In this document: piece by piece, positions 1 to 64,000 of the stretch
Numbering within the stretch: the stretch's first letter is position 1
How the letters are laid out: every line of letters starts with the position of its first letter
Assembly (NCBI GenBank): GCA_024398965.1
Contig: JAKSIF010000001.1
Location: 62,001-126,000 of the forward strand
Direction of reading: 5' to 3'
DNA: 64,000 bases
Source: Fibrobacter sp.
GTDB taxonomy: Bacteria > Fibrobacterota > Fibrobacteria > Fibrobacterales > Fibrobacteraceae
The notes under the pieces: model-generated
Database searches by the model: none
Told to the model about the DNA's origin: nothing
The model's input: only the letters and a program-made list of their open reading frames with translations
Made by a program: the position numbers and the translations under genes

Positions 1-108
1 ATAAAAATTTTATTTACGAACATTACATTTTCAGGTCGTTTTACCTTTATCGGCAAAATCGCCTTCAATTCCCCATCTACAGCACTAAATTTTGGTAATT
101 TTGAGCCT

Positions 109-1932
109 ATGAAACGATTTTTGTTTGCATGTCTTAGCTTGGCGATGATTGCGAATGCCCGTCCCTCCCTCCAATTGGACCGGGAGCGTATTGAAGCGGG
201 CAAGGCCTTTGGATTACAGCTTGTATACCCTCTGCAGGAAATCCCCGAAAACAGGGCCTCCCTGCAGCTCGAACCGCAAAACGGATTCGTCTTCTCGGGT
301 ATTGACAGTACCGACCAGGTTATCCGTCCCGGATTCGACGACATGTTCGATTCCTTCTTTGGCGGTGGTCGAAACCGCGCCGGCTACAAGGCACGTGTAT
401 ACACCTTCAAAATGAAGGCTCCCAAGAAAACTGGCCAGATCAACGTGGGCCAAATTTCCTGGGTCATTGACGGGCAACACCATACCATTGCAGGGAACAT
501 TCCCGTCAACGTTCAGCGCGCCTACTCCGACGACGCCCTGACCGTCTCCCTAAAGCCCAGTAAGACCACCATCTACGAAGGCGAACAGATCTACGTTACC
601 CTGGGTTTCCACACCTACGAGCATTTCGAAGGCAACCTGCAGGCAACAGACATGAACACCGGCGACGACTTCATCGTCCATCGCAGTGATCTTTCCGAAA
701 TGAAGTTTGAACCTGTGGAGAACGCCCGCCGCGAACTTCAGGCAAGCGCCAAGTTCGCCTGGCTCTCTCCCACCAAGAGCGGCTCCCTCCAGATTCCGCC
801 CTTCAAGTTCAAGTACACCAAGAGAGGCGAACCCAAGGTTGTCGAAGAAAGCAAGCAGATGGGCGGCATGTCCTTCTCTAGCCGAAGCGTCAAGCAGGAA
901 TCCATCGACGCCGAAGCCACCACCCCCACAGTAAAGATTACCGTAAAGCCCCTGCCGGAAGAAGGCAAACCCGCCGATTTCGATCGCATGGTTGGCAACT
1001 ACAGCTTTAGCGCGGAATTCGACAAGACCAACCTGAAGGTAGGCGAAGCCCTGACCCTGAACATCAACATCAAGGGCGACGGCCTTCCCGGTTCCATTAC
1101 AGACCCCAAGCTCCCCGACTTCAGCGATTTCCGCTCGGTACCTCCCGAGACCAACATCAGCAAGAAGATTTCTGGAAGCAAGGTCATTACCACCAAGAGC
1201 ATCAAGGTATTCCTGTATCCCAAGAAAAAGGGAACCTTCACCATTCCAGAAATCAAGTATTCCTGGTTCAACCCTACAAAGAAGAAGTACGAAACTGCAG
1301 TAGCCGGCCCCTGGGATATCGAAGTTGAAAAGGGTGACGCCACTGCCGAGGCCATTTTCCAGTCTCCTGTAGCAAGCAATAACGGCCCAGCCGCCGTTCA
1401 AAAGCAGGAAATCGAGGCCCTGGGTTCCGACATCCGTTTCATCCACAGCATCAAGGGCATTTCCGATAACGCAGCCCCCTACAAGAGCATCCTCTACTGG
1501 ATTCTCTTTGCCGCAGCAATTCCCTTCTACTTTATTGTTACTGTCGCGGTCAAGACCAAGCGCAAGCAGAATAGCAACGCCGCCCTGGTCCGTAAGGGCA
1601 AGGCCAACAAGCAACTGAAGGCACGATTCGCCAACGCCAATGCCGCTCTCCAGAAGGGCGACGCAAAGGCTCTGTTTGCCGCATTGGAAAACGGTCTTGT
1701 AGATTACCTCAGCGACCTCACCAATACAGAATTCAAGGGTATGACCCGTCCCCAGATGAAACAGGAACTTGAATCCAGGGGCGTCAAGGCAGAAACCATC
1801 GCCGCCATCGACAGTTGGCTTGAGAAGTGCGCCTTTGCAAGATTCGCTCCGGTGAACCCCTCCGCAGAGGAACAGAAGCAAATGCTTGCCGATGTGGAAA
1901 AGCTCTGCGAAAACCTTGGAAGTTTGAAATAA
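109..1932 (+). CDS. batD: BatD-like membrane-anchored protein
   Basis: Probable BatD of the Bat (Bacteroides aerotolerance-type) cluster, thought to act at the inner membrane with the VWA proteins BatA and BatB. A signal peptide covers about residues 1-17. A long beta-rich periplasmic part follows, carrying the Phe/Gly motif DSFFGGG near residue 83 that BatD proteins show. One membrane helix lies at about 462-484, followed by a Lys-rich cytoplasmic tail of some 120 residues. A BatE-like gene follows after 54 bp, so the two are probably one operon. The BatA/BatB-like genes lie at 38-40 kb on the other strand instead of directly upstream. Physiological role is not settled for this family. Confidence 0.85.
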   Translation: MKRFLFACLSLAMIANARPSLQLDRERIEAGKAFGLQLVYPLQEIPENRASLQLEPQNGFVFSGIDSTDQVIRPGFDDMFDSFFGGGRNRAGYKARVYTFKMKAPKKTGQINVGQISWVIDGQHHTIAGNIPVNVQRAYSDDALTVSLKPSKTTIYEGEQIYVTLGFHTYEHFEGNLQATDMNTGDDFIVHRSDLSEMKFEPVENARRELQASAKFAWLSPTKSGSLQIPPFKFKYTKRGEPKVVEESKQMGGMSFSSRSVKQESIDAEATTPTVKITVKPLPEEGKPADFDRMVGNYSFSAEFDKTNLKVGEALTLNINIKGDGLPGSITDPKLPDFSDFRSVPPETNISKKISGSKVITTKSIKVFLYPKKKGTFTIPEIKYSWFNPTKKKYETAVAGPWDIEVEKGDATAEAIFQSPVASNNGPAAVQKQEIEALGSDIRFIHSIKGISDNAAPYKSILYWILFAAAIPFYFIVTVAVKTKRKQNSNAALVRKGKANKQLKARFANANAALQKGDAKALFAALENGLVDYLSDLTNTEFKGMTRPQMKQELESRGVKAETIAAIDSWLEKCAFARFAPVNPSAEEQKQMLADVEKLCENLGSLK

Positions 1933-1986
1933 TCTGGAGTGATCACCTTAGTGTGAAACTAAAGAAAATAGTCGAGATTAGCGAAT

Positions 1987-2766
1987 ATGAAGAACGTTCT
2001 TAAAATCTGGTTGGCCGCAGCCCTGCTATGCGTTGCAGGACTGGGCTCCGCAAACGCCAAGGAAGCTTCCTGCCCGGGAATCGAAGCAGGCGCCAAGGCC
2101 TACAATGAAAATGATTTCGAAAGAGCCGTAGACGAATGGCGCAGTTGTGTAGACAACGGCATCCAGGATGCAGACCTTTACTACAATCTAGGCAACGCCT
2201 ACTTCCGTAGCACCAAGCTGGGCTTCGCCATTTTCTACTACAAGTCAGCCTTGCGCCTCCGTCCGAACGATCCAGACATTCAGCACAACCTGGCTTACGC
2301 CCAGGCCATGACCAAGGACAAGGTCGAGGAGGATGACGAAGAGAACCCCCTGCTTGCAGGACTTTTCAAGGCTCATCACGCCTTGAGTCTTAAAGTTCAG
2401 TTGTTCATTCTGCTCGGTCTCTTCTGGATTATCGTTCTCGCTGCCGTGGGCAACAAGATTTCCGTAAGCGAAAAGGCAAGGAACGTATTCATGGGAACCA
2501 TCTTCGCCCTGACCGCAATCTTCTGCGTCATCGCAGCAAGCGCCGGCTACAAGGTGTTTGTCGCTGAAACTGAAATCACTGGAGTCGTCACCGCCGCAGA
2601 CGCCGACGTCACCAGCGCTCCAAGCGACAAGTCCCAAACCCTAAACACCCTCTCCGAAGGAACCTCCTTCGAAGTTCTTTCCGAACAGGGGCAGTTCGTA
2701 GAAATCCGTCTTGGCGAAAAAGTCAAGGGATTCGTAAAACATAGCGACGTGGGAATCATCAAGTAA
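1987..2766 (+). CDS. batE: BatE-like TPR and SH3b protein
   Basis: Probable BatE. It has a signal peptide (residues 1-24), then tetratricopeptide repeats at about 30-105 (DADLYYNLGNAYF and LRPNDPDIQHNLAYA are typical TPR helices). Two membrane helices follow at about 138-156 and 168-190, and a bacterial SH3-like domain at about 195-259 (GVVTAADADVTSAPSDKS ... VKGFVKHSDVGII). TPR plus SH3b downstream of BatD is the usual Bat arrangement. The gene ends just before a bidirectional terminator shared with the convergent sprA gene. Confidence 0.82.
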   Translation: MKNVLKIWLAAALLCVAGLGSANAKEASCPGIEAGAKAYNENDFERAVDEWRSCVDNGIQDADLYYNLGNAYFRSTKLGFAIFYYKSALRLRPNDPDIQHNLAYAQAMTKDKVEEDDEENPLLAGLFKAHHALSLKVQLFILLGLFWIIVLAAVGNKISVSEKARNVFMGTIFALTAIFCVIAASAGYKVFVAETEITGVVTAADADVTSAPSDKSQTLNTLSEGTSFEVLSEQGQFVEIRLGEKVKGFVKHSDVGIIK

Positions 2767-2816
2767 TTTCGGAATGTTCATTAGGCGATAGTCCACAGCA
2801 CATTGCCATCATAAGA

Positions 2817-2841
2817 AAAGGCCTCCCGAGGGGAGGTCTTT
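2817..2841. terminator. Bidirectional intrinsic terminator between batE and sprA
   Basis: An 11-bp stem (AAAGGCCTCCC with GGGAGGTCTTT, one G-T pair) with a 3-nt loop lies between two convergent genes. Runs of A and T flank it on both sides, so it can stop transcription in either direction. Confidence 0.8.
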
Positions 2842-2854
2842 CTAATTGTCTCGA

Positions 2855-5800
2855 CTAGTTGAATCGTAGCATCAAGGCGATTTCAAATTGGAGAATCTGC
2901 CTCAGGTGCGGAGTTTCGTCATCCAGCTTTTCGTGAATCTGGCGGTATTCAATATAGGAGCTCATGGAAGCCATCTTATTGAACTGGTAACTTGCTGCCG
3001 GACGCAGGAACCATTCGTGAGTTCTAGACGGAACCGTACGATCGGTCAAGCTAAGCTTCGGATTGTAAACCGTAACTTGCTGCTTATCCTCGCCCTTGAC
3101 ACCGGAATCAAAAGTCCACTGCCTAAAGATGCCATCGGTACCGCTGTCCTTGTTCCACATATCATAGCCTTCGTCAGGATCGTATTCCTTACGGATGGTT
3201 TTCTTGTAGTCATAGCCCGCTGTAAACTTCAGGTCTATGCTGTTCTTGAACTTGAAGAACCACTTGAAGAACTTTACGGCCTTGTCAAGCTTCAGCGGGT
3301 AGGTCACAGTCACGTCGTCACCGATATTGAAGGCGAAGTCGTTGTACAGCGAAGTATGGATCCAGGGAGTATTCCAGAAGTACTCGGAAGTATCGCGGCT
3401 ATTGCCGACGGAATCAGGCCATGCAGTACTGTTGATTACTTCTTCCTTCGGGCGGCGATCCGTATCGTCAATCTTCATGCGGACCGCATTTTCAATGCGC
3501 ATGTTGTTCTGCAGCAAGAAGGTAATGCGGACCAGCGGGTTGAAATTGATCGTCTGACTCCAGGAATCTTCAGCACTCTGGAAAGGGTGTACCGTCGTGG
3601 TGTAGGTGTATTCAAAGCGATGGTTCGTAGAAACACTGCGGAAGCCATTCAAGAAACTGACTCGCTGGGCAAAGTTCGGAACATTGACGCCAATGCCAAT
3701 CTTGGGCCATACGGTGGTGGTATCAATGTACAACGGGTACTCACGAGACTGGGAGAAATCTTCCTTCCACTGCAAATCACCGGTAACGCCGATATCCCAA
3801 ATAGGCAGTGTAATGCCGGTACCCATCTGGAACTGGCGAGACACAGAATGACGGAAGTTACCCTGGTACACAAGGGTATCAACATGATGGTTGCGGTACT
3901 GGGCAAAATGACGGTAATCATCGCGATGGTCCAAGCCCATGTCACCAGAAACAATGTTGTAGAGGCCTCGATTACGATAACCGTTGCCTAGACCAAGGCC
4001 GTACAGATAATACTGCATCGGGGTAACGCCTTGTTCTTCATAAAGCTGTGCCAGGGTGAAGTTTTCGCCCACCGTATTGGTACTTGCGTTCCAGTTAAAG
4101 CGAATTTCACGCCACTTGATCTTGTCAAGGGCTCGAGCAACCATGGATTCCTTGCCGAAGCTCCGCACGAAATCCAGGATCTTAAAGGTCGGAGAAAATT
4201 CAAAGCGGTTGGTCTGGGAAATAGTCCAGTAGTTCTTCTCAATGGTTGTTTCATCCCTAAAGTCAAAATCGTTGGGGATAGTCTTCTGCTGGTTAAAGTC
4301 GGAACTAAACGTAGAGTTAAAGGGGATAAACGGAATCAGGCGAGGATTGAAACCAAGTCTGAACTGTTGAGAACGGGCTCGTTCGTTACGGAGAATACCA
4401 TAGGAACGGCCGTATTCCCTATGACCAACGCTATCAACCTTATAGAACGTAGTACTGTCGTAGAGAATTTCGTAGGAATCCGGATCCAGCATGTCAATGG
4501 GCAGCGTATCACCATTGGCCGAAATCTTCGGGATGGTATCGTACGGAATAGCCACAATACTATCAGCAGACACATAAACCTTGCGGTCGGTATGGTCGAA
4601 GTCAAAGATGTAATCGTTGGCGAAGAGGCCGCCATCTCGAGAAGTAAAGAAGTTTTCCTTTACGAAGCCTTCCCTATCGCCACCGCCGTACATATCACGC
4701 TTAATGTTCAAGGAGTAGCTTGTTGTCAAGAAGGACAAGATATTCCAACGCATGTTCAGCTTGTGGTTCAATTCGGTCGTGTAGGTAACAACCTTGTCTA
4801 CCTGAGGTTCAACAAAGTCCGGATCACGGCTCTGGTTCACATAGCGAACATAGTTCAAGTCAAACAGAGTAAGGTCGAAAGTCTGGGGCCAAGGTTCAAA
4901 TTCAGTTCTAGAAATATCCTTAAGCCAGTCATATTTCTTCAAGCCGTCGAGGGGTTTGAACTTAAAGAGGCTAAAGGTACCCAGCTTATATTCCAGGATG
5001 GTGTGGTAAGAGTAAGTCGAGTCAGATGCTGTTGTGGCACGGCCTTCGGATTCCGTGTAGGAGTAACTTACTGCAGGACGTTCCAGGAACATCTGAGAAA
5101 GCACTTCGCCAACAGCGGTCTCGCTGGCCTTGTAATCCTTACGGTAGCTGATGCCGAAGTTCTTCTCGCGAACGTAGGACTGGTAACCCTTGGACTCAGC
5201 ATCGTCACGAAGAGCCTGTTCTTCCTTGTCCGTCTCGACACTCAATTCCTGCTGGAACATGTCTCCGGTCAAGTCAACAAAGCTGCTCTTCTTCAAAAGC
5301 ACATCATCCGTAGGCTTCATGTAGGGGCGCTTGGTGGAGCTATGGTAGCCTAAGGAAAGAGGAATATGGAAACCAGCGCTATCATTCAGGAACTTATTCA
5401 AGTTCATGGTGAAGTCGCCAGCAATATCCAACTGAGAAGCAGCCTCGGAAGTTCTCGGCTTGGGAGAGCCATTGGATGTAGAAAGCGTAGCAAAGTCACC
5501 ATCCTGATAGCGGACCGTTCCGGACAGCGAGATAAAGTCAGAGAAGTTCACCTGGCCAGCAACACGGGCTGCATAGCCCCAGTCCGTATCCATGTCGGAA
5601 AGGCGCAGGTCGTTCAGCCAGAAGGTACCCTTCAGGTCATCGGCAGAGGCGCTGGAATCCGCAATAATGACAAAGCGCATCCAGTCGATGCTGGTAACAG
5701 AGGGATTACCAACAAGGCGAAGCTTTTCTTCACGGTCACCACCGAGGTCCTTTTCTACAGCCTTTATGAAAGGCGGACGGCGTCCACGCTTCAAGTCGGT

Positions 5801-8800
5801 AAAGTCAGCAACATTCAGTGCAAATGCATTGTCAAGCCAGTTCTGTTCGTGGCAATCCTGTTCGCGAGCGCAATCGTTTCTCAGGTTGACCGGGCGGAAA
5901 CTCCATTCGTAGTAGTCATTGGAGCCTTCCAGGGAACCTTCACCGAACTGGATTGCAAAGCGAATCGGAACATTGTCCGCCTTGGTCTCGTAATGGATTT
6001 CCATCTTCACAGACTTATAGCTGGAGAAATCCTTCTTGTCGGTTTCAAAGATTCTTGTAACACCAACTTCCTGGCCCGGACTCATGTTGTGGTAATCCAG
6101 GACAAGGGCGGTTTCCTTCAGAGGGGCGTTGGAATCGGAATCACGCTCTGTGGTGGTATTCGGAGACTTATGATACTTGTTCTTGTCTTCACGGTTATTA
6201 ATGGTGGAGACGCTGATGAAAGTCGTATCCTTGGAGCTGACGGACTCGGATACCTGAGTTTCCACGCCGTTCACTTCTACGATCTGGGAATTTTCTGTAG
6301 AAGAAGTACGGTAGTAATCCGCGACAGTGGTTTCCTCCCAGGAATTTCCAACAACAGCCAGATGGACAATCTGGGCCTTGGCTTCGGCCACACCAGAAGT
6401 AAGCTTACCCATCCAAAGTCTTGTATACTGGGCTTCGGCAAGAATAGTCAAATAATCGCTACCCATTGCAGAAACTATGGTATCATACTGATTCAAAGGA
6501 ATACGCCACTTGCGCCAGCCATTCTTCAAAACTTCAAAGTTAACCTGGTCCGTATCAGACAAGTCAATGCGGTAACGGACAAAGCTGATATCCGTATCCA
6601 AGGAACCGTTCTTATTGATATCTTCGGTATCGTAGGTTCGTTCACCGGAGTTGTTTTCAGTACCGTTGATATATATGGGAGGATCGCTTTCGTCGTCAAG
6701 GTCGTCATTGAAATTATCGCGAGCAATATCCGTAGTAGAAGCATCGGAATTCAATGTGTTATAGATGGTGGATACACATCCAGAAATTCGGCAGTCCCAA
6801 ACCTGACGAGTTTCATCAGAACCGGAAACCCCATCCAAGCCCTTGTCGTGAAGTGCCGTGGTCGTACCAAGATCATTTTCACCATCGTAACGACCGTTAG
6901 GAGCATAACCGTTAATGGAAAGGTCTTCACTGACAAGACCAAGATCCAGATAGATGGAACCCACGTTACCGCGAGCAACAACTTCGATATACTTCATGTC
7001 GCTCAGATCCTGGTAATAGGAACTGTTCGGACGCATCACGCCACCCCAGGAGTTTCCAGACAGATTGTCGTTCGCCCTAAGGGTCATCTTCAAAACGGTC
7101 AAGTGCTGGTTGTCCACATCGGAATTACCGACACCCGGATAGATGTTCTTATAAAGTTCAGTATTGTTGCTGTGCCAAATGAATTCACCCTGATGACGGT
7201 AGTCAAGGTTCTCGATGTAAGTGGACGGCACATCTTCCACGCCACCCGGAGGGGACGCATGGTACCAAGAAAGCCTAGACAAGGAATAAGTCAAACCGGA
7301 CTGGGTAGATTCGAAATCTTCCACCAAGGCAGACTTGGCATCGCTCGTATTTGCATTATGGTGACTTGCGGCAAATTCTGCTTCAAAGCGCCAGCTGGAA
7401 GGATCCGTCGCGTTGATTCCCGGAATGGCGTTCACCAGTTCGGTCAAGGCGCGCACCGTATCCTGCAAACGCAGGTTCATACCCCAGAGGAAGCTGGAGT
7501 AGGGTTCGTTACCCAGGGTCGGAGTCTTTGCCGTCGTACTCTGGCTCTTGTAGAGAGCGGTAATACCGAAGACAGAACCGGCGCCCATGCCATACAGGTC
7601 AAGGGGAAGCTCAGCACGGGCACCAAGCAACAGCTTGTTGTCGATAGAGAAGAACGGTTCGCATTCGTAACTGACCTTGATTTCCTTGTTGGGATCAAGA
7701 GCTCGTTCACTCAAAAGTTCAATCTGGCCCAGTTCATAGTTGACTTCGTAGTCCGTTCCGCGGATCAAGGTCGTAGAGCCTGCAGTAACCTTTTCGGTTC
7801 CCGGAGAAATATCCATACAGGAACTACCGTTGACGGAATAGCTGGAATTGGGATCGCGAACGCTAATCATGGAGTTGCGGCGTTTACCCACAGATTCAAA
7901 ATAGAAGCGGCTTGTATAGCGAGACAAGTTGTAGACAGGCAGCGTATAAAGCTGAGCCATGGCCGCAGAAGAGTCAAGGTTACGCAAGGGTTCCAAGCAG
8001 TTCTGGGTAGCACGTTCCAAAGCCCTTGGACCATCGTACTCTTTCAACTGCTTACAGGGCAGCCACATTTCACCCGTATAGGAACCAGCCGGAGTCTTGG
8101 TAAAGATGGTTGCATCGTTCACCATCGGGCTTCCGGTACTCTTGTCCACAAGGCCCAGGGAATCCAGGTAAGTGCCTGCAATACCAGACTTGTTCTTCAT
8201 GCGCAAGATATAGTTGGAAGCGCTAGCATCGGAAATACCGACAGAGTAGACATTTCGAAGCATCAACTGGTCGATGTCTACCAACTCAGAAAGGGTTGCG
8301 TCCCACTGAATAAGGACAACCTTTGCACCATCACGAACCGTGGTTGTGTTTCCACGACCGGAGCCATCGCCACTCCAGCTTGCAGCCACCAAGGTGTTGC
8401 GATTCACACCGTTAATTTTCACAATACCCGTCTTGGCATCATAGGTAAATTCCGTGGAAGGAATTTCAACCATACGTTCCACAAGCTTTTCGATGATCTT
8501 GCCCGAAGGGGTCTTATAGACCACAGTCACATTGTCAATAACGCCCGTCGTGGTGTTCGTGGCGCCACGCTTATAAAGCTTCAGGTTTGTCGCAGGATAG
8601 TTGGAGGTAGAACGCCCACCAATATGGGCCTTAATGTATTCCGTCCTGGCATCATGGTTCAGGAAGTAGTAACGATAGGCAATGAACTGCTTATCCAGCA
8701 CCTGGAATTCAGAGGTGGACTCGCTGGCCTTAAGAGTATAGTCTTCCTGTTCACCCCCATCCTGGGAAGCAATGGTTGTCAGGCGCCAGTCACCCAATTT

Positions 8801-10012
8801 CCAGTCAGCCTTGATACCGAACAGGCCCTGGTGGTTTTCGGAATAACCGGTAAGTTCCGTACCCGTTAAAGCAAGATTCGTGGTACCAGCTTCCACACGC
8901 TGCAGAATGTAGTCCTCGAACTCGTCCTTGTAGGATTCCTCGTAAACAACGCGGACCTGATTCTGGGCCCCAAGGCCTTCTTCCACATTGTTGATTTCAA
9001 CAGTGATGTAGGGGCCAATCTTACCCTTCACCATAAAGTTGGGAGTATAGTTCAAGGTGGGGCTGGGCCAAAGGCTCGTCTTGGTACTGCCTTCGGCATC
9101 GTCCTTTTCGCCATAGCCCTTCAAACGGATGTCCATGGTACCCTGAAGCATCAGCTTCGGCTTATCCAGCCCAAAGTCACGCATCCAGGCCGGCATGGTC
9201 ACAGGGATAGTAATGTCGAATACGGAACCCGTTTCCGGTGTCTCATAGCCTTCGTTAGCCTGACCTACAAGACCATTCAACCACAGGCTTCTACGGCCGG
9301 TGTTGTACATGTCGTTCACGTAATCCGTAAGTTCCGGGTAATGAGCAGTCCACAAGGTGGTCGTGTCGCGAGAAACAGAGTTCACGTGCTTTTCGCTAAT
9401 GTCCATTTCACGGGTTGCCACATCAATGTCATGGCTAAAGACCTGGCCCTTGGAGTTGTTCATCAACCTTGGAGAAGAGCCTACACCACCAAAGGGAAGC
9501 ATTCCACTTAGGGGATCTACAGAAGGCGGCAGCGAGATATACTGGTAAGTAGGCTGCCATTCCGTTTCCGCAGGGTCTGCAGAGGCTACGGTCACAGATT
9601 CGTCAGAGGGCGTAGCCGGCGGTGCCGGAGGAGGCTCGACAGAGGAAGAACTTTGCGGGATTTCTACGGATGAACTGACAGGTGCGGGAGCGGGTTCAGC
9701 AGGAGCAGGCTCAACAGGTGCGGGCTCAGCAGGAACTTGTTCGGCAGAAGCGGTTTCCTCGACCTTCGGGGTTTCTGCAACAGGAGCTTCAGAAGATGCA
9801 GCAGAAGATTCCTCCGCGGCTTCTGTAGGAGCAGATTCTGCAGTCGCCGTCTCTGTTGGTGCAGGCGCAACGGTAGCCGCAGAATCAACGGATTCCGGTT
9901 CTGCAGGAACAGAATTTGCCACAGAAGCGGAATCACTCTGTGACCAGGCGAATCCTGCGGCAAAGGCTACTCCAAGAGCAAGCCACCAATGTTTAAAACC
10001 TTCAAACGACAC
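2855..10012 (-). CDS. sprA: SprA-like type IX secretion outer-membrane translocon
   Basis: A 2385-residue protein matching SprA in size and architecture. SprA is the giant outer-membrane barrel through which type IX (T9SS) substrates leave the cell. A signal peptide covers residues 1-25. A Pro/Ala/Glu/Ser low-complexity linker at about 28-145 is rich in AEPAP-type repeats and is unusual for SprA. After it comes the long beta-strand-rich body. The N-terminal SprA signature is visible near residues 370-410 (IEAGTTNL-like segment VEAGTTNLALTG, then NHQGLFGIKADW). The chain ends in a strand closing with RFN, as barrel proteins do. The start codon is GTG; no ATG lies nearby. The GH44 protein at 24.8 kb carries a C-terminal T9SS-type sorting domain, a plausible client. 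Other T9SS core genes are not in this window. Confidence 0.88.
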   Translation of the reverse strand: MSFEGFKHWWLALGVAFAAGFAWSQSDSASVANSVPAEPESVDSAATVAPAPTETATAESAPTEAAEESSAASSEAPVAETPKVEETASAEQVPAEPAPVEPAPAEPAPAPVSSSVEIPQSSSSVEPPPAPPATPSDESVTVASADPAETEWQPTYQYISLPPSVDPLSGMLPFGGVGSSPRLMNNSKGQVFSHDIDVATREMDISEKHVNSVSRDTTTLWTAHYPELTDYVNDMYNTGRRSLWLNGLVGQANEGYETPETGSVFDITIPVTMPAWMRDFGLDKPKLMLQGTMDIRLKGYGEKDDAEGSTKTSLWPSPTLNYTPNFMVKGKIGPYITVEINNVEEGLGAQNQVRVVYEESYKDEFEDYILQRVEAGTTNLALTGTELTGYSENHQGLFGIKADWKLGDWRLTTIASQDGGEQEDYTLKASESTSEFQVLDKQFIAYRYYFLNHDARTEYIKAHIGGRSTSNYPATNLKLYKRGATNTTTGVIDNVTVVYKTPSGKIIEKLVERMVEIPSTEFTYDAKTGIVKINGVNRNTLVAASWSGDGSGRGNTTTVRDGAKVVLIQWDATLSELVDIDQLMLRNVYSVGISDASASNYILRMKNKSGIAGTYLDSLGLVDKSTGSPMVNDATIFTKTPAGSYTGEMWLPCKQLKEYDGPRALERATQNCLEPLRNLDSSAAMAQLYTLPVYNLSRYTSRFYFESVGKRRNSMISVRDPNSSYSVNGSSCMDISPGTEKVTAGSTTLIRGTDYEVNYELGQIELLSERALDPNKEIKVSYECEPFFSIDNKLLLGARAELPLDLYGMGAGSVFGITALYKSQSTTAKTPTLGNEPYSSFLWGMNLRLQDTVRALTELVNAIPGINATDPSSWRFEAEFAASHHNANTSDAKSALVEDFESTQSGLTYSLSRLSWYHASPPGGVEDVPSTYIENLDYRHQGEFIWHSNNTELYKNIYPGVGNSDVDNQHLTVLKMTLRANDNLSGNSWGGVMRPNSSYYQDLSDMKYIEVVARGNVGSIYLDLGLVSEDLSINGYAPNGRYDGENDLGTTTALHDKGLDGVSGSDETRQVWDCRISGCVSTIYNTLNSDASTTDIARDNFNDDLDDESDPPIYINGTENNSGERTYDTEDINKNGSLDTDISFVRYRIDLSDTDQVNFEVLKNGWRKWRIPLNQYDTIVSAMGSDYLTILAEAQYTRLWMGKLTSGVAEAKAQIVHLAVVGNSWEETTVADYYRTSSTENSQIVEVNGVETQVSESVSSKDTTFISVSTINNREDKNKYHKSPNTTTERDSDSNAPLKETALVLDYHNMSPGQEVGVTRIFETDKKDFSSYKSVKMEIHYETKADNVPIRFAIQFGEGSLEGSNDYYEWSFRPVNLRNDCAREQDCHEQNWLDNAFALNVADFTDLKRGRRPPFIKAVEKDLGGDREEKLRLVGNPSVTSIDWMRFVIIADSSASADDLKGTFWLNDLRLSDMDTDWGYAARVAGQVNFSDFISLSGTVRYQDGDFATLSTSNGSPKPRTSEAASQLDIAGDFTMNLNKFLNDSAGFHIPLSLGYHSSTKRPYMKPTDDVLLKKSSFVDLTGDMFQQELSVETDKEEQALRDDAESKGYQSYVREKNFGISYRKDYKASETAVGEVLSQMFLERPAVSYSYTESEGRATTASDSTYSYHTILEYKLGTFSLFKFKPLDGLKKYDWLKDISRTEFEPWPQTFDLTLFDLNYVRYVNQSRDPDFVEPQVDKVVTYTTELNHKLNMRWNILSFLTTSYSLNIKRDMYGGGDREGFVKENFFTSRDGGLFANDYIFDFDHTDRKVYVSADSIVAIPYDTIPKISANGDTLPIDMLDPDSYEILYDSTTFYKVDSVGHREYGRSYGILRNERARSQQFRLGFNPRLIPFIPFNSTFSSDFNQQKTIPNDFDFRDETTIEKNYWTISQTNRFEFSPTFKILDFVRSFGKESMVARALDKIKWREIRFNWNASTNTVGENFTLAQLYEEQGVTPMQYYLYGLGLGNGYRNRGLYNIVSGDMGLDHRDDYRHFAQYRNHHVDTLVYQGNFRHSVSRQFQMGTGITLPIWDIGVTGDLQWKEDFSQSREYPLYIDTTTVWPKIGIGVNVPNFAQRVSFLNGFRSVSTNHRFEYTYTTTVHPFQSAEDSWSQTINFNPLVRITFLLQNNMRIENAVRMKIDDTDRRPKEEVINSTAWPDSVGNSRDTSEYFWNTPWIHTSLYNDFAFNIGDDVTVTYPLKLDKAVKFFKWFFKFKNSIDLKFTAGYDYKKTIRKEYDPDEGYDMWNKDSGTDGIFRQWTFDSGVKGEDKQQVTVYNPKLSLTDRTVPSRTHEWFLRPAASYQFNKMASMSSYIEYRQIHEKLDDETPHLRQILQFEIALMLRFN

Positions 10013-10262
10013 GTAATCTCAGTTCAAAAAAGCCTAACAATCCCTAGACAATTATCCACCATACAAAATACTGAATTTCAAGTCAAAAAATCCAGTTTCA
10101 AAGGGCGGATACGCCTAGAATTTGCGGGAAATTAGCAAAATATTCCAAAGAAAAATGGATTATTCCATCAAGCAAGCCTTTTTACGCCCCATTTTTCGTT
10201 CCAAGCACTAAACAAGTGTTTAGAACAAACTAATAAACACCGAAAGGAATCCTTTTATACGT
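10013..10262 (-). promoter_or_regulatory. Upstream region of sprA
   Basis: About 250 AT-rich bases without a convincing reading frame lie between the sprA start and a terminator. They must contain the sprA promoter, but I cannot place -35 and -10 boxes with confidence and see no repeat or RNA structure. Confidence 0.35.
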
Positions 10263-10297
10263 AAAAAAGCACTTGGCTTTATACCAAGTGCTTTTTT
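10263..10297. terminator. Intrinsic terminator after the carboxylase gene
   Basis: A perfect 14-bp stem (AAAAAAGCACTTGG with CCAAGTGCTTTTTT) and 7-nt loop sits 20 bp beyond the stop of the minus-strand carboxyltransferase gene. A and T tracts on both sides make it symmetric. Confidence 0.88.
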
Positions 10298-10316
10298 GAA
10301 AATTATTCTGTAAAAA

Positions 10317-11939
10317 TTACAGCGGAATATTAGCGTGTTTCTTCCAAAGGCGCTTCTGATCCTTAGTCTTCAGAGCGTCAAAGGCGCCAACGAGACGCTT
10401 ACGTACGTCTTCCGGCTTGATGACTTCGTCAACCACGCCCATGGCAGCGGCAACGTAGGGGTTCATCAATTCTTCTTCGTACTTGGCGATGCAAGCGGCA
10501 CGAGCAGCAACCGGATCCGGTGCAGCAGAGATTTCCTTCTTGTTGATGATTTCAACAGCACCTTCTGCACCCATCACAGCCACCTGGGCAATAGGCAGAG
10601 CAAAGACGTAGTCTGCGCCCACATCCTTGGAGTTCATGGCGATGTAAGCACCACCGAAGGCCTTACGGAGAATGAGGGTCACCTTAGGCACGGTTGCTTC
10701 GGCGAAGGCGTACAGGAGCTTTGCACCATGGCGGATAATGCCGGAGTATTCCTGCTTGCTACCAGGCATGTAACCCGGAACGTCTACGAGAGCCAGCAGC
10801 GGAATGTTGAAGGCGTCGCAGAAGCGAACGAAGCGGCCAGCCTTGGAGGAACCGTCTACGTCGAGGGAGCCGGCGAGAACCTTGGGCTGGTTAGCAACGA
10901 TACCGATGACTTCACCGTTCAGGCGGGCAAAGCCGATTACAACGTTCTTGCCCCAGTCCTTCTGGACTTCGAAGAAACTGTCGGAGTCAGCGAAAGCAGC
11001 GATCACGGCGCTAACGTCGTAAGCCTGCTTGTAGTTATCCGGAACGATGTCCTGGATAGTGGAGCTCTTGTCTTCAACAGCTTCGCAGGTTGCTTCCTGC
11101 TTATTGAGGAACTTCTTGAAGAGTTTCTTGATGCCGTTTTCATCCGCCTTTTCTTCCAGCTGTTCTGCAGCAGGAACGGGCTTGCACTTGTTACCCTGAG
11201 GCAGGTAGGAAAGGAGCTTGCGGACGCCTTCCAAGGTCTGCTTGTCGTCATCGAACATGAAGTGAGCCACACCGGACTTTGCGGTATGCACAGGAGCACC
11301 ACCCAGTTCTGCAGCAGTGATGTTTTCGCCCATGACCTGCTTAACAACAGCGGGACCAGTGAGGAACATCTGGGAAGTGGACTTGGTCATGAAGATAAAG
11401 TCAGACAGAGCCGGAGAATAGCAGGCGCCACCAGCGCAGGGGCCCATGATCACGGCAATCTGAGGAATCACGCCAGAAGCCCAGACGTTACGGGCCATGA
11501 TGGCACTATAGCCAGCCAGGGAGAACACACCTTCGTCGATACGAGCTCCACCGGAGTCGTTCATGGCGACAAAGGGGCAACCGGCTTCAACAGCCATGTC
11601 CATGACGCGGCAAATCTTTTCAGCATGGCACTGACCGAGAGCGCCACCGCCAACAGTAAAGTCCTGAGAGGAAGCAAAGACCAGACGGCCATTCACCTTG
11701 CCGTAACCGGTAACCACGCCGTCACCCAGGACGACCTTGCTTTCCTTGAGAACGCGGTTGCTGGACTTGCGAAGAGCGCCAACTTCCACGAAAGTACCTG
11801 CGTCGAACAGCATTTCCATGCGTTCGCGGGCAGTGCACTTGCCGGACTGGTGCTGCTTATCGATACGGGCAGCGCCACCAGCAGCCTGAGCCTGGCTCAG
11901 ATACTCATTCAGTCTGTTAAGATGTTTTTCGTTCCACAT
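10317..11939 (-). CDS. Acyl-CoA carboxylase/decarboxylase carboxyltransferase subunit
   Basis: Carboxyltransferase of the propionyl-CoA carboxylase beta / methylmalonyl-CoA decarboxylase alpha family, moving CO2 between carboxybiotin and an acyl-CoA. The two crotonase-like halves are visible: the N half with SGGARIDEGVFSLAGY, and the C half with VPGYMPGSKQEYSG and RKAFGGAYIAMNSK. Between them, around residues 260-290, sits a charged Lys/Glu-rich insert not seen in typical members. I start at the ATG at 11939, which has AGGGG ten bases upstream; an extended frame to 11972 lacks a ribosome site. No biotin carrier or membrane decarboxylase subunit is adjacent. Substrate (propionyl- or methylmalonyl-CoA, fitting succinate/propionate metabolism) is inferred. 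Confidence 0.85.
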   Translation of the reverse strand: MWNEKHLNRLNEYLSQAQAAGGAARIDKQHQSGKCTARERMEMLFDAGTFVEVGALRKSSNRVLKESKVVLGDGVVTGYGKVNGRLVFASSQDFTVGGGALGQCHAEKICRVMDMAVEAGCPFVAMNDSGGARIDEGVFSLAGYSAIMARNVWASGVIPQIAVIMGPCAGGACYSPALSDFIFMTKSTSQMFLTGPAVVKQVMGENITAAELGGAPVHTAKSGVAHFMFDDDKQTLEGVRKLLSYLPQGNKCKPVPAAEQLEEKADENGIKKLFKKFLNKQEATCEAVEDKSSTIQDIVPDNYKQAYDVSAVIAAFADSDSFFEVQKDWGKNVVIGFARLNGEVIGIVANQPKVLAGSLDVDGSSKAGRFVRFCDAFNIPLLALVDVPGYMPGSKQEYSGIIRHGAKLLYAFAEATVPKVTLILRKAFGGAYIAMNSKDVGADYVFALPIAQVAVMGAEGAVEIINKKEISAAPDPVAARAACIAKYEEELMNPYVAAAMGVVDEVIKPEDVRKRLVGAFDALKTKDQKRLWKKHANIPL

Positions 11940-12059
11940 ACTGTAAGAACCCCTTGTGTAAAATTTTCGCAAACAAAGATAAAAAACGCAGTAAAAGCGG
12001 TCAACTTATATTGGTTAAATTATTGCGTATAAGTAAGTTGGTAGAAAATTGTAAACAAG

Positions 12060-12090
12060 AAAGGCTCCCGGCAATTCGCCAGGAGCCTTT
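12060..12090. terminator. Intrinsic terminator after the AIPR gene
   Basis: An 8-bp stem AAGGCTCC/GGAGCCTT lies just beyond the minus-strand stop at 12107. It is followed by TTTCTT in the minus-strand direction. Confidence 0.75.
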
Positions 12091-12106
12091 TGCAAAAGCA
12101 GTCTTC

Positions 12107-13999
12107 TTAAATAAAGGCTTCGATACCTTCGCGGCACTTTTCCCACTGCTTGTTCTTCTTGCACAGAAGGTCAAGCATCTTTTCGTAGGTAGCCGTGTTG
12201 GAGAAGCCCTTCCACAGGCGACGTTCCACAGATTCACCGCTATCCTTGTCGATGGTGGTGATGGTGTCGTAGTAGTTGGAGTTATCCTTGAATTCGCTGA
12301 TGAGGATGCCCTTCAGGTCTTCGGTATAGATTTTGGCGGCATACTTCAAGATGGATTCGTTGAAGTTCAGTTCGTTTTCAACCAGCCAATCGAAGTCCTG
12401 GATCGGATCGCCGTAGATGAGCCAGTGCTTGAGGGCGAGAGCCACAACCAGGTCCTTGACGGCGCTGCGGAAGATGAACTTGTCTTCGAGACGGCCGTTC
12501 CAGGTGATGCGGGTCAGCGGATTATCGTCGTTAGCTTCGATGGACACGCCCTTACCCGGGGTAACCTTGCGGATCTTGATGGGAAGGCGAGAAAGGAGCT
12601 GCCAAGCCTTGGTGAAGGCGATGGTCTTGCGGACGAAATCGCGTTCCTTTTCGGGAGCAACACGTTCGAATGCGCCGAAGCAACGCTGGTACAGGGTTTC
12701 CTTATCGAAAATGCAATCGGAAGAACGGCATTCGCTGAGCTTGCCATCCATCATGAAGAGGGTCTTTGCAAGTTCGGGGCGCATACGGACTTCCAGCTTA
12801 CGGGTACGAGCCTTCAGGCGGACACCGTCCTTGTAAACGTAGGTAAAGCCTTCTTCCTGGTAACGCTGCCAAATGAAGAACTGCAGGTCGTCGGCAGCAC
12901 GCAGATGATAGCTGAACACCGGGTTCTGACGGTTGTTGGCCATGGTCACCTGGTTCAGGAAGCTGTCGGAACCCTGGTAGGGAACCACAACCTTAACGAG
13001 AACCTGGGGGTTCACCGGCTTCTTGCTCTTCTTGGCATACTGTTCGTAGGTAAAGAGAGACTGGGCACCGTTAATAATCTTGGGACGTTCGATGAGCAAG
13101 ACCTTCTTGCCGTCGCGTTCCTTAAGACGCAGGTCATCGCCAGTGAGGGTCATACCGTTGTGGAGGAACGGGAAATCGTCCACATTCACATTCTGGTCAT
13201 CGTTACGTTCCATGGTCTGGAAAGCGTCGATGAGGGCTGCGTTGGTGTGAGTCAGGTTACCGAGGTAGGTACGGATGTTACTGGAGACGATAGCCATGTT
13301 GTGCTTGGTCTTCAGGCGCTTACCCAGGTTAACGTGATAGTCAAAAATAGTGCGGATGGGGCAGAAACCGAGGAAAAGTTCGCCGTGGTCGCTGGTCAAG
13401 TGCAGCGGTTCGGAATCCATCACGATTTCCAGCTTATCGTCGGCAGAGCGGATATCGCGGGTCAGGTCGTCGTGTTCTGCAATGATTTCCAGCTTGGCCT
13501 TGATTTCAGCCTTCCAGAGACCCAGCTTGCGGCGCATATCCTTGAGGGTACGTTCCAATTCGGAATCGGTAATGTCGCGGCTAGAACGGGTACGGAGAAC
13601 GGTGATTTCGAGGGTTTCCATGTAGGGACGGCTTGCCGGAGCGTCATCGTCTTCTTCTTCGGCGTCGTCGGAAATCTTGTTTACGGCCCAGGGGTCAGCT
13701 TCTTCGCGGAGAGACATGAAGAACGGGTTCGTGGGGTCGCTAGTACGGAAAACAGCGATCTGCAACTGCTTCAAGTCGGAATTCAGGTGAGAAACAACCT
13801 TTTCGAGGGGGGTGTCTTCATCAAGGAAAATGAAGAATTCCATGAAGCCCTGGGTGTACTGGAAACCGTGGAAGCAACCATTTTCGTCTAGATTTAGGTG
13901 TCTGAGTGCCTTAATGCGATCTGTAGGATCATTCGGGTTAAGGCTCAAAAGGTTAGCCACAAAGGCAAGACGACGTTCCTGCGATTTCGTTAATTCCAT
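12107..13999 (-). CDS. AIPR-family protein, putative phage defence
   Basis: A 630-residue cytoplasmic protein with the AIPR (abortive infection phage resistance) core at about residues 240-340. The conserved blocks appear in order: NIRTYLGNLTHTN, FPFLHNGMTL (the F-x-NNG-type motif) and ERPKIINGAQSLFT (the IVNGxQT-type motif). A highly acidic patch EEEDDDA lies near residue 110. The start has GAGGA six bases upstream of ATG. The gene stands alone between the carboxylase and a divergent LRR gene, with its own terminator. Known AIPR proteins were linked to phage abortive infection; mechanism is not established. No methyltransferase or nuclease partner is adjacent. Confidence 0.72.
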   Translation of the reverse strand: MELTKSQERRLAFVANLLSLNPNDPTDRIKALRHLNLDENGCFHGFQYTQGFMEFFIFLDEDTPLEKVVSHLNSDLKQLQIAVFRTSDPTNPFFMSLREEADPWAVNKISDDAEEEDDDAPASRPYMETLEITVLRTRSSRDITDSELERTLKDMRRKLGLWKAEIKAKLEIIAEHDDLTRDIRSADDKLEIVMDSEPLHLTSDHGELFLGFCPIRTIFDYHVNLGKRLKTKHNMAIVSSNIRTYLGNLTHTNAALIDAFQTMERNDDQNVNVDDFPFLHNGMTLTGDDLRLKERDGKKVLLIERPKIINGAQSLFTYEQYAKKSKKPVNPQVLVKVVVPYQGSDSFLNQVTMANNRQNPVFSYHLRAADDLQFFIWQRYQEEGFTYVYKDGVRLKARTRKLEVRMRPELAKTLFMMDGKLSECRSSDCIFDKETLYQRCFGAFERVAPEKERDFVRKTIAFTKAWQLLSRLPIKIRKVTPGKGVSIEANDDNPLTRITWNGRLEDKFIFRSAVKDLVVALALKHWLIYGDPIQDFDWLVENELNFNESILKYAAKIYTEDLKGILISEFKDNSNYYDTITTIDKDSGESVERRLWKGFSNTATYEKMLDLLCKKNKQWEKCREGIEAFI

Positions 14000-14225
14000 T
14001 TTTTTCCTCGAATCTAATAGCCAAAAGTCGGGAGCATAGCCTGCTCCTTCCCCTGTACCATATTTACATTATAAAAATAGTTTCAATTTGGACTATTTGA
14101 GTACAAAAAACTTAAACTTTTTAATTTTTTTTTCGATTTAGCCCGTTTATTAGTGAACATTTGCGCAATTTTTAAACTTTTCACCTTTTTTCCCCATGTT
14201 TTTCATCTTTTCAAATTAAAAATGC

Positions 14226-14231
14226 TATGAT
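14226..14231 (+). promoter_or_regulatory. Possible -10 box for the LRR gene
   Basis: TATGAT lies 22 bases upstream of the LRR start codon inside the AT-rich 250-bp divergent intergenic region. No clear -35 box accompanies it, so this is tentative. Confidence 0.4.
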
Positions 14232-14252
14232 TTACACCATAGGAGTATCGTT

Positions 14253-15005
14253 ATGAATTTGCTAGATGTAATTGCAAAAGCCAAGGCTGAAAAAGCAACA
14301 ACACTGGACCTTTCCCAGCAGAACCTCCGTCTCCTCCCGCAGGAACTTTTCGAACTGGAATCCCTGGAGGAACTGATCCTTGACCGTAATATGTTGGTGG
14401 AACTCCCCGACGACATCGGCAATCTCAAGAATTTGAAAAAACTCTCCGTCAGCGAAAACGACCTGATGGAACTTCCCGAGACTATCGGCGAACTTACCAA
14501 GCTGGAACACCTGTACCTAGGTTACAACAGCCTGTCCGAACTTCCGGACTCCGTGGGCAACCTGAAGAACCTCCAGCAGGTAAACATCGCCAAGAACCAG
14601 CTTCTTGACCTGACCAACGAAGTAGGCAAGTGGACCAAGGTGACAAAGCTTAGCCTCCACGACAACATGCTGGCAGAAATCCCGGCAACCCTGGGCAAGC
14701 TCAAGAAGCTTAAGAAGCTTTACCTGGATAACAACGACCTCTCCAGCATTCCTGCCGCCCTCGGCAAACTGGAATCCCTGGAGATTCTCATGGTATCCGG
14801 CAACAACCTGGGCGCAATTCCCTCCGAATTCGGCGACCTGAAGAAGCTGAAGGAACTGGTCCTGGACGCAAACCAGCTGGCCACCCTGCCCGAAAGCCTG
14901 GCCGAATGCGAAAGCCTCGAGACAATTTCCGTTATCGAAAACCCCATGGAAGGCGGAATCCCTCGCGTCCTGCAAGACAAGAAGGGCCTGAAAATCGACC
15001 AGTAG
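14253..15005 (+). CDS. Cytoplasmic leucine-rich-repeat protein
   Basis: A 250-residue protein made almost wholly of about nine 23-residue leucine-rich repeats of the type LExLYLxxNxLxxLPxxxGxLxxL (for example LEELILDRNMLVELPDDIG). There is no signal peptide or membrane segment, so it should be cytosolic, a protein-interaction scaffold with unknown partner. AGGAG lies seven bases before the ATG. It is followed at 31 bp by the S41 protease gene, and a terminator-like hairpin lies inside the start of that next gene. Confidence 0.8.
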   Translation: MNLLDVIAKAKAEKATTLDLSQQNLRLLPQELFELESLEELILDRNMLVELPDDIGNLKNLKKLSVSENDLMELPETIGELTKLEHLYLGYNSLSELPDSVGNLKNLQQVNIAKNQLLDLTNEVGKWTKVTKLSLHDNMLAEIPATLGKLKKLKKLYLDNNDLSSIPAALGKLESLEILMVSGNNLGAIPSEFGDLKKLKELVLDANQLATLPESLAECESLETISVIENPMEGGIPRVLQDKKGLKIDQ

Positions 15006-15036
15006 TTTAACCTGAAGTTCAAAAGGTTAAAGGGGC

Positions 15037-16383
15037 ATGAAGGTAAACCAGGAAAGAATTCCCGCAAAAACCGATGTGAAAAAAACTCCATCGGTTTTTT
15101 GCTTTTGGGTCATTCTGTTATCTGCAGTATGGTTAGCGGGTTGCAGCGACTTCCTTTCGCCAGTAGATAGTACCCCCTCCCCTACCGAGTACTCCTACAA
15201 CTACTGGCTTCTAGAAAAAACCTTCCTCTTTGAGGAGGAACTAAAGGAACTGAACCTTCCGGCAGAAGGGGACTCTGTTTCAGACCTCTACAAGGCTGTG
15301 AAGCCTATCGATCCGTACACTCGCTACTACCCACCGTCAAAGAGCGAAGACGTTAGCATCGCCATCAACACGAGTGTTGTCCAAGGTGACGTTGGCATGG
15401 AGTACGTCCTGGGCAGTACTGATTATCCTTTGTTTATTTACCGAGTCTACCCGGATGGTCCAGCAGGGCGGGCGGGCGTTCCGCGCTACGGAAATATCAT
15501 CCAAGTCAACGGGCTCGACATCATGGGAGAAAGCGCCTACAGCACCTACGATTCCATCCTGACCTACTCCAAGACCATGTCCATGACCGTTGTCTCCCTG
15601 GCTCAGGATACACTACGCTTCGAGCTGACAAAGGAAGACGTCTACGCCCCCACCCTGTTCGTCGACACAACTGCTGAAGGCGTCATCGTCATGAACATCC
15701 GCGAGTTTAAACTGAATACCGCAGACAAGGTCAACGGATCCCATGGAGAACTAAAGGCCTATCTAGACTCCACTGCAAATGAAACTGCGCCGCGAATCAT
15801 TGACTTGAGAAACAATCCCGGCGGCCACGTGCAACAGTGCATTGCCATGGCAGACTTGTTCGTGAAGCAGGGGCCCCTTTCCACAAGATCCTGGAGAACC
15901 TTTGACGCCTACGGAAACTCGCAGCACAAGAAGGCAACCGTTTCTGCCAGCTCCGGAGATCCTGGCGAAAAAGGCAAGTTCATTCTGCTGGTGAACAGGA
16001 ACAGCGCCAGTTGCGCAGAAATTTTTGCAGCAGCGGTTTCCGAGGGCGCAGGCGTTCCTGTGGTCGGGGAAAACAGCTTCGGCAAGGGCATCGGCCAAAC
16101 CACATGGAAAACCTATGCCAAGGGCCTCGCCATTATTACCAACCTGGAATTTCTAACCCCAAAGGGAAACTCCTACCACAAGAATGGCATTCAGCCAGAC
16201 TACCCCTGTGAAAACGTCTCACTCCAGTGCGGGGTCGAGGCTATCAAGAAATATTACGGCCAGAGCAAGGCTGCAAAAAAAACACAGTCGGAACAAGGGC
16301 CTCTGTTTGAAACGGATTTTCCCATCGTTAGGAATCATCAATTTATCGGGGGGGCTCTGCTTGACGAAGCTTATGTCAGGTAA
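15037..16383 (+). CDS. S41 (C-terminal processing) protease lipoprotein, copy 1
   Basis: Tail-specific serine protease of family S41, expected to be lipid-anchored in the envelope. The lipobox VWLAGC ends near residue 36 after a short N-terminal extension. A PDZ-like segment lies at about 110-180 (GPAGRAGVPRYGNIIQVNG). The catalytic dyad is intact: Ser325 in NSASCAEI and Lys350 in SFGKGIGQ, with the 25-residue spacing of the family. The ATG is preceded almost directly by AAAGGGG, an unusually short spacing, and codons 11-22 form a terminator-like hairpin. A paralogue follows after 17 bp. Confidence 0.85.
   Translation: MKVNQERIPAKTDVKKTPSVFCFWVILLSAVWLAGCSDFLSPVDSTPSPTEYSYNYWLLEKTFLFEEELKELNLPAEGDSVSDLYKAVKPIDPYTRYYPPSKSEDVSIAINTSVVQGDVGMEYVLGSTDYPLFIYRVYPDGPAGRAGVPRYGNIIQVNGLDIMGESAYSTYDSILTYSKTMSMTVVSLAQDTLRFELTKEDVYAPTLFVDTTAEGVIVMNIREFKLNTADKVNGSHGELKAYLDSTANETAPRIIDLRNNPGGHVQQCIAMADLFVKQGPLSTRSWRTFDAYGNSQHKKATVSASSGDPGEKGKFILLVNRNSASCAEIFAAAVSEGAGVPVVGENSFGKGIGQTTWKTYAKGLAIITNLEFLTPKGNSYHKNGIQPDYPCENVSLQCGVEAIKKYYGQSKAAKKTQSEQGPLFETDFPIVRNHQFIGGALLDEAYVR
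15067..15100 (+). terminator. Terminator-like hairpin inside the 5' end of the S41 gene
   Basis: AAAACCGATG (15067-15076) pairs perfectly with CATCGGTTTT (15089-15098), and T residues continue to 15100. It has the form of an intrinsic terminator for the upstream LRR gene, yet it lies within the signal-peptide codons of the S41 gene. Confidence 0.5.
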
Positions 16384-16400
16384 CCCCATAAGGAGAAACA

Positions 16401-17819
16401 ATGAAATTATCTAAAGTCTGTGCGGCAGTGGCACTAAGCCTTGGGCTATCCTTCATAGGATGTTCTTCGGACGGATCCAGTGATGGAATCAACCTCCCTC
16501 AGAACCAATGGGACCCCGAAGATGGCACTTACACCCAGGAAGAAATCGAGTTGCTGTTCAACAACGAGCTTCTCGGTTTATTCTATATGGAAGCCAAGAA
16601 TGAACTGAAGGACGCTGACGCCTATATGGGTAAGGGCAGCACCAGCAGCGTGTATTCCAAGAGCGCCTGTACCGGTCCCTATGTGGATGTGTGCTACATG
16701 TACGAACAGTTGAGTGACAACTTTACCCGATACTTCGATCCGAATTACGCCGCTCAAATTCTTTCCTTGCTGACTGAATCAGAATCTGCCGTAGGCGTTG
16801 GAATCCAAGTTGAATTGACACCCGATGGAAGCATCGTCATTACCGAAGTGTGGGACAACAGTCCTGCCAGCGGCCTGCTTTCCGTTGGCGACACGATTGT
16901 TTCCGTTGACGGAACAACGCCAACCTCTATTTCCGCCTTTGACAAACTGGTTTCTGGCGACGAAGGCGATAAAATCGTTTTCGAGATTCGAAACGAAAAG
17001 GAAATCATGGTCGCCGTCACCCTCGGCGAATTCTTGGCACCCACAGTCTATCTCGATTTTGTCGATTCCATCCCTGTTGTACGGATCACAGAATTTACCG
17101 AGGAAACATCCAGCGATAGCGGAACCTACGGCGAGTTCATGAGCATGGCCAAGAAAATCAACGACTACAAGTCCATGGTCGTAGACCTCCGCGGTAATCC
17201 CGGTGGAGACGTCAGCCAGTGCAGCAACATCGCTGCCGAATTCCTGAGCAAGAATGACACCATTATTACCTTAGTCGAAACCAATGTTGACTCCACGGTA
17301 AAGCACGGTGTTGCCATCGACTACTTCCAGATCTTAGACACAACAACGTACATTGCCAGCGAGAACGGAGTAATCAACGACAAGTACGTGGTTTTCCTTG
17401 CCGACGAGAATTCCGCCAGCTGCGCAGAAATTTTGTTAGCTGCAGTCACCGCACAAAACAAGACTCCTGTTGTAGGCAAGACCACCTACGGAAAGGGAAT
17501 CGGTCAAATGGTCATGACCACTTATGCAGATGGCCTTGCTCTCATCACCGGCCTTAAGATGATAGACAAGAATGGCGATTCGTACCATAAGATGGGCATT
17601 GAACCCGACCATGTCATCACCGATGCAGACGAACAGTTGAAAACAGCTGTGGACATCGCCAAGGAAGCCTCGGAAAAACGCGTAGCGGGCTACGGCAAGG
17701 TTCCCACAGGCAACTTCAAGAAAGTCAAAGCCCTCGGCCCCCTTGGCATTCCCGCAAGCAAGGCAGACTTCTACAACCTGCTGACAGGCCCCTACACAAT
17801 AAAGAACTTCAAGAAGTAA
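16401..17819 (+). CDS. S41 (C-terminal processing) protease lipoprotein, copy 2
   Basis: Second S41 protease, paralogous to the preceding gene. A lipobox SFIGC lies at about residue 21. A PDZ domain lies at about 125-215 (GVGIQVELTPDGSIVITEV, SPASGLLSVGDTIVSVDG), and the protease core is at about 220-420. The dyad is Ser340 in NSASCAEI and Lys365 in TYGKGIGQ, both present. AAGGAG sits seven bases before the ATG. Together with copy 1 it forms an operon ending in an intrinsic terminator. Substrates are unknown; family members trim or degrade envelope proteins. Confidence 0.87.
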   Translation: MKLSKVCAAVALSLGLSFIGCSSDGSSDGINLPQNQWDPEDGTYTQEEIELLFNNELLGLFYMEAKNELKDADAYMGKGSTSSVYSKSACTGPYVDVCYMYEQLSDNFTRYFDPNYAAQILSLLTESESAVGVGIQVELTPDGSIVITEVWDNSPASGLLSVGDTIVSVDGTTPTSISAFDKLVSGDEGDKIVFEIRNEKEIMVAVTLGEFLAPTVYLDFVDSIPVVRITEFTEETSSDSGTYGEFMSMAKKINDYKSMVVDLRGNPGGDVSQCSNIAAEFLSKNDTIITLVETNVDSTVKHGVAIDYFQILDTTTYIASENGVINDKYVVFLADENSASCAEILLAAVTAQNKTPVVGKTTYGKGIGQMVMTTYADGLALITGLKMIDKNGDSYHKMGIEPDHVITDADEQLKTAVDIAKEASEKRVAGYGKVPTGNFKKVKALGPLGIPASKADFYNLLTGPYTIKNFKK

Positions 17820-17824
17820 CGCAA

Positions 17825-17852
17825 AAGACCCGGATATCTTCCGGGCCTTTTT
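17825..17852 (+). terminator. Intrinsic terminator after the S41 pair
   Basis: The stem CCCGGA/TCCGGG extends outward through AAG/CTT pairs and is followed by T5. It lies between the convergent S41 and M23 genes. Confidence 0.75.
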
Positions 17853-17876
17853 CATATTCTGAGCTGCTGTTAAATC

Positions 17877-19187
17877 TTAGTCCAGGTTTCTCATACGGAC
17901 CATCACATCGGTGGTATCGTTGGCCTTGACTGCAGGCGAAGCCAAGGTCTTTTCGATCTGCGTACGGATTTCAGCAACCTGCTTCTGAAGGCGGCCAAGA
18001 CGTTCGCCCTCAAGCTTAGGTGTAGCAATCATGGTCTTGCTGGACGGATTAATCCAGGAGCCCTTTTCGTTCTTGAAGCCAAAATGAAGGTGAGGGCCAG
18101 TGCTACGTCCTGTGGAACCCACACGACCGATAACCTGACGGGGAGCCACCTTGGCTCCAACGCCTACCCCACGGGCAGACAGGTGCATGTACCAGCTTTC
18201 GGAATTGTCACGATGGCGGATTGCAATCTTGTTTCCACTATATTCGTCATAGCCAGAAACCGTAACCACACCTTCGGCAACGGCATAGACCGGCGTTCCA
18301 GAAGGATTGCCGTAGTCAATACCATGATGAGCCTTACGCTGACCGGTAATAGGATGGATGCGAGTTCCGTAGGGGCTAGTCACATGCAAACGGTCCAGCG
18401 GGTAGCGGAGACCATCGTATACCAGAGCCTCGCCTGTTTCTGTATAGTGTGCGTTAAAGGAGCTCTTGGGATCTGGATCCTCGTAGCGGAACGCCTCATG
18501 ATGACCAACGATGCGGCCGTCGAACTCGGCATACACAACCTTACCGCTAATCCAGATGGAATCCTGGTAGAAGGTTTCTTCCAGAAGGATGCGGAACTTG
18601 TCACCGGCTCGGGCCATAGGGAAAGCCACCTTGCACTGGAGAACTCCGCTGACGATTCCCACCATACGTCCCGGGATACCCACCTTGAACAAGGTTCCGT
18701 TCAAGGTACTACCTTCGGTAAGGGCGCCCTCGAAGACAGACTGACGACGAACAACGGGCTTTTCAATACGGCTGTAGACGTAACCCGTGTCGGTCTTACT
18801 CATAATGTGAATTGTCGCGGGATTGGGCGCATAACGAAATCGCTGGACACTGCCTGTAGAATCCAACGCTGCAAAAAACACCTGGCCTACGCGAAGCTTG
18901 GAAAGTTCAACACTATCCTGCATTCCGAGGACAATCTTACCACGTTCCGTCTGGGAAATACGCATGCGCTGAAGCACCTGGAACAAGCCATCCCCAGCAC
19001 GAACCGTATCGTTTTCCACAGTCCAATTGCCAGGTAGCTGCTGCGTTTGCGAAATAACCTGCTGCAAGGAGTCTATTCTTGCGCGTAAACCTTCGCCTTC
19101 TTCTTTCAAGTTCTGAATTTTTTCTTGCTCGTTACATCCCATTAGACAAAGAGCAAACAATAACGCGGTCAGTGTAAAACGAAGCAC
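17877..19187 (-). CDS. M23 peptidoglycan endopeptidase lipoprotein
   Basis: LytM-type zinc metallopeptidase that should cut peptide cross-bridges in the envelope. The lipobox LMGC is near residue 18, a coiled coil spans about 22-55, and a LysM/OapA-like region about 60-125. The M23 domain lies at about 265-370 with the zinc ligands in HHGIDYG and HLHFG and the helper motif SWYMHL, all intact. The start is GTG with GAGGG four bases upstream. The C-terminal helix at about 380-420 may be a second short coiled coil. Confidence 0.86.
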   Translation of the reverse strand: MLRFTLTALLFALCLMGCNEQEKIQNLKEEGEGLRARIDSLQQVISQTQQLPGNWTVENDTVRAGDGLFQVLQRMRISQTERGKIVLGMQDSVELSKLRVGQVFFAALDSTGSVQRFRYAPNPATIHIMSKTDTGYVYSRIEKPVVRRQSVFEGALTEGSTLNGTLFKVGIPGRMVGIVSGVLQCKVAFPMARAGDKFRILLEETFYQDSIWISGKVVYAEFDGRIVGHHEAFRYEDPDPKSSFNAHYTETGEALVYDGLRYPLDRLHVTSPYGTRIHPITGQRKAHHGIDYGNPSGTPVYAVAEGVVTVSGYDEYSGNKIAIRHRDNSESWYMHLSARGVGVGAKVAPRQVIGRVGSTGRSTGPHLHFGFKNEKGSWINPSSKTMIATPKLEGERLGRLQKQVAEIRTQIEKTLASPAVKANDTTDVMVRMRNLD

Positions 19188-19250
19188 AAAGCCCTCAACA
19201 ATTACAAAACAAAAACAAGCTTAATGGCTCAAAGTTAAAAAAAGAAATAA

Positions 19251-19284
19251 AAAAAGAGATTCCCCAATCAGGAAATCTCTTTTC
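19251..19284 (-). terminator. Intrinsic terminator after the FKBP gene
   Basis: AAAAGAGATT and the complementary AATCTCTTTT arms form a stem with minor internal mismatches just past the minus-strand stop at 19315. A T tract follows. Confidence 0.7.
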
Positions 19285-19314
19285 AAATTGCGAATCTAAG
19301 TAATTGAACGCGAA

Positions 19315-20220
19315 TTAGTTTGCTGCAGCGGGAGCAGCTTCAGCAGGTGCGGCAGCGGGTGCTGCGGCAGGAGCGGCAGCAGCAGCGGGCTTTGCTTCAG
19401 CCTTGGGAGCAGCCTTCTTTGCAGCCTTGGGAGCCGGCTTTGCTTCAGCCTTAGGTTCTTCGACCTTGGGTTCTTCTGCAGAATGAGTATCGATCAATTC
19501 CATTTCGAATACGAGAACGCTATTGCCCGGAATCTGCGGAGCACGACCACGAGGACCGTAAGCGATATCGCTAGGAATCCATGCGGCAACCTTTTCGCCA
19601 ACCTTCATGAGCTTGAGCATTTCGGTCCAACCCGGAATCACGGCGTTGATGGGGAATTCCAGAGGTTCGCCACGGTCGACAGAGCTGTCGAACTTGGTGC
19701 CGTCCAGAAGAGTACCGGTGTAGTGAACCTTGACGATATGGCCATCAGTCGGAGTTGCGCCATCGGCCTTACCTTCGGTAATTACCTTGTACTGAAGGCC
19801 AGATTCAGTGGTAACAACGCCTTCGGCAGTCTTGTTCTGAGCAAGGAATGCTTCACCAGCAGCCTTGTTATTTTCGGCAGCAATGCTATCCTTGGCGGCC
19901 TTTTCAGCCTGACGAGCCTGGGAAAGGTCGGTCAGAGTCTGGAAAATGATGGAATCGTTCATCAGGAAATGAGCGGAATCTTCGTTATAACGTTCCTTGA
20001 AAGCCTGAATGAAAACGTCGATATCCAAATCGATGGAGTCGCGGGTGACCAACTGGAAATGAGCCTGGTTACCAAAGTGAGCACCGAGAGCGTAGCTGTA
20101 CTTATCCTTATCGGTAACGAGAGTAGTCTTAGTCTTTGCGGCACCGCCATTGCAAAGCTGGTCACAACCAGTCATGGCGAGAGCGAGAGCACCTGCGGCA
20201 ACAATCATTTTTTTGTTCAT
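19315..20220 (-). CDS. FKBP-type peptidyl-prolyl isomerase lipoprotein
   Basis: Envelope FKBP isomerase of the Mip/FkpA type. A lipobox AMTGC is near residue 19, followed by a Cys-containing spacer. The helical FKBP N-terminal domain covers about 38-130, and the FKBP catalytic domain about 138-232 (VHYTGTLLDGTKFDSS, WIPSDIAYGPRG). A tail of some 60 residues built of Ala/Pro/Lys and then Ala/Pro follows, probably a flexible spacer. GAGGA precedes the ATG. It is transcribed divergently from glmS. Confidence 0.9.
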   Translation of the reverse strand: MNKKMIVAAGALALAMTGCDQLCNGGAAKTKTTLVTDKDKYSYALGAHFGNQAHFQLVTRDSIDLDIDVFIQAFKERYNEDSAHFLMNDSIIFQTLTDLSQARQAEKAAKDSIAAENNKAAGEAFLAQNKTAEGVVTTESGLQYKVITEGKADGATPTDGHIVKVHYTGTLLDGTKFDSSVDRGEPLEFPINAVIPGWTEMLKLMKVGEKVAAWIPSDIAYGPRGRAPQIPGNSVLVFEMELIDTHSAEEPKVEEPKAEAKPAPKAAKKAAPKAEAKPAAAAAPAAAPAAAPAEAAPAAAN

Positions 20221-20347
20221 AATATTCCTCTTTTTTGTTAGACGATGTGAAAAATAACAAATTGAACAGCAAAAGGACCAATTGTAAAATTTTTTATCAA
20301 AAGTTTTTCATATATTAGAACCCTGTAATAAAAAGAGGTTTTTGCAT

Positions 20348-22174
20348 ATGTGCGGAATTGTTGCCTACATCGGCCAAAGCGAAGCACTTCCCATTCTCGT
20401 GGGAGGTCTCAAAAAACTGGAATATCGCGGCTACGACAGCTCGGGTATTTCTATTTACAACGATGGGAAAATCAGCACAGTCCGCGCTTCGGGCAAGATC
20501 AGCGCCTTGGAAGCAAAGCTTTCCGCAAGTCCGGTCTTTGGACATATGGGCATCGCCCACACCCGTTGGGCAACCCACGGAGCCCCTACCGAGCAGAACG
20601 CACATCCCCACACCAGTTTCGACGGAAAGATTTCCATCGTACATAACGGCATTATCGAAAACTACGCTGTCTTAAAGAAGCGTTTGCAGGCCGAAGGCAT
20701 TGAATTTAAGTCCGAGACCGATACCGAAGTCGTGTCCCATTTGATTGCAAAGTATTACAAGGGCAACCTCAAGGACGCCGTACTGAAGGCAATTTCCAAG
20801 ATTGAAGGAACCTTCGGCTTGGCAGTCATCTGCACTGAAGAACCCGAAACCATGATTGGCGCACGCCGAGGCAGCCCCTTGATTCTCGGCATTGGCCAAA
20901 ACGAATTCTACCTGGCTAGCGACGTTTCCGCCATCATCAGCCACACCCAGAAAGTGGTATACCTGGATGATAACGACGTGGTTGAAATCAAGAACGGCAA
21001 CTACGCTCTGCTGAACACCAACAGCCAGCCAGTCCGGCACGAAGTTCAAGACGTTGAATTTGATGCCGACGCCATCGCCAAGGGCGGTTTCGCCCACTTC
21101 ATGCTAAAGGAAATCTTTGAACAGCCCGAAGTTCTTCGCAACACCATGCGCGGCCGCCTCATGTTTGCCGAAGGCAATGCAAAGCTCGCAGGCCTCGACA
21201 CCAACATCAAGGAACTGCGAAACATCAACCGAATCATTATTACCGCCTGTGGCACCAGCTACTACGCCGGTATGGTTGGCGAATACATGATCGAAGACTT
21301 GGCAGGCGTTCCTGTTGAAGTGGAATACGCCTCCGAGTTCCGCTACAGAAACCCCATTATCAAGCCGGGCACCCTTGTTCTCGCCATCAGCCAGTCCGGC
21401 GAAACCGCAGATACTCTTGCTGCCCTTAAGGAAGCCCAGCAGAAGGGAGCAACCGCCCTTGCCATTTGTAACGGAGTCGGCTCTACTATCGCCCGTACAA
21501 GCGATGGCGGCGTATACCTCCATGCCGGTCCCGAAATCGGCGTTGCCAGCACCAAGGCCTTCACATCCCAGGTTACCGTTCTCGCCATGATCGCCCTCTT
21601 GCTGGGTCGCCAGCGTAGGCTTTCCTTCGAAGGCGGCGCTGACCTGGTCAAGGCTATGCAGGAACTTCCGGATTTGGCAGAGCAGACTTTGAAACTTTCC
21701 GACCAGATTGCAGGCATCGCCCAGAAGTACGCAAAGGCAACCAACTTCCTGTACCTGGGTCGCCACTACAACTACCCTGTGGCCATGGAAGGCGCTCTGA
21801 AGCTCAAGGAAATCAGCTACATTCATGCAGAAGGCTACCCTGCTGCAGAAATGAAGCACGGCCCCATTGCCCTCATCGACGAAAACATGCCGGTGGTGGT
21901 TATCGCTCCTAAGGACGCCCTCTTCGACAAGGTCATCAGCAACGTTCGTGAAATCAAGGCCCGCGGTGGCAAGGTTATCGCCATCACCACCGAAGATTGC
22001 CACCCGCTGGATGAAATTGCAGACCACTTGATCAAGGTCCCCAAGACCAGCAGCATGTTAATGCCCATCCTTACCTGCATTCCTCTGCAGCTTATGGCCT
22101 ACCACATCGCAGTGCTTCGCGGCAACGATGTGGACCAGCCCCGTAACCTGGCCAAGAGCGTAACGGTGGAATAG
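20348..22174 (+). CDS. glmS: Glucosamine-6-phosphate synthase GlmS
   Basis: Glutamine-fructose-6-phosphate aminotransferase, the first step to UDP-GlcNAc. I start at the ATG at 20348 so that the catalytic N-terminal Cys follows Met directly (MCGIVAYIG), as required; AGAGG is upstream. The glutaminase domain covers 1-220 with HTRWATHG and HNGIIENY. Two SIS sugar-isomerase domains follow at about 285-420 and 455-595 (TACGTSYYAG, SQSGETADT). The chain closes with the family ending PRNLAKSVTVE. The 120 bp upstream show no glmS ribozyme features. Confidence 0.97.
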   Translation: MCGIVAYIGQSEALPILVGGLKKLEYRGYDSSGISIYNDGKISTVRASGKISALEAKLSASPVFGHMGIAHTRWATHGAPTEQNAHPHTSFDGKISIVHNGIIENYAVLKKRLQAEGIEFKSETDTEVVSHLIAKYYKGNLKDAVLKAISKIEGTFGLAVICTEEPETMIGARRGSPLILGIGQNEFYLASDVSAIISHTQKVVYLDDNDVVEIKNGNYALLNTNSQPVRHEVQDVEFDADAIAKGGFAHFMLKEIFEQPEVLRNTMRGRLMFAEGNAKLAGLDTNIKELRNINRIIITACGTSYYAGMVGEYMIEDLAGVPVEVEYASEFRYRNPIIKPGTLVLAISQSGETADTLAALKEAQQKGATALAICNGVGSTIARTSDGGVYLHAGPEIGVASTKAFTSQVTVLAMIALLLGRQRRLSFEGGADLVKAMQELPDLAEQTLKLSDQIAGIAQKYAKATNFLYLGRHYNYPVAMEGALKLKEISYIHAEGYPAAEMKHGPIALIDENMPVVVIAPKDALFDKVISNVREIKARGGKVIAITTEDCHPLDEIADHLIKVPKTSSMLMPILTCIPLQLMAYHIAVLRGNDVDQPRNLAKSVTVE

Positions 22175-22206
22175 CGGTTAGTGATATGCGTAACGCGAAC
22201 GCAGCG

Positions 22207-22222
22207 TCAGAGTTTGCTCTGA
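22207..22222. repeat. Small palindromic hairpin in the glmS-scpA gap
   Basis: TCAGAG, loop TTTG, CTCTGA form a perfect hairpin inside a 128-bp gap. It has no T tract, so it is not an obvious terminator; it could be a short intergenic palindrome. Confidence 0.3.
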
Positions 22223-22302
22223 AATTGCGAGCACAAGCATCCTTCCGCCCTAGCCCCTAAACTAGGGATTAGAAACTAGAGAATTTTCTACATTTATTTT
22301 TC

Positions 22303-23916
22303 ATGGAAGTGGAACAGGAAGTTTTGGAACAAGACGAATACGAGGTCCGCATAGGAGCCTTCAATGGCCCTATGGATCTTTTGGTGTATCTTGTCCAAAA
22401 GAAAGAAGTTCCCCTGGAGCAGATTTCCATTGCAGAAATTGCCGACCAGTTCCTGAAATGGGTTAACGTCTATAGCGAATCCGCCCTAATGGACCTTTCC
22501 AAGGCAGGCGACTTTCTCTCAATGGCAAGCCGTCTCATGGCCCTCAAGGTCCAGGAACTGCTCCCTGCAGAAGAACGCGATCCCGAGATGGAAGCGGAAT
22601 ACAACGAGGACCGCGAACAACTCATGAAGGAAATGCTTGAATACCAGCGATTCAAGCAGGTGGCCAGCGGACTTCAGGAAATGGAAGGCGAAAACTTCGG
22701 TACCTATTCCCGCGGACGACTGGAAAAGACCCAGTCCGACGAAGACACCCTGGCAGACGCAAATATCTGGCAGCTCTTTAGAGCCTACCAGAAGAGCCTC
22801 AAGACAAAGATTTCCGACACAGTCCACCACATTGAATTGGACTACGTCACCATTCAGGACCGCCAGCAGGCCATCAACAACTACCTAAGCGTAAACGGCA
22901 GGGCCTTGTTCGAAGACCTGCTGGATAACGACTCCCACCCCATCGTGGCAGCCGTTACCTTCATGGCCATGCTGGAAATGATCAAGACAGACGAAATCGT
23001 TTTCCGTCAAAGTGAACTTTTCGGCCCTATCTGGATTTACCGTAAAAAGAACAATGCGGAATTCGCCGACGAAATGGCCCGCGAAACCGTATTCTTCAGC
23101 AAGGATCCCGACGTCAAGCCCGGCCTTGTGGAAGCAATCCGCAATCAGGCCATGGCACGTTCCAAGGAACAGACCGTTGGCGACCTGGCCGCAGTCATGC
23201 GCGAAGCGGTTCAGTGGACTGAACACGGCCGCAACGTTTCCGAGGAAGACCTTACCGCCATGCTAGAAGGCAAGGTGGACATGTCCGACGTTCTGGAGAA
23301 CCCCTTCGCCGAAATGATGAAGGAAGACGAAGCCGCAGAACAGGCTGCAAATGGACAGCCCGCTACAGCACCTGCAACACCTGCCGAAGCCGCCACGCCT
23401 GTTGAAGGAGTCATTCCGGCTGAAGGCGCCACCCCTGTCACAGATTCCGCAACCGAAATCAAGCAAGAATCCGTAACAGAAGTGTCCGAAGAAGACAACA
23501 CCGAAACCCCTGAAGAACCGGTTGTTGAACGCCTTGCCGAATTCATGGACGAGGACGAACTTGAAGAGAGTGAAGTTTCCTCTGCAGACCAGCAGATGTC
23601 CGACGAAGAATTTGCAGAATTCATGCGTAAGGCCCAGGAATTCTACAACAACGGTGGAAACGGCGAGGTTCCCTCTACAGCCGCAGAAACACCCCAAGAA
23701 TTAGACGCAACTCCGACAATAGAATCTGCAACGTTCGAATCTACGACAGTCGAAGTCCGTTCCTCTTCTGACGAAGACATCCCCACAGTCCAAAAGCCCC
23801 AGGAATCTGAAGAGGAAGAGGATGAAGGCCCTATCTTCGCTGGAAACGAAATGACCGACGCCGAATACATCGCTTATCTAACCAGAAGCGCAAAGAACTT
23901 CGGCAAGAAAGACTAA
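22303..23916 (+). CDS. scpA: Segregation and condensation protein A with long acidic tail
   Basis: The kleisin subunit of the SMC-ScpAB condensin. Residues 1-250 are a normal ScpA: the N-terminal SMC-binding part (IGAFNGPMDLLVYLVQKKEV) and the C-terminal winged helix (AAVTFMAMLEMIKTDEIVF ... GPIWIYRKK). The protein then continues for about 290 residues that are Glu/Pro/Ala/Thr-rich and presumably disordered. Two related short helices lie in that tail: QQMSDEEFAEFMRKAQEF (near 430) and MTDAEYIAYLTRSAKNF (C-terminal end). A usual ScpA is about 250 residues. No scpB is adjacent. Confidence 0.9.
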   Translation: MEVEQEVLEQDEYEVRIGAFNGPMDLLVYLVQKKEVPLEQISIAEIADQFLKWVNVYSESALMDLSKAGDFLSMASRLMALKVQELLPAEERDPEMEAEYNEDREQLMKEMLEYQRFKQVASGLQEMEGENFGTYSRGRLEKTQSDEDTLADANIWQLFRAYQKSLKTKISDTVHHIELDYVTIQDRQQAINNYLSVNGRALFEDLLDNDSHPIVAAVTFMAMLEMIKTDEIVFRQSELFGPIWIYRKKNNAEFADEMARETVFFSKDPDVKPGLVEAIRNQAMARSKEQTVGDLAAVMREAVQWTEHGRNVSEEDLTAMLEGKVDMSDVLENPFAEMMKEDEAAEQAANGQPATAPATPAEAATPVEGVIPAEGATPVTDSATEIKQESVTEVSEEDNTETPEEPVVERLAEFMDEDELEESEVSSADQQMSDEEFAEFMRKAQEFYNNGGNGEVPSTAAETPQELDATPTIESATFESTTVEVRSSSDEDIPTVQKPQESEEEEDEGPIFAGNEMTDAEYIAYLTRSAKNFGKKD

Positions 23917-23921
23917 CGAAA

Positions 23922-23950
23922 AAGCACCGCCTTTGCGGTGCTTCTTTTTT
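23922..23950 (+). terminator. Intrinsic terminator after scpA
   Basis: The perfect 9-bp stem AAGCACCGC/GCGGTGCTT with a CTTT loop is followed by a T-rich tract. Confidence 0.88.
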
Positions 23951-23979
23951 AATACTAAAATCGATTTCAAAGTGAAAAT

Positions 23980-24702
23980 CTAATCGTCATTGCGACCGCC
24001 AAGCAAGCCCGCTCGATAAGCCCAGTACAACAGCTGAAGAATGGAGCCAATGGCTGCAGCCACATAGGTAAGGCCTGCAGCAAAGAGCACTCCACTTACC
24101 GCATTATATTCACGGCCCTGGGCGACAATGTCCATGCGGGCAAGAGCTTTCTTGGCTCGGCTAGACGCATCAAACTCTACAGGAACTGTAACCAGGGTAA
24201 AGAGCGTAGCCAAGGCGAAAAGCAACACACCCACAATGGCCAGGGAATATCCGAGAGCTCGGCCTGCACTCATCAGGACGATTCCAAGAATAACCAGCCA
24301 GGGACCCAAATTGGAACCGATATTTGCAGCAGGAACAATGGCAGAACGCAACCACATGGGGAAATAATTCTGGGCATGCTGAATGGCATGGCCAACTTCA
24401 TGTGCGGCAACACCAGCAGCACTAGCGCTACGGCCGTAATAAACTTCCTTGGACAGGTTCAAGGTCTTGTTCAGCGGATTGTAATGATCGGACAAAAAAC
24501 CGCTATGCACCAATACCTGGACATCTGTAATGCCAGCATCCATTAGGATAGCCTTGGCCACATCAGCCCCTGTCAGACCGCTGGAAATAGCCACTTTCTG
24601 GCCAGCCTTGAAACGGGATTTCACCATCATGGAAACACCACCAGAAAGGGCTAGCGTAACCACAAGAATCGTCATATATAAAGGATCGAACATCATATAC
24701 AT
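23980..24702 (-). CDS. Membrane zinc metallopeptidase, YugP-like
   Basis: Neutral zinc metallopeptidase of the YugP family, an integral membrane protein. The zinc-binding motif HEVGHAIQH lies at about residues 101-109. Helices are predicted at the N terminus (residues 4-24) and at about 118-180 and 208-230. The region before the motif (YYGRSASAAGVAAHEVGHA) is typical of the family. The gene lies between convergent scpA and the co-directional GH44 gene, with terminators on both sides, so it is probably monocistronic. Substrate is unknown. The exact start among the Met residues at 1, 3 and 4 is uncertain. Confidence 0.85.
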   Translation of the reverse strand: MYMMFDPLYMTILVVTLALSGGVSMMVKSRFKAGQKVAISSGLTGADVAKAILMDAGITDVQVLVHSGFLSDHYNPLNKTLNLSKEVYYGRSASAAGVAAHEVGHAIQHAQNYFPMWLRSAIVPAANIGSNLGPWLVILGIVLMSAGRALGYSLAIVGVLLFALATLFTLVTVPVEFDASSRAKKALARMDIVAQGREYNAVSGVLFAAGLTYVAAAIGSILQLLYWAYRAGLLGGRNDD

Positions 24703-24717
24703 AAATGTATAAAAGAA

Positions 24718-24738
24718 ACGGGCATGAAACCTGCCCGT
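24718..24738 (-). terminator. Intrinsic terminator after the GH44 gene
   Basis: The stem ACGGGCA/TGCCCGT with a 7-nt loop lies 29 bp past the minus-strand stop at 24767. It is followed in that direction by TTCTTTT. Confidence 0.72.
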
Positions 24739-24766
24739 TCATCAACAAATATTTTTAATTCATCAG

Positions 24767-26680
24767 TTATTTTACAGCAATCCTGTGATTTGCCACTCCA
24801 CCGGTAGACTGCGTGCGAACGATATACGAACCCCTCGGCAAACGATCTGTCTGCAGGGATACATTGCCCCTGGCAAGATTTTCAAGGTTTACAACAACCT
24901 TTCCCAACGCGCTGATTATCTTGACGGATTCTACATTGCCAAATGAATTATCCACAAACCACAGGTTACCCTGTCCAAAGATCTTTCCCGAGGCTGCGAT
25001 ACGCGGGGATTTACTTAGGCCAGTCTGGGCTTCCGCACCAAGCAATACCGCGGTAATGGACTTTGCAGGAAGCTCAATGGACACCTTGCCTTCCGCAATG
25101 GAAGAGGCACCACTCTTAAGAGCGTTCACCTTGTGAGATTCAAAGGTTTCCCCGGAAAGACCCGCCAAGGTAAGAGTTGTCACCCCGGCATTTACGTTCT
25201 TCAACCCCTTCACGTCCAAGGAAATCTGCTGAGTTTCCTTTTCGGAACGGTTCACCAGAATTACTGTCATGGAATCCATTGAAGGATTCACAGAGGTATA
25301 GGCGGATACGATAGAATCATTGGAGGACACAGACTGAACTCGATTCTCATGACCATAGCGGCTAAACAGGTGCAATACTTCATACATGCCCTCGCGCCAG
25401 GACCAGGGCGTAAAGATTTCAACGCCGTTGTCCATGAAGGTTCCAAGCCAGGACGCATAAATAATGGCGGTGGTCATGGCGTCTCCGCTGCCGCCCAGGT
25501 CTGTCTCGGTAAGTCCCAGGGTAATGCCGTGACCTTCGCCGAAGTACTGGTCCAGCCAATCGTTGATGCGCTTGAAGATGAATTCCCTGGTAATCTTTTC
25601 GTCCCAGCCGCCGTTCACCTGCTTGATGCTGTTGGCGCCAGGATAAACGTAGCTGGTGTCAAAGAACACGCGATGCCACTGCACCTGGTCGGCGTAGTTT
25701 TCTTCGGAAGGATACCAGTGGATATCCAGCACGTCCAACAGGCGCTTGCCCGAGGCCTTCTGTTCTGCGGCCACCTTCTTGATAAAGTACTCCAGCCAAC
25801 AATAGTCGCGTTCCTCGCCGGAGGCGTCCTTCTTGATGCGGCCAGAGGTTCCGCCCTTGTAGGCGATGGAGCACCAGTACCATTCATTGGCTACCACAGG
25901 ACCGGTGAGCTTGATATCGGGCCAGGCGGCACGGGCCTTCTTGGCCACGTCCACGTAGCGTTCCACCAAAAAGTCGCCGGTCACGTCCAGCTGCAGGTCG
26001 CTATGGGTGCCAGCCCAGATTTCCATTTCGTTATCCATACTCCAGTACTGGAAGCGTTTCATGTCGTACTGGAGTTCGTCTTTCCAATGGCCAATAATTC
26101 CGACTGTAGAATCTGCAGGCCAGGGTTCATTATACAGGCTATAATCGCCAGCCTTGATGAGGGTCTTGCCATCATCGGCAACTTCGCCACCACCCGCAAG
26201 GTCTAAAGTAGCCTGGGCCCACTTGTTGTCATGATTGATATAAAAATCCCAATCCGGGAAATTATACTTATTGGTACTTGCCGCATATCCCGTAAGCTGG
26301 AATGCATACATGGCATCGGTCCCGGGCATTTCATCCTGGATTTTCTTTGCGGTAATATCCCAGTCGACCGGATTCACATTGTTGTACCAGTCCGGATGCA
26401 CCGTCATTTTCTTACGCCAGTTATAGCGGGTAGAATTGTTCCCGTAATTGGCTCGGATAAACCTGACGCCAGCCTCGTTCATCAAATCTATGGAAGCCCG
26501 ATCTTCCTCACTGATACGGGCACTATCTGCACTAACCTTGTCTATGTTCTTGCCGTAAAGATAGGGCGATATTTTCTTGACACCTGCAGTTGCATCAACA
26601 GAAATAGATATTTCTGCCTGAGCAAAGGAAGAAAGCAATCCAAAGCCGGCCACCAGACCCAATAGGGATTTTTTATTCAT
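24767..26680 (-). CDS. GH44 family endoglucanase-like enzyme with T9SS sorting domain
   Basis: Secreted glycoside hydrolase resembling family 44 (endoglucanase/xyloglucanase). A signal peptide covers residues 1-23. The TIM-barrel catalytic domain spans about 25-450: ISPYLYGKN at the N terminus, the putative acid/base Glu in WSMDNEMEIW (near 215), LDIHWYPS, and the putative nucleophile Glu in GLTETDLGG (near 391). A beta-sandwich follows at about 450-550. The last 80 residues look like a type IX sorting domain (VKIISALGKVVV ... LPRGSYIVRTQ). I start at the ATG at 26680 with GGAG seven bases upstream rather than the GTG at 26686. The SprA-like translocon at 2.9-10 kb would be its exporter. The GH44 call rests on motif recall. 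Confidence 0.8.
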   Translation of the reverse strand: MNKKSLLGLVAGFGLLSSFAQAEISISVDATAGVKKISPYLYGKNIDKVSADSARISEEDRASIDLMNEAGVRFIRANYGNNSTRYNWRKKMTVHPDWYNNVNPVDWDITAKKIQDEMPGTDAMYAFQLTGYAASTNKYNFPDWDFYINHDNKWAQATLDLAGGGEVADDGKTLIKAGDYSLYNEPWPADSTVGIIGHWKDELQYDMKRFQYWSMDNEMEIWAGTHSDLQLDVTGDFLVERYVDVAKKARAAWPDIKLTGPVVANEWYWCSIAYKGGTSGRIKKDASGEERDYCWLEYFIKKVAAEQKASGKRLLDVLDIHWYPSEENYADQVQWHRVFFDTSYVYPGANSIKQVNGGWDEKITREFIFKRINDWLDQYFGEGHGITLGLTETDLGGSGDAMTTAIIYASWLGTFMDNGVEIFTPWSWREGMYEVLHLFSRYGHENRVQSVSSNDSIVSAYTSVNPSMDSMTVILVNRSEKETQQISLDVKGLKNVNAGVTTLTLAGLSGETFESHKVNALKSGASSIAEGKVSIELPAKSITAVLLGAEAQTGLSKSPRIAASGKIFGQGNLWFVDNSFGNVESVKIISALGKVVVNLENLARGNVSLQTDRLPRGSYIVRTQSTGGVANHRIAVK

Positions 26681-26741
26681 AAACACACTCCAAACATCCT
26701 TCCAACCAATCGGTCGTTTGTATTAAAATATACAGAAAAAC

Positions 26742-26774
26742 AAAAAATGTCCTGAAAAAAATATCAGAACATTT
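26742..26774 (-). terminator. Intrinsic terminator after the efflux operon
   Basis: The stem AAATGT(c)CTGA/TCAG(a)ACATTT, with a single mismatch, lies past the stop of the last permease gene. It continues into TTTTTTG in the minus-strand direction. Confidence 0.7.
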
Positions 26775-26805
26775 CAAAGCGTTGTCATTCGGCCAACACG
26801 ACTCT

Positions 26806-27996
26806 CTACATATCACCGGTTTTTAAGCCAGTCTTATCCCTAATGCGGGTCAAAACCAATCCTAAGAGCAGGTAGAATACCGCCTGTATGGCCAGGGGAT
26901 ACAACAGGGAAGCCGCATCGTAGATATCAGCGCCACGCTGTTCTATGGCAAGCCAGGCAGGAACCGCAAAAGTTGTAGGCAAAATGCAGGACAGCCCTTT
27001 CATCCAGGCAGGAATCAAATAGGAAGGCCAGCTAAAGTTGGCAAGGAAAAGTATCGGGATGCTCATGTACAAAAACAGCTGCATGCTGGATTCTCGACGG
27101 AGAAAAACCTGAGAAAGAACCATCCCGAAATTGATGGTGGAGAAAAGGAACACAATGGCAAAAGCCACCATTGGAAGGACTTCCCCACGACGGGGGAAGC
27201 TGAACACATTGTAGATGACAAAGTGGTAGAAAAGGATAAAGGAACAGTAATGAACAAAATAGGCAAAGGAACGGCCAAAATAGCGGTAGGGCATCTTTTC
27301 GTTTTCCACAACGCTATCCCGGAACTTGCCTCGGAACTTTCTGTGAGCGCGGGCGCCACCGAGAATACAGATACCTATCACCAGCGTCTGTTGCAAGATA
27401 AGAACCAGCACACTTGGGACAACATAATTGGAATAGCTGCCCGTGTTGTTATACATGGTCTGGATACTGATAGGAACAGGATCTCGCATTGCCATGGCCT
27501 TGGCTGCCGGGGCCTTCTTGCCCAAGGCAATCCGTTTCACCTTTGTAGTTGCTCCAACAGTAAGGGCGCATGTGGTAAAGGCTGTCCCGATATTGCCATG
27601 GAGCATCACGTAAGCCCCATGGGTAAATACATTCACATCCACGTCGCCGCCATTGCGCAATGTCTTTTCCATGTCCTGGGGAATGACCATGAAGCCGAAA
27701 ATATCTTCGCGGGCCAAGGCCTCTTCTGCCTCGCGAATATCCGAATAGATGTAACGAACATCGATCTGCTGAGCGGCAGCGGACATCTGCGTTAACTGGC
27801 GAGACATGACCGTATGATCCAAGTCCACAACAGCCACGGGAGCCTTAGTCACCGTCTGGTTCATGTAAGGAGTTGGATAATAGAAAGCGTAAAGTACACC
27901 AGCCACCACAAGCAGCAGCATGGCGGCAGGATCCGTATAGAACAGTTTCCATTCCGCAAAGGCAACCTTGAACAAGCGCTTAAAGAGATCAATCAT
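26806..27996 (-). CDS. ABC-2 type transporter permease, second of pair
   Basis: Inner-membrane permease of the ABC2 (YbhR/YhhJ-like) type. One helix lies near residues 20-36, a periplasmic domain of about 150 residues follows, then five helices at about 180-385. The start at 27996 (MIDLFKRLFKV) overlaps the previous gene by 8 bp, and GAGGAGG lies six bases upstream within that gene, showing translational coupling. It would form a heterodimer with the preceding permease. No ATP-binding subunit is encoded in the operon. Confidence 0.85.
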   Translation of the reverse strand: MIDLFKRLFKVAFAEWKLFYTDPAAMLLLVVAGVLYAFYYPTPYMNQTVTKAPVAVVDLDHTVMSRQLTQMSAAAQQIDVRYIYSDIREAEEALAREDIFGFMVIPQDMEKTLRNGGDVDVNVFTHGAYVMLHGNIGTAFTTCALTVGATTKVKRIALGKKAPAAKAMAMRDPVPISIQTMYNNTGSYSNYVVPSVLVLILQQTLVIGICILGGARAHRKFRGKFRDSVVENEKMPYRYFGRSFAYFVHYCSFILFYHFVIYNVFSFPRRGEVLPMVAFAIVFLFSTINFGMVLSQVFLRRESSMQLFLYMSIPILFLANFSWPSYLIPAWMKGLSCILPTTFAVPAWLAIEQRGADIYDAASLLYPLAIQAVFYLLLGLVLTRIRDKTGLKTGDM

Positions 27997-29140
27997 CGTC
28001 AACCTCCTCGACGCCAGCAGATTCATGATTTGCAGCCCGTTTCCAGCGCATAAACATTAGACGGCCAGCAAGAAGGTGCCAGAACAAGGCCATGCCCAAC
28101 AGGATTTCAATGGATTCCCACGCATGAGCCTTACCGATGGGACCAAGCAACATGGCCGCCTGAGCCTTCAGGATATGGGTCAGGGGCAACATAAAGGCAA
28201 AGCAGCGAACCGCAAAGGGCATGGCCATCAGCGGGAAGGTCTGCCCGGCGAAAGCGAAGGCCGGGCCTGCGATAACGCCGGCGGCACTGGAGGACATACG
28301 CATGTTTCCTGTAATCCCGACAAAAGCCGCACCCAAGCCTGTACAAGCTAGAACCATCGCCAGGTGGCCTGCGGACACCACAATGAACTCATCCAACGTC
28401 ATGGGCGTAAGGAACCGATGGGTATAGGCGTACACAGCCATCAGCGACAGCCACAGGATGACAACTAGCGGCAAGATGGAGGCTAGGCCCAAAACAACAC
28501 GGGAACCGCCGGCGGCGTCCAGAAATTCCTTGACGCGCCTATCGCGGAACGGATAGCTCATGATGTAGACCGCAACAAGAATGGCTGCCAAGTGGAACAC
28601 CGCTGTAACAAGGCCCATCCCGAGGAAGCCCTGGTAGTTTCCGCTGGTATTGCCCACGGACTGCAGCTGGACACGAACAGGCTCTGCCATAGATTTCGTG
28701 AAGATATTCGCCCCGATGGTGGAGAACACCGTACGGATTTCCTTTGTGGCAAAGGTATTGGTCAGGTAGTTCTGCCCGCTGGAATAAATGGGAACCACAG
28801 GTGTTTCCATACGGAGGGCGCGACGTTCCATTTCATAGGGCAGCACAATGAACGCCTGCAGGTCACCGCGGACTACCGCATGTTCACATTCCGAAAGTTC
28901 CGCACAAACCAGCCTTACATCAATAACAGGACTTGCCCTAAGGCCTTGTTCCAATTCATCAGCCAGCTGGCTTCGATCCTGCTTTACAATTCCCACCGGA
29001 ATATGCTGGATGATTTCAGCGGAAAACACCCCCACCATAAAGACGGAGACGCCCACAGGCAAAACAAGCATAATCAGCCACAACACAAGATTATGACTGA
29101 AATAGAGCTTGCGGATTGTTCTGAAAAAATCTTTCAGCAC
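27989..29140 (-). CDS. ABC-2 type transporter permease, first of pair
   Basis: Inner-membrane ABC2-family permease with the same plan as the following gene: an N-terminal helix at about 18-36, a periplasmic domain at about 40-170, then five or six helices. The C terminus is acidic (GVEEVDDD). The likely start is GTG. It lies 16 bp after the HlyD gene in a TolC-HlyD-permease-permease operon, an arrangement used for drug or lipid export across both membranes. Confidence 0.85.
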   Translation of the reverse strand: MLKDFFRTIRKLYFSHNLVLWLIMLVLPVGVSVFMVGVFSAEIIQHIPVGIVKQDRSQLADELEQGLRASPVIDVRLVCAELSECEHAVVRGDLQAFIVLPYEMERRALRMETPVVPIYSSGQNYLTNTFATKEIRTVFSTIGANIFTKSMAEPVRVQLQSVGNTSGNYQGFLGMGLVTAVFHLAAILVAVYIMSYPFRDRRVKEFLDAAGGSRVVLGLASILPLVVILWLSLMAVYAYTHRFLTPMTLDEFIVVSAGHLAMVLACTGLGAAFVGITGNMRMSSSAAGVIAGPAFAFAGQTFPLMAMPFAVRCFAFMLPLTHILKAQAAMLLGPIGKAHAWESIEILLGMALFWHLLAGRLMFMRWKRAANHESAGVEEVDDD

Positions 29141-29156
29141 AGGTTAACCTGACTAA

Positions 29157-30155
29157 TTACTTGATCTGATCCAACGGGAAAAGAACACTCATACCCGGAC
29201 GAAGGTTTTCAACTTTCTTGGTGGGGCGCATTCTGACTTCAAAGCTCTTCAAGTCAAAGCCACCACTTTCCTTGGAACTGCGCCAGGTTGCGTAATCGCC
29301 GACAGATGCGATGTAGGAAACTTCCATATCCACCTGGGTATCCAGAGCAGGAATGAACATCATGAACGTCTTGCCCTTGGAAACATTCTTAAGCATGTCC
29401 TCACGAACATGGAACACTGCCCAGGAATCTTCAAGATCGGTAATGGCAACCACAGGCATTCCGGAGCCAACAACCTCGCCTTCTTCCACCAGTTTTACGG
29501 AAACTTCGCCTGCGATGGGAGCGCGAATCTTTGTTTCTTCAAGATAGGCGTCCACTTCGGCATTGGCGCCCTTGGCCTGCAACACCAGGGCATTTGCAGC
29601 AGCCTTGTCTTCGGAGCGGGCGCCGGCAAGAGCCTGGTCGTACTGAGCCTTGGCTGCATCAGCGGCGGACTGAGAAGCCTTCATCTGGGTTTCAGCCTCA
29701 TCGCGCTTTTGAAGGGGAAGCACACCTTCATTATAAAGTTTCTGAACACGGTCATAGGTATTCTTTGCCAGGTTTGCAGCCTCCTGGGCTCGATCGGCCA
29801 TGGCCTTCAATGCAGTAACGTCTTCGGAACGGGCGCCGTTCTTCGCCTTGCTTGCCTGGGCACGGGCTGCACCAAGAGCACCCTGAGCCTGCATCTTCTT
29901 TGCCTCAATTTCAGGGCTGCTGATAACAGCAACAATGGCATTCTTTTCTACCATGTCCCCTTCGCGGAAGAACAGGTTCTCGATACGGCCAGGAACCTTT
30001 CCTGCCACAAGAACACGGCGGGCTTCCATTTGCCCTTGCAAGTAGGCTTCACGAGGTTCTGTAGCAAACTTCTGCAATGTCATGACGCCAAAAACAATCA
30101 AGGCGATCAACAACAAAACGACGAAAACCTTTCCCAAGATCTTGATGACGTTCAT
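29157..30155 (-). CDS. HlyD-family periplasmic adaptor
   Basis: Membrane fusion protein linking the inner-membrane permeases to TolC. A membrane anchor lies at residues 8-26. The half-lipoyl segment is near 45-75 (RRVLVAGKVPGRIENLFFREGDMV), and a long alpha-hairpin at about 80-185 is rich in Ala/Lys/Gln and carries GARSEDV twice. The second lipoyl half and beta-barrel follow (IRAPIAGEVSVKLVEEGEVV). GAGGAG lies in the end of the tolC gene, only 3 bp of gap separating the two frames. Confidence 0.9.
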   Translation of the reverse strand: MNVIKILGKVFVVLLLIALIVFGVMTLQKFATEPREAYLQGQMEARRVLVAGKVPGRIENLFFREGDMVEKNAIVAVISSPEIEAKKMQAQGALGAARAQASKAKNGARSEDVTALKAMADRAQEAANLAKNTYDRVQKLYNEGVLPLQKRDEAETQMKASQSAADAAKAQYDQALAGARSEDKAAANALVLQAKGANAEVDAYLEETKIRAPIAGEVSVKLVEEGEVVGSGMPVVAITDLEDSWAVFHVREDMLKNVSKGKTFMMFIPALDTQVDMEVSYIASVGDYATWRSSKESGGFDLKSFEVRMRPTKKVENLRPGMSVLFPLDQIK

Positions 30156-30158
30156 TCT

Positions 30159-31964
30159 TTACTCCTCTTTAATTCCTTCGTTTGCATTCTCGGTTGCAAC
30201 AGCCGGCTGCACATTCTCCGGTGCAGCAGTTTCCTGAACATTTCCGGCAGCAGGGACTTCTGCAGTTTTATCAGCGGCAGGTGTTTCCTGCGGCGCATTC
30301 TCGACAACCGGAGCCGGTTCCGCTACGGCATTCACCGGTTCAGCAATCTTTTCCGGTTCCTGAGTATCAACAGGTTTCAAATCTTTCAGCATGGATCCCG
30401 CATTAACAACTTCACCACTTGCCTCCAGCAGACCAAGCCATGCAATTACTGCGTCATAATGAGCCTTCAAGTCGGCGACCTGCAAACGGGACAAAGCAAG
30501 CTCTGCATCAACAACATCCAAGCCAGTTGCAAGGCCGGCTTCGTATGCCAGGGTCTGACTACGATGAGCCTCCTCGGCCAATTCACGAGTTTTCTTCAGG
30601 CTCTGTAAGCGGCTCTGGGCATGTTCCTTTTCTCGCCAACGTTTTTCTACCAGAAGGCCGATGTTATCCATGGTCTGTTCTTCCATGCTGGCAAGGGACC
30701 TATCCATGGCCTTGGCGTTTGTCACCTTGGAACGGGTCTCCCCTCCCTTGAACAGATCCCACTGGAGCTTGGCACCCACAGCCCATTCCGGCTCCAGGAT
30801 AGTCAAGTCACGAGTGTAAAGTTCCTTATAGGCAAATAACGCTACCATGGGATAATAGTCACCACGAGCAGCGCTAACTGCATCCTGGCTGCGCTTTCGC
30901 TCCGTACGGAGTTGGCGAAGTCCCGGATGCTTATCCAAGGCCAACTGCTTAAATTCTTCCATGGAAGGAGTCTGTTCTGGAGCCATTACCGGTGTAATTG
31001 CCGTAAGGCTTGTATCCGTATGGAGCAAACTTGCAAGAGCCATTCGAGCAAGGCTCTGGTCACGATAGGAGTCTTCCAGGGCGTTTTCTGCTTCGGCAAG
31101 AGCCACCTCTGCACGCAAACGTTCTGCCTTGCTAATCTGGCCGCCTTCCTCGAGTTTCTTGGAACGTTCCAAATGTTCCTCAAGATTCTTCTTGGTATTT
31201 TCGCGCATGACAGTCAATTCTTCTGCCAGGCGCAAGGTGAAATACTTGGTAGCCACGTCCATCAGAACCGTATTCTGAGCCATGTCGAAAGCAGCCTTTC
31301 GGGCGTTTACGTTTTCCTTGGCAGCGTCATAGGCCGCGGTACGCTTAAAACCAGTAAACAAAGGCCAGATGGCAGTGAGCCTTGCGTTAAAGAATACATC
31401 GTCCTGAACCTTCATCCTGAAGTCATCAGACTTGTCAATCTTGGCGGAGGCCCCAGAACCGTACTCATCGGCCTTCTGCTGGGCCATGTCGTTCACATCC
31501 TTGCTTCCAACCACTCCACTCCAGATATCGCCCGCTTTCGCATCCACCGCTGCCTTGGCCTGTTCCTTGGCAGTAGCTTCCGGCATGCCGGCGGCAACCA
31601 TCTGCTGCACAGCACCATCGTAAGCCTGCTGGTAGGTTTGCTTGTAAGCCTCATTATACACAGAAAGATAGGCCTTGGAGTATGCTGCCGCCCCAGCGAT
31701 TTCGCTGAGAGGAGCCTGCAGGGAACTCAGGTCGATGGTAATGGGATCGTTGATCTTTGTAACACTTGCCGTCAATGTCAACGAAGGCAAGAAACGGGAG
31801 CGAGCCTCGGTCTGGCCGCTTTCAGCCATTTCGACCTTTGCCTTTTCCGCCTTGATTTGCGAATTGCTGGAACGGGCCATATCAATGGCGTCCTGCAAGG
31901 AAATCGGCATTCCCAAAGCGGGAACCACCGCCATACATGCTGCTAACCACTTAATGTTTTTCAT
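30159..31964 (-). CDS. TolC-family outer-membrane efflux protein with Pro/Glu-rich tail
   Basis: Outer-membrane channel of the efflux operon, first gene. A signal peptide (residues 1-18) is followed by TolC helical repeats (AIDMARSSNSQIKAEKAKVEMAES and the second repeat near 250-310). A non-TolC insertion at about 85-165 carries alternating Tyr/Ala/Gln helices (YSKAYLSVYNEAYKQTYQQA). The last 100 residues are a low-complexity Ala/Glu/Pro/Val tail, probably periplasmic. The gene is preceded by an AT-rich gap holding the operon promoter. Confidence 0.88.
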   Translation of the reverse strand: MKNIKWLAACMAVVPALGMPISLQDAIDMARSSNSQIKAEKAKVEMAESGQTEARSRFLPSLTLTASVTKINDPITIDLSSLQAPLSEIAGAAAYSKAYLSVYNEAYKQTYQQAYDGAVQQMVAAGMPEATAKEQAKAAVDAKAGDIWSGVVGSKDVNDMAQQKADEYGSGASAKIDKSDDFRMKVQDDVFFNARLTAIWPLFTGFKRTAAYDAAKENVNARKAAFDMAQNTVLMDVATKYFTLRLAEELTVMRENTKKNLEEHLERSKKLEEGGQISKAERLRAEVALAEAENALEDSYRDQSLARMALASLLHTDTSLTAITPVMAPEQTPSMEEFKQLALDKHPGLRQLRTERKRSQDAVSAARGDYYPMVALFAYKELYTRDLTILEPEWAVGAKLQWDLFKGGETRSKVTNAKAMDRSLASMEEQTMDNIGLLVEKRWREKEHAQSRLQSLKKTRELAEEAHRSQTLAYEAGLATGLDVVDAELALSRLQVADLKAHYDAVIAWLGLLEASGEVVNAGSMLKDLKPVDTQEPEKIAEPVNAVAEPAPVVENAPQETPAADKTAEVPAAGNVQETAAPENVQPAVATENANEGIKEE

Positions 31965-32088
31965 ACGGGAAATAAGATAAAAAATGAGTTTTAGGGCGAC
32001 TATACCAAAACCCTACAAAAACTTACTTTTTTTAACTAAATTGCTTACAAAAATGTTACGTAATAAAATTCGCATTTTTATGACAAAA

Positions 32089-32113
32089 AAGGCTCCCCAA
32101 AGGGAGCCTTCTT
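32089..32113 (-). terminator. Intrinsic terminator after the VTC operon
   Basis: The perfect 9-bp stem AAGGCTCCC/GGGAGCCTT with a CAAA-type loop lies directly past the lamin-tail gene. TTTTTTG follows in the minus direction. Confidence 0.85.
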
Positions 32114-32131
32114 TAAAAATACGATTTGCAG

Positions 32132-33766
32132 TTACTTACCCGGAGTAGGTTCCGCAGCCTTCCATGCAGAGGGGCCGTAACCCATGGTGGTCAAATCCAC
32201 ACGCTGCAGGCTATATCCTGCGCCGTCGGCTTCAGTGAGGCCAGCCCAAGCGTCAGAATACAAAGTAGCATCATGCCAGGAGTAGAAGAACCTGCCATCG
32301 GCAGACTTTGTATAAGGTTCCTTGACAGCAATGGTTTCACCACGGTTAGACAGCTTACCAGTATAGGTGAAAATCTGGACGTTTTCAGGAATCTTGTAGC
32401 TTGCACGAACAAGGTCCGGACCCCAGCCAGGAATGCTGACATCTTCCAGGGTTTCGGGAATAAGAAGAATCATGGAATGAGCCGGGAATACAGCCTCAGA
32501 GGGGAATTCCAAGCCAATGCCTTCGACCTTCCAGCCCTTGCCAACACTTGCATTGTAGAACTTAATGTCCTGCTCACCAGCATTCACCAGTTCCAGGAAT
32601 TCAAAGGGCAAGTCGCCCTTGTCATTGGGATGATAGTGGATTTCGTTGATATACACGGAGCCAAGCTTAAGAGCGGAGTTCGGAGCACCCGGAGTGGCTT
32701 CTACAAGAGGTCCCTGTGCAACGGAGCCGTCGGCAACGTCAACGGTACCGCTGACACCAGTGCCAGCAGGAAGCCAAATGCTGGATTCCTGACCTTCAAC
32801 AGCACCATATAGGTAGATTTCGCCACCCTGCTCGCTAACAATCAGCTCAGAATCAAAGGCTTCAGCACCATCAAGTACCAGATAACCGCCGGCAGGAACA
32901 ACACCAGACTTAATTGTCAATGTTTTTCCAGTCATCTTCACAAAGACGGTCCAACCCGTTACATCAACAGCTTCGGAACCAGAGTTGTAAAGTTCCATCC
33001 ATGCAGTTTTTCCAATGGACCAAGGCATCACTTCATTGATTCGAACCGTGTTAACGACATCAACACAAGCATCATTGCCAACACCAGGGTTTCCGCCAGC
33101 TGCGGCACTAGCACACCAGGAAACAGACTGAGCAGCAATGCCACCAGTATACACCAGGGTTCTGCCCTTTCCATCAGCAAGGCTCGGCCAAGGAGGTTCA
33201 CTGCTGAATGCACAAGTCACGTCGCCTTCGCCGCGAACCTTCACATTTACAACGCCACCCTCATTGATCATCTTACCCGTCATGCCGCCAAAGACACGGC
33301 CAGCAAAGTTGGGATAGGCAGCATTGAACAAAGCCAGGTCGTTAGCGACAACAATGTACTCACCCTTCTTCAAGGGTTCTGCCGGGAAAGAGAAATCTAC
33401 ATCACCGCTCAGGTGCAGCTGGAAGTTCTGCATGTTGTCCATGTCAGAACCACCGGCAATATATACTTCCACCCATTCCAAGGCGGAACCATCGGGAGCG
33501 TTGTACATGATTTCAGAACAAGCCATCTGCGGTTCGTCCGTATCGGACAGAGACGAACTTGAAACCAAGACGTCATTGGAAGGCTTATTGGAAGAACTAG
33601 AACCAGGATTCTGGGCAGAGCCAGAATCAGAGGAGTTATTCCCTGGTGTGACAGGAACGTTGTCATCCGGAGGAGTTACCGGAGAAGAGCTATCATCGGA
33701 GCATGCGCCCATCACGGAGAGAAGGGCGGCGCTTGCGCCAGTCAAGAGAATCTTTTTGATATCCAT
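32132..33766 (-). CDS. Lipoprotein with three lamin-tail domains
   Basis: Surface or periplasmic lipoprotein. The lipobox VMGAC is near residue 21, followed by a Ser/Pro/Asn-rich spacer (22-70). Three lamin-tail (LTD) beta-sandwiches follow: about 80-200 (CSEIMYNAPDGSALEWVEVY), 235-360 (VRINEVMPWSIGKTAWMELYN) and 370-544 (VYINEIHYHPNDKG). Each closes with a PGxPN/TPG-type ending. The ATG at 33766 has AGGA eight bases upstream and is preferred to the one at 33775. It is the last gene of the DUF4956-HlyD-TolC-VTC operon, 32 bp after VTC. In other genomes LTD proteins often carry surface or binding functions; the role here is unknown. Confidence 0.82.
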   Translation of the reverse strand: MDIKKILLTGASAALLSVMGACSDDSSSPVTPPDDNVPVTPGNNSSDSGSAQNPGSSSSNKPSNDVLVSSSSLSDTDEPQMACSEIMYNAPDGSALEWVEVYIAGGSDMDNMQNFQLHLSGDVDFSFPAEPLKKGEYIVVANDLALFNAAYPNFAGRVFGGMTGKMINEGGVVNVKVRGEGDVTCAFSSEPPWPSLADGKGRTLVYTGGIAAQSVSWCASAAAGGNPGVGNDACVDVVNTVRINEVMPWSIGKTAWMELYNSGSEAVDVTGWTVFVKMTGKTLTIKSGVVPAGGYLVLDGAEAFDSELIVSEQGGEIYLYGAVEGQESSIWLPAGTGVSGTVDVADGSVAQGPLVEATPGAPNSALKLGSVYINEIHYHPNDKGDLPFEFLELVNAGEQDIKFYNASVGKGWKVEGIGLEFPSEAVFPAHSMILLIPETLEDVSIPGWGPDLVRASYKIPENVQIFTYTGKLSNRGETIAVKEPYTKSADGRFFYSWHDATLYSDAWAGLTEADGAGYSLQRVDLTTMGYGPSAWKAAEPTPGK

Positions 33767-33798
33767 AGGAGACATCCTTTTAGAGCTTTTACTCTATA

Positions 33799-34629
33799 TT
33801 ACAAATTTTCTTCCAATGTGGGTCCCAGTTTGGTCCAATAGGGGGTCTTAAATCCCTTAGGATGTTCGTATACCCTGGACCATTCCGCAGCAGCATTGCC
33901 AAATTTCGAGAAACCACCCTGTTTCAAGTTCAAGAAACGGATCAGGTCGATCATCCAATAGGGAACCTGCAGGCAGGGGCACTTCAGTTCAAGCACAGCA
34001 TCGCAACCCGGCAGGAAAAATCTCGGCAGGCCGGTGGAATGCATGTAGTGGGGGTCCACCGTGTAGTCAAAGCCATTTTCTTCACGGAATCGCATGCCCG
34101 TATCAATGGTAACGCGAGAATACTCCTCACGAAGGCCAAACCAGGCACGACGCTTGTACTGTGTCAAAAGACGAGGATGAGCATTATGCAATTCAGTCTT
34201 GTACAGGAAATCCTTGAGATACTTGCGGTCCTTGTCAGACTTGCAGGGCCATTCCTCCGGCTTCATATGCCACACATCGCCAGGGCAAATTCCCTTGATG
34301 GTTGCACGGCTCTTGTAGCAGATGTTCTTGATCTTGCGCTTCACCTCAAAATGGAAAGTTCCATCCTGTGCAGGGTGTTCCCCGTAGGTGCGGATGCGCA
34401 TGTTGAAGCGGTCCAGCAGCTGCTTCTTTTTCCAGCCGAGGAAAGTCCAGCTAGGAGAATCCAGATACAGGTTGGTAATCCAGTAGAAACCACCCGGGGT
34501 AATCTTGGAGTAATAGTCTTCTTCGCAATAGGGCGCAATGAAGGCGCCGATCTTGTCGGCCCATTCCACAGGGATGTGGTACTTTAGCTCGAAACGTTCG
34601 AGAAGACTGAAACCGCGGGCTTCTGCCAT
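33799..34629 (-). CDS. VTC-domain polyphosphate polymerase-like protein
   Basis: A 276-residue soluble protein forming a single VTC domain, the tunnel-fold enzyme that makes inorganic polyphosphate from nucleoside triphosphates. The basic tunnel residues appear intact: RFELKYHI, MRIRTY (R-x-R), FEVKRKI, QYKRRAWF and the metal Glu/Lys pair in AVLELKCP. There is no signal peptide or membrane helix. It follows the TolC gene with one base between stop and start, so they are translationally linked. The VTC fold is firm; activity is inferred from conserved residues and substrate could differ. Confidence 0.85.
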   Translation of the reverse strand: MAEARGFSLLERFELKYHIPVEWADKIGAFIAPYCEEDYYSKITPGGFYWITNLYLDSPSWTFLGWKKKQLLDRFNMRIRTYGEHPAQDGTFHFEVKRKIKNICYKSRATIKGICPGDVWHMKPEEWPCKSDKDRKYLKDFLYKTELHNAHPRLLTQYKRRAWFGLREEYSRVTIDTGMRFREENGFDYTVDPHYMHSTGLPRFFLPGCDAVLELKCPCLQVPYWMIDLIRFLNLKQGGFSKFGNAAAEWSRVYEHPKGFKTPYWTKLGPTLEENL

Positions 34630-34630
34630 G

Positions 34631-36013
34631 CTACTTCAAGCCCTTCTGCAGATGGTTCTGTACACCTTCCTGGCCAAGAACACCGGCGTATTCCAGCAAG
34701 GTCAGGTAACCGCTATAAATTTCATTTTCCAGCTTGATAGCCTTCATGTCGCTTTCCAGAGCGCTTTCACGAGCACGCAGAAGCAGCAAGGGATCGGAGC
34801 CAGCATCCTTGGCGAACTGCTCAAAAATGGAACCGGCGTTAACCTTTTCTACAAATTCCTTCTGAACCTTCCACTGGGCGATAAGCGCATTGATATCTTC
34901 CACCAAGCGGGCAACCTTCTGGTTCACATCGCGAACCTTTTCCATGTATTCGCCTTCGGCGTCCAACTCCGCAACCTGATCTCTAAGATCAGAGTCCTTA
35001 TTGCTGTCGAAGAAAGGCAGACGGAAAGCCACGTTTGCAAAGAACTTGTCAGAGGTCTTTCGATTATCAGTTTCGGGAACAAGAATTCTTGCTGTTGAGG
35101 TACAACCCAATTGAGAGGTACAACCGGTTTCCTTTTCGAAATCCGATCTATAGTCACTATAGGAACCGGTGCCATAAACGTCGTATGCATCCAGGTCCTT
35201 ATACTTTTCCATCAAAGATTCCACCTTCAAGGAATAGCCAATACCAACGTGGGAGATGTAGTCTCGATCCTTGGAAGCGTCCTGCTTAGCCTTGGACTTT
35301 TCAGACTTCATCTTGCCCGCAGCCATAGCAATTGCCGGGAAAGACTCATCTACAGTCAAGCCATTTGACAGCTGTGCTTCAATTTCTTCCATGGAGGGAA
35401 GCCACGTAGTGTCAAGATCCACCTCGTTAAAGTCCGGAACCCAGATCCTCATCTTGTTCTCAGCATTCAACAAGGAGGTGCTGTCATTCATGATGTCGGC
35501 CCTGAGGGAAGATTCCTTTTCCAGGGAGGTCATGAGATCCTGGGGATTAAAAGTCGGAGAACCGGCCTTCATGTGGAGAACTTCAATACGGTCAGAATTG
35601 ACCTGGTAGAGTTCCTTGTTCATGGAAGCAATACGACGACGGTTCAAATAATGAATCGCACGTTCATAACGGTCATAGAGGAGGACGGCACGGTCTGCAA
35701 CCAAGTGAGCCTTCTGGTAGGCAACCTGGGCATCCCAGTGTTCCTTGTCGGCAGCGCCTTCACCAAAGGACTTGGGAGTGACACGCAGTTCAAAATCGTG
35801 GCTTGCAAAGCTGAAACCATCCAGCTTGTAGCGGAACTCCAGCTTGTCCCAGAGTTTGGTATTCCTTTCGGTAGAAGTCATCTCGGCGCGCTTTTGTGCG
35901 GCCTGGTAACGGGGGTCGTCATCAACAGACTTCAGCAGAGACTCCCAAGTAAGGGGAGCGGCAAAGGCGGAAGCAGACAAGGCGAGAGAAATCAACCCAA
36001 ACTTATTCATCAT
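34631..36013 (-). CDS. TolC-like outer-membrane protein of the VTC operon
   Basis: Signal peptide (residues 1-18) followed by long helical segments with TolC-type repeats (AQVAYQKAHLVADRAVLLYDRYERAI; DLRDQVAELDAEGEYMEKVRDV). At 460 residues it fits an outer-membrane channel. A region around 255-300 contains two Cys spaced five residues apart (TGCTSQLGCTST). It is more diverged from classical TolC than the one at 30-32 kb. It lies 42 bp after the HlyD gene and 1 bp before VTC. The TolC assignment is by pattern and position. Confidence 0.72.
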   Translation of the reverse strand: MMNKFGLISLALSASAFAAPLTWESLLKSVDDDPRYQAAQKRAEMTSTERNTKLWDKLEFRYKLDGFSFASHDFELRVTPKSFGEGAADKEHWDAQVAYQKAHLVADRAVLLYDRYERAIHYLNRRRIASMNKELYQVNSDRIEVLHMKAGSPTFNPQDLMTSLEKESSLRADIMNDSTSLLNAENKMRIWVPDFNEVDLDTTWLPSMEEIEAQLSNGLTVDESFPAIAMAAGKMKSEKSKAKQDASKDRDYISHVGIGYSLKVESLMEKYKDLDAYDVYGTGSYSDYRSDFEKETGCTSQLGCTSTARILVPETDNRKTSDKFFANVAFRLPFFDSNKDSDLRDQVAELDAEGEYMEKVRDVNQKVARLVEDINALIAQWKVQKEFVEKVNAGSIFEQFAKDAGSDPLLLLRARESALESDMKAIKLENEIYSGYLTLLEYAGVLGQEGVQNHLQKGLK

Positions 36014-36055
36014 TCAAAATACCAAACTAAAATGTTCTGTTTTCAAAGACGTGCA

Positions 36056-37120
36056 TTACTCAGAAATGGAAACCATTTCACCCAGGAGGAAGGGATTGTC
36101 TTCGGAGATCTGGATAATGACTTCGCGACCGTGAATCGGCATTTCGGGCATCTTCCACATACGGGTGGGGAATTCCACGATGCGGCTGGAAAGACCAATG
36201 ACCTTGCCCTTAACAGCCTTGCCATTTCCACCAAGGGAATGAACCTTGACTGTTTCGCCCAGGTCCATGTGCTGGTACATGCGTTCGTGAATGTAGCCAC
36301 GGATCAGGGTCGGAGACCTGTGAGTAAGGGTTACGACAGGAGCAAAGCTGGAAAGCTTTTCACCATCGCGAGCATTGACGGAACCAACAACCCAACTTTC
36401 CTTAGCAATCTGGATCAATTCTTCCTGCTGCTTCTGGAGTTCGGCAAGTTCCTTCTTCAAGTTTTCTGCTTCGGTCTTGCCGGTAGTCTTCTGCAGGCGG
36501 CCGCTGCTTCTCAAAAGCTTGATCTGCTCATTTGCGTTGGACTGGAGAACGGCCAATTCGTTCTTGAGGCTCTTGATGCGCATTGCCATAGCATCGTTAC
36601 CGTCGGATTCCGCATTGGAATTCTTGAGGCTCTTCAGCTTGGCTGCGATTTCCTTATTCTTCTGGTATTCCGTTTCGAGGTTACGGATTTCAGACTTGAG
36701 GGTAAGGCTTCTTGTGGCGAGGTCGGCCTTGACTTCGGCAACCTTCTGGTCGATTTCAGCGGTAGACAGGTTGCTGCGACCTTCAAGGGCATCCAGTTCA
36801 CGAGTGAGTTCCGTAATGCGCATGGTCAGGTCGGGGCGGTTCAGTTCCACGATGGTATCGCCAGCTTCGATAGACTGGCCAGGCATCACATGGACCTTGA
36901 CCACTTCGGTGGGGCTGGGCAAGCTGATAGTCGTTTCAGCAGCTTCGGCCACACCTTGGAACATGGACACCTTACCTTGATAGACAATACCAAGAATGAT
37001 TATGACAACAATGCCAAGCACCCAGGCAAGAGAAAGCTTATGCTTATAGACGTGAGCAACACCCGGGTTTGTCTTGTGCTTGTTCCAGAATGCGTCAAGA
37101 GCTTCTTCAATCTTATTCAT
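36056..37120 (-). CDS. HlyD-like adaptor of the VTC operon
   Basis: Membrane fusion protein: a short cytoplasmic N terminus, a membrane helix at about 30-48 (LAWVLGIVVIIILGIVY), a lipoyl-type segment (VVKVHVMPGQSIEAGDTIVE), and a very long coiled coil at about 110-235 full of Leu/Lys/Glu heptads. The C-terminal beta domain follows (ETVKVHSLGGNGKAVKGKVI). GGGAG lies six bases before the ATG. It is second in the operon, 11 bp after the DUF4956 gene. It should bridge the inner membrane to the TolC-like protein. Confidence 0.82.
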   Translation of the reverse strand: MNKIEEALDAFWNKHKTNPGVAHVYKHKLSLAWVLGIVVIIILGIVYQGKVSMFQGVAEAAETTISLPSPTEVVKVHVMPGQSIEAGDTIVELNRPDLTMRITELTRELDALEGRSNLSTAEIDQKVAEVKADLATRSLTLKSEIRNLETEYQKNKEIAAKLKSLKNSNAESDGNDAMAMRIKSLKNELAVLQSNANEQIKLLRSSGRLQKTTGKTEAENLKKELAELQKQQEELIQIAKESWVVGSVNARDGEKLSSFAPVVTLTHRSPTLIRGYIHERMYQHMDLGETVKVHSLGGNGKAVKGKVIGLSSRIVEFPTRMWKMPEMPIHGREVIIQISEDNPFLLGEMVSISE

Positions 37121-37131
37121 CTTAAACTCCC

Positions 37132-37815
37132 TTACATCTCGGTGGTTGCGTCTTGCATCATGAACTGAACGTCGGAGATGCCTTCAATCTTGGAAAGTTC
37201 TTCCAGGATTTCTGCAGCAGGCTTGCTTGCACGAAGACGGACCTGGTAGGCCACATCAACGCGGGCACCGCCATCCACTTCGCGCATGGTAATCAAGATA
37301 TAAGTCTTAAGGCTCTTTCTCAGGACATCTTCAATAGCCTGTCGGGGAGCAGATTCATTGGGAAGAGCAAAACGAAGCATGCCGTCAAAGAAGTGCTTGG
37401 TGCCAAGGCCCGTACGAGAAAGAAGGAATGCAACGATACAGAAGGCGATGGTACCGCCGGCAGCAGCACCCCATGCATAAACACCGCAACCGATACCTGC
37501 GCCCAGGGAGGCGAAGATGAACATGATGTCGCGGGGATCCTTGAAGCTGGTACGGAAACGAACCACGGAAAGTGCGCCCATCATACCGAGGCCACGGCCC
37601 ACGTTATCACCGATGGCAGACATCACCATGGCGGCAACCACAGAACTCAGCACGATACCCTGGACAAAGTTACGGGAATAGGAAAGTCCGAGGAAGGTCT
37701 TCTCGTAGGTCCATGCAATCACAGAGGAAAGGATAAAGGCGAGAATTAAGGTATAAGCCAGCGTAATCAGGGAAGCATTGGCTGTACCAGATTGGACCGC
37801 GAGTAGGTCGAGCAT
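37132..37815 (-). CDS. DUF4956 integral membrane protein
   Basis: A 227-residue protein with four membrane helices in its first 150 residues and a cytoplasmic ferredoxin-like C-terminal domain (about 165-227). The conserved DUF4956 signature GALSVVRFRTSFKDPRDI lies at about 82-99. DUF4956 proteins are commonly encoded beside VTC-domain proteins, as here; their function is not known, and the helix/C-domain plan recalls MgtC. First gene of the five-gene operon, with GGAG six bases before the ATG. Confidence 0.85.
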   Translation of the reverse strand: MLDLLAVQSGTANASLITLAYTLILAFILSSVIAWTYEKTFLGLSYSRNFVQGIVLSSVVAAMVMSAIGDNVGRGLGMMGALSVVRFRTSFKDPRDIMFIFASLGAGIGCGVYAWGAAAGGTIAFCIVAFLLSRTGLGTKHFFDGMLRFALPNESAPRQAIEDVLRKSLKTYILITMREVDGGARVDVAYQVRLRASKPAAEILEELSKIEGISDVQFMMQDATTEM

Positions 37816-37980
37816 AGTGACTCCATTTGGTTTACAAATACAACTTTACACCTACAATTTACTTTAATAACAAACCTAGTTAGGTTGCATTATTGTAAAA
37901 ATAAGGTGCATATGAAACCAATCACATCACAACCACGGGTAATATAAAATATTTTTAACCAATCTACCCGCAAATTTTTG

Positions 37981-39003
37981 TTAACTAAACCGACCTGCCA
38001 CCTGTTTACGGCGGCGTCCCCTCTCGGAAATCAAGGCTTCAAGCAGGAACAACAAGGCGGCAAGGCCAAGGAAAATCTGGTAACGATCCTGGTAATTTTC
38101 CATACGATCGCTCGCCTGTTCCTTCTTTTCCAATGTTGCAATTTCAGTCAAGACCTTCTGCAACTGGAACTCGCCAGGGCTTGCGTAAAAATACAGACCG
38201 CCGGTCACGCTGGCAATTTCTTGAAGGGTTCCGTCTTCAAGGCGGGTCGTGACGATATTCCCTTGCACGTCCTTCTTGTAGGCGACTTCACCATTACGGC
38301 CCGGCACAGGAATAGGCACGCCTTCGCGAGAGCCAATACCGATGGTATAAATACGGATTCCCATTTCGGCCGCTTCCTTGGCGGCGTTCACTGCGGCAGC
38401 CTCAAGTTCTTCGCCATCGCTCATGAGGATCATGACCGCATACTGGGCGGAGTTCCCGCGATACATGGACATTCCCTTACGGATGGCATTTTCAAGGTTG
38501 GTGCCCGGCATGAGCCAGCCCGGAGTAAGTTCCTTCAGCATCATCTGGACAGTGCCGTAATCAAGAGTCAGCGGCACCATGACCTGAGCTTCGCCGGAGA
38601 AAGCGACCAGCCCTACGCGGTCACCGGAAAGAGATTCCAGGAAGGCGGAAATTTCGTGACGGCTGCGGGTAAGACGGTTCGGCTTAACATCCTCGGCCAA
38701 CATGGAAAGGGATATGTCCTGAAGAAGAACGAGGTCCAGCCCCTTACGCTCGATATGTTCCATCTTGCGGCCCCACTGAGGGCGGGCAAGGGCAACAAAC
38801 AAGAAGGCGATGGCCAAAAGCAGTATCAACACCTTAGCCAGTCGACGCCAAGGAGACACCGAGGTTGAAAGCTTTGGCAGCATGGTCAAGGAGACAAAGC
38901 GTGCGGCCAGCTTCTTACGGCGATGAAACGCGTAGACAAAAAGCAGGGCGAAAAGCGGAAGCGTCAGCAGGCCCCACAGAAAACTCGGTTCAGCAAAGCG
39001 CAT
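37981..39003 (-). CDS. batB: BatB-like von Willebrand factor A membrane protein
   Basis: VWA protein of the Bat cluster: two membrane helices at the N terminus (about 7-25 and 57-75), a VWA domain at about 90-290 with the metal-ion site DISLSM and SDGEE, and a C-terminal helix near 312-328. Its ATG overlaps the stop of the upstream BatA gene by one base (TAATG), so the pair is translationally coupled. The ligand of the VWA domain is unknown. Confidence 0.82.
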   Translation of the reverse strand: MRFAEPSFLWGLLTLPLFALLFVYAFHRRKKLAARFVSLTMLPKLSTSVSPWRRLAKVLILLLAIAFLFVALARPQWGRKMEHIERKGLDLVLLQDISLSMLAEDVKPNRLTRSRHEISAFLESLSGDRVGLVAFSGEAQVMVPLTLDYGTVQMMLKELTPGWLMPGTNLENAIRKGMSMYRGNSAQYAVMILMSDGEELEAAAVNAAKEAAEMGIRIYTIGIGSREGVPIPVPGRNGEVAYKKDVQGNIVTTRLEDGTLQEIASVTGGLYFYASPGEFQLQKVLTEIATLEKKEQASDRMENYQDRYQIFLGLAALLFLLEALISERGRRRKQVAGRFS

Positions 39004-40106
39004 TACGGAATCCTCACAAAGCGGGTGTTAGCCAGCAACAGTTCAAGCAAAATCAGCAGAGCACCTGCCAGCAGCCAAGGGTAGAACTTTTCTGCATAGC
39101 GGGCGTAGGCAATGGTTTCGATTTCGGTCTTTTCCAGTTCATCAATCTCGGAATAGATTCGTTCCAGTTCTTCCTTGTTTTCGGCACGATAGAATCGACC
39201 GCCAGTCTTAAGGGCAACGCCCTTCAACACATTTTCGTCAATTCCTTCTTCCGGAGTGATTTCACGTTCACCCCAGCTGATTTCGCCAGTCCAGGGATTC
39301 TGTTGGAAGGATAGAATCTTGCCTTTCTTCTTACCCACACCGATGGTGTAGACCTTGACACCAAGGGACTGAGCCACTTCGGCCGCACGCATAGGCGGAA
39401 CAAGGCTTGCGTTGTCGCGGCCATCCGTCAGCAGCACAACCACCTTGGACTTGGCTTCGGACTTTTGCAAACGTGCAAGGGCATTCATCAAACCATCACC
39501 AATGGCGGTACGGCCAGCAATAACGGAATCCTTAGCCAGGTCATCGCTGGCCGCAAGGATTTCAAGCAGGGAGCCATAATCCAAGGTCAGGGGGCACTGG
39601 GTCATCGCCCTGGAACCAAAGGCGGAAAGACCAATACGGTCGCTATGGCGCTTCTGGATGAACTCGGCAATGACTTCCTGGGCGTAACCCATTCGGCTGT
39701 ATTTCCAGTAGTCACCAGATTTCAGAATGCGTTCTGCATTCATCACACCGAGTTTTGCCTGTTCGGCGCGTGTAAGCATATCCAAGGTACCCATGGAACC
39801 AGAAACGTCCAAGGTCAGCATGATATCCACCCCATCGGTAGAGGTGTATTCCACTTCCATGGCATTCTGGGGGCGGGCTAGGGCGAAAACGAAACAGCAA
39901 AGGGCAGCCAGTCGCAGGGCCGGCACAATATGGCGAAAACGGACTCGGTTACTGGGGGCAGCCTTCTTGGCAATGGAAAGAGCAGGAAACTTAATGGTAC
40001 TTTTACGACGGCGATTACGGTAAATGTAGGAGGCAATCAGAACCGGAACCAAAACCAAAAGCCAAAAGGCCTCCGGATTCTGAAAGTGTATCGATCCAAT
40101 ATCCAT
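39003..40106 (-). CDS. batA: BatA-like von Willebrand factor A membrane protein
   Basis: VWA membrane protein with an N-terminal helix (about 10-27), a second at about 55-72, a VWA domain with the MIDAS motif DVSGSM and TDGRDN, and a C-terminal helix near 345-362. A roughly 40-residue insert (MLTRAEQAKLGVMNAERIL and following) sits between the MIDAS loop and the next helix. I start at the ATG at 40106 with GGAG five bases upstream; an upstream extension to 40145 lacks a ribosome site. MoxR and DUF58 genes, usual neighbours, are absent. Confidence 0.82.
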   Translation of the reverse strand: MDIGSIHFQNPEAFWLLVLVPVLIASYIYRNRRRKSTIKFPALSIAKKAAPSNRVRFRHIVPALRLAALCCFVFALARPQNAMEVEYTSTDGVDIMLTLDVSGSMGTLDMLTRAEQAKLGVMNAERILKSGDYWKYSRMGYAQEVIAEFIQKRHSDRIGLSAFGSRAMTQCPLTLDYGSLLEILAASDDLAKDSVIAGRTAIGDGLMNALARLQKSEAKSKVVVLLTDGRDNASLVPPMRAAEVAQSLGVKVYTIGVGKKKGKILSFQQNPWTGEISWGEREITPEEGIDENVLKGVALKTGGRFYRAENKEELERIYSEIDELEKTEIETIAYARYAEKFYPWLLAGALLILLELLLANTRFVRIP

Positions 40107-40262
40107 AAAATCTCCAAAATAGCACAAAAATCTATCAGTACCCAAAGAATATACAAAAAAGCCAATCCGTCAACCACAACCCCGTTCAAGGGAATTCGGC
40201 CCAGTTTATTATTTTATGGCACATAACTGTAAAATACGGACACGGAATATCGAGGATTTTCA

Positions 40263-41960
40263 ATGAATTCTTGCAAAGACTGGTGGAAAAGAACTATCGC
40301 CTATGAAATCTACCCCAGCAGTTTTCAAGACAGCAACGGAGATGGTTTCGGAGACATCAAGGGCATCATCCGTCGATTGGACCACCTACAGTCCCTAAGT
40401 GTTGGAGCCCTGTGGCTTACTCCGGTATACGCCTCCCCCATGGTCGACAACGGCTATGACGTTTCCGACTTTTACAAGATCAATCCCCTTTACGGCACCA
40501 TGGACGACATGGACAACCTTATTGCCGAAGCTGCCAAGCGAAATATTAGAATCGTAATGGACCTGGTATTCAACCACACTTCGGATCAATGCCAATGGTT
40601 CCTGGAATCCAGAAAGAGCCAAAACAATCCTAAGAGCGACTGGTATATATGGCGTGACGCCATCGAAGGCGCAAGTGGACGAGAAGTCCCTAACAACTGG
40701 CGAGGAATCTTTGGCAGTTCCGTATGGGAATGGTGCAAAGAACGTGAGCAATACTACATGCACACCTTCGCCACACAGCAGCCGGATTTGAACTGGGAAA
40801 ACCCGGAAGTCCGTAAGGCTCTTTACGACATTGCAAATTTCTGGATAAATAAAGGAGTTGGCGGTTTTAGGATCGACGCCATTCCCTACATCAAGAAACC
40901 GGCGGACTTCAAGAGCGGAAAGCCCGACGCAAGCGACGGGATGGTGAGCGTCCATACCATGACAGTCAACACCTCGGGAATACTTGATTTCCTGCAGGAG
41001 TTCAAGGTCAATGTCACCGAGGGAAAGGACGTCTTTACCGTAGCCGAAGCAAACGGCGTTGGGCCAGAAGATCTCAAGTTCTGGGTCGGAGAAAAAGGCG
41101 TTTTCGACATGTTATTTGAATTCGGTCACCTTCATGATGTTGAACTCTGGTGCAAGCCCTCCCCTTATGGCATCAGCGATTTCAAGCGCGCCCTCATCGC
41201 AAGCCAGCGAGCTATAGCAAACAACGGATGGTATCCAGCATTCTTCGAGAATCACGACAAGCCCCGTTGCGTCCATAACTTTTTCAGCCCCGCAGTAGCA
41301 GAAAATCCAGAAACAAACAAGCTGGCAGCCAAGGCAATGGCAGCACTTCTCTTTACCCTGAGAGGAACGCCCTTCATCTATCAAGGCCAGGAAATCGGCA
41401 TGACCAACGTCAAGTGGAATTCCATAGACAAATACGACGAAGTCAATTCCAAGGCCCAGTACAAATTCGCCATTGCCGAAGGACACACTCCCGAGGAAGC
41501 TATGGGTTTCGTCAACCGTTTCAGTCGCGACAATTCCCGCACGCCAATGCAGTGGGATTCCAGCAATAATGCCGGGTTTACCGCAGGCAAGCCATGGATT
41601 CACCTCAACGAAAACTACACACAGATAAACGTAGCGGCAGAAGAAAACGCCCCAGACTCCACCTTAAACTGGTTCCGCAATCTGATCAAGTTCCGCAGCA
41701 ACAGTACCGACCTGCTTGAAGGAGCCTTCGAAGCTATTCTAGAAGGCCATAAACAGCTCATGGCCTATCGTAGAGGCCACAACATTACAGTCGTTATAAA
41801 CCTGTCAGAAGAACCGGTTGTTTTAAGCGACAAAGAGCTTGCCGAACTAGGCGAAAAAAATATTTTAGTTTCCAATTATGACGGCTTTTCAAATTCGGAA
41901 AACCGTCAAAAGATGTGTAAAAGTCAGATAAGACCACTGGAAGCTTTAATCCTAAATTAG
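40263..41960 (+). CDS. GH13 alpha-glucosidase / oligo-1,6-glucosidase
   Basis: Cytoplasmic glycoside hydrolase family 13 enzyme (no signal peptide), close in pattern to oligo-1,6-glucosidases and alpha-glucosidases. The N terminus reads WWKRTIAYEIYPSSFQDSNG. The four GH13 regions are intact: DLVFNHTS, nucleophile Asp in GGFRIDAI, acid Glu in VAEANG, and the stabilising Asp in ENHDKPR. The C-terminal beta domain begins at about 475. GAGGA lies seven bases upstream of ATG. It probably hydrolyses malto- or isomalto-oligosaccharides from glycogen or starch; exact specificity cannot be told. Confidence 0.9.
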   Translation: MNSCKDWWKRTIAYEIYPSSFQDSNGDGFGDIKGIIRRLDHLQSLSVGALWLTPVYASPMVDNGYDVSDFYKINPLYGTMDDMDNLIAEAAKRNIRIVMDLVFNHTSDQCQWFLESRKSQNNPKSDWYIWRDAIEGASGREVPNNWRGIFGSSVWEWCKEREQYYMHTFATQQPDLNWENPEVRKALYDIANFWINKGVGGFRIDAIPYIKKPADFKSGKPDASDGMVSVHTMTVNTSGILDFLQEFKVNVTEGKDVFTVAEANGVGPEDLKFWVGEKGVFDMLFEFGHLHDVELWCKPSPYGISDFKRALIASQRAIANNGWYPAFFENHDKPRCVHNFFSPAVAENPETNKLAAKAMAALLFTLRGTPFIYQGQEIGMTNVKWNSIDKYDEVNSKAQYKFAIAEGHTPEEAMGFVNRFSRDNSRTPMQWDSSNNAGFTAGKPWIHLNENYTQINVAAEENAPDSTLNWFRNLIKFRSNSTDLLEGAFEAILEGHKQLMAYRRGHNITVVINLSEEPVVLSDKELAELGEKNILVSNYDGFSNSENRQKMCKSQIRPLEALILN

Positions 41961-41983
41961 CGATTCCATTGCAATTTCGCTAA
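41957..41983 (+). terminator. Weak terminator-like hairpin after GH13
   Basis: TTAGCGA/TCGCTAA can form a 7-bp stem overlapping the stop codon, but the T tract is short. Confidence 0.35.
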
Positions 41984-42129
41984 TTTCACCAAAGACTTCT
42001 TACAAAAATACTTTTTACACACCTTTACACGTCTTTGCTTTTTGAAACACCCAAAAACTTGTGTTTAGACCAAGATTTCTTTAAATTATGCCTGAGGTGA
42101 TTTTTGGGTAAACAAAAAAGGACGTTAAC

Positions 42130-44277
42130 ATGAAAAAAATGTACTTAAAGGCTATTGCATTGGGCTCCCTTGCAGCCTTGGCAGCATGCAGCGACAGTAG
42201 CAGCGCCCCCTCCGTTCCAAGCGTTAGCGAGAACGAATTCCCAGAACAGGTTATTTGCACCGACGGAAGCATTGTAAGCGACATTGCGGAATGCGCAATC
42301 GTCAGCAACGGCGTTGTACAGGAAGAGACACAGATTATGTATTCATGCGTAGACGGCACACTGGTTCCAAGCGAATCTCTTTGCCAAAACGGCGTCGCAG
42401 ACTCAACCGTAACAACAACCTATATTTGCGAAAACGGTCAAAAGGTTTTGGATTCTAGCGAATGTCCGACGACAATCACCTGCACAGACGGGACCGTGGT
42501 GAATGACGCCAGCGAATGCGTACAGGAAATCATCAAGCCTGCTAGCAGCAGCTCTCAAGTCCCGGAATCTTCTACAGGAAGCGTTGACCAGGAAAACCCC
42601 GCCACTCAAGAAACGCCGATCGATCCTGAAAATCCAATCATTTCCGACAATCCCGAAACTGCGGTTTCCAGCAGTTCCATTGGGGAATCCTCCAGCAGTT
42701 ATGAATCGGCATCCAACGGGAACACGCCCGCCATCGCCTACACCGCTGCAGGCGCCAGCGTTCAAAACGACAACGGATGCGTCACCATTAACGGAGGCGA
42801 GGTTGTCATTTCCTGCGCCGGCGATTACGATTTCAGCGGAAGTTACTCCGGCGCAGACGCACAGATTCGAGTCTACTCCCCCAAGGCTGATTCCGGCGTC
42901 TACCTGAATCTCCGCGGCCTAACGCTGGAGAATACGGCAGACGCTCCCATCTACGTTCAGATGGCAAGCAAGACCTTCGTTGTAGCCAAGAAGGAAACCG
43001 TCAACACCTTAAGCGATGGCAAGACCCGTACAAAGTCTTTTACCTACAACAACAGCAATGGCGTTCAGAAGACAGACACCACCGCAGCAGCCATCTATTC
43101 CAAGGACGACCTGACAATCAAGGGCGAAGGTTCCCTCACCGTTAACGGAAACTTCAACAACGGCATTCAAAGCAGCAACGACCTGCGTTTCCGTGGCGAA
43201 ACCATTTTGAATGTTAGCGCGGTCAACAACGGCATCAAGGGCAAGGGAACCGTCGATATTGAAAAAGGCATTATCACCATCGCAGCAACAAACGGCGATG
43301 GCATCAAGAGTGACGAATGCACTATCAATGGTAGCGATACCACCATTACCGAAGGCAAGGGCATCGTAAACATCAAGGGTGGTACCATCAAGATTACCAA
43401 AGCTGGTGACGACGGCATTCAAGCTTTCAACTACGTGATGATTTCCGACAGTGTCAGCATTCCTTCCATCACCATCAATTCCACCGGAAAGGGCCTGGTT
43501 TCTGAAAACCGGGTCTACGTGAACGGCGGCGAAATCAATGTAACCTCCGGCGATGACGGCGTCCACAGCAATCTAAACGTCTACTTCAACGGCGGAAAGA
43601 CAACCATCAGCGCCAAGGGTAACGACGGCGTTCATGCAGATTCCACCCTGTACATCAATGACGGAACTATCCATGTGAAGGAATCCTACGAAGGGCTTGA
43701 AGCATGGTACATCAAGGCAAACGGCGGCATCACCGATGTCTATGCAACCGACGACGGTTGGAATGCAGCTGGCGGCAATGACGCATCCGGCAACAACACC
43801 CAGACTGGCGGCAACAACTGGGGCGGCCGTCCCGGCGGATTCGGCGGCGGTTTCGGAGGCATGGGAAGTTCCAGCGGCTTCCTCACTGTAACCGGTGGCG
43901 TTCATTATGTCAAGACTGGTTCCGGCGACACCGACGGCATGGACAGCAACGGCGAACTCACCATCAGCGGAGGCGTTGTGGTGGTGGAATGCCAGATTAG
44001 CGGCGGTATGGGCGGATCCTTTGATTCCGACGGAACCGCAACCATCACTAGCAAGACCCTCCTAGGCTTTAGCGGCCGTCAGAAATCCGAGGCAGGAACT
44101 AACTACACCTTGAGCTTTAACACCAACAGCTACTACGGCAATTCCAACATTGCCTTCAAGCCCACGTTCTCGGGCAGCTACGCCCAGGGCACAAGCCAGG
44201 TGTCTACCGTAAGTAACGTCAACAGCTATGCAAAGAGCGTTACCCTGCCCAGTGGCAACACTATCTACTACAACTAA
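42130..44277 (+). CDS. Cthe_2159-type carbohydrate-binding lipoprotein
   Basis: Exported lipoprotein (lipobox LAALAAC, Cys near residue 20). Residues 40-140 hold four short Cys repeats of the form Y/I-x-C-x-D/N-G-x-x-V/L (ICTDGSIVSDIAEC, YSCVDGTLVPSESLC, YICENGQKVLDSSEC, ITCTDGTVVNDASEC). A Ser/Pro linker follows at 140-200. The rest is a parallel beta-helix of the Cthe_2159 (DUF4353) family, seen as repeated short rungs such as NGIKGKGTVDIEKGIITI and DGIKSDECTI. A glycine-rich loop lies near 560-580. The family founder binds acidic plant polysaccharides with calcium, which suggests pectin binding here. Confidence 0.8.
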   Translation: MKKMYLKAIALGSLAALAACSDSSSAPSVPSVSENEFPEQVICTDGSIVSDIAECAIVSNGVVQEETQIMYSCVDGTLVPSESLCQNGVADSTVTTTYICENGQKVLDSSECPTTITCTDGTVVNDASECVQEIIKPASSSSQVPESSTGSVDQENPATQETPIDPENPIISDNPETAVSSSSIGESSSSYESASNGNTPAIAYTAAGASVQNDNGCVTINGGEVVISCAGDYDFSGSYSGADAQIRVYSPKADSGVYLNLRGLTLENTADAPIYVQMASKTFVVAKKETVNTLSDGKTRTKSFTYNNSNGVQKTDTTAAAIYSKDDLTIKGEGSLTVNGNFNNGIQSSNDLRFRGETILNVSAVNNGIKGKGTVDIEKGIITIAATNGDGIKSDECTINGSDTTITEGKGIVNIKGGTIKITKAGDDGIQAFNYVMISDSVSIPSITINSTGKGLVSENRVYVNGGEINVTSGDDGVHSNLNVYFNGGKTTISAKGNDGVHADSTLYINDGTIHVKESYEGLEAWYIKANGGITDVYATDDGWNAAGGNDASGNNTQTGGNNWGGRPGGFGGGFGGMGSSSGFLTVTGGVHYVKTGSGDTDGMDSNGELTISGGVVVVECQISGGMGGSFDSDGTATITSKTLLGFSGRQKSEAGTNYTLSFNTNSYYGNSNIAFKPTFSGSYAQGTSQVSTVSNVNSYAKSVTLPSGNTIYYN

Positions 44278-44297
44278 GTTTCCAAATCCACACAACC

Positions 44298-44331
44298 AAA
44301 AAATGGTCGCGAGCAATCGCGGCCATTTTTT
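44298..44331. terminator. Bidirectional intrinsic terminator
   Basis: AAAAATGGTCGCGA pairs with TCGCGGCCATTTTT across a GCAA loop, between convergent genes. A and T tracts flank it on both sides. Confidence 0.85.
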
Positions 44332-44344
44332 AATTCAAAAAGAA

Positions 44345-45175
44345 TTACGACCTAAAGAATTGTAGAATTCGATCCTTATAATCCTTGGCCTCGTCAAATA
44401 CGGCGTGGCCATAACCCTCGTAGGTATAGAATTCACAAGGGGTTCTTGCAGCCTTCAGTTTTTCAGCAATCTTTACGCTGGCTTCGTAACCCACTACATA
44501 ATCAGCACCTGCTCCTAGAACAAGCGTCGGGCACTTTATCTGGTCCAACTTATCGTAGGTATCAATTCCTGCACAGGCTTCTGCAGTAATGGCAAAACGC
44601 AAAACCTCTTCCGACGTCAAGTTCTTATACATCATCAAGAGAGCTCGACGATACCGCTGAACAAAAGCCTCCGAAAACGCGTTGTCGATAAAATCTGCAA
44701 CAAGTTCATCGGCCTTGCCATCACGGGCAAGGCAAGCCCAGTTCCCGATAACCTCCAGCTGAAGGGGTTCCGCCTTGGAGGAACTGGATGCAAGGACCAG
44801 ATGGTCAATCAATTCCGGATGTTCTATGGCAATATGCTGTGCAATCATGCCACCCTGGGATGTACCCAGCATATCTACATGCTCAAGGCCAAGAGCCTTC
44901 ATAGCCGCAGCAGTATCCCTAGCCATGTCTGCAACAGAATACGGGTCAGGGATATTCTTGCGACGGTCAAAAAGATAAACCGTATAATTTTCCTTAAAAG
45001 CCCTGTAAGCCGTTTCTACAGAAGAAGCCGAGGCCATAGTGCTTCGAAGACTTAATCCAGGAATAATCACAAAAATCTTGGAGCCATTGCCAAAACGAGC
45101 GTACTCCATTTCCTGCAATTCGCCATTGGAACAGGAATCCCCGAAAAAAACGGACTGTACTAAAGAATCCGACAT
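44345..45175 (-). CDS. Alpha/beta hydrolase
   Basis: Cytoplasmic alpha/beta hydrolase-fold protein of 276 residues. The nucleophile elbow GTSQGG lies near residue 109, the acid is in LVLGAGADYVV, and the catalytic His is in YEGYGHAVFDE. The oxyanion region is VIIPGLSL. The substrate is not predictable. It follows the FIST-GGDEF gene on the same strand, 8 bp after its stop, so they may be one operon. Confidence 0.82.
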   Translation of the reverse strand: MSDSLVQSVFFGDSCSNGELQEMEYARFGNGSKIFVIIPGLSLRSTMASASSVETAYRAFKENYTVYLFDRRKNIPDPYSVADMARDTAAAMKALGLEHVDMLGTSQGGMIAQHIAIEHPELIDHLVLASSSSKAEPLQLEVIGNWACLARDGKADELVADFIDNAFSEAFVQRYRRALLMMYKNLTSEEVLRFAITAEACAGIDTYDKLDQIKCPTLVLGAGADYVVGYEASVKIAEKLKAARTPCEFYTYEGYGHAVFDEAKDYKDRILQFFRS

Positions 45176-45183
45176 AAAGCCCT

Positions 45184-46935
45184 CTAAAGAACAACAACCT
45201 TGTTCTTGCCTGTACGCTTAGCTTGGTACAAGGCATCATCAACTCGAACGCAGATAGAATCGCTAGAGTCTCCCTTGTGCAGTTCAGTGGCGCCAAGGCT
45301 GATTGTCTTCTTTCCAACGGCAGGGAAATCGACCTGAGCAAAGCCAGTACGTACAGCTTCGGCAAACTCTACGGCTTCCTTGATTCCCATGTCAGGAAGC
45401 ATTATCATAAACTCTTCACCGCCCCAGCGGCCGGCATCTGCGTCGGGAGCCGTCTCAAAGGTGGCCATCTGGATCTGCTTAGACAGACCCATAATCACGT
45501 TGTCGCCTTCCTTATGGCCAAAGGTATCGTTAACCGACTTGAAGTTGTCGATATCGATCATCACAAGAGACATTTTCTCGTTGGGATATTCTGCAAATCT
45601 TTCTGCAATACGCCTCTGGATTTCACCACGATTGTACAACCCGGTCAAGGCATCCGTTATGGAATTCTTGGTCATCTTGTTGTACATTTCCATCAATTCC
45701 GCAGACGAAACGTTGGTAAAGTTTGCAAGGCGGCTAATCACAGACACTCGGCCAGCCCGGTAGCCATCGTTCACAACCGCAGTCTTGATCCTGGCCGGAT
45801 CCACTTCTCCTTCACGCATTGCCGCAACGACTATCGTCGCATTATGGAAATACAGAGCTCCTCTTGAGCGAAGAAATTCTCCCGTCGCCACAAAACCGAA
45901 TGTAGGAGCCAAGGTATTGAAAGGAAGCGTTTCCTTGCTTACCTCCTGCTCACCCCAGAAAGTCTTTCGGGCAAGGCTGGAGCTCATTAGAATTACATCC
46001 GGGCAGAACTTGGACAAGCGAATCGAGCCTGCCTTTACACTTTCCATAATGGACTGGGGATCACCGTAGGCAATTCTCGTCGACGAACCGTTTTCCACAT
46101 TGGAAGACAAAAGAAGTGCACCTTCCTCGGAACAAGCCAGCGGAGACCGGAGCAGATTTTCTCCGTTGTCATGGCAGAACAACGGGAATTCCAGGGTGTT
46201 GTTGTAAAAATAATAGTCGTTCTGGATATTCAGGTACTTGGAGTACGCTTCGAAAGCGGGGCGGCCATCCAGTTCCCACAAAACATTATCCATGGCTTTC
46301 GTCACCGTAAACGTTTTGCCCAGAGGTTTCCAACCAGAAATCTTTGTCGTTTCCACATGCAGATCATCACCGCCAAAAAGGACAAACACGACAGACTCAT
46401 CCGAGTAACCGCACAGGTTGGAAAAGACAAAAGCCGGAGTCTCTTCGCCAGCTTGTCCAGCCACGCCACCAAAAACCTGGACATCCTTCCTAAGGGTTTC
46501 AAATCCAGCGCAGAAATTGGTAAAACAGGTAATCTTTGATGCCAAAAGTACACCCACAGCGCTAACCCAGGGGCGCTTTTCAACCTCACGAACCAGGTCC
46601 TCTGCAACAGGCTTTGCAGACTCCTCGTTCATCACATACTGGAGTACCTCAAGATGAGTGGATTCCTGTTCAAATACGGTGCAGGCAATAGTTATGGCCC
46701 CGCCCGAAAAAGATCCGTTTACAATACCGCCGTTACAGGACCCTCCAACGCAAATCGCATCGGGGAAACATTTAACAACAGCATTGCAAATGGAGTTCAG
46801 TAGTTCAAAGTCATTCTGTTCCGAGAAAATCTGGAACAACAACTTCAAAGGTCGGTTCCCTCGGAACTGATCAATATTTCGAAGTCTTGACCCCAACTGC
46901 TTGGGATTTTCATATGTGAACTGAACTTGTTTCAC
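45184..46935 (-). CDS. FIST sensor domain - GGDEF diguanylate cyclase
   Basis: Signalling protein of about 580 residues. The N-terminal FIST domain (about 10-200) carries AICVGGSCNGGIVNG, and the FIST_C domain (about 210-370) follows. A short helix leads to a GGDEF domain (about 410-580): NSITDALTGLYNRGEI, the substrate region DIDNFKSVNDTFGHKEGD, and the active-site motif GGEEF, so cyclic-di-GMP synthesis is expected. FIST domains are thought to sense small molecules such as amino acids. There are no membrane segments. The start is uncertain: I use the GTG at 46935, just before the domain begins; the frame is open to 47004. Confidence 0.83.
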   Translation of the reverse strand: MKQVQFTYENPKQLGSRLRNIDQFRGNRPLKLLFQIFSEQNDFELLNSICNAVVKCFPDAICVGGSCNGGIVNGSFSGGAITIACTVFEQESTHLEVLQYVMNEESAKPVAEDLVREVEKRPWVSAVGVLLASKITCFTNFCAGFETLRKDVQVFGGVAGQAGEETPAFVFSNLCGYSDESVVFVLFGGDDLHVETTKISGWKPLGKTFTVTKAMDNVLWELDGRPAFEAYSKYLNIQNDYYFYNNTLEFPLFCHDNGENLLRSPLACSEEGALLLSSNVENGSSTRIAYGDPQSIMESVKAGSIRLSKFCPDVILMSSSLARKTFWGEQEVSKETLPFNTLAPTFGFVATGEFLRSRGALYFHNATIVVAAMREGEVDPARIKTAVVNDGYRAGRVSVISRLANFTNVSSAELMEMYNKMTKNSITDALTGLYNRGEIQRRIAERFAEYPNEKMSLVMIDIDNFKSVNDTFGHKEGDNVIMGLSKQIQMATFETAPDADAGRWGGEEFMIMLPDMGIKEAVEFAEAVRTGFAQVDFPAVGKKTISLGATELHKGDSSDSICVRVDDALYQAKRTGKNKVVVL

Positions 46936-47069
46936 TAAACCTGACTGAACTCCTTTTTTTAAAAATAACAAAAAGATTCTCTTTGCCACGTCCACACACA
47001 CCAAAGCATCCGAGGAATGGCTTTTTCACGGCTTTTTTGTTCTATTTTATGGACAAGGACTTGATTAAA

Positions 47070-47972
47070 ATGAAAGTTTTCTACCACCTACCAGGACTAT
47101 TCGAATTCTACGATTTGTACAAGGCGTTTCTGCCGCTATTCCGTGAACATCGGGAGTGGTTTTACGACTGGTGCGAAATTGGATCCATTTACGGCGCACC
47201 TGCCGACTGTATCTGGGGCGGAGGCCGCGTTGGCTTTGGCGACGAGCCTGCGGAGCGGGTGGCAAAACTTTTAAAGGAATATGGAATTTCTGCAAGGCTG
47301 ACTTTTAGCAATTCCCTGTTAAGGGAAGAACATCTTTCGGATGCACGGTGCAATGAACTTTGCAAAATGTTTGAAGGTGGCGCGATTTGCGACGGCGCGC
47401 AAAACGGAATCATCGTTCATTCCGACTTGCTGCTAAATTATTTAAAGTCAAAATATCCAGGGTTCTATTTCGTCTCGTCCACAACGAAAGTTCTGACCGA
47501 GTTCGCGCAACTTGTGGCAGAATTGGACCGCGATGAATTCCGCTATGTAGTTCCGGATTTCAGACTAAACAAGGAATTAGATAGGTTCGCCTCGCTCACC
47601 GGCGCGCAAAAACAGAAAGTGGAATTTCTCTGCAATGAATGTTGCTGGTTCGGCTGCCAAGACCGCAAAATTTGTTACGAGAACGTGAGCCGCAAAAACT
47701 TGGGCGAAGATTGCAAGGATCACATCTGCAAATCGCCAGGCGCAAAGAAAGGCTACCGCTTTTCCGACGCCATGAAAAACCCAGGTTTCATCGGGATTGA
47801 TGACATCCAGAACATTTACGCGCCTGCAGGTTTTTCCCAGTTCAAAATTGAAGGACGCAGCCTAGGCAGCGCCCTCATCCTGGAATTTCTACTTTACTAC
47901 ATGACCAAGCCGGAATACCAGCTGAACGTCCGCGAGGAAATCTATCTGGACAGCACGCTGGACTTGTTCTAG
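47070..47972 (+). CDS. Conserved protein with Cys cluster, U32-peptidase-like
   Basis: A 300-residue cytosolic protein of a conserved family I associate with gut bacteria and loosely with the peptidase U32 fold. The N-terminal half reads like a TIM-barrel (FYHLPGLFEFYDLY; IGSIYGAPADCIWGGGRVGF; VSSTTKVLTE). A dense Cys cluster lies at about 188-225: CNECCWFGC, then C...C..HIC, seven Cys in about 37 residues, suggesting a metal or Fe-S site. It ends IYLDSTLDLF. I choose the ATG at 47070 with AAGGA ten bases upstream. Function is not established; the family link is from memory. Confidence 0.6.
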   Translation: MKVFYHLPGLFEFYDLYKAFLPLFREHREWFYDWCEIGSIYGAPADCIWGGGRVGFGDEPAERVAKLLKEYGISARLTFSNSLLREEHLSDARCNELCKMFEGGAICDGAQNGIIVHSDLLLNYLKSKYPGFYFVSSTTKVLTEFAQLVAELDRDEFRYVVPDFRLNKELDRFASLTGAQKQKVEFLCNECCWFGCQDRKICYENVSRKNLGEDCKDHICKSPGAKKGYRFSDAMKNPGFIGIDDIQNIYAPAGFSQFKIEGRSLGSALILEFLLYYMTKPEYQLNVREEIYLDSTLDLF

Positions 47973-48016
47973 CATAGCAGCAAAAATTTCACTTCGAGTC
48001 ATTATACTATACACTT

Positions 48017-48022
48017 TATAAT
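48017..48022 (+). promoter_or_regulatory. Candidate -10 box for the TIGR02147 gene
   Basis: A consensus TATAAT lies 77 bases before the chosen start codon in a 126-bp intergenic region. A -35 match (TTCGAG, 18 bp upstream) is poor. Confidence 0.45.
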
Positions 48023-48098
48023 ACAAGTCGGTAAAAAAACAGAATTTTCGCACGGCAAAGTTCTCCACGATTATTACGTGGAAGTTTATATTTTGGTT

Positions 48099-48950
48099 GT
48101 GATAAAATCTGTATTTGAATACGAAGACTACCGCCTCTTCATGAGCGATTATTACCAGTGGAAGAAAAAGACTTCCGCTTTTTCCTGGCGAGAATTTGCA
48201 AAAATTTGCAGTTTTTCATCACCAAATTATCTGAAAGTTGTTTGCGATGGCAAAAGTGGACTGTCCAATCCGGGCGCAAAACGCGTTGCAACGGCTATGG
48301 GACTTGTTGGCGCTGAATATGATTACTTTCTACAGCTGGTCAGATTTGCCCAAGCCAAGAAAGATGCAGAAAAAGAAGACGCCTACGCCGAGATGATCAA
48401 CATTGTAAGTTCCCACAAGGTCCGAGTACTGGAAGGCGAGTCTATTTCGTTTTATGAATCCTGGAAATATCCCGTACTCCGGGAATTAGCGCCCATGATG
48501 CCCGGTGCAAAACCTTCGGATTTGTCAAAGGCATGCGGCGGAGCATTCTCTGCAGAAGAAGTCCGCAATGCACTAGCATTTCTAACTCGCGCCAAATTTC
48601 TTAGAAGAACTGCAAGCGATGTCTATGAGTTAGAGGACCGTTCACTTCAGGCATCTGTGGCGGCCATACCTACGCAGGTTCGCGCCATGCACAAGGAAAT
48701 GGCAAACTTTGCAGGTGAAGCCATCGAAAAATATTCCATAGACGAAAGAAATTTTTCTGGCGTCACCATCGGAATTGACGAAGAAGACTACGCCAAGATC
48801 GTAGAGGAACTTGACGTCTGCCGAAAGAGAATCATTTCCATAGCGACAGCTAAGAAAGGCGGCAATCGCGTTTACAGATTAAATCTGCAACTATTTCCGC
48901 TAACTGAAAAAATCCAATTAGACGAACCTGATACAGCAAGTAAGGAATGA
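48099..48950 (+). CDS. TIGR02147 family protein (Fibrobacter second paralogous family)
   Basis: Member of a large paralogous family described from Fibrobacter succinogenes. The N terminus (SVFEYEDYRLFMSDYYQWKK) and the helix-turn-helix-like part at about 35-75 (SFSSPNYLKVVCDGKSGLSN) match the family. The remaining 200 residues are helical. I start at the GTG at 48099 because relatives begin just before the FEY-DYR motif. The next gene, a lipoprotein, starts 4 bp after its stop, a pairing common in this genus. It may regulate the adjacent surface protein; that is inference. Confidence 0.82.
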   Translation: MIKSVFEYEDYRLFMSDYYQWKKKTSAFSWREFAKICSFSSPNYLKVVCDGKSGLSNPGAKRVATAMGLVGAEYDYFLQLVRFAQAKKDAEKEDAYAEMINIVSSHKVRVLEGESISFYESWKYPVLRELAPMMPGAKPSDLSKACGGAFSAEEVRNALAFLTRAKFLRRTASDVYELEDRSLQASVAAIPTQVRAMHKEMANFAGEAIEKYSIDERNFSGVTIGIDEEDYAKIVEELDVCRKRIISIATAKKGGNRVYRLNLQLFPLTEKIQLDEPDTASKE

Positions 48951-48954
48951 AAAA

Positions 48955-50271
48955 ATGAAATTCAATAAAGTTGTTTTATTCTGTTCACTGATTTTATTCT
49001 TGTTTGCATGTTCCGAATCAGACAAGGTTGCTGGCGGTTCTATTGAAGATCAGAATGCTTATACAGATAATGAGGAAAACATTCCGTCCAGTCCTGCGAT
49101 AACGGATAGGGATACTCTTACCCCTACTGAAAACAAGTCATCAAGTTCAGCGGCATCCATTATTGTACCTGCAGATTACAGGATTTCTTACGTAGCTCGC
49201 ATCATAAAATTTACATCGGAGTCCTCCGATAAAATTGACTATGGTTACGCATCTATTTCAACTTACGAGGCTGAGAATGGAGCTTCTGGCGGCTGTTCTT
49301 CGGACAATCAAATCTTTGAAGGCGCCACAAAGATCATGGGAGACACAATTGCCACCGTATTCCGTGGTAAAAACTTGAAAGACCATTTAGCCTCGTTTAC
49401 GGAGCTGGTACAGGGCGGCTGTGTTGCTGCGGGAGGAACAATTCTTGTGGACACGCTGATTGTTGAGGGAACCGACTTCGAATACGCCTGCCTCGTGACA
49501 ACGAATTTCACAGAAATCAATGGAAAATCATTGAAGTATCTTGGCGATGTCCTAAGTCAAAGTTGCTACGACATGAATGCTTCTTACGGGCATTACGAAA
49601 CGCTTAGCAGTTCCAGTGAGTCTAACGGAGTTAACTCCCTTGAAGAGATTGACGCTCCCGAAACTTGTGAAAACTGCGGTACAACCAACAACCAGAAAAC
49701 ATCCATTGACAGCACTCGTACTCTTGAAAACTACGTTCTACAATATGTTCCGAATGCAGAACAACTTTCCTTTGACGATCGCGTAGTTGCCTACAACGGA
49801 ACGGCCTCAATGGCTTGCATGGATTACGCCTACGCAAAAACAGGAATCTCTCCCACGGACATGGTGCTAAAAGCGCCTCTGTTCCAGATAAATCAAGATG
49901 ACATTTCCGTCTGTTTTCCGATGACCGCCAAAATCATGAAGGAACATCCCGCAAAAAATAAGGAAAGTTGCCGGTACTATATGACCATGGTTGATGATGG
50001 AGGCCAGCCAATGGGACATGTGTTGACCAGTATCTCTGAAGAAACCCTAGAATTTACCAGTGTAATTCCTGGAGGAGAATGCGTGCGCTATAACACCATT
50101 TTCCCGGTGTATTTCCTTGTTGAAGATTGTGACGGTAGCATAGGGGCTACCGAACCGGAGAGTATTCGCAAGCCCTTATCAAGTGAAATTTGGAAATGCG
50201 AAGAAGGCTGTTACAGTCCGAGCACAAATGCCATTTCATACGGAGAATGGTTTAAGTCTTCTCTGCTGTAA
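48955..50271 (+). CDS. Putative lipoprotein paired with TIGR02147 regulator
   Basis: A 438-residue lipoprotein (lipobox LFLFAC, Cys near residue 19) followed by a Ser/Asn/Asp-rich spacer to about residue 75. I do not recognise a domain. Cys pairs are spread through it (for example CENCG near 230, and CEEGC near the end), suggesting disulfides outside the cytoplasm. AAGGA stands eight bases before the ATG. It overlaps functionally with the TIGR02147 gene only by operon position. Confidence 0.7.
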   Translation: MKFNKVVLFCSLILFLFACSESDKVAGGSIEDQNAYTDNEENIPSSPAITDRDTLTPTENKSSSSAASIIVPADYRISYVARIIKFTSESSDKIDYGYASISTYEAENGASGGCSSDNQIFEGATKIMGDTIATVFRGKNLKDHLASFTELVQGGCVAAGGTILVDTLIVEGTDFEYACLVTTNFTEINGKSLKYLGDVLSQSCYDMNASYGHYETLSSSSESNGVNSLEEIDAPETCENCGTTNNQKTSIDSTRTLENYVLQYVPNAEQLSFDDRVVAYNGTASMACMDYAYAKTGISPTDMVLKAPLFQINQDDISVCFPMTAKIMKEHPAKNKESCRYYMTMVDDGGQPMGHVLTSISEETLEFTSVIPGGECVRYNTIFPVYFLVEDCDGSIGATEPESIRKPLSSEIWKCEEGCYSPSTNAISYGEWFKSSLL

Positions 50272-50289
50272 AAACTAAACGACAACATT

Positions 50290-52100
50290 ATGGTTGAAAC
50301 AAAAGGAGTGCTAGCGCAACTAGCACGTTACTCACGTATGCCCACTAGAAATTTTGAATTTCGTTGCATCGTCGGCATCATCGCGTGTTTCGCATTTTTG
50401 CAATACGGGCAAATCCGTGTGGAGAGCGTGATTCTTCACCAAGGAGAAAACGACGAAAAGACATCGCTGCCGATTTCCAGAAAAATGAATCGGGGTGAAA
50501 ATTTTCGCGTTAGCTTTGTCATCTCAAATCCGCTGAATCTTCGCTATGATCTGAACATCATCCCCGATGATTGCGCAGAATCGCTAACGGTCAACGGAGC
50601 GGACATTCCCCTGTCTAATTATTCTGGCAGATGCAACTACAGCAAGGGATTTGTGCTAGCAGATTCCGTTACCGCGCCCCATCGCCTTGGCCCTAGAACG
50701 ACTTATGAACTTTCCCTGAAAAATGGCGGAGGTTCCGGCGGAATCAATATTTTCCCCAGGGGAATCGGCTTTACGAACGCCTTAGAAATCGTGATTGCAA
50801 TCCTTGTGGGATTGACGTTTGCATCCTTATGCAAACGCCGCAAGTGGCATTCATTTTTACAGTTTTGCATCGTGTTCGGAGTGTTCCTGCGATTTGCCAT
50901 GTTCAGCGCTCTGCCCTACACTCAATTTGCAAATGATGTGGAAGGTCATTTGGCGTACATTCAGTATATTGCGGATAACCTTGCGATTCCTGCGGCGGAT
51001 GAATGTTGGACTTGTTACCACCCACCTATTTATTACACGGTGGCAGTTCCGTCACTTGTTGCAAGTAACTTGCTAGGATTTGCATCAAGTGCTGGCGTTC
51101 AGCTATTTAGTTTGGCGCTTTCAATTCTCGTATTGATTTGTGGTCTTGCCCTATTAAAGAATCTTGTGGATGGTAAATGCTTGACGGTTGCCGCAACCCT
51201 TTGGACGGTGTGGCCAACCTTACTTTTAGTCGCTCCAAGAATCGGGAATGACCAGATGTTTTATGCGCTGCATGTTCTTTGTCTGCTTTCGGGCTTCAAT
51301 TACATTAAGCGTGGGAAGGGTTCATTTCTTTTTTTGCCGTAGTTTGCGCGGCTCTTGCAATCTGGACGAAATCAACAGGCTTTATCTCTTTGGCACTTGT
51401 AATACTGATGGCTGTTGCTGGCTATTTCAAAAATCGTTCGCCAGAAAAAATCACACCAGCCAAACCAGAAATCACAAGCTGGATTTTATTACTTCTAATC
51501 TTTGTTGGATTGACCTTCGAAAAAATAATGGGCGAAGGAGACCTAGTTTCTAACGCAAATAGTTTGCATTCTGGTTTAAAAGTAGGAAACGACGCCGGAA
51601 ATTTTCTTTATTTTGATTTGAAGTCTTTCCTGACGGAACCTTATACCAGCGCATGGGCCGACGGTCTGGGACGAGAATATTTTCTCAATTACGCCTTAAA
51701 ATCGTCCTTGTTTGGAGAATTCAAACTTGTTGAAACCGCATTCGGCAAAACTTTGGCGTCCTTGATTAGCGCGTCTTTCCTGGGCTTGCTCGTATTTGCG
51801 ATTCGCGGATGGTGGAAAACGAAACTGGATGTTTACCATTGGATTCTTTTTATTCAAGGAGTTCTGTTCTTTGCTGCATTGGGCTACCTGCGTTACAAAT
51901 ATCCCTATGCCTGCAGCAACGATTTCCGCTACATCATGCCAGTGTTGTTGAGCTTTATTCCCTACGTGGCCTTGGGCGTATACCAAAAAGATTTTCCCCT
52001 CAAGTGGAAAATTCTAGGTATCACTACAGTACTTGTTTTTGTGGTATGTTCCGTGCTACTGATGGGCTGCGTGTTCGTCTCAATCTTTGGTACCGTCTAA
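50290..52100 (+). pseudogene. GT39-like membrane glycosyltransferase, frameshifted
   Basis: Two adjoining frames (50290-51342 and the frame ending at 52100) together encode one polytopic membrane protein of about 603 residues. It resembles the GT39/ArnT-like glycosyltransferases that use polyprenyl-phosphate sugars: a first helix near 28-42, a periplasmic loop, then the motif FANDVEGHLAYIQYIADN ... CYHPPIYYTVAVP with the Asp-His and HPP signature. The frame breaks in a run of seven T (51329-51335). With eight T the reading continues SFLFFAVVCAALAIWTKSTG without interruption. The rest of the gene is clean, so the lesion is recent, a phase-variable state, or a sequencing error. Confidence 0.75.
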
Positions 52101-52282
52101 ACCTCATACTTTGTTCGCACGTCTGCTGCCGACAGCCAGCCGGATTCCTTTGCAGATTGCTCTCCCTCTTCCAGCGATTTTTGCAACTTATGCTCGGCGG
52201 CCAACACAGGAGACTCCTCAGAAACATTCTGAAGGTCCTCGTTATAATTTCGCAAATCAGATACAGGCAGAATACACAGCAT
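52097..52282 (-). pseudogene. Phd/YefM-type antitoxin remnant with internal deletion
   Basis: A 61-codon frame preceded by AAGAAGG six bases before ATG. The N-terminal part (LPVSDLRNYNEDLQNVSEES) is a clear Phd/YefM antitoxin beta-alpha start. The C-terminal part (EEGEQSAKESGWLSAADVR) matches the usual toxin-binding tail. The roughly 20-25 central residues that normally read PVFLTKNGRG-like and contain the DNA-binding/dimer core are missing. No toxin gene is adjacent. It overlaps the end of the convergent glycosyltransferase by 4 bp. Confidence 0.62.
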
Positions 52283-52369
52283 ACAAAACCTTCTTACCAC
52301 AATATGCAAAATTTTTAAGTAAATACAAACAAATATCGAAAATATCATTCGTTTCGCAAAACGCTTTTT

Positions 52370-52375
52370 TATATT
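52370..52375 (+). promoter_or_regulatory. -10 box for the structured RNA
   Basis: TATATT at 52370-52375 would place a start site near 52382, directly before the first hairpin of the RNA candidate. TTCGTT about 16 bp upstream is a weak -35. Confidence 0.45.
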
Positions 52376-52384
52376 TAGTATGAC

Positions 52385-52594
52385 ATAGTTCGGCCTTGCG
52401 AAAGCGAGGCTGAACGACCGGTTTTATAGAGTTTTTGCTCTTATTCTCTGTCCTGAAACTACCACTTTCTAATGCACTTGAGAATAAGGCGAATGCTCAC
52501 GTCCCATTTGGGGCGTGGGCCGTTCGTGCTTATTTTGTGCAAGGGTGTGGTAGCCCTCAGGACAGATAAGTGCATTCGGTTCCACGCCTTTTTT
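52385..52594 (+). ncRNA. Unrecognised structured RNA leader of the R-M gene
   Basis: About 210 bases that code for nothing convincing but fold densely. (1) A 12-bp hairpin with GAAA tetraloop at 52388-52415. (2) A long P1: TCTGTCCTGA (52447-52456) with TCAGGACAGA (52557-52566), continued by CTACCAC (52459-52465) with GTGGTAG (52547-52553). (3) Inside, AATAAGGCGAA (52483-52493) with TTCGTGCTTATT (52523-52534), capped by CACGTCCC/GGGGCGTG (52498-52517, loop ATTT). (4) AATGCACTT (52471-52479) in the P1 interior is complementary over 9 bp to AAGTGCATT (52568-52576) just outside P1, a pseudoknot. (5) CCACGCC plus T6 (52582-52594) can pair with GGTGTGG (52544-52550), forming a terminator that would break P1. 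I know no Rfam class that fits. Confidence 0.6.
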
Positions 52595-52665
52595 GTTTGG
52601 CAAAGCCGAAGTCCTTTTTGAATTTGAGTGGAAATGAAAACACTTTTATTTGGATGGGTAACACA

Positions 52666-55131
52666 ATGGCAAAGCAAGAAATCAATACGGATTTTTGGGT
52701 ACGCGACCTATTAAAAGAAGCAACAATAAACCTTGACGCTCAGGGCAGCTCTATTAAAGAACTCGATGATGCTTTAAAAACAGCTTCAAAAAAAGGCAAC
52801 GGCAAAAAAGGATATCCTGAATACGTTGGTGTTGTCAAAGATTTTTTAATTGTCATTGAAGATAAAGCCTCTTTACATGATCACGAATTAAGGGATGACG
52901 ACAACCTATATTCAATGGAACCAAAGAACGTTCAAAAATACGCCATGAACGGAGCGTTCTTTTATGGAAGACACTTGATTCAAAATACAACCTACAAAAA
53001 GGTCTTTGCAATCGGCGTCTCTGGTTCAGAAAAGAAACACCGAATCACTCCCATTTTTCTAGATGATCGATGCAATGTTTTCTATTTGGACGATGTCGAG
53101 TCCTTTATTTCCTTTAACGAAGAAAATATCGATGAGTATTACCATCGCGATGTTCTTAAGGAAAAAACGGACAGCGAAAAAGAACTTAAAGACATTCTAG
53201 ATGATGCGAAGGAACTTCATGAACACCTCCGTAATTACGGAAATATGAAAGACGAAGAAAAGCCTTTGATTGTTTCTGGAATTCTCCTTGCCTTACGCGA
53301 ACGTGATAAGAAAAACTTCAGCATAGATTCACTAAACGGTGATACATCCAAAACGGATGGACAAAAAATCTACGAAGCCATTAAAGACAGTTTCAACAGA
53401 GCAAACCTATCTCCAGTCACCAAGATTGATAAAATTCTTTCGCAATTCAGTATTATCAAAGATAGTACCAAGCTGAATGAAGTCAACAAGAATCTTGGAG
53501 AAACCCCTCTAAAGTTCTTTGCAAAATTTCTCGACGAAAAGTTGTATAGATCCATAAAATACAGCAAGACATCAGAAGATTTTCTTGGACGATTTTATGG
53601 CGAATTTATGCATTATTCTGGAGGAAGCGGTCAAACCCTTGGTATCGTTTTGACTCCTAGTCACATAACTGAATTATTTTGCGATTTACTTGATGTTAAA
53701 AACAGCGACAGAGTTTTTGATTCTTGCTGTGGAACAGCTGGTTTCCTGGTCGCGGCTCTTCACCGCATGTTATCTCAAACTAGCAAAGAAAGCGAAAAGA
53801 ACGAAATTCGAAAGAACCAATTGTACGGCATAGAAATTCGTTCTGACATGTTCACTATCGCGACAACAAACATGATTCTTCGTGGAGATGGAAAAAGCAA
53901 CCTTCAATGTGAAGATTTTCTTTTGCAAAATCCTAAAGAATTACAGAAGAACATCCGCGCAACCGTTGCAATGATGAATCCTCCTTATAGCCAAGGATCT
54001 AAGCAAGCACCCGACTTGTATGAAATAGCTTTCACCGAGCATCTTTTAGATTCTCTTGTAGAAGGAGCTCGTTGCGCCGTAATTGTCCCTCAAAGTTCTA
54101 TGACAGGAAAAAGTAAGGAAGAACTTGCCATAAAACAAAGTATTTTGATGAAGCATACCTTAGAAGGCGTAATCATGCTACAAAAGGACACCTTTTATGG
54201 AGTCGGCGTGATTCCTTGCATAGCAATCTTTACTGCCGGAGAAAAGCATCCAAGTGACAAACTTTGCAAATTCATCAACTTTGAAGATGACGGCTACAAA
54301 GTCTCGCCACACGTTGGTCTTCTAGAAACAGATTGTGCCAAAGACAAAAAACAGCATTTACTAGATGTTTGGTTCAATCGTATTGATGCGGAAAATAAAT
54401 TCTGTGTAAAATCAACAATAAAAGCCGAAGATGAATGGCTCCACAGTTTCTACTACTTCAATGAAGAAATCCCTTCAGAAACGGACTTTGAAAAAATCGT
54501 CAATGATTACCTGTCATTTGAATTTTCAATGATCATGCAAGGGAGAAAATACTTGTTTGAAAAAACAGAAAATACGCAATTACACGATCTTTGCTATAAA
54601 AACACACCCAAAATCAAAGAAAAAGAATGGCGAGATTTTTGGCTTTCCGAGAAAAATGACATTTTCGATCTCAAAGCGACATCAAGTGGTATAGATGGAA
54701 ATAAGTTGATTCCAGGAGTCGGTCCCATTCCCTACATATCTCGTTGCGATAGCAATAACGGAATAAAGGCTTTCATTTCACCTCATCAAAAAGAGAAGTA
54801 TCAAATGGATTTAGGGAACTGCATCAGTATCGGACTGGATACGCAGACCGTATTTTACCAACCCTATAACTTCTTTACCGGTCAAAATATTCAGATTTTA
54901 AGAAACAACCGTCTAAACAAATACAACGCTTTATTTCTAATTCAAGCCATACTTTATCAAATGGGGAAATTTAATTGGGGAGGAAATGGAGCTACATTAG
55001 GACGTTTGAAGCGAACAAAAATTTTGCTCCCAATCGATTCCAAAGGCAATCCCGATTACGAATACATGGAACAATACATCAAGAACCTTATGCTAAGAAA
55101 ATACCAGGACTACCTTTCCTTCAAGGAATAA
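52666..55131 (+). CDS. Single-chain restriction-modification enzyme (type IIG-like, R-M-S)
   Basis: An 821-residue fusion. N-terminal nuclease: a PD-(D/E)XK-type segment at about 51-70 (YPEYVG ... FLIVIEDKAS, with Glu-x-Lys). Helical HsdM-like N-terminal region follows, then the N6-adenine methyltransferase: motif I FDSCCGTAG near 352 and motif IV NPPY at 438-441. A single type I HsdS-like target-recognition domain spans about 640-815 (YISRCDSNNGIKAF ... LGRLKRTKILLPID). All three activities in one chain fit type IIG/BcgI-like systems; no separate HsdR or HsdS gene is adjacent. I start at the ATG at 52666, with GGATGG upstream. Codon use is AT-rich compared with the first 45 kb. Confidence 0.83.
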   Translation: MAKQEINTDFWVRDLLKEATINLDAQGSSIKELDDALKTASKKGNGKKGYPEYVGVVKDFLIVIEDKASLHDHELRDDDNLYSMEPKNVQKYAMNGAFFYGRHLIQNTTYKKVFAIGVSGSEKKHRITPIFLDDRCNVFYLDDVESFISFNEENIDEYYHRDVLKEKTDSEKELKDILDDAKELHEHLRNYGNMKDEEKPLIVSGILLALRERDKKNFSIDSLNGDTSKTDGQKIYEAIKDSFNRANLSPVTKIDKILSQFSIIKDSTKLNEVNKNLGETPLKFFAKFLDEKLYRSIKYSKTSEDFLGRFYGEFMHYSGGSGQTLGIVLTPSHITELFCDLLDVKNSDRVFDSCCGTAGFLVAALHRMLSQTSKESEKNEIRKNQLYGIEIRSDMFTIATTNMILRGDGKSNLQCEDFLLQNPKELQKNIRATVAMMNPPYSQGSKQAPDLYEIAFTEHLLDSLVEGARCAVIVPQSSMTGKSKEELAIKQSILMKHTLEGVIMLQKDTFYGVGVIPCIAIFTAGEKHPSDKLCKFINFEDDGYKVSPHVGLLETDCAKDKKQHLLDVWFNRIDAENKFCVKSTIKAEDEWLHSFYYFNEEIPSETDFEKIVNDYLSFEFSMIMQGRKYLFEKTENTQLHDLCYKNTPKIKEKEWRDFWLSEKNDIFDLKATSSGIDGNKLIPGVGPIPYISRCDSNNGIKAFISPHQKEKYQMDLGNCISIGLDTQTVFYQPYNFFTGQNIQILRNNRLNKYNALFLIQAILYQMGKFNWGGNGATLGRLKRTKILLPIDSKGNPDYEYMEQYIKNLMLRKYQDYLSFKE

Positions 55132-55154
55132 TTTTTTGAGGCAAAAACACCCAT

Positions 55155-55187
55155 CCCCTACGCCCTACACCGGCATCGGGGATTTTT
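55155..55187 (+). terminator. Intrinsic terminator after the R-M gene
   Basis: CCCCTACGCC and GGCATCGGGG pair with two mismatches and are followed by T5. The 3' half (ACCGGCATCGGGGATTTTT) is repeated almost identically at 57668-57687. Confidence 0.65.
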
Positions 55188-55222
55188 CATTTTCAAGCGC
55201 ATTCACATCCAAAGCCCACAAA

Positions 55223-55984
55223 TCATGCATTTTGTGGATTGTCAGAAAAAATCTTTCGCAGCATATCCAAGGCTTCTTCCTTGGTCATGCCGTCACCTAA
55301 AATTTGAGAATCAACGACTTCTTCTTTCATGGAATCCAAGAAAGTCTCTACATCATGCTGGATTTTTTCAGGCAAGGTAATTCTCAAATCCGCCGATAAC
55401 AAAGGAAGAAGCCTAAACACATCGTTCTTATGCTTCCTGTAGTCATCTGTATTGACGTGTCCACCTTTTTCTTTTGATTCTTTCAAGTTCATCCTTGCCT
55501 TCATTTTATACAGAATCAAATACTCCGGCTTAAGAACTCTAATGCCATTCAAAACATCACAGCCTTCACTTAAAAGATTGTAATAGCTTTCGTCAAGAAT
55601 AATCGCAGACAAACTGGATACATCTTCTGCTATTGTGACTCGCCTAACATCCCCAGGAATAACTAAAGGATCAGTGCTTTTTGAGAGCAATTCTATCATT
55701 GAAGGATATCCGACTTGAGGATCGGTAAATCGATAGAAGCACGTTTTCGCTCTTTTTTGCTCACCACATGTATATTGGCCTTCTTTAATAAAATCCCAAA
55801 AAGTTTTTCCAAATTCAACATACCTTTGGGCATCAACAACCAACACCATATCGACATCTTTCGTTGAGCGAAACTTCAATCCGGCGTCTTCCATCAGGAT
55901 AGAGCAAGCGGTCCCGCCGATGACGACATATTCGTCATTAAATTTTTCGAATTTTTCACGAAACTTTTCAAGGCCATTTACCAT
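55223..55984 (-). CDS. AbiEii-like nucleotidyltransferase, toxin of a TA pair
   Basis: A 253-residue nucleotidyltransferase-fold protein. The GGTA motif (VVIGGTACSIL) is near residue 22 and the metal-binding Asp pair is in TKDVDMVL near 43-46; these are the hallmarks of AbiEii/AbiGii-type toxins, which modify RNA or tRNA in abortive infection. It overlaps the preceding HTH gene by 7 bp (ATGGTAA), as type IV AbiE pairs do. Target and toxicity are inferred from family and arrangement. Confidence 0.72.
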   Translation of the reverse strand: MVNGLEKFREKFEKFNDEYVVIGGTACSILMEDAGLKFRSTKDVDMVLVVDAQRYVEFGKTFWDFIKEGQYTCGEQKRAKTCFYRFTDPQVGYPSMIELLSKSTDPLVIPGDVRRVTIAEDVSSLSAIILDESYYNLLSEGCDVLNGIRVLKPEYLILYKMKARMNLKESKEKGGHVNTDDYRKHKNDVFRLLPLLSADLRITLPEKIQHDVETFLDSMKEEVVDSQILGDGMTKEEALDMLRKIFSDNPQNA

Positions 55985-57003
55985 TGTACGGTCTCCATCA
56001 TTTCTTCAAGGCATCCAACCACTCGTTCATCCTTGGATTCTTTCAACGACATATACAAAGAAAGAGGATCGACAACGCCATCTACGGCAAACAGCGAGGG
56101 ATTATAACTCCATATCTGAACTTCAACCAGTTCCAATTTGCTGAACCACCTCAAACCAGCAGTGTAATCAATGACATTTGGGGATAAATCCTTTTTTTGA
56201 CAGGCATACGCATCAATACGCGGAGCGTTCAACATAGTTTTTGCGGAAAGAGCAGTCTCACCTGCCTTCGGGAAGGCTTCCTTCAAGTTATCCTTTGTTA
56301 CAATGATTCGCTTTTTTATGGGGTTTATTAAATAGGGTTTTGCTTTTTCCACCAAACTCGCTCCATTGTCCGTGCAAGTCATCAGAATAGACCGGCCATT
56401 CTCCTGCAATCGCACCAGCCCAAGTTTTTCCAGTTCCCGAGAATACCTGGATACTGCCATTGCATTTAAACCTGTTTCCTGAGCAGCTCGCGCCTTGGTC
56501 ACATAAGAGTCTTTCACTTTGTACAACATGTACAAAAAAAGCAGCTGCCCCTGAGGCGTCATTTTTTTAGGAAGGTCATTATCATCTTTGTTACGCACAC
56601 CTGCAGCACGGTTCTGGTTTTGCAGAGCCACTCCCAAAAACGGAAGGTAAATCAGGGATGTCGGCGCAATGAACGGAACTCGCTCTTGAATCAACGATTT
56701 ACGCTGCGCATTAGAAGTGTTCCTAAAAAGAAACGCCACCGGTCTCGTCAAAACTTGTTCGTACTTTTTAATCTGCCTTGCCAAAGCTTCTGCATCAAAG
56801 GATTCTTCGCCAAGGACAGCGACAACAACAAAACGGACTCCCTCTACGCAAGCATTAAAGAACCCACGATTTTTCACCATGTACAAAGGCAAGCCCTTGG
56901 GTTGAACAGCTGCACTCACATTGCAGTCAAAACCATTTTCCAGGAAAATGCTCTTTACAAAATCGCAGATGTTCTCATTGTCAAAAAAGAAGAAAAAAGC
57001 CAT
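55978..57003 (-). CDS. AbiEi-like winged-helix antitoxin/regulator
   Basis: A 341-residue protein. Residues 1-145 form an alpha/beta domain I do not recognise. Residues about 150-220 are a MarR-like winged helix (AAQETGLNAMAVSRYSRELEKLGLVRL). The C-terminal 120 residues resemble the AbiEi-type half. It is the upstream partner of the nucleotidyltransferase and the likely autorepressor; nested palindromes stand just upstream. There is no Shine-Dalgarno, and a TATAAT lies about 12 bases before the ATG, so the mRNA may be leaderless. Confidence 0.68.
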   Translation of the reverse strand: MAFFFFFDNENICDFVKSIFLENGFDCNVSAAVQPKGLPLYMVKNRGFFNACVEGVRFVVVAVLGEESFDAEALARQIKKYEQVLTRPVAFLFRNTSNAQRKSLIQERVPFIAPTSLIYLPFLGVALQNQNRAAGVRNKDDNDLPKKMTPQGQLLFLYMLYKVKDSYVTKARAAQETGLNAMAVSRYSRELEKLGLVRLQENGRSILMTCTDNGASLVEKAKPYLINPIKKRIIVTKDNLKEAFPKAGETALSAKTMLNAPRIDAYACQKKDLSPNVIDYTAGLRWFSKLELVEVQIWSYNPSLFAVDGVVDPLSLYMSLKESKDERVVGCLEEMMETVQW

Positions 57004-57015
57004 ATCTAAATACTC

Positions 57016-57060
57016 ATTATAACATTCACTATCAAATGTAACATTTTAAAATGTTATAAT
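57016..57060. promoter_or_regulatory. Nested palindromic operator upstream of the AbiE-like pair
   Basis: ATTATAACATT (57016-57026) and its exact complement AATGTTATAAT (57050-57060) frame an 18-bp perfect palindrome TAACATTTTAAAATGTTA (57039-57056). A further copy ATGTTACAT follows at 57070-57078. TATAAT appears on both strands at the outer ends (57016-57021 for the minus strand, 57055-57060 for the plus strand), so repressor binding would cover both divergent promoters. Confidence 0.7.
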
Positions 57061-57233
57061 CAAGTTTTTATGTTACATATTGTGGTTTTTTACTAAAAAC
57101 AAGGAAAACATGTTAATAAATTGTTTATTTACTTTTCAAAGAAGACACATAATTCCGAACCCTAAGGCCTGTTTGAGCCTTAAGATTTCGTTGCTGTAGA
57201 TTTTTTTGACAAAAGATGAAAATGGGTTAGTAA

Positions 57234-57605
57234 AAGAGGTCTCTTTTCCAATCAAATGTTTGGGGGAAGAACTACCTTCAAAACTCAGAAATTAAATTTG
57301 AATACTACCTGAATGGAATTCATTCTTCATATCCAGACTTTATTATGAGAGACAAGAAAGGTTCTAACCACCTTTTCGAAGTCAAGAGCGTCAACGTATC
57401 AAATAAAGCCCAATTTGACTCAGTGGAATACAAATCAAAAATCAACGCACTGAAGGACTGTTATAAGCTGTGCTCTATTCTTACAGGCGATTATTACTAT
57501 TTACCGGTGTTGAAAGATGAGGATTGGCAAATAACTGTTTTTTATAAGGGTGAAGAAGACATTCTTACAAAGGAAATGTTTAAAAAATCTTTTGAAAGCC
57601 AATAA
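57234..57605 (+). pseudogene. 3' fragment of a type III restriction (Res) subunit
   Basis: The frame is open from just after the stop at 57231 to 57605 but has no start before codon 38 (ATG 57345). The translation includes NYLQNSEIKFEYYL, then YPDFIM and FEVKSV, that is the PD-(D/E)XK nuclease motif in the setting seen at the C terminus of type III Res proteins. The helicase part (roughly 750 residues) is absent. A terminator follows. No Mod gene is in the window. It could instead be a truncated DEAD-helicase nuclease tail. Confidence 0.58.
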
Positions 57606-57652
57606 AATCGTTTCCGTATTCCGCATGTCTTTAAATAATCTAAAACACCCTC

Positions 57653-57687
57653 CCCCGACGCCTCTCACCGGCATCGGGGATTTTTTT
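57653..57687 (+). terminator. Intrinsic terminator after the Res fragment
   Basis: CCCCGACGCC pairs with GGCATCGGGG (one mismatch) and is followed by T7. Its sequence closely matches the terminator at 55155-55187. Confidence 0.8.
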
Positions 57688-58293
57688 CAAAGCAGCACCT
57701 CCAGGTAAGTTTTCAGAATTTTGGAAACCCTAAGTTTCTTCGCATATTCTGCAAGCTTATTTAAGTCCTTGCCATCCCATGCAGCGAACCTCTTAATTGC
57801 CACCAGCAACAGTTCGTTGCTTACGCGGGATCTGTTCTTGATCAAATCACAAATTGTTTTTTCCAGGTCATAGCAGCGAACGGTATTACCAAAAGGAGTT
57901 TTCACCTCCGTCACTCCCAAATCAAATAGTTCTGGCTTGCAAGTGAATACCTTGCAGGCATTTTTCAGAGACAATGACGGTGCATGTCCAAAGGGAACTG
58001 TTATTGAATGTTCAAAAGGAGTCCGTTCCGAGAAGCCGTGCAAGAAAAGGGCCGTTTCGTGAGAAATAATCAAATTATCTGAACGAGACGAAATCATGAA
58101 GATTTCATCTGGAATTGCATCTGGCAAAACATACTGCCCTTGCGCAACTCGGACTAGCTCGCCTAACTTGCACAAGGATGATAATTGGGCCCGCGAAACT
58201 CCCACAGACTCGGATTTTGAGGAAAGCACAACCCCATTGTAAGCAGCAGCCACATCTTTCAGCAAGCCAATTTCTTTTTTCTTTAAAACTCAT
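57687..58293 (-). pseudogene. Orphan AbiEi-family antitoxin with 5' frameshift
   Basis: AbiEi-type antitoxin: N-terminal winged helix (VSRAQLSSLCKLGELVRVAQGQYVL) and the AbiEi core (ISHETALFLHGFSERTPFEHSI; VRCYDLEKTICDLIK). The main frame starts only at a TTG (58265). An ATG at 58293 lies in another frame; removing one A from the A6 run (plus-strand T6, 58275-58280) joins them to read MSFKEKEIGLLKDVAAAYNG, a natural N terminus, giving 201 residues. As sequenced, the gene is either frameshifted or uses the TTG. No AbiEii toxin is adjacent. Confidence 0.7.
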
Positions 58294-58334
58294 ATCATAA
58301 AATTACATCTTATTTTATGACATTTGTCAATAGC

Positions 58335-58366
58335 AAAAAAAATCCCCGAAGCGTTTAACTTCGGGG
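58335..58366 (-). terminator. Intrinsic terminator after ileS
   Basis: The perfect 8-bp stem CCCCGAAG/CTTCGGGG (58344-58366) is followed in the minus direction by T8. Confidence 0.85.
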
Positions 58367-58388
58367 ACCTTGTAAAATGGATTCTATC

Positions 58389-58475
58389 GGGGCGTTGCCC
58401 CTCCAGAAAAACGATTAAGCCTGGGCGCTTCGCGCCTAGCCTATGCGGCTCAGTCATGGACATGCAAGCATGTCC
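58389..58475. repeat. Cluster of self-complementary hairpins downstream of ileS
   Basis: Three perfect hairpins follow each other: GGGGC-GTT-GCCCC (58389-58401), GGCGC-TTC-GCGCC (58424-58436) and GGACATGC-AA-GCATGTCC (58458-58475). None has a T tract. They lie between the ileS stop and its terminator, so they would be part of the ileS 3' UTR. Confidence 0.55.
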
Positions 58476-58490
58476 GCGACGTTCGCCTTG

Positions 58491-61400
58491 TTAGGCTTTT
58501 ACCGTAGTGAAAGCAAAAGCTTCGCCGTCAGCGTCGTTAGCTTCGAGGCCATCAGCGGAAGCAGCCCACTTAATTGCGGTAGCTTGCGTTTCGCCAGCAA
58601 TATAAGCTTCGTTTTCAGCAACAGCCTGCTTGAACATTTCACTGTCAGAGAACAAGGTCACTTCGATCTTGTCAGTGATGGTGTAGTTCTGTTCCTTACG
58701 GCGGTTCTGGATGCGGTTCACCAATTCACGGGCGACGCAAGCGCGGCGCAGGTCATCGGTAACGTTCAGGTCCAGAGCAACGGTAAAGTGGCTGTCTGCG
58801 TCCACGGCAAGGCCTTCCGGCACAATGCGCTGGATCATCAAGCAGTCAGCGCCCACTTCGCCAAATTCGAACTTGATTGTCTCGCCACCCTGCAGGGCCT
58901 TGATTTCGTCAGCGGTAAGGCTGTTGAGCTTTGCAGAGATGACCTTCATGTTCTTGGCGTATTCAGGGCCCTTAGCCTTGATGCCCAGGAAGTTGGGCTT
59001 TGCAGAAAGCTTCACCAGAACGGTTTCATCTTCAAGGAACTTCATTTCGCGAACGTTCAGTTCTTCGAGGATGAGGTCCTTCATGGTCTGGGCGACATCG
59101 AGTTCTACGGAACCGTGAGGCACCACAGTCATGGAAGCAATGGGCATACGGTTCTTTACGTTGTTCGTAGCGCGGATTGCACGGCCCATTTCCACCATGC
59201 CGCGGACCATTGCGATACGCTGCACCAGGGCTTCGTCCTTCAAGGATTCGTCTGCGCTGGGGAATTCACAGAGATGAACGCTAACAGGTGCGTTGGCATC
59301 CACTTCGCGAACGAGAATCTGGTAGATTTCTTCGGCCAGGAGCGGCAGGAACGGAGCAAGAATCTTGCTGAAGTCCACCAGCACCTTGTACATGGTTGCA
59401 TAAGCTGCGTTCTTGTCGCCATCGTTTTCAGACTTCCAGAAACGGCGGCGGCTACGACGGACGTACCAGTTGGTCAGGTCATCCACAGCAGCGATGATTG
59501 CAGGCACCACGTTGTACAAACGGTAAGCCTTCATTTCCACTTCGACCTTAGCGGCCAGATCCTGCAAGGTTGCAAGCATCCAGCGGTCCAGTTCGTTTTC
59601 GGACTTCACCACTTCACCCGGATTCCAGTTGAGCTGGCCCTTGGCGGCGTCGGCATTGTGGTTAGAAACGAAGAAGCTCACGGCGTTCCACAGCGGGAGC
59701 ATCACCTGCTTCACAATGCCCTTCACACCTTCTTCGGAGAAGCGCAGGTCTTCGGCCTTAAGGGCAGCAGAGTTGATGAGGAACAGACGGATGGCGTCTG
59801 CGCCGGTGCGTTCGATAAGTTCGTTGGGGTCCGGATAGTTCTTCTTGGACTTGGACATCTTGGAACCGTCTTCGGCCAAGATGATACCGTTCACAATCAC
59901 GTTCTTGAAGGCGGGCTTCTGGAACAGAGCGTTAGAAAGAACGGTCAAGGTGTAGAACCAACCACGGGTCTGGTCAAGACCTTCGGCAATGAAGTCAGCC
60001 GGGAAGCTCTTTTCAACCAGTTCCTTGTTTTCAAACGGATAGTGGCGGCTGGCATAAGGCATGGAGCCAGATTCGAACCAGCAGTCAAACACTTCCGGAG
60101 TACGCTTGAATTCCTTGCCATCCTTCTTGATGACAATCTTGTCCACGAAGTGCTTGTGGAGGTCTTCCAGAGTTTCGCCAGTGAGGTCGGCCAGTTCCTT
60201 GATGGAACCCACGGCGATCATTTCGCCGTCGTCAGCAATCCATACAGGAATCGGGGTACCCCAGAAACGGTTACGGGAAAGGTTCCAGTCGCGGGCGTTG
60301 GCAATCCACTTACCAAAGCGGCCGCTCTTGATGTGGTCGGGAACCCAGTTCACGGTCTGGTTGTTTTCGACCATCCATTCCTTCAAAGTCTTGGTGACAC
60401 CTTCTGCGTTGGTGACTTCGCCATCGATCTTCAAGAACCAAGTCTTGAGGGCGCGGTACAGCAGAGGCACGCCGGTACGCCAGCAGTGGGGGTAGCTATG
60501 AACGAAGGTTTCGTGCTTGAACACACGGCCCTGTTCCTTGAGGTAGGCGATAATGCTCTTGTCGGCTTCCTTTGCACCCAGGCCCTGCCACATGGGGACC
60601 TTGTCGGTGAACTTACCTTCGGTATCCAGCGGATCGAAGAGGCCCAGGCCAAGAGATGCGCCCAGCTGGAAGTCTTCTTCACCGAAGGAAGGAGCGATAT
60701 GCACAGCACCGGCACCGTCTTCGTCGCTAACGAAATCGGCAACGTAAATTGTGTAACGCTTTGCAAGTTCTTCTGGAGTTGCATAAGCGTCGCTAATGTG
60801 GAACAAGGCTTCGTACTTGAGGCCAGCCAGGTCGGAACCCATGCACTTGTCCACGATGTTGGGCTGCTTGAAGTAAGCGCCAGCGCGGGTACCCATGACC
60901 CAGAACTTCTTGCCGTCCTGTTCTACGCAAACGTATTCGGCGTCAGCCTTCACTGCAATAGCGAAGTTGGAAGGAAGAGTCCAGGGAGTGGTGGTCCAAA
61001 CCAGGATGTTGGAGCCAGCAAACTTGGCGTTATCGGAAACCAGCGGGAAGATAAGAGTCAAGGACGGGTCCTGACGGTCCTTATAGCCCTGGTTGGTTTC
61101 GAAGTTGGAAAGCGGAGTAGCAAGGGCCGGGCTGTACGGCTGAATGCGGTAGCCCTGGTAGATGAGGCCCTTGTCGAAGCACTGCTTGAACACCCACCAC
61201 ACAGATTCCATGAAGTTCTTGTCCATGGTCTTGTAGCCCTTGTCGAAGTCCACCCAGCGGCCCATGCGACGAACCGTCTTGCGCCATTCACCGGTGTACT
61301 TCAGAACCTTGCTACGGCAGGTTTCGTTAAACTTATCTACGCCCAGGTTCTGGATTTCGGCAACACCAGCCAGACCCAGTTCGTTCTGCACCAGAGATTC

Positions 61401-61682
61401 AATAGGAAGACCGTGACAGTCCCAACCAAAACCGCGAGGAACCTTCTTGCCCTTCATGGTCCAGTAACGGGGAACGATATCCTTGATGGTACCAGCCAGC
61501 AAGTGACCATAGTGCGGAAGGCCAGTTGCAAACGGAGGGCCATCGTAGAAAGTATAGGGTGCAGTTTCCGGACGGCTGTCCAGAGACTTCTTAAAGCTAT
61601 CATCCTTATCCCACAATCCGAGCACGCGCTCTTCGATTTGCGGGAAGGTTTCTTCCTTAACTACTTCACGAAACAAAGCCAT
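58491..61682 (-). CDS. ileS: Isoleucyl-tRNA synthetase, type 2
   Basis: Class I aminoacyl-tRNA synthetase of 1063 residues. The HIGH-type motif is HYGH within PPFATGLPHYGHLLAG and the KMSKS motif is intact (KMSKSKKNYPDPNEL). The editing domain (CP1) lies at about 200-400 (VWTTTPWTLPSN). Length, the sequence around HYGH and the long C-terminal domain match the eukaryote-like type 2 IleRS, which is naturally less sensitive to mupirocin. GAGG lies eight bases before the ATG. I see no T-box in the 170 bp upstream. Confidence 0.96.
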   Translation of the reverse strand: MALFREVVKEETFPQIEERVLGLWDKDDSFKKSLDSRPETAPYTFYDGPPFATGLPHYGHLLAGTIKDIVPRYWTMKGKKVPRGFGWDCHGLPIESLVQNELGLAGVAEIQNLGVDKFNETCRSKVLKYTGEWRKTVRRMGRWVDFDKGYKTMDKNFMESVWWVFKQCFDKGLIYQGYRIQPYSPALATPLSNFETNQGYKDRQDPSLTLIFPLVSDNAKFAGSNILVWTTTPWTLPSNFAIAVKADAEYVCVEQDGKKFWVMGTRAGAYFKQPNIVDKCMGSDLAGLKYEALFHISDAYATPEELAKRYTIYVADFVSDEDGAGAVHIAPSFGEEDFQLGASLGLGLFDPLDTEGKFTDKVPMWQGLGAKEADKSIIAYLKEQGRVFKHETFVHSYPHCWRTGVPLLYRALKTWFLKIDGEVTNAEGVTKTLKEWMVENNQTVNWVPDHIKSGRFGKWIANARDWNLSRNRFWGTPIPVWIADDGEMIAVGSIKELADLTGETLEDLHKHFVDKIVIKKDGKEFKRTPEVFDCWFESGSMPYASRHYPFENKELVEKSFPADFIAEGLDQTRGWFYTLTVLSNALFQKPAFKNVIVNGIILAEDGSKMSKSKKNYPDPNELIERTGADAIRLFLINSAALKAEDLRFSEEGVKGIVKQVMLPLWNAVSFFVSNHNADAAKGQLNWNPGEVVKSENELDRWMLATLQDLAAKVEVEMKAYRLYNVVPAIIAAVDDLTNWYVRRSRRRFWKSENDGDKNAAYATMYKVLVDFSKILAPFLPLLAEEIYQILVREVDANAPVSVHLCEFPSADESLKDEALVQRIAMVRGMVEMGRAIRATNNVKNRMPIASMTVVPHGSVELDVAQTMKDLILEELNVREMKFLEDETVLVKLSAKPNFLGIKAKGPEYAKNMKVISAKLNSLTADEIKALQGGETIKFEFGEVGADCLMIQRIVPEGLAVDADSHFTVALDLNVTDDLRRACVARELVNRIQNRRKEQNYTITDKIEVTLFSDSEMFKQAVAENEAYIAGETQATAIKWAASADGLEANDADGEAFAFTTVKA

Positions 61683-61851
61683 TATAATAACCTCGTAAAA
61701 ATTTACGGCGAAAAGTTAGAAAATAAAAAAAGGGGGCAGCCCACGGCAATGTTGTTTTTGGGGTATTACTTGCAACATCCAAAACTCGACCATCAACCCA
61801 TGCGTTTATCCGATAAGGACGACCTAGAAAAACTTATTATATTGTTATTGT

Positions 61852-62487
61852 ATGAAGAAAAAAATCATCATCCTTATTTTTAACATCTTGTGCAATTCCT
61901 ACGCACAAAGCATTTCTTCTAGTTCCAACACTCCTAACGTGAATATTTCATCAAGGTCTGAGCCGGCATGTGCAGTCCAGTCTATTCCCGGAATGCAATA
62001 TTCAAAAACAGTCCATTATGTATATAAAGGATATCTATTTGATAAAGCCATAAACCTTCAAGGCACCGTTAATAATGTTGTTGAGTCAGAGGCCTTTGTT
62101 CTTGATAGTTTTTCTATTGAACCAAAAAGCAAAATAATTCAATTAAAAAACGTCACTATAGAAACTAGACACGATTACGATTCATCAATGGTTTCTGCAT
62201 TTGACTCAAATTTTGTCTACGTTCCATACGATTCGTCAATACAAGTCGGAGATGGCATTTTCATAAAAAATTACTCCTCAATCTTTTTCGGTTACTGCAA
62301 TGAAGCCGGAGATTTCATAAATTCTCCCAAAGGGTACGTTTCTGGAGAAATTGAAATAACACGCCCAAGTTCAACCCATATTATTAGATTACGAAAACCG
62401 AATCAAGAAAAAAATAAAGAACCTCGCAATAGAGACGCTTCAGGAAAATTTCTAAACAGAAAGCCTTCCAAAATAATTCGATACTAA
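61852..62487 (+). CDS. Secreted protein of unknown function, tandem copy 1
   Basis: A 211-residue protein with a signal peptide (about 1-18, ending NSYAQS) and a Ser/Asn-rich spacer. A domain of about 150 residues follows, with FDSNFVYVPYDSSIQVGD-type strands. It ends with the basic motif NRDASGKFLNRKP. It is a paralogue of the next gene, sharing the ExFVLD/FVDQ region, the FDSNFVY motif and the C-terminal NRDASGK. No lipobox. I do not recognise the family. No good Shine-Dalgarno precedes the ATG. Confidence 0.6.
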   Translation: MKKKIIILIFNILCNSYAQSISSSSNTPNVNISSRSEPACAVQSIPGMQYSKTVHYVYKGYLFDKAINLQGTVNNVVESEAFVLDSFSIEPKSKIIQLKNVTIETRHDYDSSMVSAFDSNFVYVPYDSSIQVGDGIFIKNYSSIFFGYCNEAGDFINSPKGYVSGEIEITRPSSTHIIRLRKPNQEKNKEPRNRDASGKFLNRKPSKIIRY

Positions 62488-62490
62488 GCA

Positions 62491-62525
62491 GACAAGTAGC
62501 AGCACTCCCCTACTTGTCACTTTTT
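62491..62525 (+). terminator. Intrinsic terminator after tandem copy 1
   Basis: GACAAGTAG (62491-62499) pairs perfectly with CTACTTGTC (62510-62518), and T5 follows two bases later. Confidence 0.75.
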
Positions 62526-62586
62526 CTTCTGTTGCAATCCCTACACAGCATCTGACAGTTCGTGTCGATTTACTAACTTTTTCTTC

Positions 62587-63225
62587 ATGAAAGTTCTCAT
62601 ATGTGTACTGTTTGCATTCGTGTTGATTTGCTCCGCTCAAGAAACATCAAGTTCTAGTTCCAGTTATCCCCGTTCTTCATCCGCAGCAGATTCGCAAATT
62701 CGCTGCCCCGAAATCGAATACCACGGAATGCAAACAACCAAGTACATTCCCACCAGGCCTTACATCATAAATTGGGATCAAAACACCATAGATTTAAACG
62801 GAATTGTAGATTCTGTTGGCTTAGATACTTTTTTTGTTGATCAAAGTTACAAGCTTCACCTTATAGATTCATCTAGAGTCGCTGCAAAAATTCTAAAAAT
62901 CAAACAAGTGGAGCTAGGTTCTGCCGAGAACACCATGAGGGAAGTCTTTGATTCCAACTTTGTCTATGCTCCCTTGAATCTAAACGTAATGAAGGACGAC
63001 ACAATTTCCATACAAGGTTATTCTGCAAGCGTTTTTCTTGATTGTTCATCCCGATACACAGTTCCTTACGGATTTTTTATGGGAACGTATTCTGTCGGCT
63101 CAACCTCGGACATCACTGGATTTAGAAGCGCAATTCACAAGCTACGCAAAACGGCTGAACCCAAGCACAATAGAGACGCCTCGGGTAAATACTTGACTAA
63201 AAAAAGTAGAATCGTCAAATACTAG
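62587..63225 (+). CDS. Secreted protein of unknown function, tandem copy 2
   Basis: A 212-residue paralogue of the preceding gene. Signal peptide at about 1-18 (VLICVLFAFVLICSA), Ser-rich spacer (20-36), then the same domain: VFDSNFVYAPLNLNV and the C-terminal NRDASGKYLTKKSRIVKY. A Cys near 41 and one near 163 are shared with copy 1, suggesting a disulfide. Overall identity to copy 1 is modest, so the duplication is old. Function unknown. Confidence 0.6.
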   Translation: MKVLICVLFAFVLICSAQETSSSSSSYPRSSSAADSQIRCPEIEYHGMQTTKYIPTRPYIINWDQNTIDLNGIVDSVGLDTFFVDQSYKLHLIDSSRVAAKILKIKQVELGSAENTMREVFDSNFVYAPLNLNVMKDDTISIQGYSASVFLDCSSRYTVPYGFFMGTYSVGSTSDITGFRSAIHKLRKTAEPKHNRDASGKYLTKKSRIVKY

Positions 63226-63249
63226 GAATTTTTGAACAGAACGCGTCTC

Positions 63250-64000
63250 TTAAGGTTCGAACAAATCTTTTGCGGTCACTTCGGAATGCAACAAAGAACT
63301 ATGGTTGTTTTTTAGGATTCCATCGACCGTCACGAAAGTATGCACTAGGCTTTTACGAGTTTTTGACGTCACCTTAAAAACAGATGCGCGTGCTTTCAGT
63401 TTTTCTGCATAATCCTTGCTGATCGCATATTGACCGTTAGTGAATTTGATTTCGCAAAGGTGTATCATCTTGTCTACTCTATCAATGAGTAGGTCGATTT
63501 GGGTTCCACTCTCGCCATCGTTCTCCGGCACGTAACGCCACGTACTCACCGCCGTTGCCATCCCTGAAATTCCAAGGGCCTTCTTTATTTGCCTAAGGTG
63601 AAGCAGACAAACCTGTTCAAACGAAAATCCTCGCCAAGAGACAACAGACGCATCGTTAAAATGATGCAGCCAAAAATTTTCGTCCTTTGAGTTGTTGTTT
63701 TTTACAAACTTATAGTAGAACAACGTATAGAAATCGATCAGCTTGTAGGCCGTATTCTTGACATTTTTTCCGAATTGTGTCATGGACATTATAAAATCGG
63801 AGCGTTCAAGGTTTGCAAGAATGTGAGTTAAACGTCCCCCAGAGACACCTGTAATTTCTGCGATCTCTTTTTTTTGTAAACCCTTCCTTTTTTGTGCAAG
63901 AGCTTCTACTACCGCAACATACTTATCAGCACAATTAAAAAGGGCTGTATAAAGTTCGTCAAATTCCCGCTGCAAGCTAGAACCATTTTTAAACATCAAT
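63250..64000 (-). CDS. AAA ATPase / DUF234-type protein, C-terminal part
   Basis: The frame is open to the window edge, so this is the 3' end of a longer gene. The visible 249 residues match the C-terminal half of the ATPases with a DUF234 nuclease-like domain: a winged helix (KKEIAEITGVSGGRLTHILANLERSDFI), then FWLHHFN and SWRGFSFEQVCLLH, and the PD-(D/E)XK-like segment GTQIDLLIDR ... LCEIKFTNGQYAI. The ATPase domain with Walker motifs would lie beyond 64000. These proteins are common, poorly understood, and often accessory. Confidence 0.75.
   Translation of the reverse strand, partial: LMFKNGSSLQREFDELYTALFNCADKYVAVVEALAQKRKGLQKKEIAEITGVSGGRLTHILANLERSDFIMSMTQFGKNVKNTAYKLIDFYTLFYYKFVKNNNSKDENFWLHHFNDASVVSWRGFSFEQVCLLHLRQIKKALGISGMATAVSTWRYVPENDGESGTQIDLLIDRVDKMIHLCEIKFTNGQYAISKDYAEKLKARASVFKVTSKTRKSLVHTFVTVDGILKNNHSSLLHSEVTAKDLFEP

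Follow-up and report, generated by a model that had tools for sequence, protein, structure and literature searches.

What would a Gram-negative bacterium make, and where would it send it, with a VTC-type enzyme, an inner-membrane protein, a periplasmic adaptor and an outer-membrane channel encoded side by side? This question is raised by a five-gene operon of Fibrobacter sp. in the 64-kb stretch of DNA analysed here as a whole (hereafter the window), whose genes all run in one direction in the order DUF4956, HlyD, TolC-like, VTC and triple-LTD lipoprotein:

37132..37815, minus strand: DUF4956 inner-membrane protein, 227 aa (Pfam PF16316, 7e-13)
36056..37120, minus strand: HlyD-type periplasmic adaptor (Pfam HlyD_3, 4e-7), one N-terminal TM helix, 29-47
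34631..36013, minus strand: TolC-like outer-membrane channel with signal peptide, so assigned by AlphaFold2 (pLDDT 88) and Foldseek
33799..34629, minus strand: VTC-domain (triphosphate tunnel) enzyme (Pfam VTC, 1e-29), proposed polyphosphate polymerase
32132..33775, minus strand: lipoprotein with three lamin-tail (LTD) domains (Pfam LTD, three stretches, 4e-25)
32085..32110, minus strand: intrinsic terminator closing the operon, a strong stem-loop with a T run (-16.7 kcal/mol)

The intergenic gaps measure 11, 42, 1 and 23 bp, the last becoming 32 bp when counted from ATG 33766, the likely start of the LTD lipoprotein, which yields the MDIKK beginning seen in relatives and places the lipobox cysteine at residue 22. 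The five co-directed genes with gaps of 11, 42, 1 and 32 bp, as given in a preliminary description of this DNA, are thereby confirmed, and its statement that no ATPase or RND pump is present was borne out as well, since the operon holds no ABC, RND or MFS gene and none is constant among the scanned neighbour genes. A membrane glycosyltransferase synthase is likewise absent from the five genes by Pfam, and neither RNA elements nor tRNAs were found within the window. We considered the downstream HlyD/TolC/ABC-2 genes (26806-31964) as a possible part of the operon and rejected them, because the terminator lies between and the two units are separable: at another locus (L048) the HlyD/TolC/ABC-2 unit sits beyond vWA genes, away from the VTC cassette. 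The closest relatives of the locus in a DUF4956-anchored scan were Fibrobacter MAGs, with 93-96% identity in DUF4956.

Co-inheritance of the cassette and its partners

The adaptor of this operon represents a distinct subfamily of HlyD-type proteins that co-occurs with VTC and DUF4956. Among 150 Fibrobacterota genomes, three independent profile searches detected the HlyD subfamily in 93, this type of VTC in 94 and this type of DUF4956 in 92, and the genome sets were nested, with all three proteins together in 92; the type cut-offs (VTC, E < 1e-45; DUF4956, E < 1e-90) were set by us on distributions that are both clearly bimodal. The two deviating genomes, G139 and G153, are incomplete, their contigs ending inside the cassette, and not one of the 150 carries the HlyD subfamily without the cassette type of VTC. 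HlyD/TolC genes of this kind regularly found apart from VTC and DUF4956, which the preliminary description had named as counter-evidence, were looked for and did not turn up; the exception is one genome (G073) in which a partial paralogous set (HlyD-propeller, TolC and LTD) lies on a second contig beside a full cassette. The reverse situation does exist in the phylum, where loci L035-L039, two of them with CotH (L038 and L039), encode VTC and DUF4956 free of any conduit, so that the VTC-DUF4956 core does not need one. The DUF4956 proteins of conduit-free loci form a different subtype, whose matches to the cassette DUF4956 profile are no better than E 1e-12 to 1e-19.

Beyond this phylum, the DUF4956-anchored scan found DUF4956 accompanied by HlyD, TolC and VTC in Desulfobacterota, Gammaproteobacteria, Bdellovibrionota and Delongbacteria. 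It also gave a Planctomycetota contig too short to show more than DUF4956 and HlyD, and a gammaproteobacterial locus (L128) with no TolC gene between HlyD and VTC. An HlyD-anchored search of 291 Desulfobacteria gave 16 matches at E < 1e-32 and nothing further down to 1e-20. Wherever enough contig was available, TolC and VTC stood beside HlyD (14/14), and DUF4956 lay on the same contig in 13 of the 14 cases, the fourteenth (G160) having it on another contig (L119). These Desulfobacteria cassettes come in at least three gene orders, e.g., DUF4956-HlyD-TolC-VTC, CotH-HlyD-TolC-VTC-DUF4956 and HlyD-VTC-TolC, and a set that is kept under changed gene order is a stronger sign of joint function than a conserved order. 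Only 3 of 274 gammaproteobacterial genomes possess the cassette, each with DUF4956, HlyD and TolC together. The distance matrices of the four proteins from 29 loci correlate at 0.85-0.95 (0/2000 permutations), which shows joint descent to which shared species history contributes. A chance neighbourhood of the five genes is thus rejected by co-occurrence and cross-phylum linkage, the grouping being far beyond chance, with the gene order of the window found again in other phyla, and the earlier proposal that HlyD and TolC belong with VTC and DUF4956 gains support from strict co-occurrence, linkage through rearranged orders and correlated divergence.

Outside Fibrobacter, the majority of cassettes have genes for CotH and/or LTD surface proteins next to them, some of these proteins bearing type IX-like sorting tails, and in other phyla LTD or CotH-LTD proteins take the place of the LTD lipoprotein. 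The operon in the window has the LTD lipoprotein instead of CotH, the source genome carrying its seven CotH genes at other places. In the Fibrobacterota sample, tallied by hand, CotH is present in 93/94 cassette genomes vs 32/56 others, and by genus in 19/19 vs 10/21, a genome-level correlation that is partly phylogenetic. Since 5 of 15 cassette genomes from outside, including three gammaproteobacterial ones (Woeseia among them), are devoid of CotH, it is a frequent, not an obligatory, partner. Another recurrent companion is a phytase-like beta-propeller. It forms one polypeptide with HlyD in Desulfobacterota, Bdellovibrionota, a Planctomycetota contig and a gammaproteobacterium, and in Chitinispirillaceae it has its own gene adjoining HlyD. 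All ten propeller genes of the Fibrobacterota sample belong to cassette genomes and, except at contig breaks, are fused to or located beside HlyD; no propeller occurs elsewhere in the Fibrobacter genomes of the sample. The CotH partner, the HlyD-attached propeller and the conduit-free VTC-DUF4956-CotH loci of the same phylum had escaped the preliminary description, which was made from the sequence only.

The enzyme, the membrane protein and the channel

The VTC protein, encoded by the only VTC gene of the source genome, is a soluble protein of 276 aa consisting of the VTC domain alone, with no TM helix; SPX and DUF202-type membrane domains are absent by Pfam and hydropathy. Single VTC proteins gave no informative match to the PDB by phmmer. 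The profile built from the cassettes aligned with yeast Vtc4 (3g3q) at E 1e-10, with RxRxYG, ExK, YxRxA, ExK and FSK in register. Across 23 cassettes, K16, R78, R80, E95, K97, K106, R108, Y158, R160, R172, E214, K216, S241 and K242 are invariant, and R78, R80, E214 and K242 align with R264, R266, E426 and K458 of Vtc4. It has been reported that the catalytically mutated Vtc4 used in a cryo-EM study is R264A/R266A/E426N (PMC9911596), and that K458 is catalytic in Vtc4, its equivalent having little effect in a tunnel hydrolase (PMC4641920). Tunnel hydrolases carry four glutamates where Vtc4 has its basic path for polyphosphate (PMC4641920); by motif-based mapping from that work, the positions that can be placed in the cassette enzyme are R12 and K216, both basic, and E14, which is acidic. 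This favours, without settling, a polymerase rather than a hydrolase. As far as residues can tell, then, the earlier view of the VTC protein as polymerase-type agrees with the intact Vtc4 catalytic residues. PPK1 was examined as the polyphosphate source of this genome and rejected, as the source genome has no PF02503 match.

For DUF4956 and the TolC-like protein, sequence searches against the PDB gave no useful match, and structure prediction was therefore used. Cassette-type DUF4956 is almost invariant in length, at 227 aa in nearly every lineage across phyla. Its AlphaFold2 model, of moderate confidence (pLDDT 74.5), combines a set of hydrophobic helices, of which four probably span the membrane, with an ACT-like domain at the C terminus; a weak fold match to the C-terminal domain of MgtC (2lqj, E 0.03) agrees with NCBIfam and with the Pfam assignment of a relative in pointing to an MgtC-like architecture. 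Three invariant arginines (R48, R86 and R88) and a near-invariant lysine (K92) lie inside or beside the membrane region, and the translocation channel of yeast VTC is lined with basic residues (PMC9911596). DUF4956 is the proposed inner-membrane translocator.

The TolC-like protein matched Pfam OEP at 1.4e-3 only, under the Pfam cut-off. Its AlphaFold2 model, based on a 31-sequence alignment, has a mean pLDDT of 88 and displays long helices and strand hairpins as in TolC, and the best 44 Foldseek matches of this model in the PDB belong without exception to the TolC family of channels (TolC/OprM/CusC), with E down to 1.4e-12; the protein thus models as a true TolC fold. In canonical channels such as MtrE, OprN and the second TolC of the window, the last long helix follows a turn with the pattern G-x-x-x-x-x-(D/V)-x-x-D-A, and at this same turn lie the two aspartates that form the acidic entrance of E. 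coli TolC. In the cassette family (40 distinct sequences) the tip motif is GxDPLxLL[KR]x[KR]ES, with leucine at position 7 and alanine, isoleucine or leucine at position 10, where canonical channels have acidic residues, and with basic residues at position 9 in 33/40 and at position 11 in 36/40 sequences. The register was obtained by an ungapped count from the turn glycine and agrees with the model, in which the helix begins at residue 408. Such a loss of the acidic entrance would be expected for a channel conveying a polyanion; the whole-protein charge of the family is not positive and does not point to a basic channel.

The proposed machine and its rivals

Taken together, these observations lead us to suggest, with a probability of roughly 0.55, that the products of all five genes form a single trans-envelope machine which makes and exports polyphosphate or a related polyanion, as a Gram-negative version of a VTC-DUF4956-CotH/LTD module. 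In the cytosol the VTC enzyme would, judging from its conserved residues, polymerise phosphate from ATP; the MgtC-like DUF4956 would pass the polyanion through the inner membrane as it grows, and from there HlyD as adaptor and the divergent TolC as channel would take it through the periplasm and the outer membrane. Since no canonical pump is present, polymerisation and the membrane potential (outside positive) would drive the transport, in the way suggested for yeast VTC. Once outside, the polymer may be bound or used by the LTD lipoprotein, or by the CotH-LTD proteins of most other lineages; in the many lineages whose adaptor bears a phytase-like propeller, this domain may shorten or sense the polymer while it is in the periplasm. 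An extension by HlyD and TolC is to be expected in Gram-negatives if the product has to leave the cell. Going one step further, and here we are speculating against the odds, polyphosphate exported through this polymerase-driven conduit could act as phosphoryl donor for secreted or surface-anchored CotH kinases, which would phosphorylate surface proteins or glycans without extracellular ATP, with the propeller trimming or sensing the polymer.

The same genes could be read with another cargo in mind, and we give some small credence to the possibility that HlyD-TolC exports a glycan or a CotH/LTD protein while VTC and DUF4956 phosphorylate or regulate that product. Such a role may also fall to accessory genes of the Pel clusters in Gram-positives, where CotH, a polyphosphate polymerase and DUF4956 accompany pelDEADAFG in streptococci, clostridia and bifidobacteria (PMC7112168), and the CotH/LTD neighbours of the cassettes fit in as well. 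However, no glycosyltransferase or polysaccharide synthase is encoded in the core or in the scanned syntenic flanking genes, the four genes move across phyla as a complete set with nothing else constant, and the secreted CotH and LTD proteins bear their own lipobox or type IX-like tails.

Also unlikely, in our view, is a stress-responsive efflux system under phosphate or nucleotide control, in which the VTC protein would act as a triphosphate-tunnel hydrolase or signalling enzyme and DUF4956 as an MgtC-like regulator. The MgtC-like architecture of DUF4956, the phosphoesterase-like family of the propeller and E14, a glutamate retained from the acidic patch that hydrolytic tunnel enzymes have and Vtc4 does not, all speak for such an arrangement; yet the second-metal patch is incomplete, with R12 and K216 in place of glutamates, there is an invariant counterpart of Lys-458, which is catalytic in Vtc4 but matters little in a tunnel hydrolase, and an efflux system would be left with no pump. 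As HlyD and TolC are common families, an ordinary efflux operon might in principle have come to lie by chance beside VTC-DUF4956, but this has hardly any probability left, contradicted as it is by the strict co-occurrence, the maintenance of the set in several gene orders and the correlated divergence.

Significance and relation to known systems

Should the polyphosphate-export machine prove real, Gram-negative bacteria would possess a dedicated apparatus that makes and secretes polyphosphate across both membranes, with polymerisation replacing the pump, and hence a tripartite TolC system without any known pump class. It would, in addition, assign a function to DUF4956 and to the cassette-type VTC proteins of bacteria, and offer a concrete supply route to the secreted CotH kinase-like proteins, for which an extracellular phosphate source is not obvious. 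The literature searched, in which subscription journals are thinly covered so that its silence is weak evidence, yielded nothing relevant on a description of the cassette, VTC plus TolC, bacterial polyphosphate export or phosphate donors of CotH, and the published precedent found there for a VTC-type enzyme with DUF4956 and CotH is confined to the Gram-positive Pel clusters (PMC7112168).

The eukaryotic VTC complex (Vtc1/3/4) shares with the cassette the VTC tunnel domain and the same catalytic residues, and in yeast it provides a precedent for synthesis coupled to membrane translocation (PMC9911596). The cassette differs from it in having neither an SPX nor a DUF202-type domain, the separate DUF4956 being the only polytopic partner, and in that delivery would be extracellular, through the outer membrane. 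The Gram-positive Pel accessory genes (PMC7112168) resemble the cassette in gathering a VTC-type enzyme, DUF4956 and CotH in one cluster; HlyD and TolC are absent there and the hosts have no outer membrane, Pel genes were not found here, and the cassette DUF4956 differs in subtype from the conduit-free DUF4956 of Fibrobacterota.

With the TolC-dependent tripartite exporters (type I secretion, AcrAB-TolC, MacAB and EmrAB) the cassette has in common an HlyD-family adaptor and a TolC-fold channel. Unlike them, it is without an ABC, RND or MFS pump, its inner-membrane part would consist of DUF4956 and the polymerase, and its channel tip is basic, not acidic. In synthase-dependent exopolysaccharide secretion (Bcs, Alg, Pga and Pel), polymerisation is coupled to transfer across the inner membrane, after which periplasmic parts and an outer-membrane pore take over, a succession that the cassette would share; the difference is that it has VTC in place of a glycosyltransferase, and a TolC-type channel in place of a beta-barrel porin with a TPR scaffold. 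On the proposed reading, the cassette would count as a form of synthase-coupled secretion with TolC-type parts, which proven polyphosphate export would move towards a new class.

Genes flanking the operon

In most Fibrobacter the five-gene operon is followed by a separate transporter unit, within which, in the window, no ATPase gene was seen; two neighbouring ORFs upstream are retained next to the operon in part of the genus.

26806-31964 of the window: a second set with TolC and HlyD, a TolC-HlyD-ABC-2-ABC-2 unit, separate from the operon
37981-40145, operon's strand (minus): two ORFs, von Willebrand A-like (BatA/BatB-like) by appearance
42130-44277: Cthe_2159-type carbohydrate-binding protein, close to the operon (Pfam, 2e-66)

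At one compared locus (L048), the transporter unit is located across the vWA genes, on their other side.

Cassettes outside Fibrobacterota

Immediately after VTC, two Bdellovibrionota cassettes encode proteins of about 1.1 thousand residues, neither with any Pfam match, and CotH and LTD are absent at both loci.

L121, 12642-16055: post-VTC protein
L129, 12442-15795: post-VTC protein

In Desulfamplus magnetovallimortis (L113, 12242-13107), the VTC reading frame is divided between two overlapping frames.

Partial and conduit-free variants in Fibrobacterota

Some Fibrobacterota genomes carry VTC-DUF4956-CotH triads that are free of the HlyD/TolC conduit.

L038, 5604-9626: triad
L039, 8930-12998: triad

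A paralogous partial cassette (L173, G073:C148) comprises an HlyD-propeller protein, TolC and LTD without VTC or DUF4956, and the same genome has a full cassette too (L174).

Follow-up and report, generated by a model that had tools for sequence, protein, structure and literature searches.

A recurrent structured RNA leader with mutually exclusive folds, a probable transcription attenuator, upstream of restriction-modification and surface-protein genes in Fibrobacter and its relatives

The regulation of restriction-modification (R-M) genes has so far been known mainly from single systems in which C proteins or antisense RNAs act. C proteins control individual R-M systems (PMC6237814, PMC4824078), and antisense RNAs do so in EcoRI and Eco29kI, each a single system (review PMC3874152). 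The RNA element described here, from a window of 64,000 nucleotides of Fibrobacter sp. (the whole stretch of DNA that was analyzed), would share with C-protein systems the dedicated control of R-M genes, and with the antisense RNAs control of R-M expression at the RNA level. However, C proteins act on DNA with one controller per system, whereas here an RNA architecture is held in common; and the antisense RNAs work within one operon, whereas here a sense-strand leader is conserved across many R-M types.

The element can also be set beside leaders with alternative folds. In attenuators of the trp leader type, 1:2, 2:3, and 3:4 pairings alternate, and the element resembles them in its four segments, their mutually exclusive pairing, and the choice between terminator and antiterminator; it differs in showing, by inspection, no leader peptide shared by every copy, in the loop-loop pairing within its long rod, and in its presence as hundreds of paralogous copies 5' of R-M and surface genes. 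Riboswitches in Rfam, SAM classes included, are similarly 5' leaders with competing folds that end in an intrinsic terminator, but the element has no Rfam match and no conserved unpaired aptamer core was seen in it. The initial annotation of this locus had held that its fold belongs to no known class, and this stands for the window and its relatives: at the gathering score, Rfam returned no match for the window copy, for a long subclass, or for copies in family f10 of the phylum. At permissive thresholds the window gave only sub-threshold Rfam matches, which were taken as chance (the best, isrC, scored 21.6 bits at E 0.03, where gathering requires 39). A DUF3800-XI RNA match above gathering (41.4 bits; L135:2210-2260) is unrelated to the element. 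A search of the literature found no description of this RNA class among open-licence papers, a scope in which absence is no proof. Judged by sequence comparison, the element is a previously undescribed RNA class in Fibrobacter and relatives.

The leader of a type IIG gene

Positions 52370-52594 of the window hold a promoter-like box and a leader of ~210 nt, with a type IIG R-M gene downstream. The RNA at 52385-52594 is structured, with a folding energy of -100.8 kcal/mol, compared with -58.6 ± 4.4 in shuffles (z = -9.7). Of the features reported at the outset, the 12-bp GNRA hairpin, P1, inner helices, and T6 tract are all present in the sequence, as is an apical hairpin, of 10 bp. The features, with z values from the co-evolution test described below, are as follows.

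52370-52375, + strand: -10-like box TATATT, placed on a comparative basis, with a 6-nt spacing to the G of GACATAG
52382, + strand: predicted transcription start, the G of GACATAG, placed by comparison
52388-52415, + strand: H0, a 12-bp 5' hairpin capped by GAAA (GNRA); variable, seen in the subclass that starts with GACATAG
52440-52448, + strand: segment A, CUUAUUCUC, partner of B in the terminator state
52448-52456, + strand: P1 5' strand; 8/8 pairs with double changes, z -31.8
52455-52469, + strand: HA, GAAA-CUACCAC-UUUC, whose loop pairs with the HB loop (HA:HB z -15.9)
52473-52477, + strand: P3a 5' strand, variable and covarying; 5/5 pairs with double changes, z -29.8
52480-52488, + strand: segment B, GAGAAUAAG, partner of A (terminator state) or C (antiterminator state)
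52496-52505, + strand: P5 5' strand, CUCACGUCCC; z -12.1
52512-52533, + strand: segment C, GGCGTGGGCCGTTCGTGCTTAT, the 3' side of P5/P4/P3b in the antiterminator and otherwise the terminator 5' arm (B:C z -11.4, C:D z -14.2)
52537-52541, + strand: P3a 3' strand, covarying with its 5' strand
52543-52556, + strand: HB, GGG-UGUGGUAG-CCC, partner of the HA loop
52557-52565, + strand: P1 3' strand, covarying with its 5' strand
52566-52594, + strand: segment D and U6, the 3' arm and tract of the intrinsic terminator (T6 at 52589-52594)
52666-55131, + strand: the putatively controlled type IIG R-M gene; likely start ATG 52666, with GTG 52570 inside the RNA element also possible

In the window copy, P1 (52448-52456 with 52557-52565) is extended by a CUACCAC/GUGGUAG pairing. 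The product of the gene carries N6_Mtase (E 1e-33) and Methylase_S (E 2e-11) domains by Pfam, and its best PADLOC family is REase_MTase_IIG (E 1e-167). On the minus strand at 55223-58265, inspection by eye suggests an AbiE-type-like pair, one member nucleotidyltransferase-like and the other antitoxin-like, both without a Pfam match at 0.001.

A promoter scan found no strong sigma-70 consensus, and the -10-like box rests on comparison: TANNNT lies 5' of GACATAG in 83 of the 89 GACATAG copies, usually at a spacing of 6-7 nt, compared with 13% of random 16-mers. We infer from this that the element is transcribed from its own promoter, with a start at 52382.

Competing pairings and their co-evolution

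Helices were evaluated by comparing the duplex energy of cognate segment pairs with that of shuffled pairs across 88 copies and 500 permutations, an approach that avoids dependence on one alignment-derived fold, with the tested segments cut from an alignment of copies. For P1, HA:HB, P3a, A:B, B:C, C:D, and P5, the segment's own partner beats all 500 permutations (z -11 to -32). These include three pairings that exclude one another, A:B (z -11.1), B:C (z -11.4), and C:D (z -14.2), whereas the control pairs A:D, A:C, B:D, and HA:D give z between -0.3 and +1.2; related sequences are not independent, but the control pairs carry the same relatedness. P1a:D gives -4.4 in the same test, which we attribute to overlap of the D segment with the end of P1b. 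Columns of P1 and P3a vary freely yet in step, with 154 double-changed cells against 39 when shuffled and at most 21 when slid.

The covariation search proposed in the initial annotation separates its helices. P1 and the terminator stem covary, the latter with 52512-52533 as its true 5' arm and with compensatory UCG/CGA, CCG/CGG, and UUG/CAA pairs at C:D among copies. The GGTGTGG proposed as that arm does not: the corresponding HB:D pairing lacks co-evolution (z = +1.6, 88 copies). A 9-bp pseudoknot between 52471-52479 and 52568-52576 does pair letter for letter in the window copy, but it shows no co-evolution in 88 copies (z = +0.7) and is broken in a second copy from this genome, 99% identical, where AAGTGCTTT replaces AAGTGCATT. 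We add the A:B helix (52440-52448 with 52480-52488), which had not been described; it is 100% paired in 31 copies, and its counterpart in divergent copies is a pairing of CUUGUUCUC and GAGGACAAG. The HA and HB loops are exact complements in 150 of 161 copies despite more than 20 loop sequences, and the HB stem varies as GGG/CCC, GGU/ACC, GGC/GCC, and others. Because HA and HB retain their own short stems, they could kiss instead of forming a plain duplex.

These helices assemble into two states. In the terminator state, A:B encloses HA and the C:D hairpin encloses HB, with the U-tract following; in the antiterminator state, P1, HA:HB, P3, P4, and P5 form a rod. A:B excludes B:C, and C:D excludes both B:C and P5. 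Between promoter and gene there is a predicted intrinsic terminator, the C:D helix plus a T-tract, in 159 of 161 copies, and its arm pairs in 88/88 copies under terminator-constrained folding. The antiterminator shares an arm with it, since B:C and P5 compete with C:D and each co-evolves. As all competing pairings co-evolve, both states appear to be under selection, and the earlier proposal of mutually exclusive terminator and antiterminator folds is supported. Comparison of the copies establishes the element, its position, all of these pairings, and their mutual exclusion, and we consider it likely that the element attenuates transcription in cis, as a new RNA class of Fibrobacterota.

Nearest-neighbor energies favor the rod over the terminator fold in 88/88 copies, by a mean of 16.6 kcal/mol (range 4 to 32), and in stepwise folding of the nascent window RNA A:B forms first and the rod afterwards. 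With the rod so favored, the terminator should rarely form unaided, and something probably must stabilize A:B for the OFF state; we infer that read-through is the default and that termination follows when something holds A:B. In the proposed sequence of events, transcription would begin just 5' of the element and segment A of the emerging RNA would pair with B. C could then capture B; together with P1, P3-P5, and the pairing of the HA and HB loops, this would make one long antiterminator rod, and RNA polymerase would continue into the R-M or surface-protein gene. Alternatively, A would retain B, so that C would be free for D, and the C:D hairpin with U6 would stop transcription. A trans-acting factor or ligand, common to all copies of a cell, may tip the balance to A:B.

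A stable rod of antiterminator type, lying 5' of accessory operons and surface genes, would also fit a processive antitermination element similar to HK022 put RNA or EAR, in which RNA polymerase, under the influence of the rod, runs through this terminator and others further along long accessory operons. We regard this as unlikely: the element's own terminator arm is sequestered by a simple co-evolving pairing, which makes an effect on polymerase unneeded, and some targets are single genes, such as the IIG gene of the window. As for a leader peptide, inspection of the reading frames revealed none shared by every copy; in 44/144 copies a short frame is accompanied by an SD-like triplet, and in the 55 copies lacking GACATAG a median of only 15 nt lies 5' of segment A.

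A small RNA acting in trans, through either a ~210-nt terminated product or the HA/HB loops, with adjacency to R-M genes explained by joint transfer, would fit the apparent own promoter and terminator (both predicted) and the CUACCAC loop common to 56 copies. It is a very improbable reading, given the closely spaced start codon, the lack of opposite-strand cases near methylase genes, and the B-P5a segment, for which no antisense partner was identified outside elements in six genomes. Complements of B-P5a in those genomes are the antisense strand of known elements, plus a few taken as elements missed by the model. A separate antisense RNA against B-P5a was also considered and dropped, as the matches fall on known or presumed elements.

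Distribution and downstream genes

The element was found by blastn in 83 of 151 related genomes. A covariance model built from 31 copies matches in 89/111 genomes of the family (Fibrobacter and relatives), with 1 to ~20 copies per genome and roughly 500 matches in total (~530 when summed, of which a few are antisense double counts). In the rest of the phylum, the only other matches are weak and come from two genomes of family f10. L185, a distant copy from outside the Fibrobacter family, also lies 5' of a DNA methylase gene. Among named records, an exact 24-base core occurs in Fibrobacter or Fibrobacteraceae/Fibrobacterales and in one MAG labelled Bacteroidales, whose contig (L203) would reflect either transfer or mis-binning. 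A 23-base core had no exact match in IMG/VR, where viral carriage was sought.

The unrelated contexts of the copies, together with the 99%-identical copy that precedes another gene in the window's own genome, would suit a moving promoter-leader cassette or repeat whose sole role is to supply a promoter. That reading is extremely unlikely, because selection has kept three mutually exclusive pairings despite sequence change, and no transposon-typical ends were seen.

Genes behind the element were surveyed for 108 copies in 16 near-complete genomes. Classes were assigned by protein cluster from the Pfam/PADLOC result of one representative; for the secreted class, signal-like N-termini recognized by eye also contributed. 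By this classification, R-M genes come first in 55 cases, lipoprotein/secreted in 27, DUF4417 in 3, TPR in 2, EndoU in 2, and other in 19 (one of these, L142, is a type II methylase by PADLOC). The R-M types comprise HsdM, HsdR, type III Mod, IIG, ISP, MmeI, C5, D12, and EcoRI-type, together with a Tsp45I-type endonuclease gene that a methylase follows. An element lies within 3 kb upstream on the same strand of 19/62 N6_Mtase genes (0.19 expected) and 14/35 N6_N4_Mtase genes (0.12 expected), with 0 on the opposite strand in both cases. The control of R-M genes suggested for the window copy gains support here, as copies precede many unrelated R-M types far above chance; with only these proportions of methylase genes carrying an element, a fraction of them, not all, is served. 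About half of the copies are not directly 5' of an R-M gene, so the regulon extends beyond R-M.

R-M methylases use SAM, and a strict metabolite riboswitch over methylase genes, for example one for SAM, would fit the switch-like architecture. We think this improbable: no Rfam riboswitch matches, SAM included, and helices account for the conserved positions, with nearly all invariant positions explained by the two helix sets. Identical loop types before R-M and lipoprotein genes also make a SAM-specific logic unlikely. The idea that SAM or methylation state is the signal is unsupported, with about a quarter of copies preceding lipoprotein/secreted genes and no aptamer-like conserved unpaired core seen among the compared copies.

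The element also occurs in long forms. One, of ~229-248 nt with an enlarged apical arm, lies 5' of type II methylase genes, C5 among them; a different one lies 5' of lipoprotein genes. Among the 21 long copies that precede R-M genes (by class assignment), 20 carry the 5' half a second time after the terminator, and this extra half matches the same 3' half (-29.7 kcal/mol with its own, -19.0 with other loci). Long-form loci 5' of type II methylases in which an extra 5' half after the terminator co-evolves with the same 3' half are L124, L129, L131, L132, L143, L144, L155, and L189.

Several loci are of separate interest. A DUF4417-like gene (a weak Pfam match, below the curated cut-off) opens a small operon between two elements ~1.8 kb apart, the second of them 5' of an R-M system (L033-L039); in the 3 DUF4417 cases of the survey an R-M gene lies ~1.8 kb further on. 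EndoU-nuclease genes, possible toxins, have an element upstream and are sited after R-M loci (L116, L084, L041). At L078:1781-7496 the element is 5' of an unassigned multi-gene operon with a SNF2-type helicase resembling ZorD/DpdE, possibly an uncharacterized defense system. The third copy in the window's genome (L089, contig C58) precedes a gene matching the PADLOC candidate PDC-S48.

A possible defense-and-surface regulon

A shared switch before type I, II, IIG, III, and ISP systems would constitute a common control layer of anti-phage defense. It is conceivable, and we propose it tentatively, that one RNA switch architecture, in up to ~20 copies per genome, lets one signal acting across the whole cell, for instance phage infection or growth state, govern both nearly all R-M types and surface lipoproteins. 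If true, this would be an RNA-based defense-and-surface regulon with a content similar to that of the Bacteroides phase-variable regulons. In a host that is a major cellulose degrader of the rumen, the set of elements would then offer a ready-made regulon and a testable switch.
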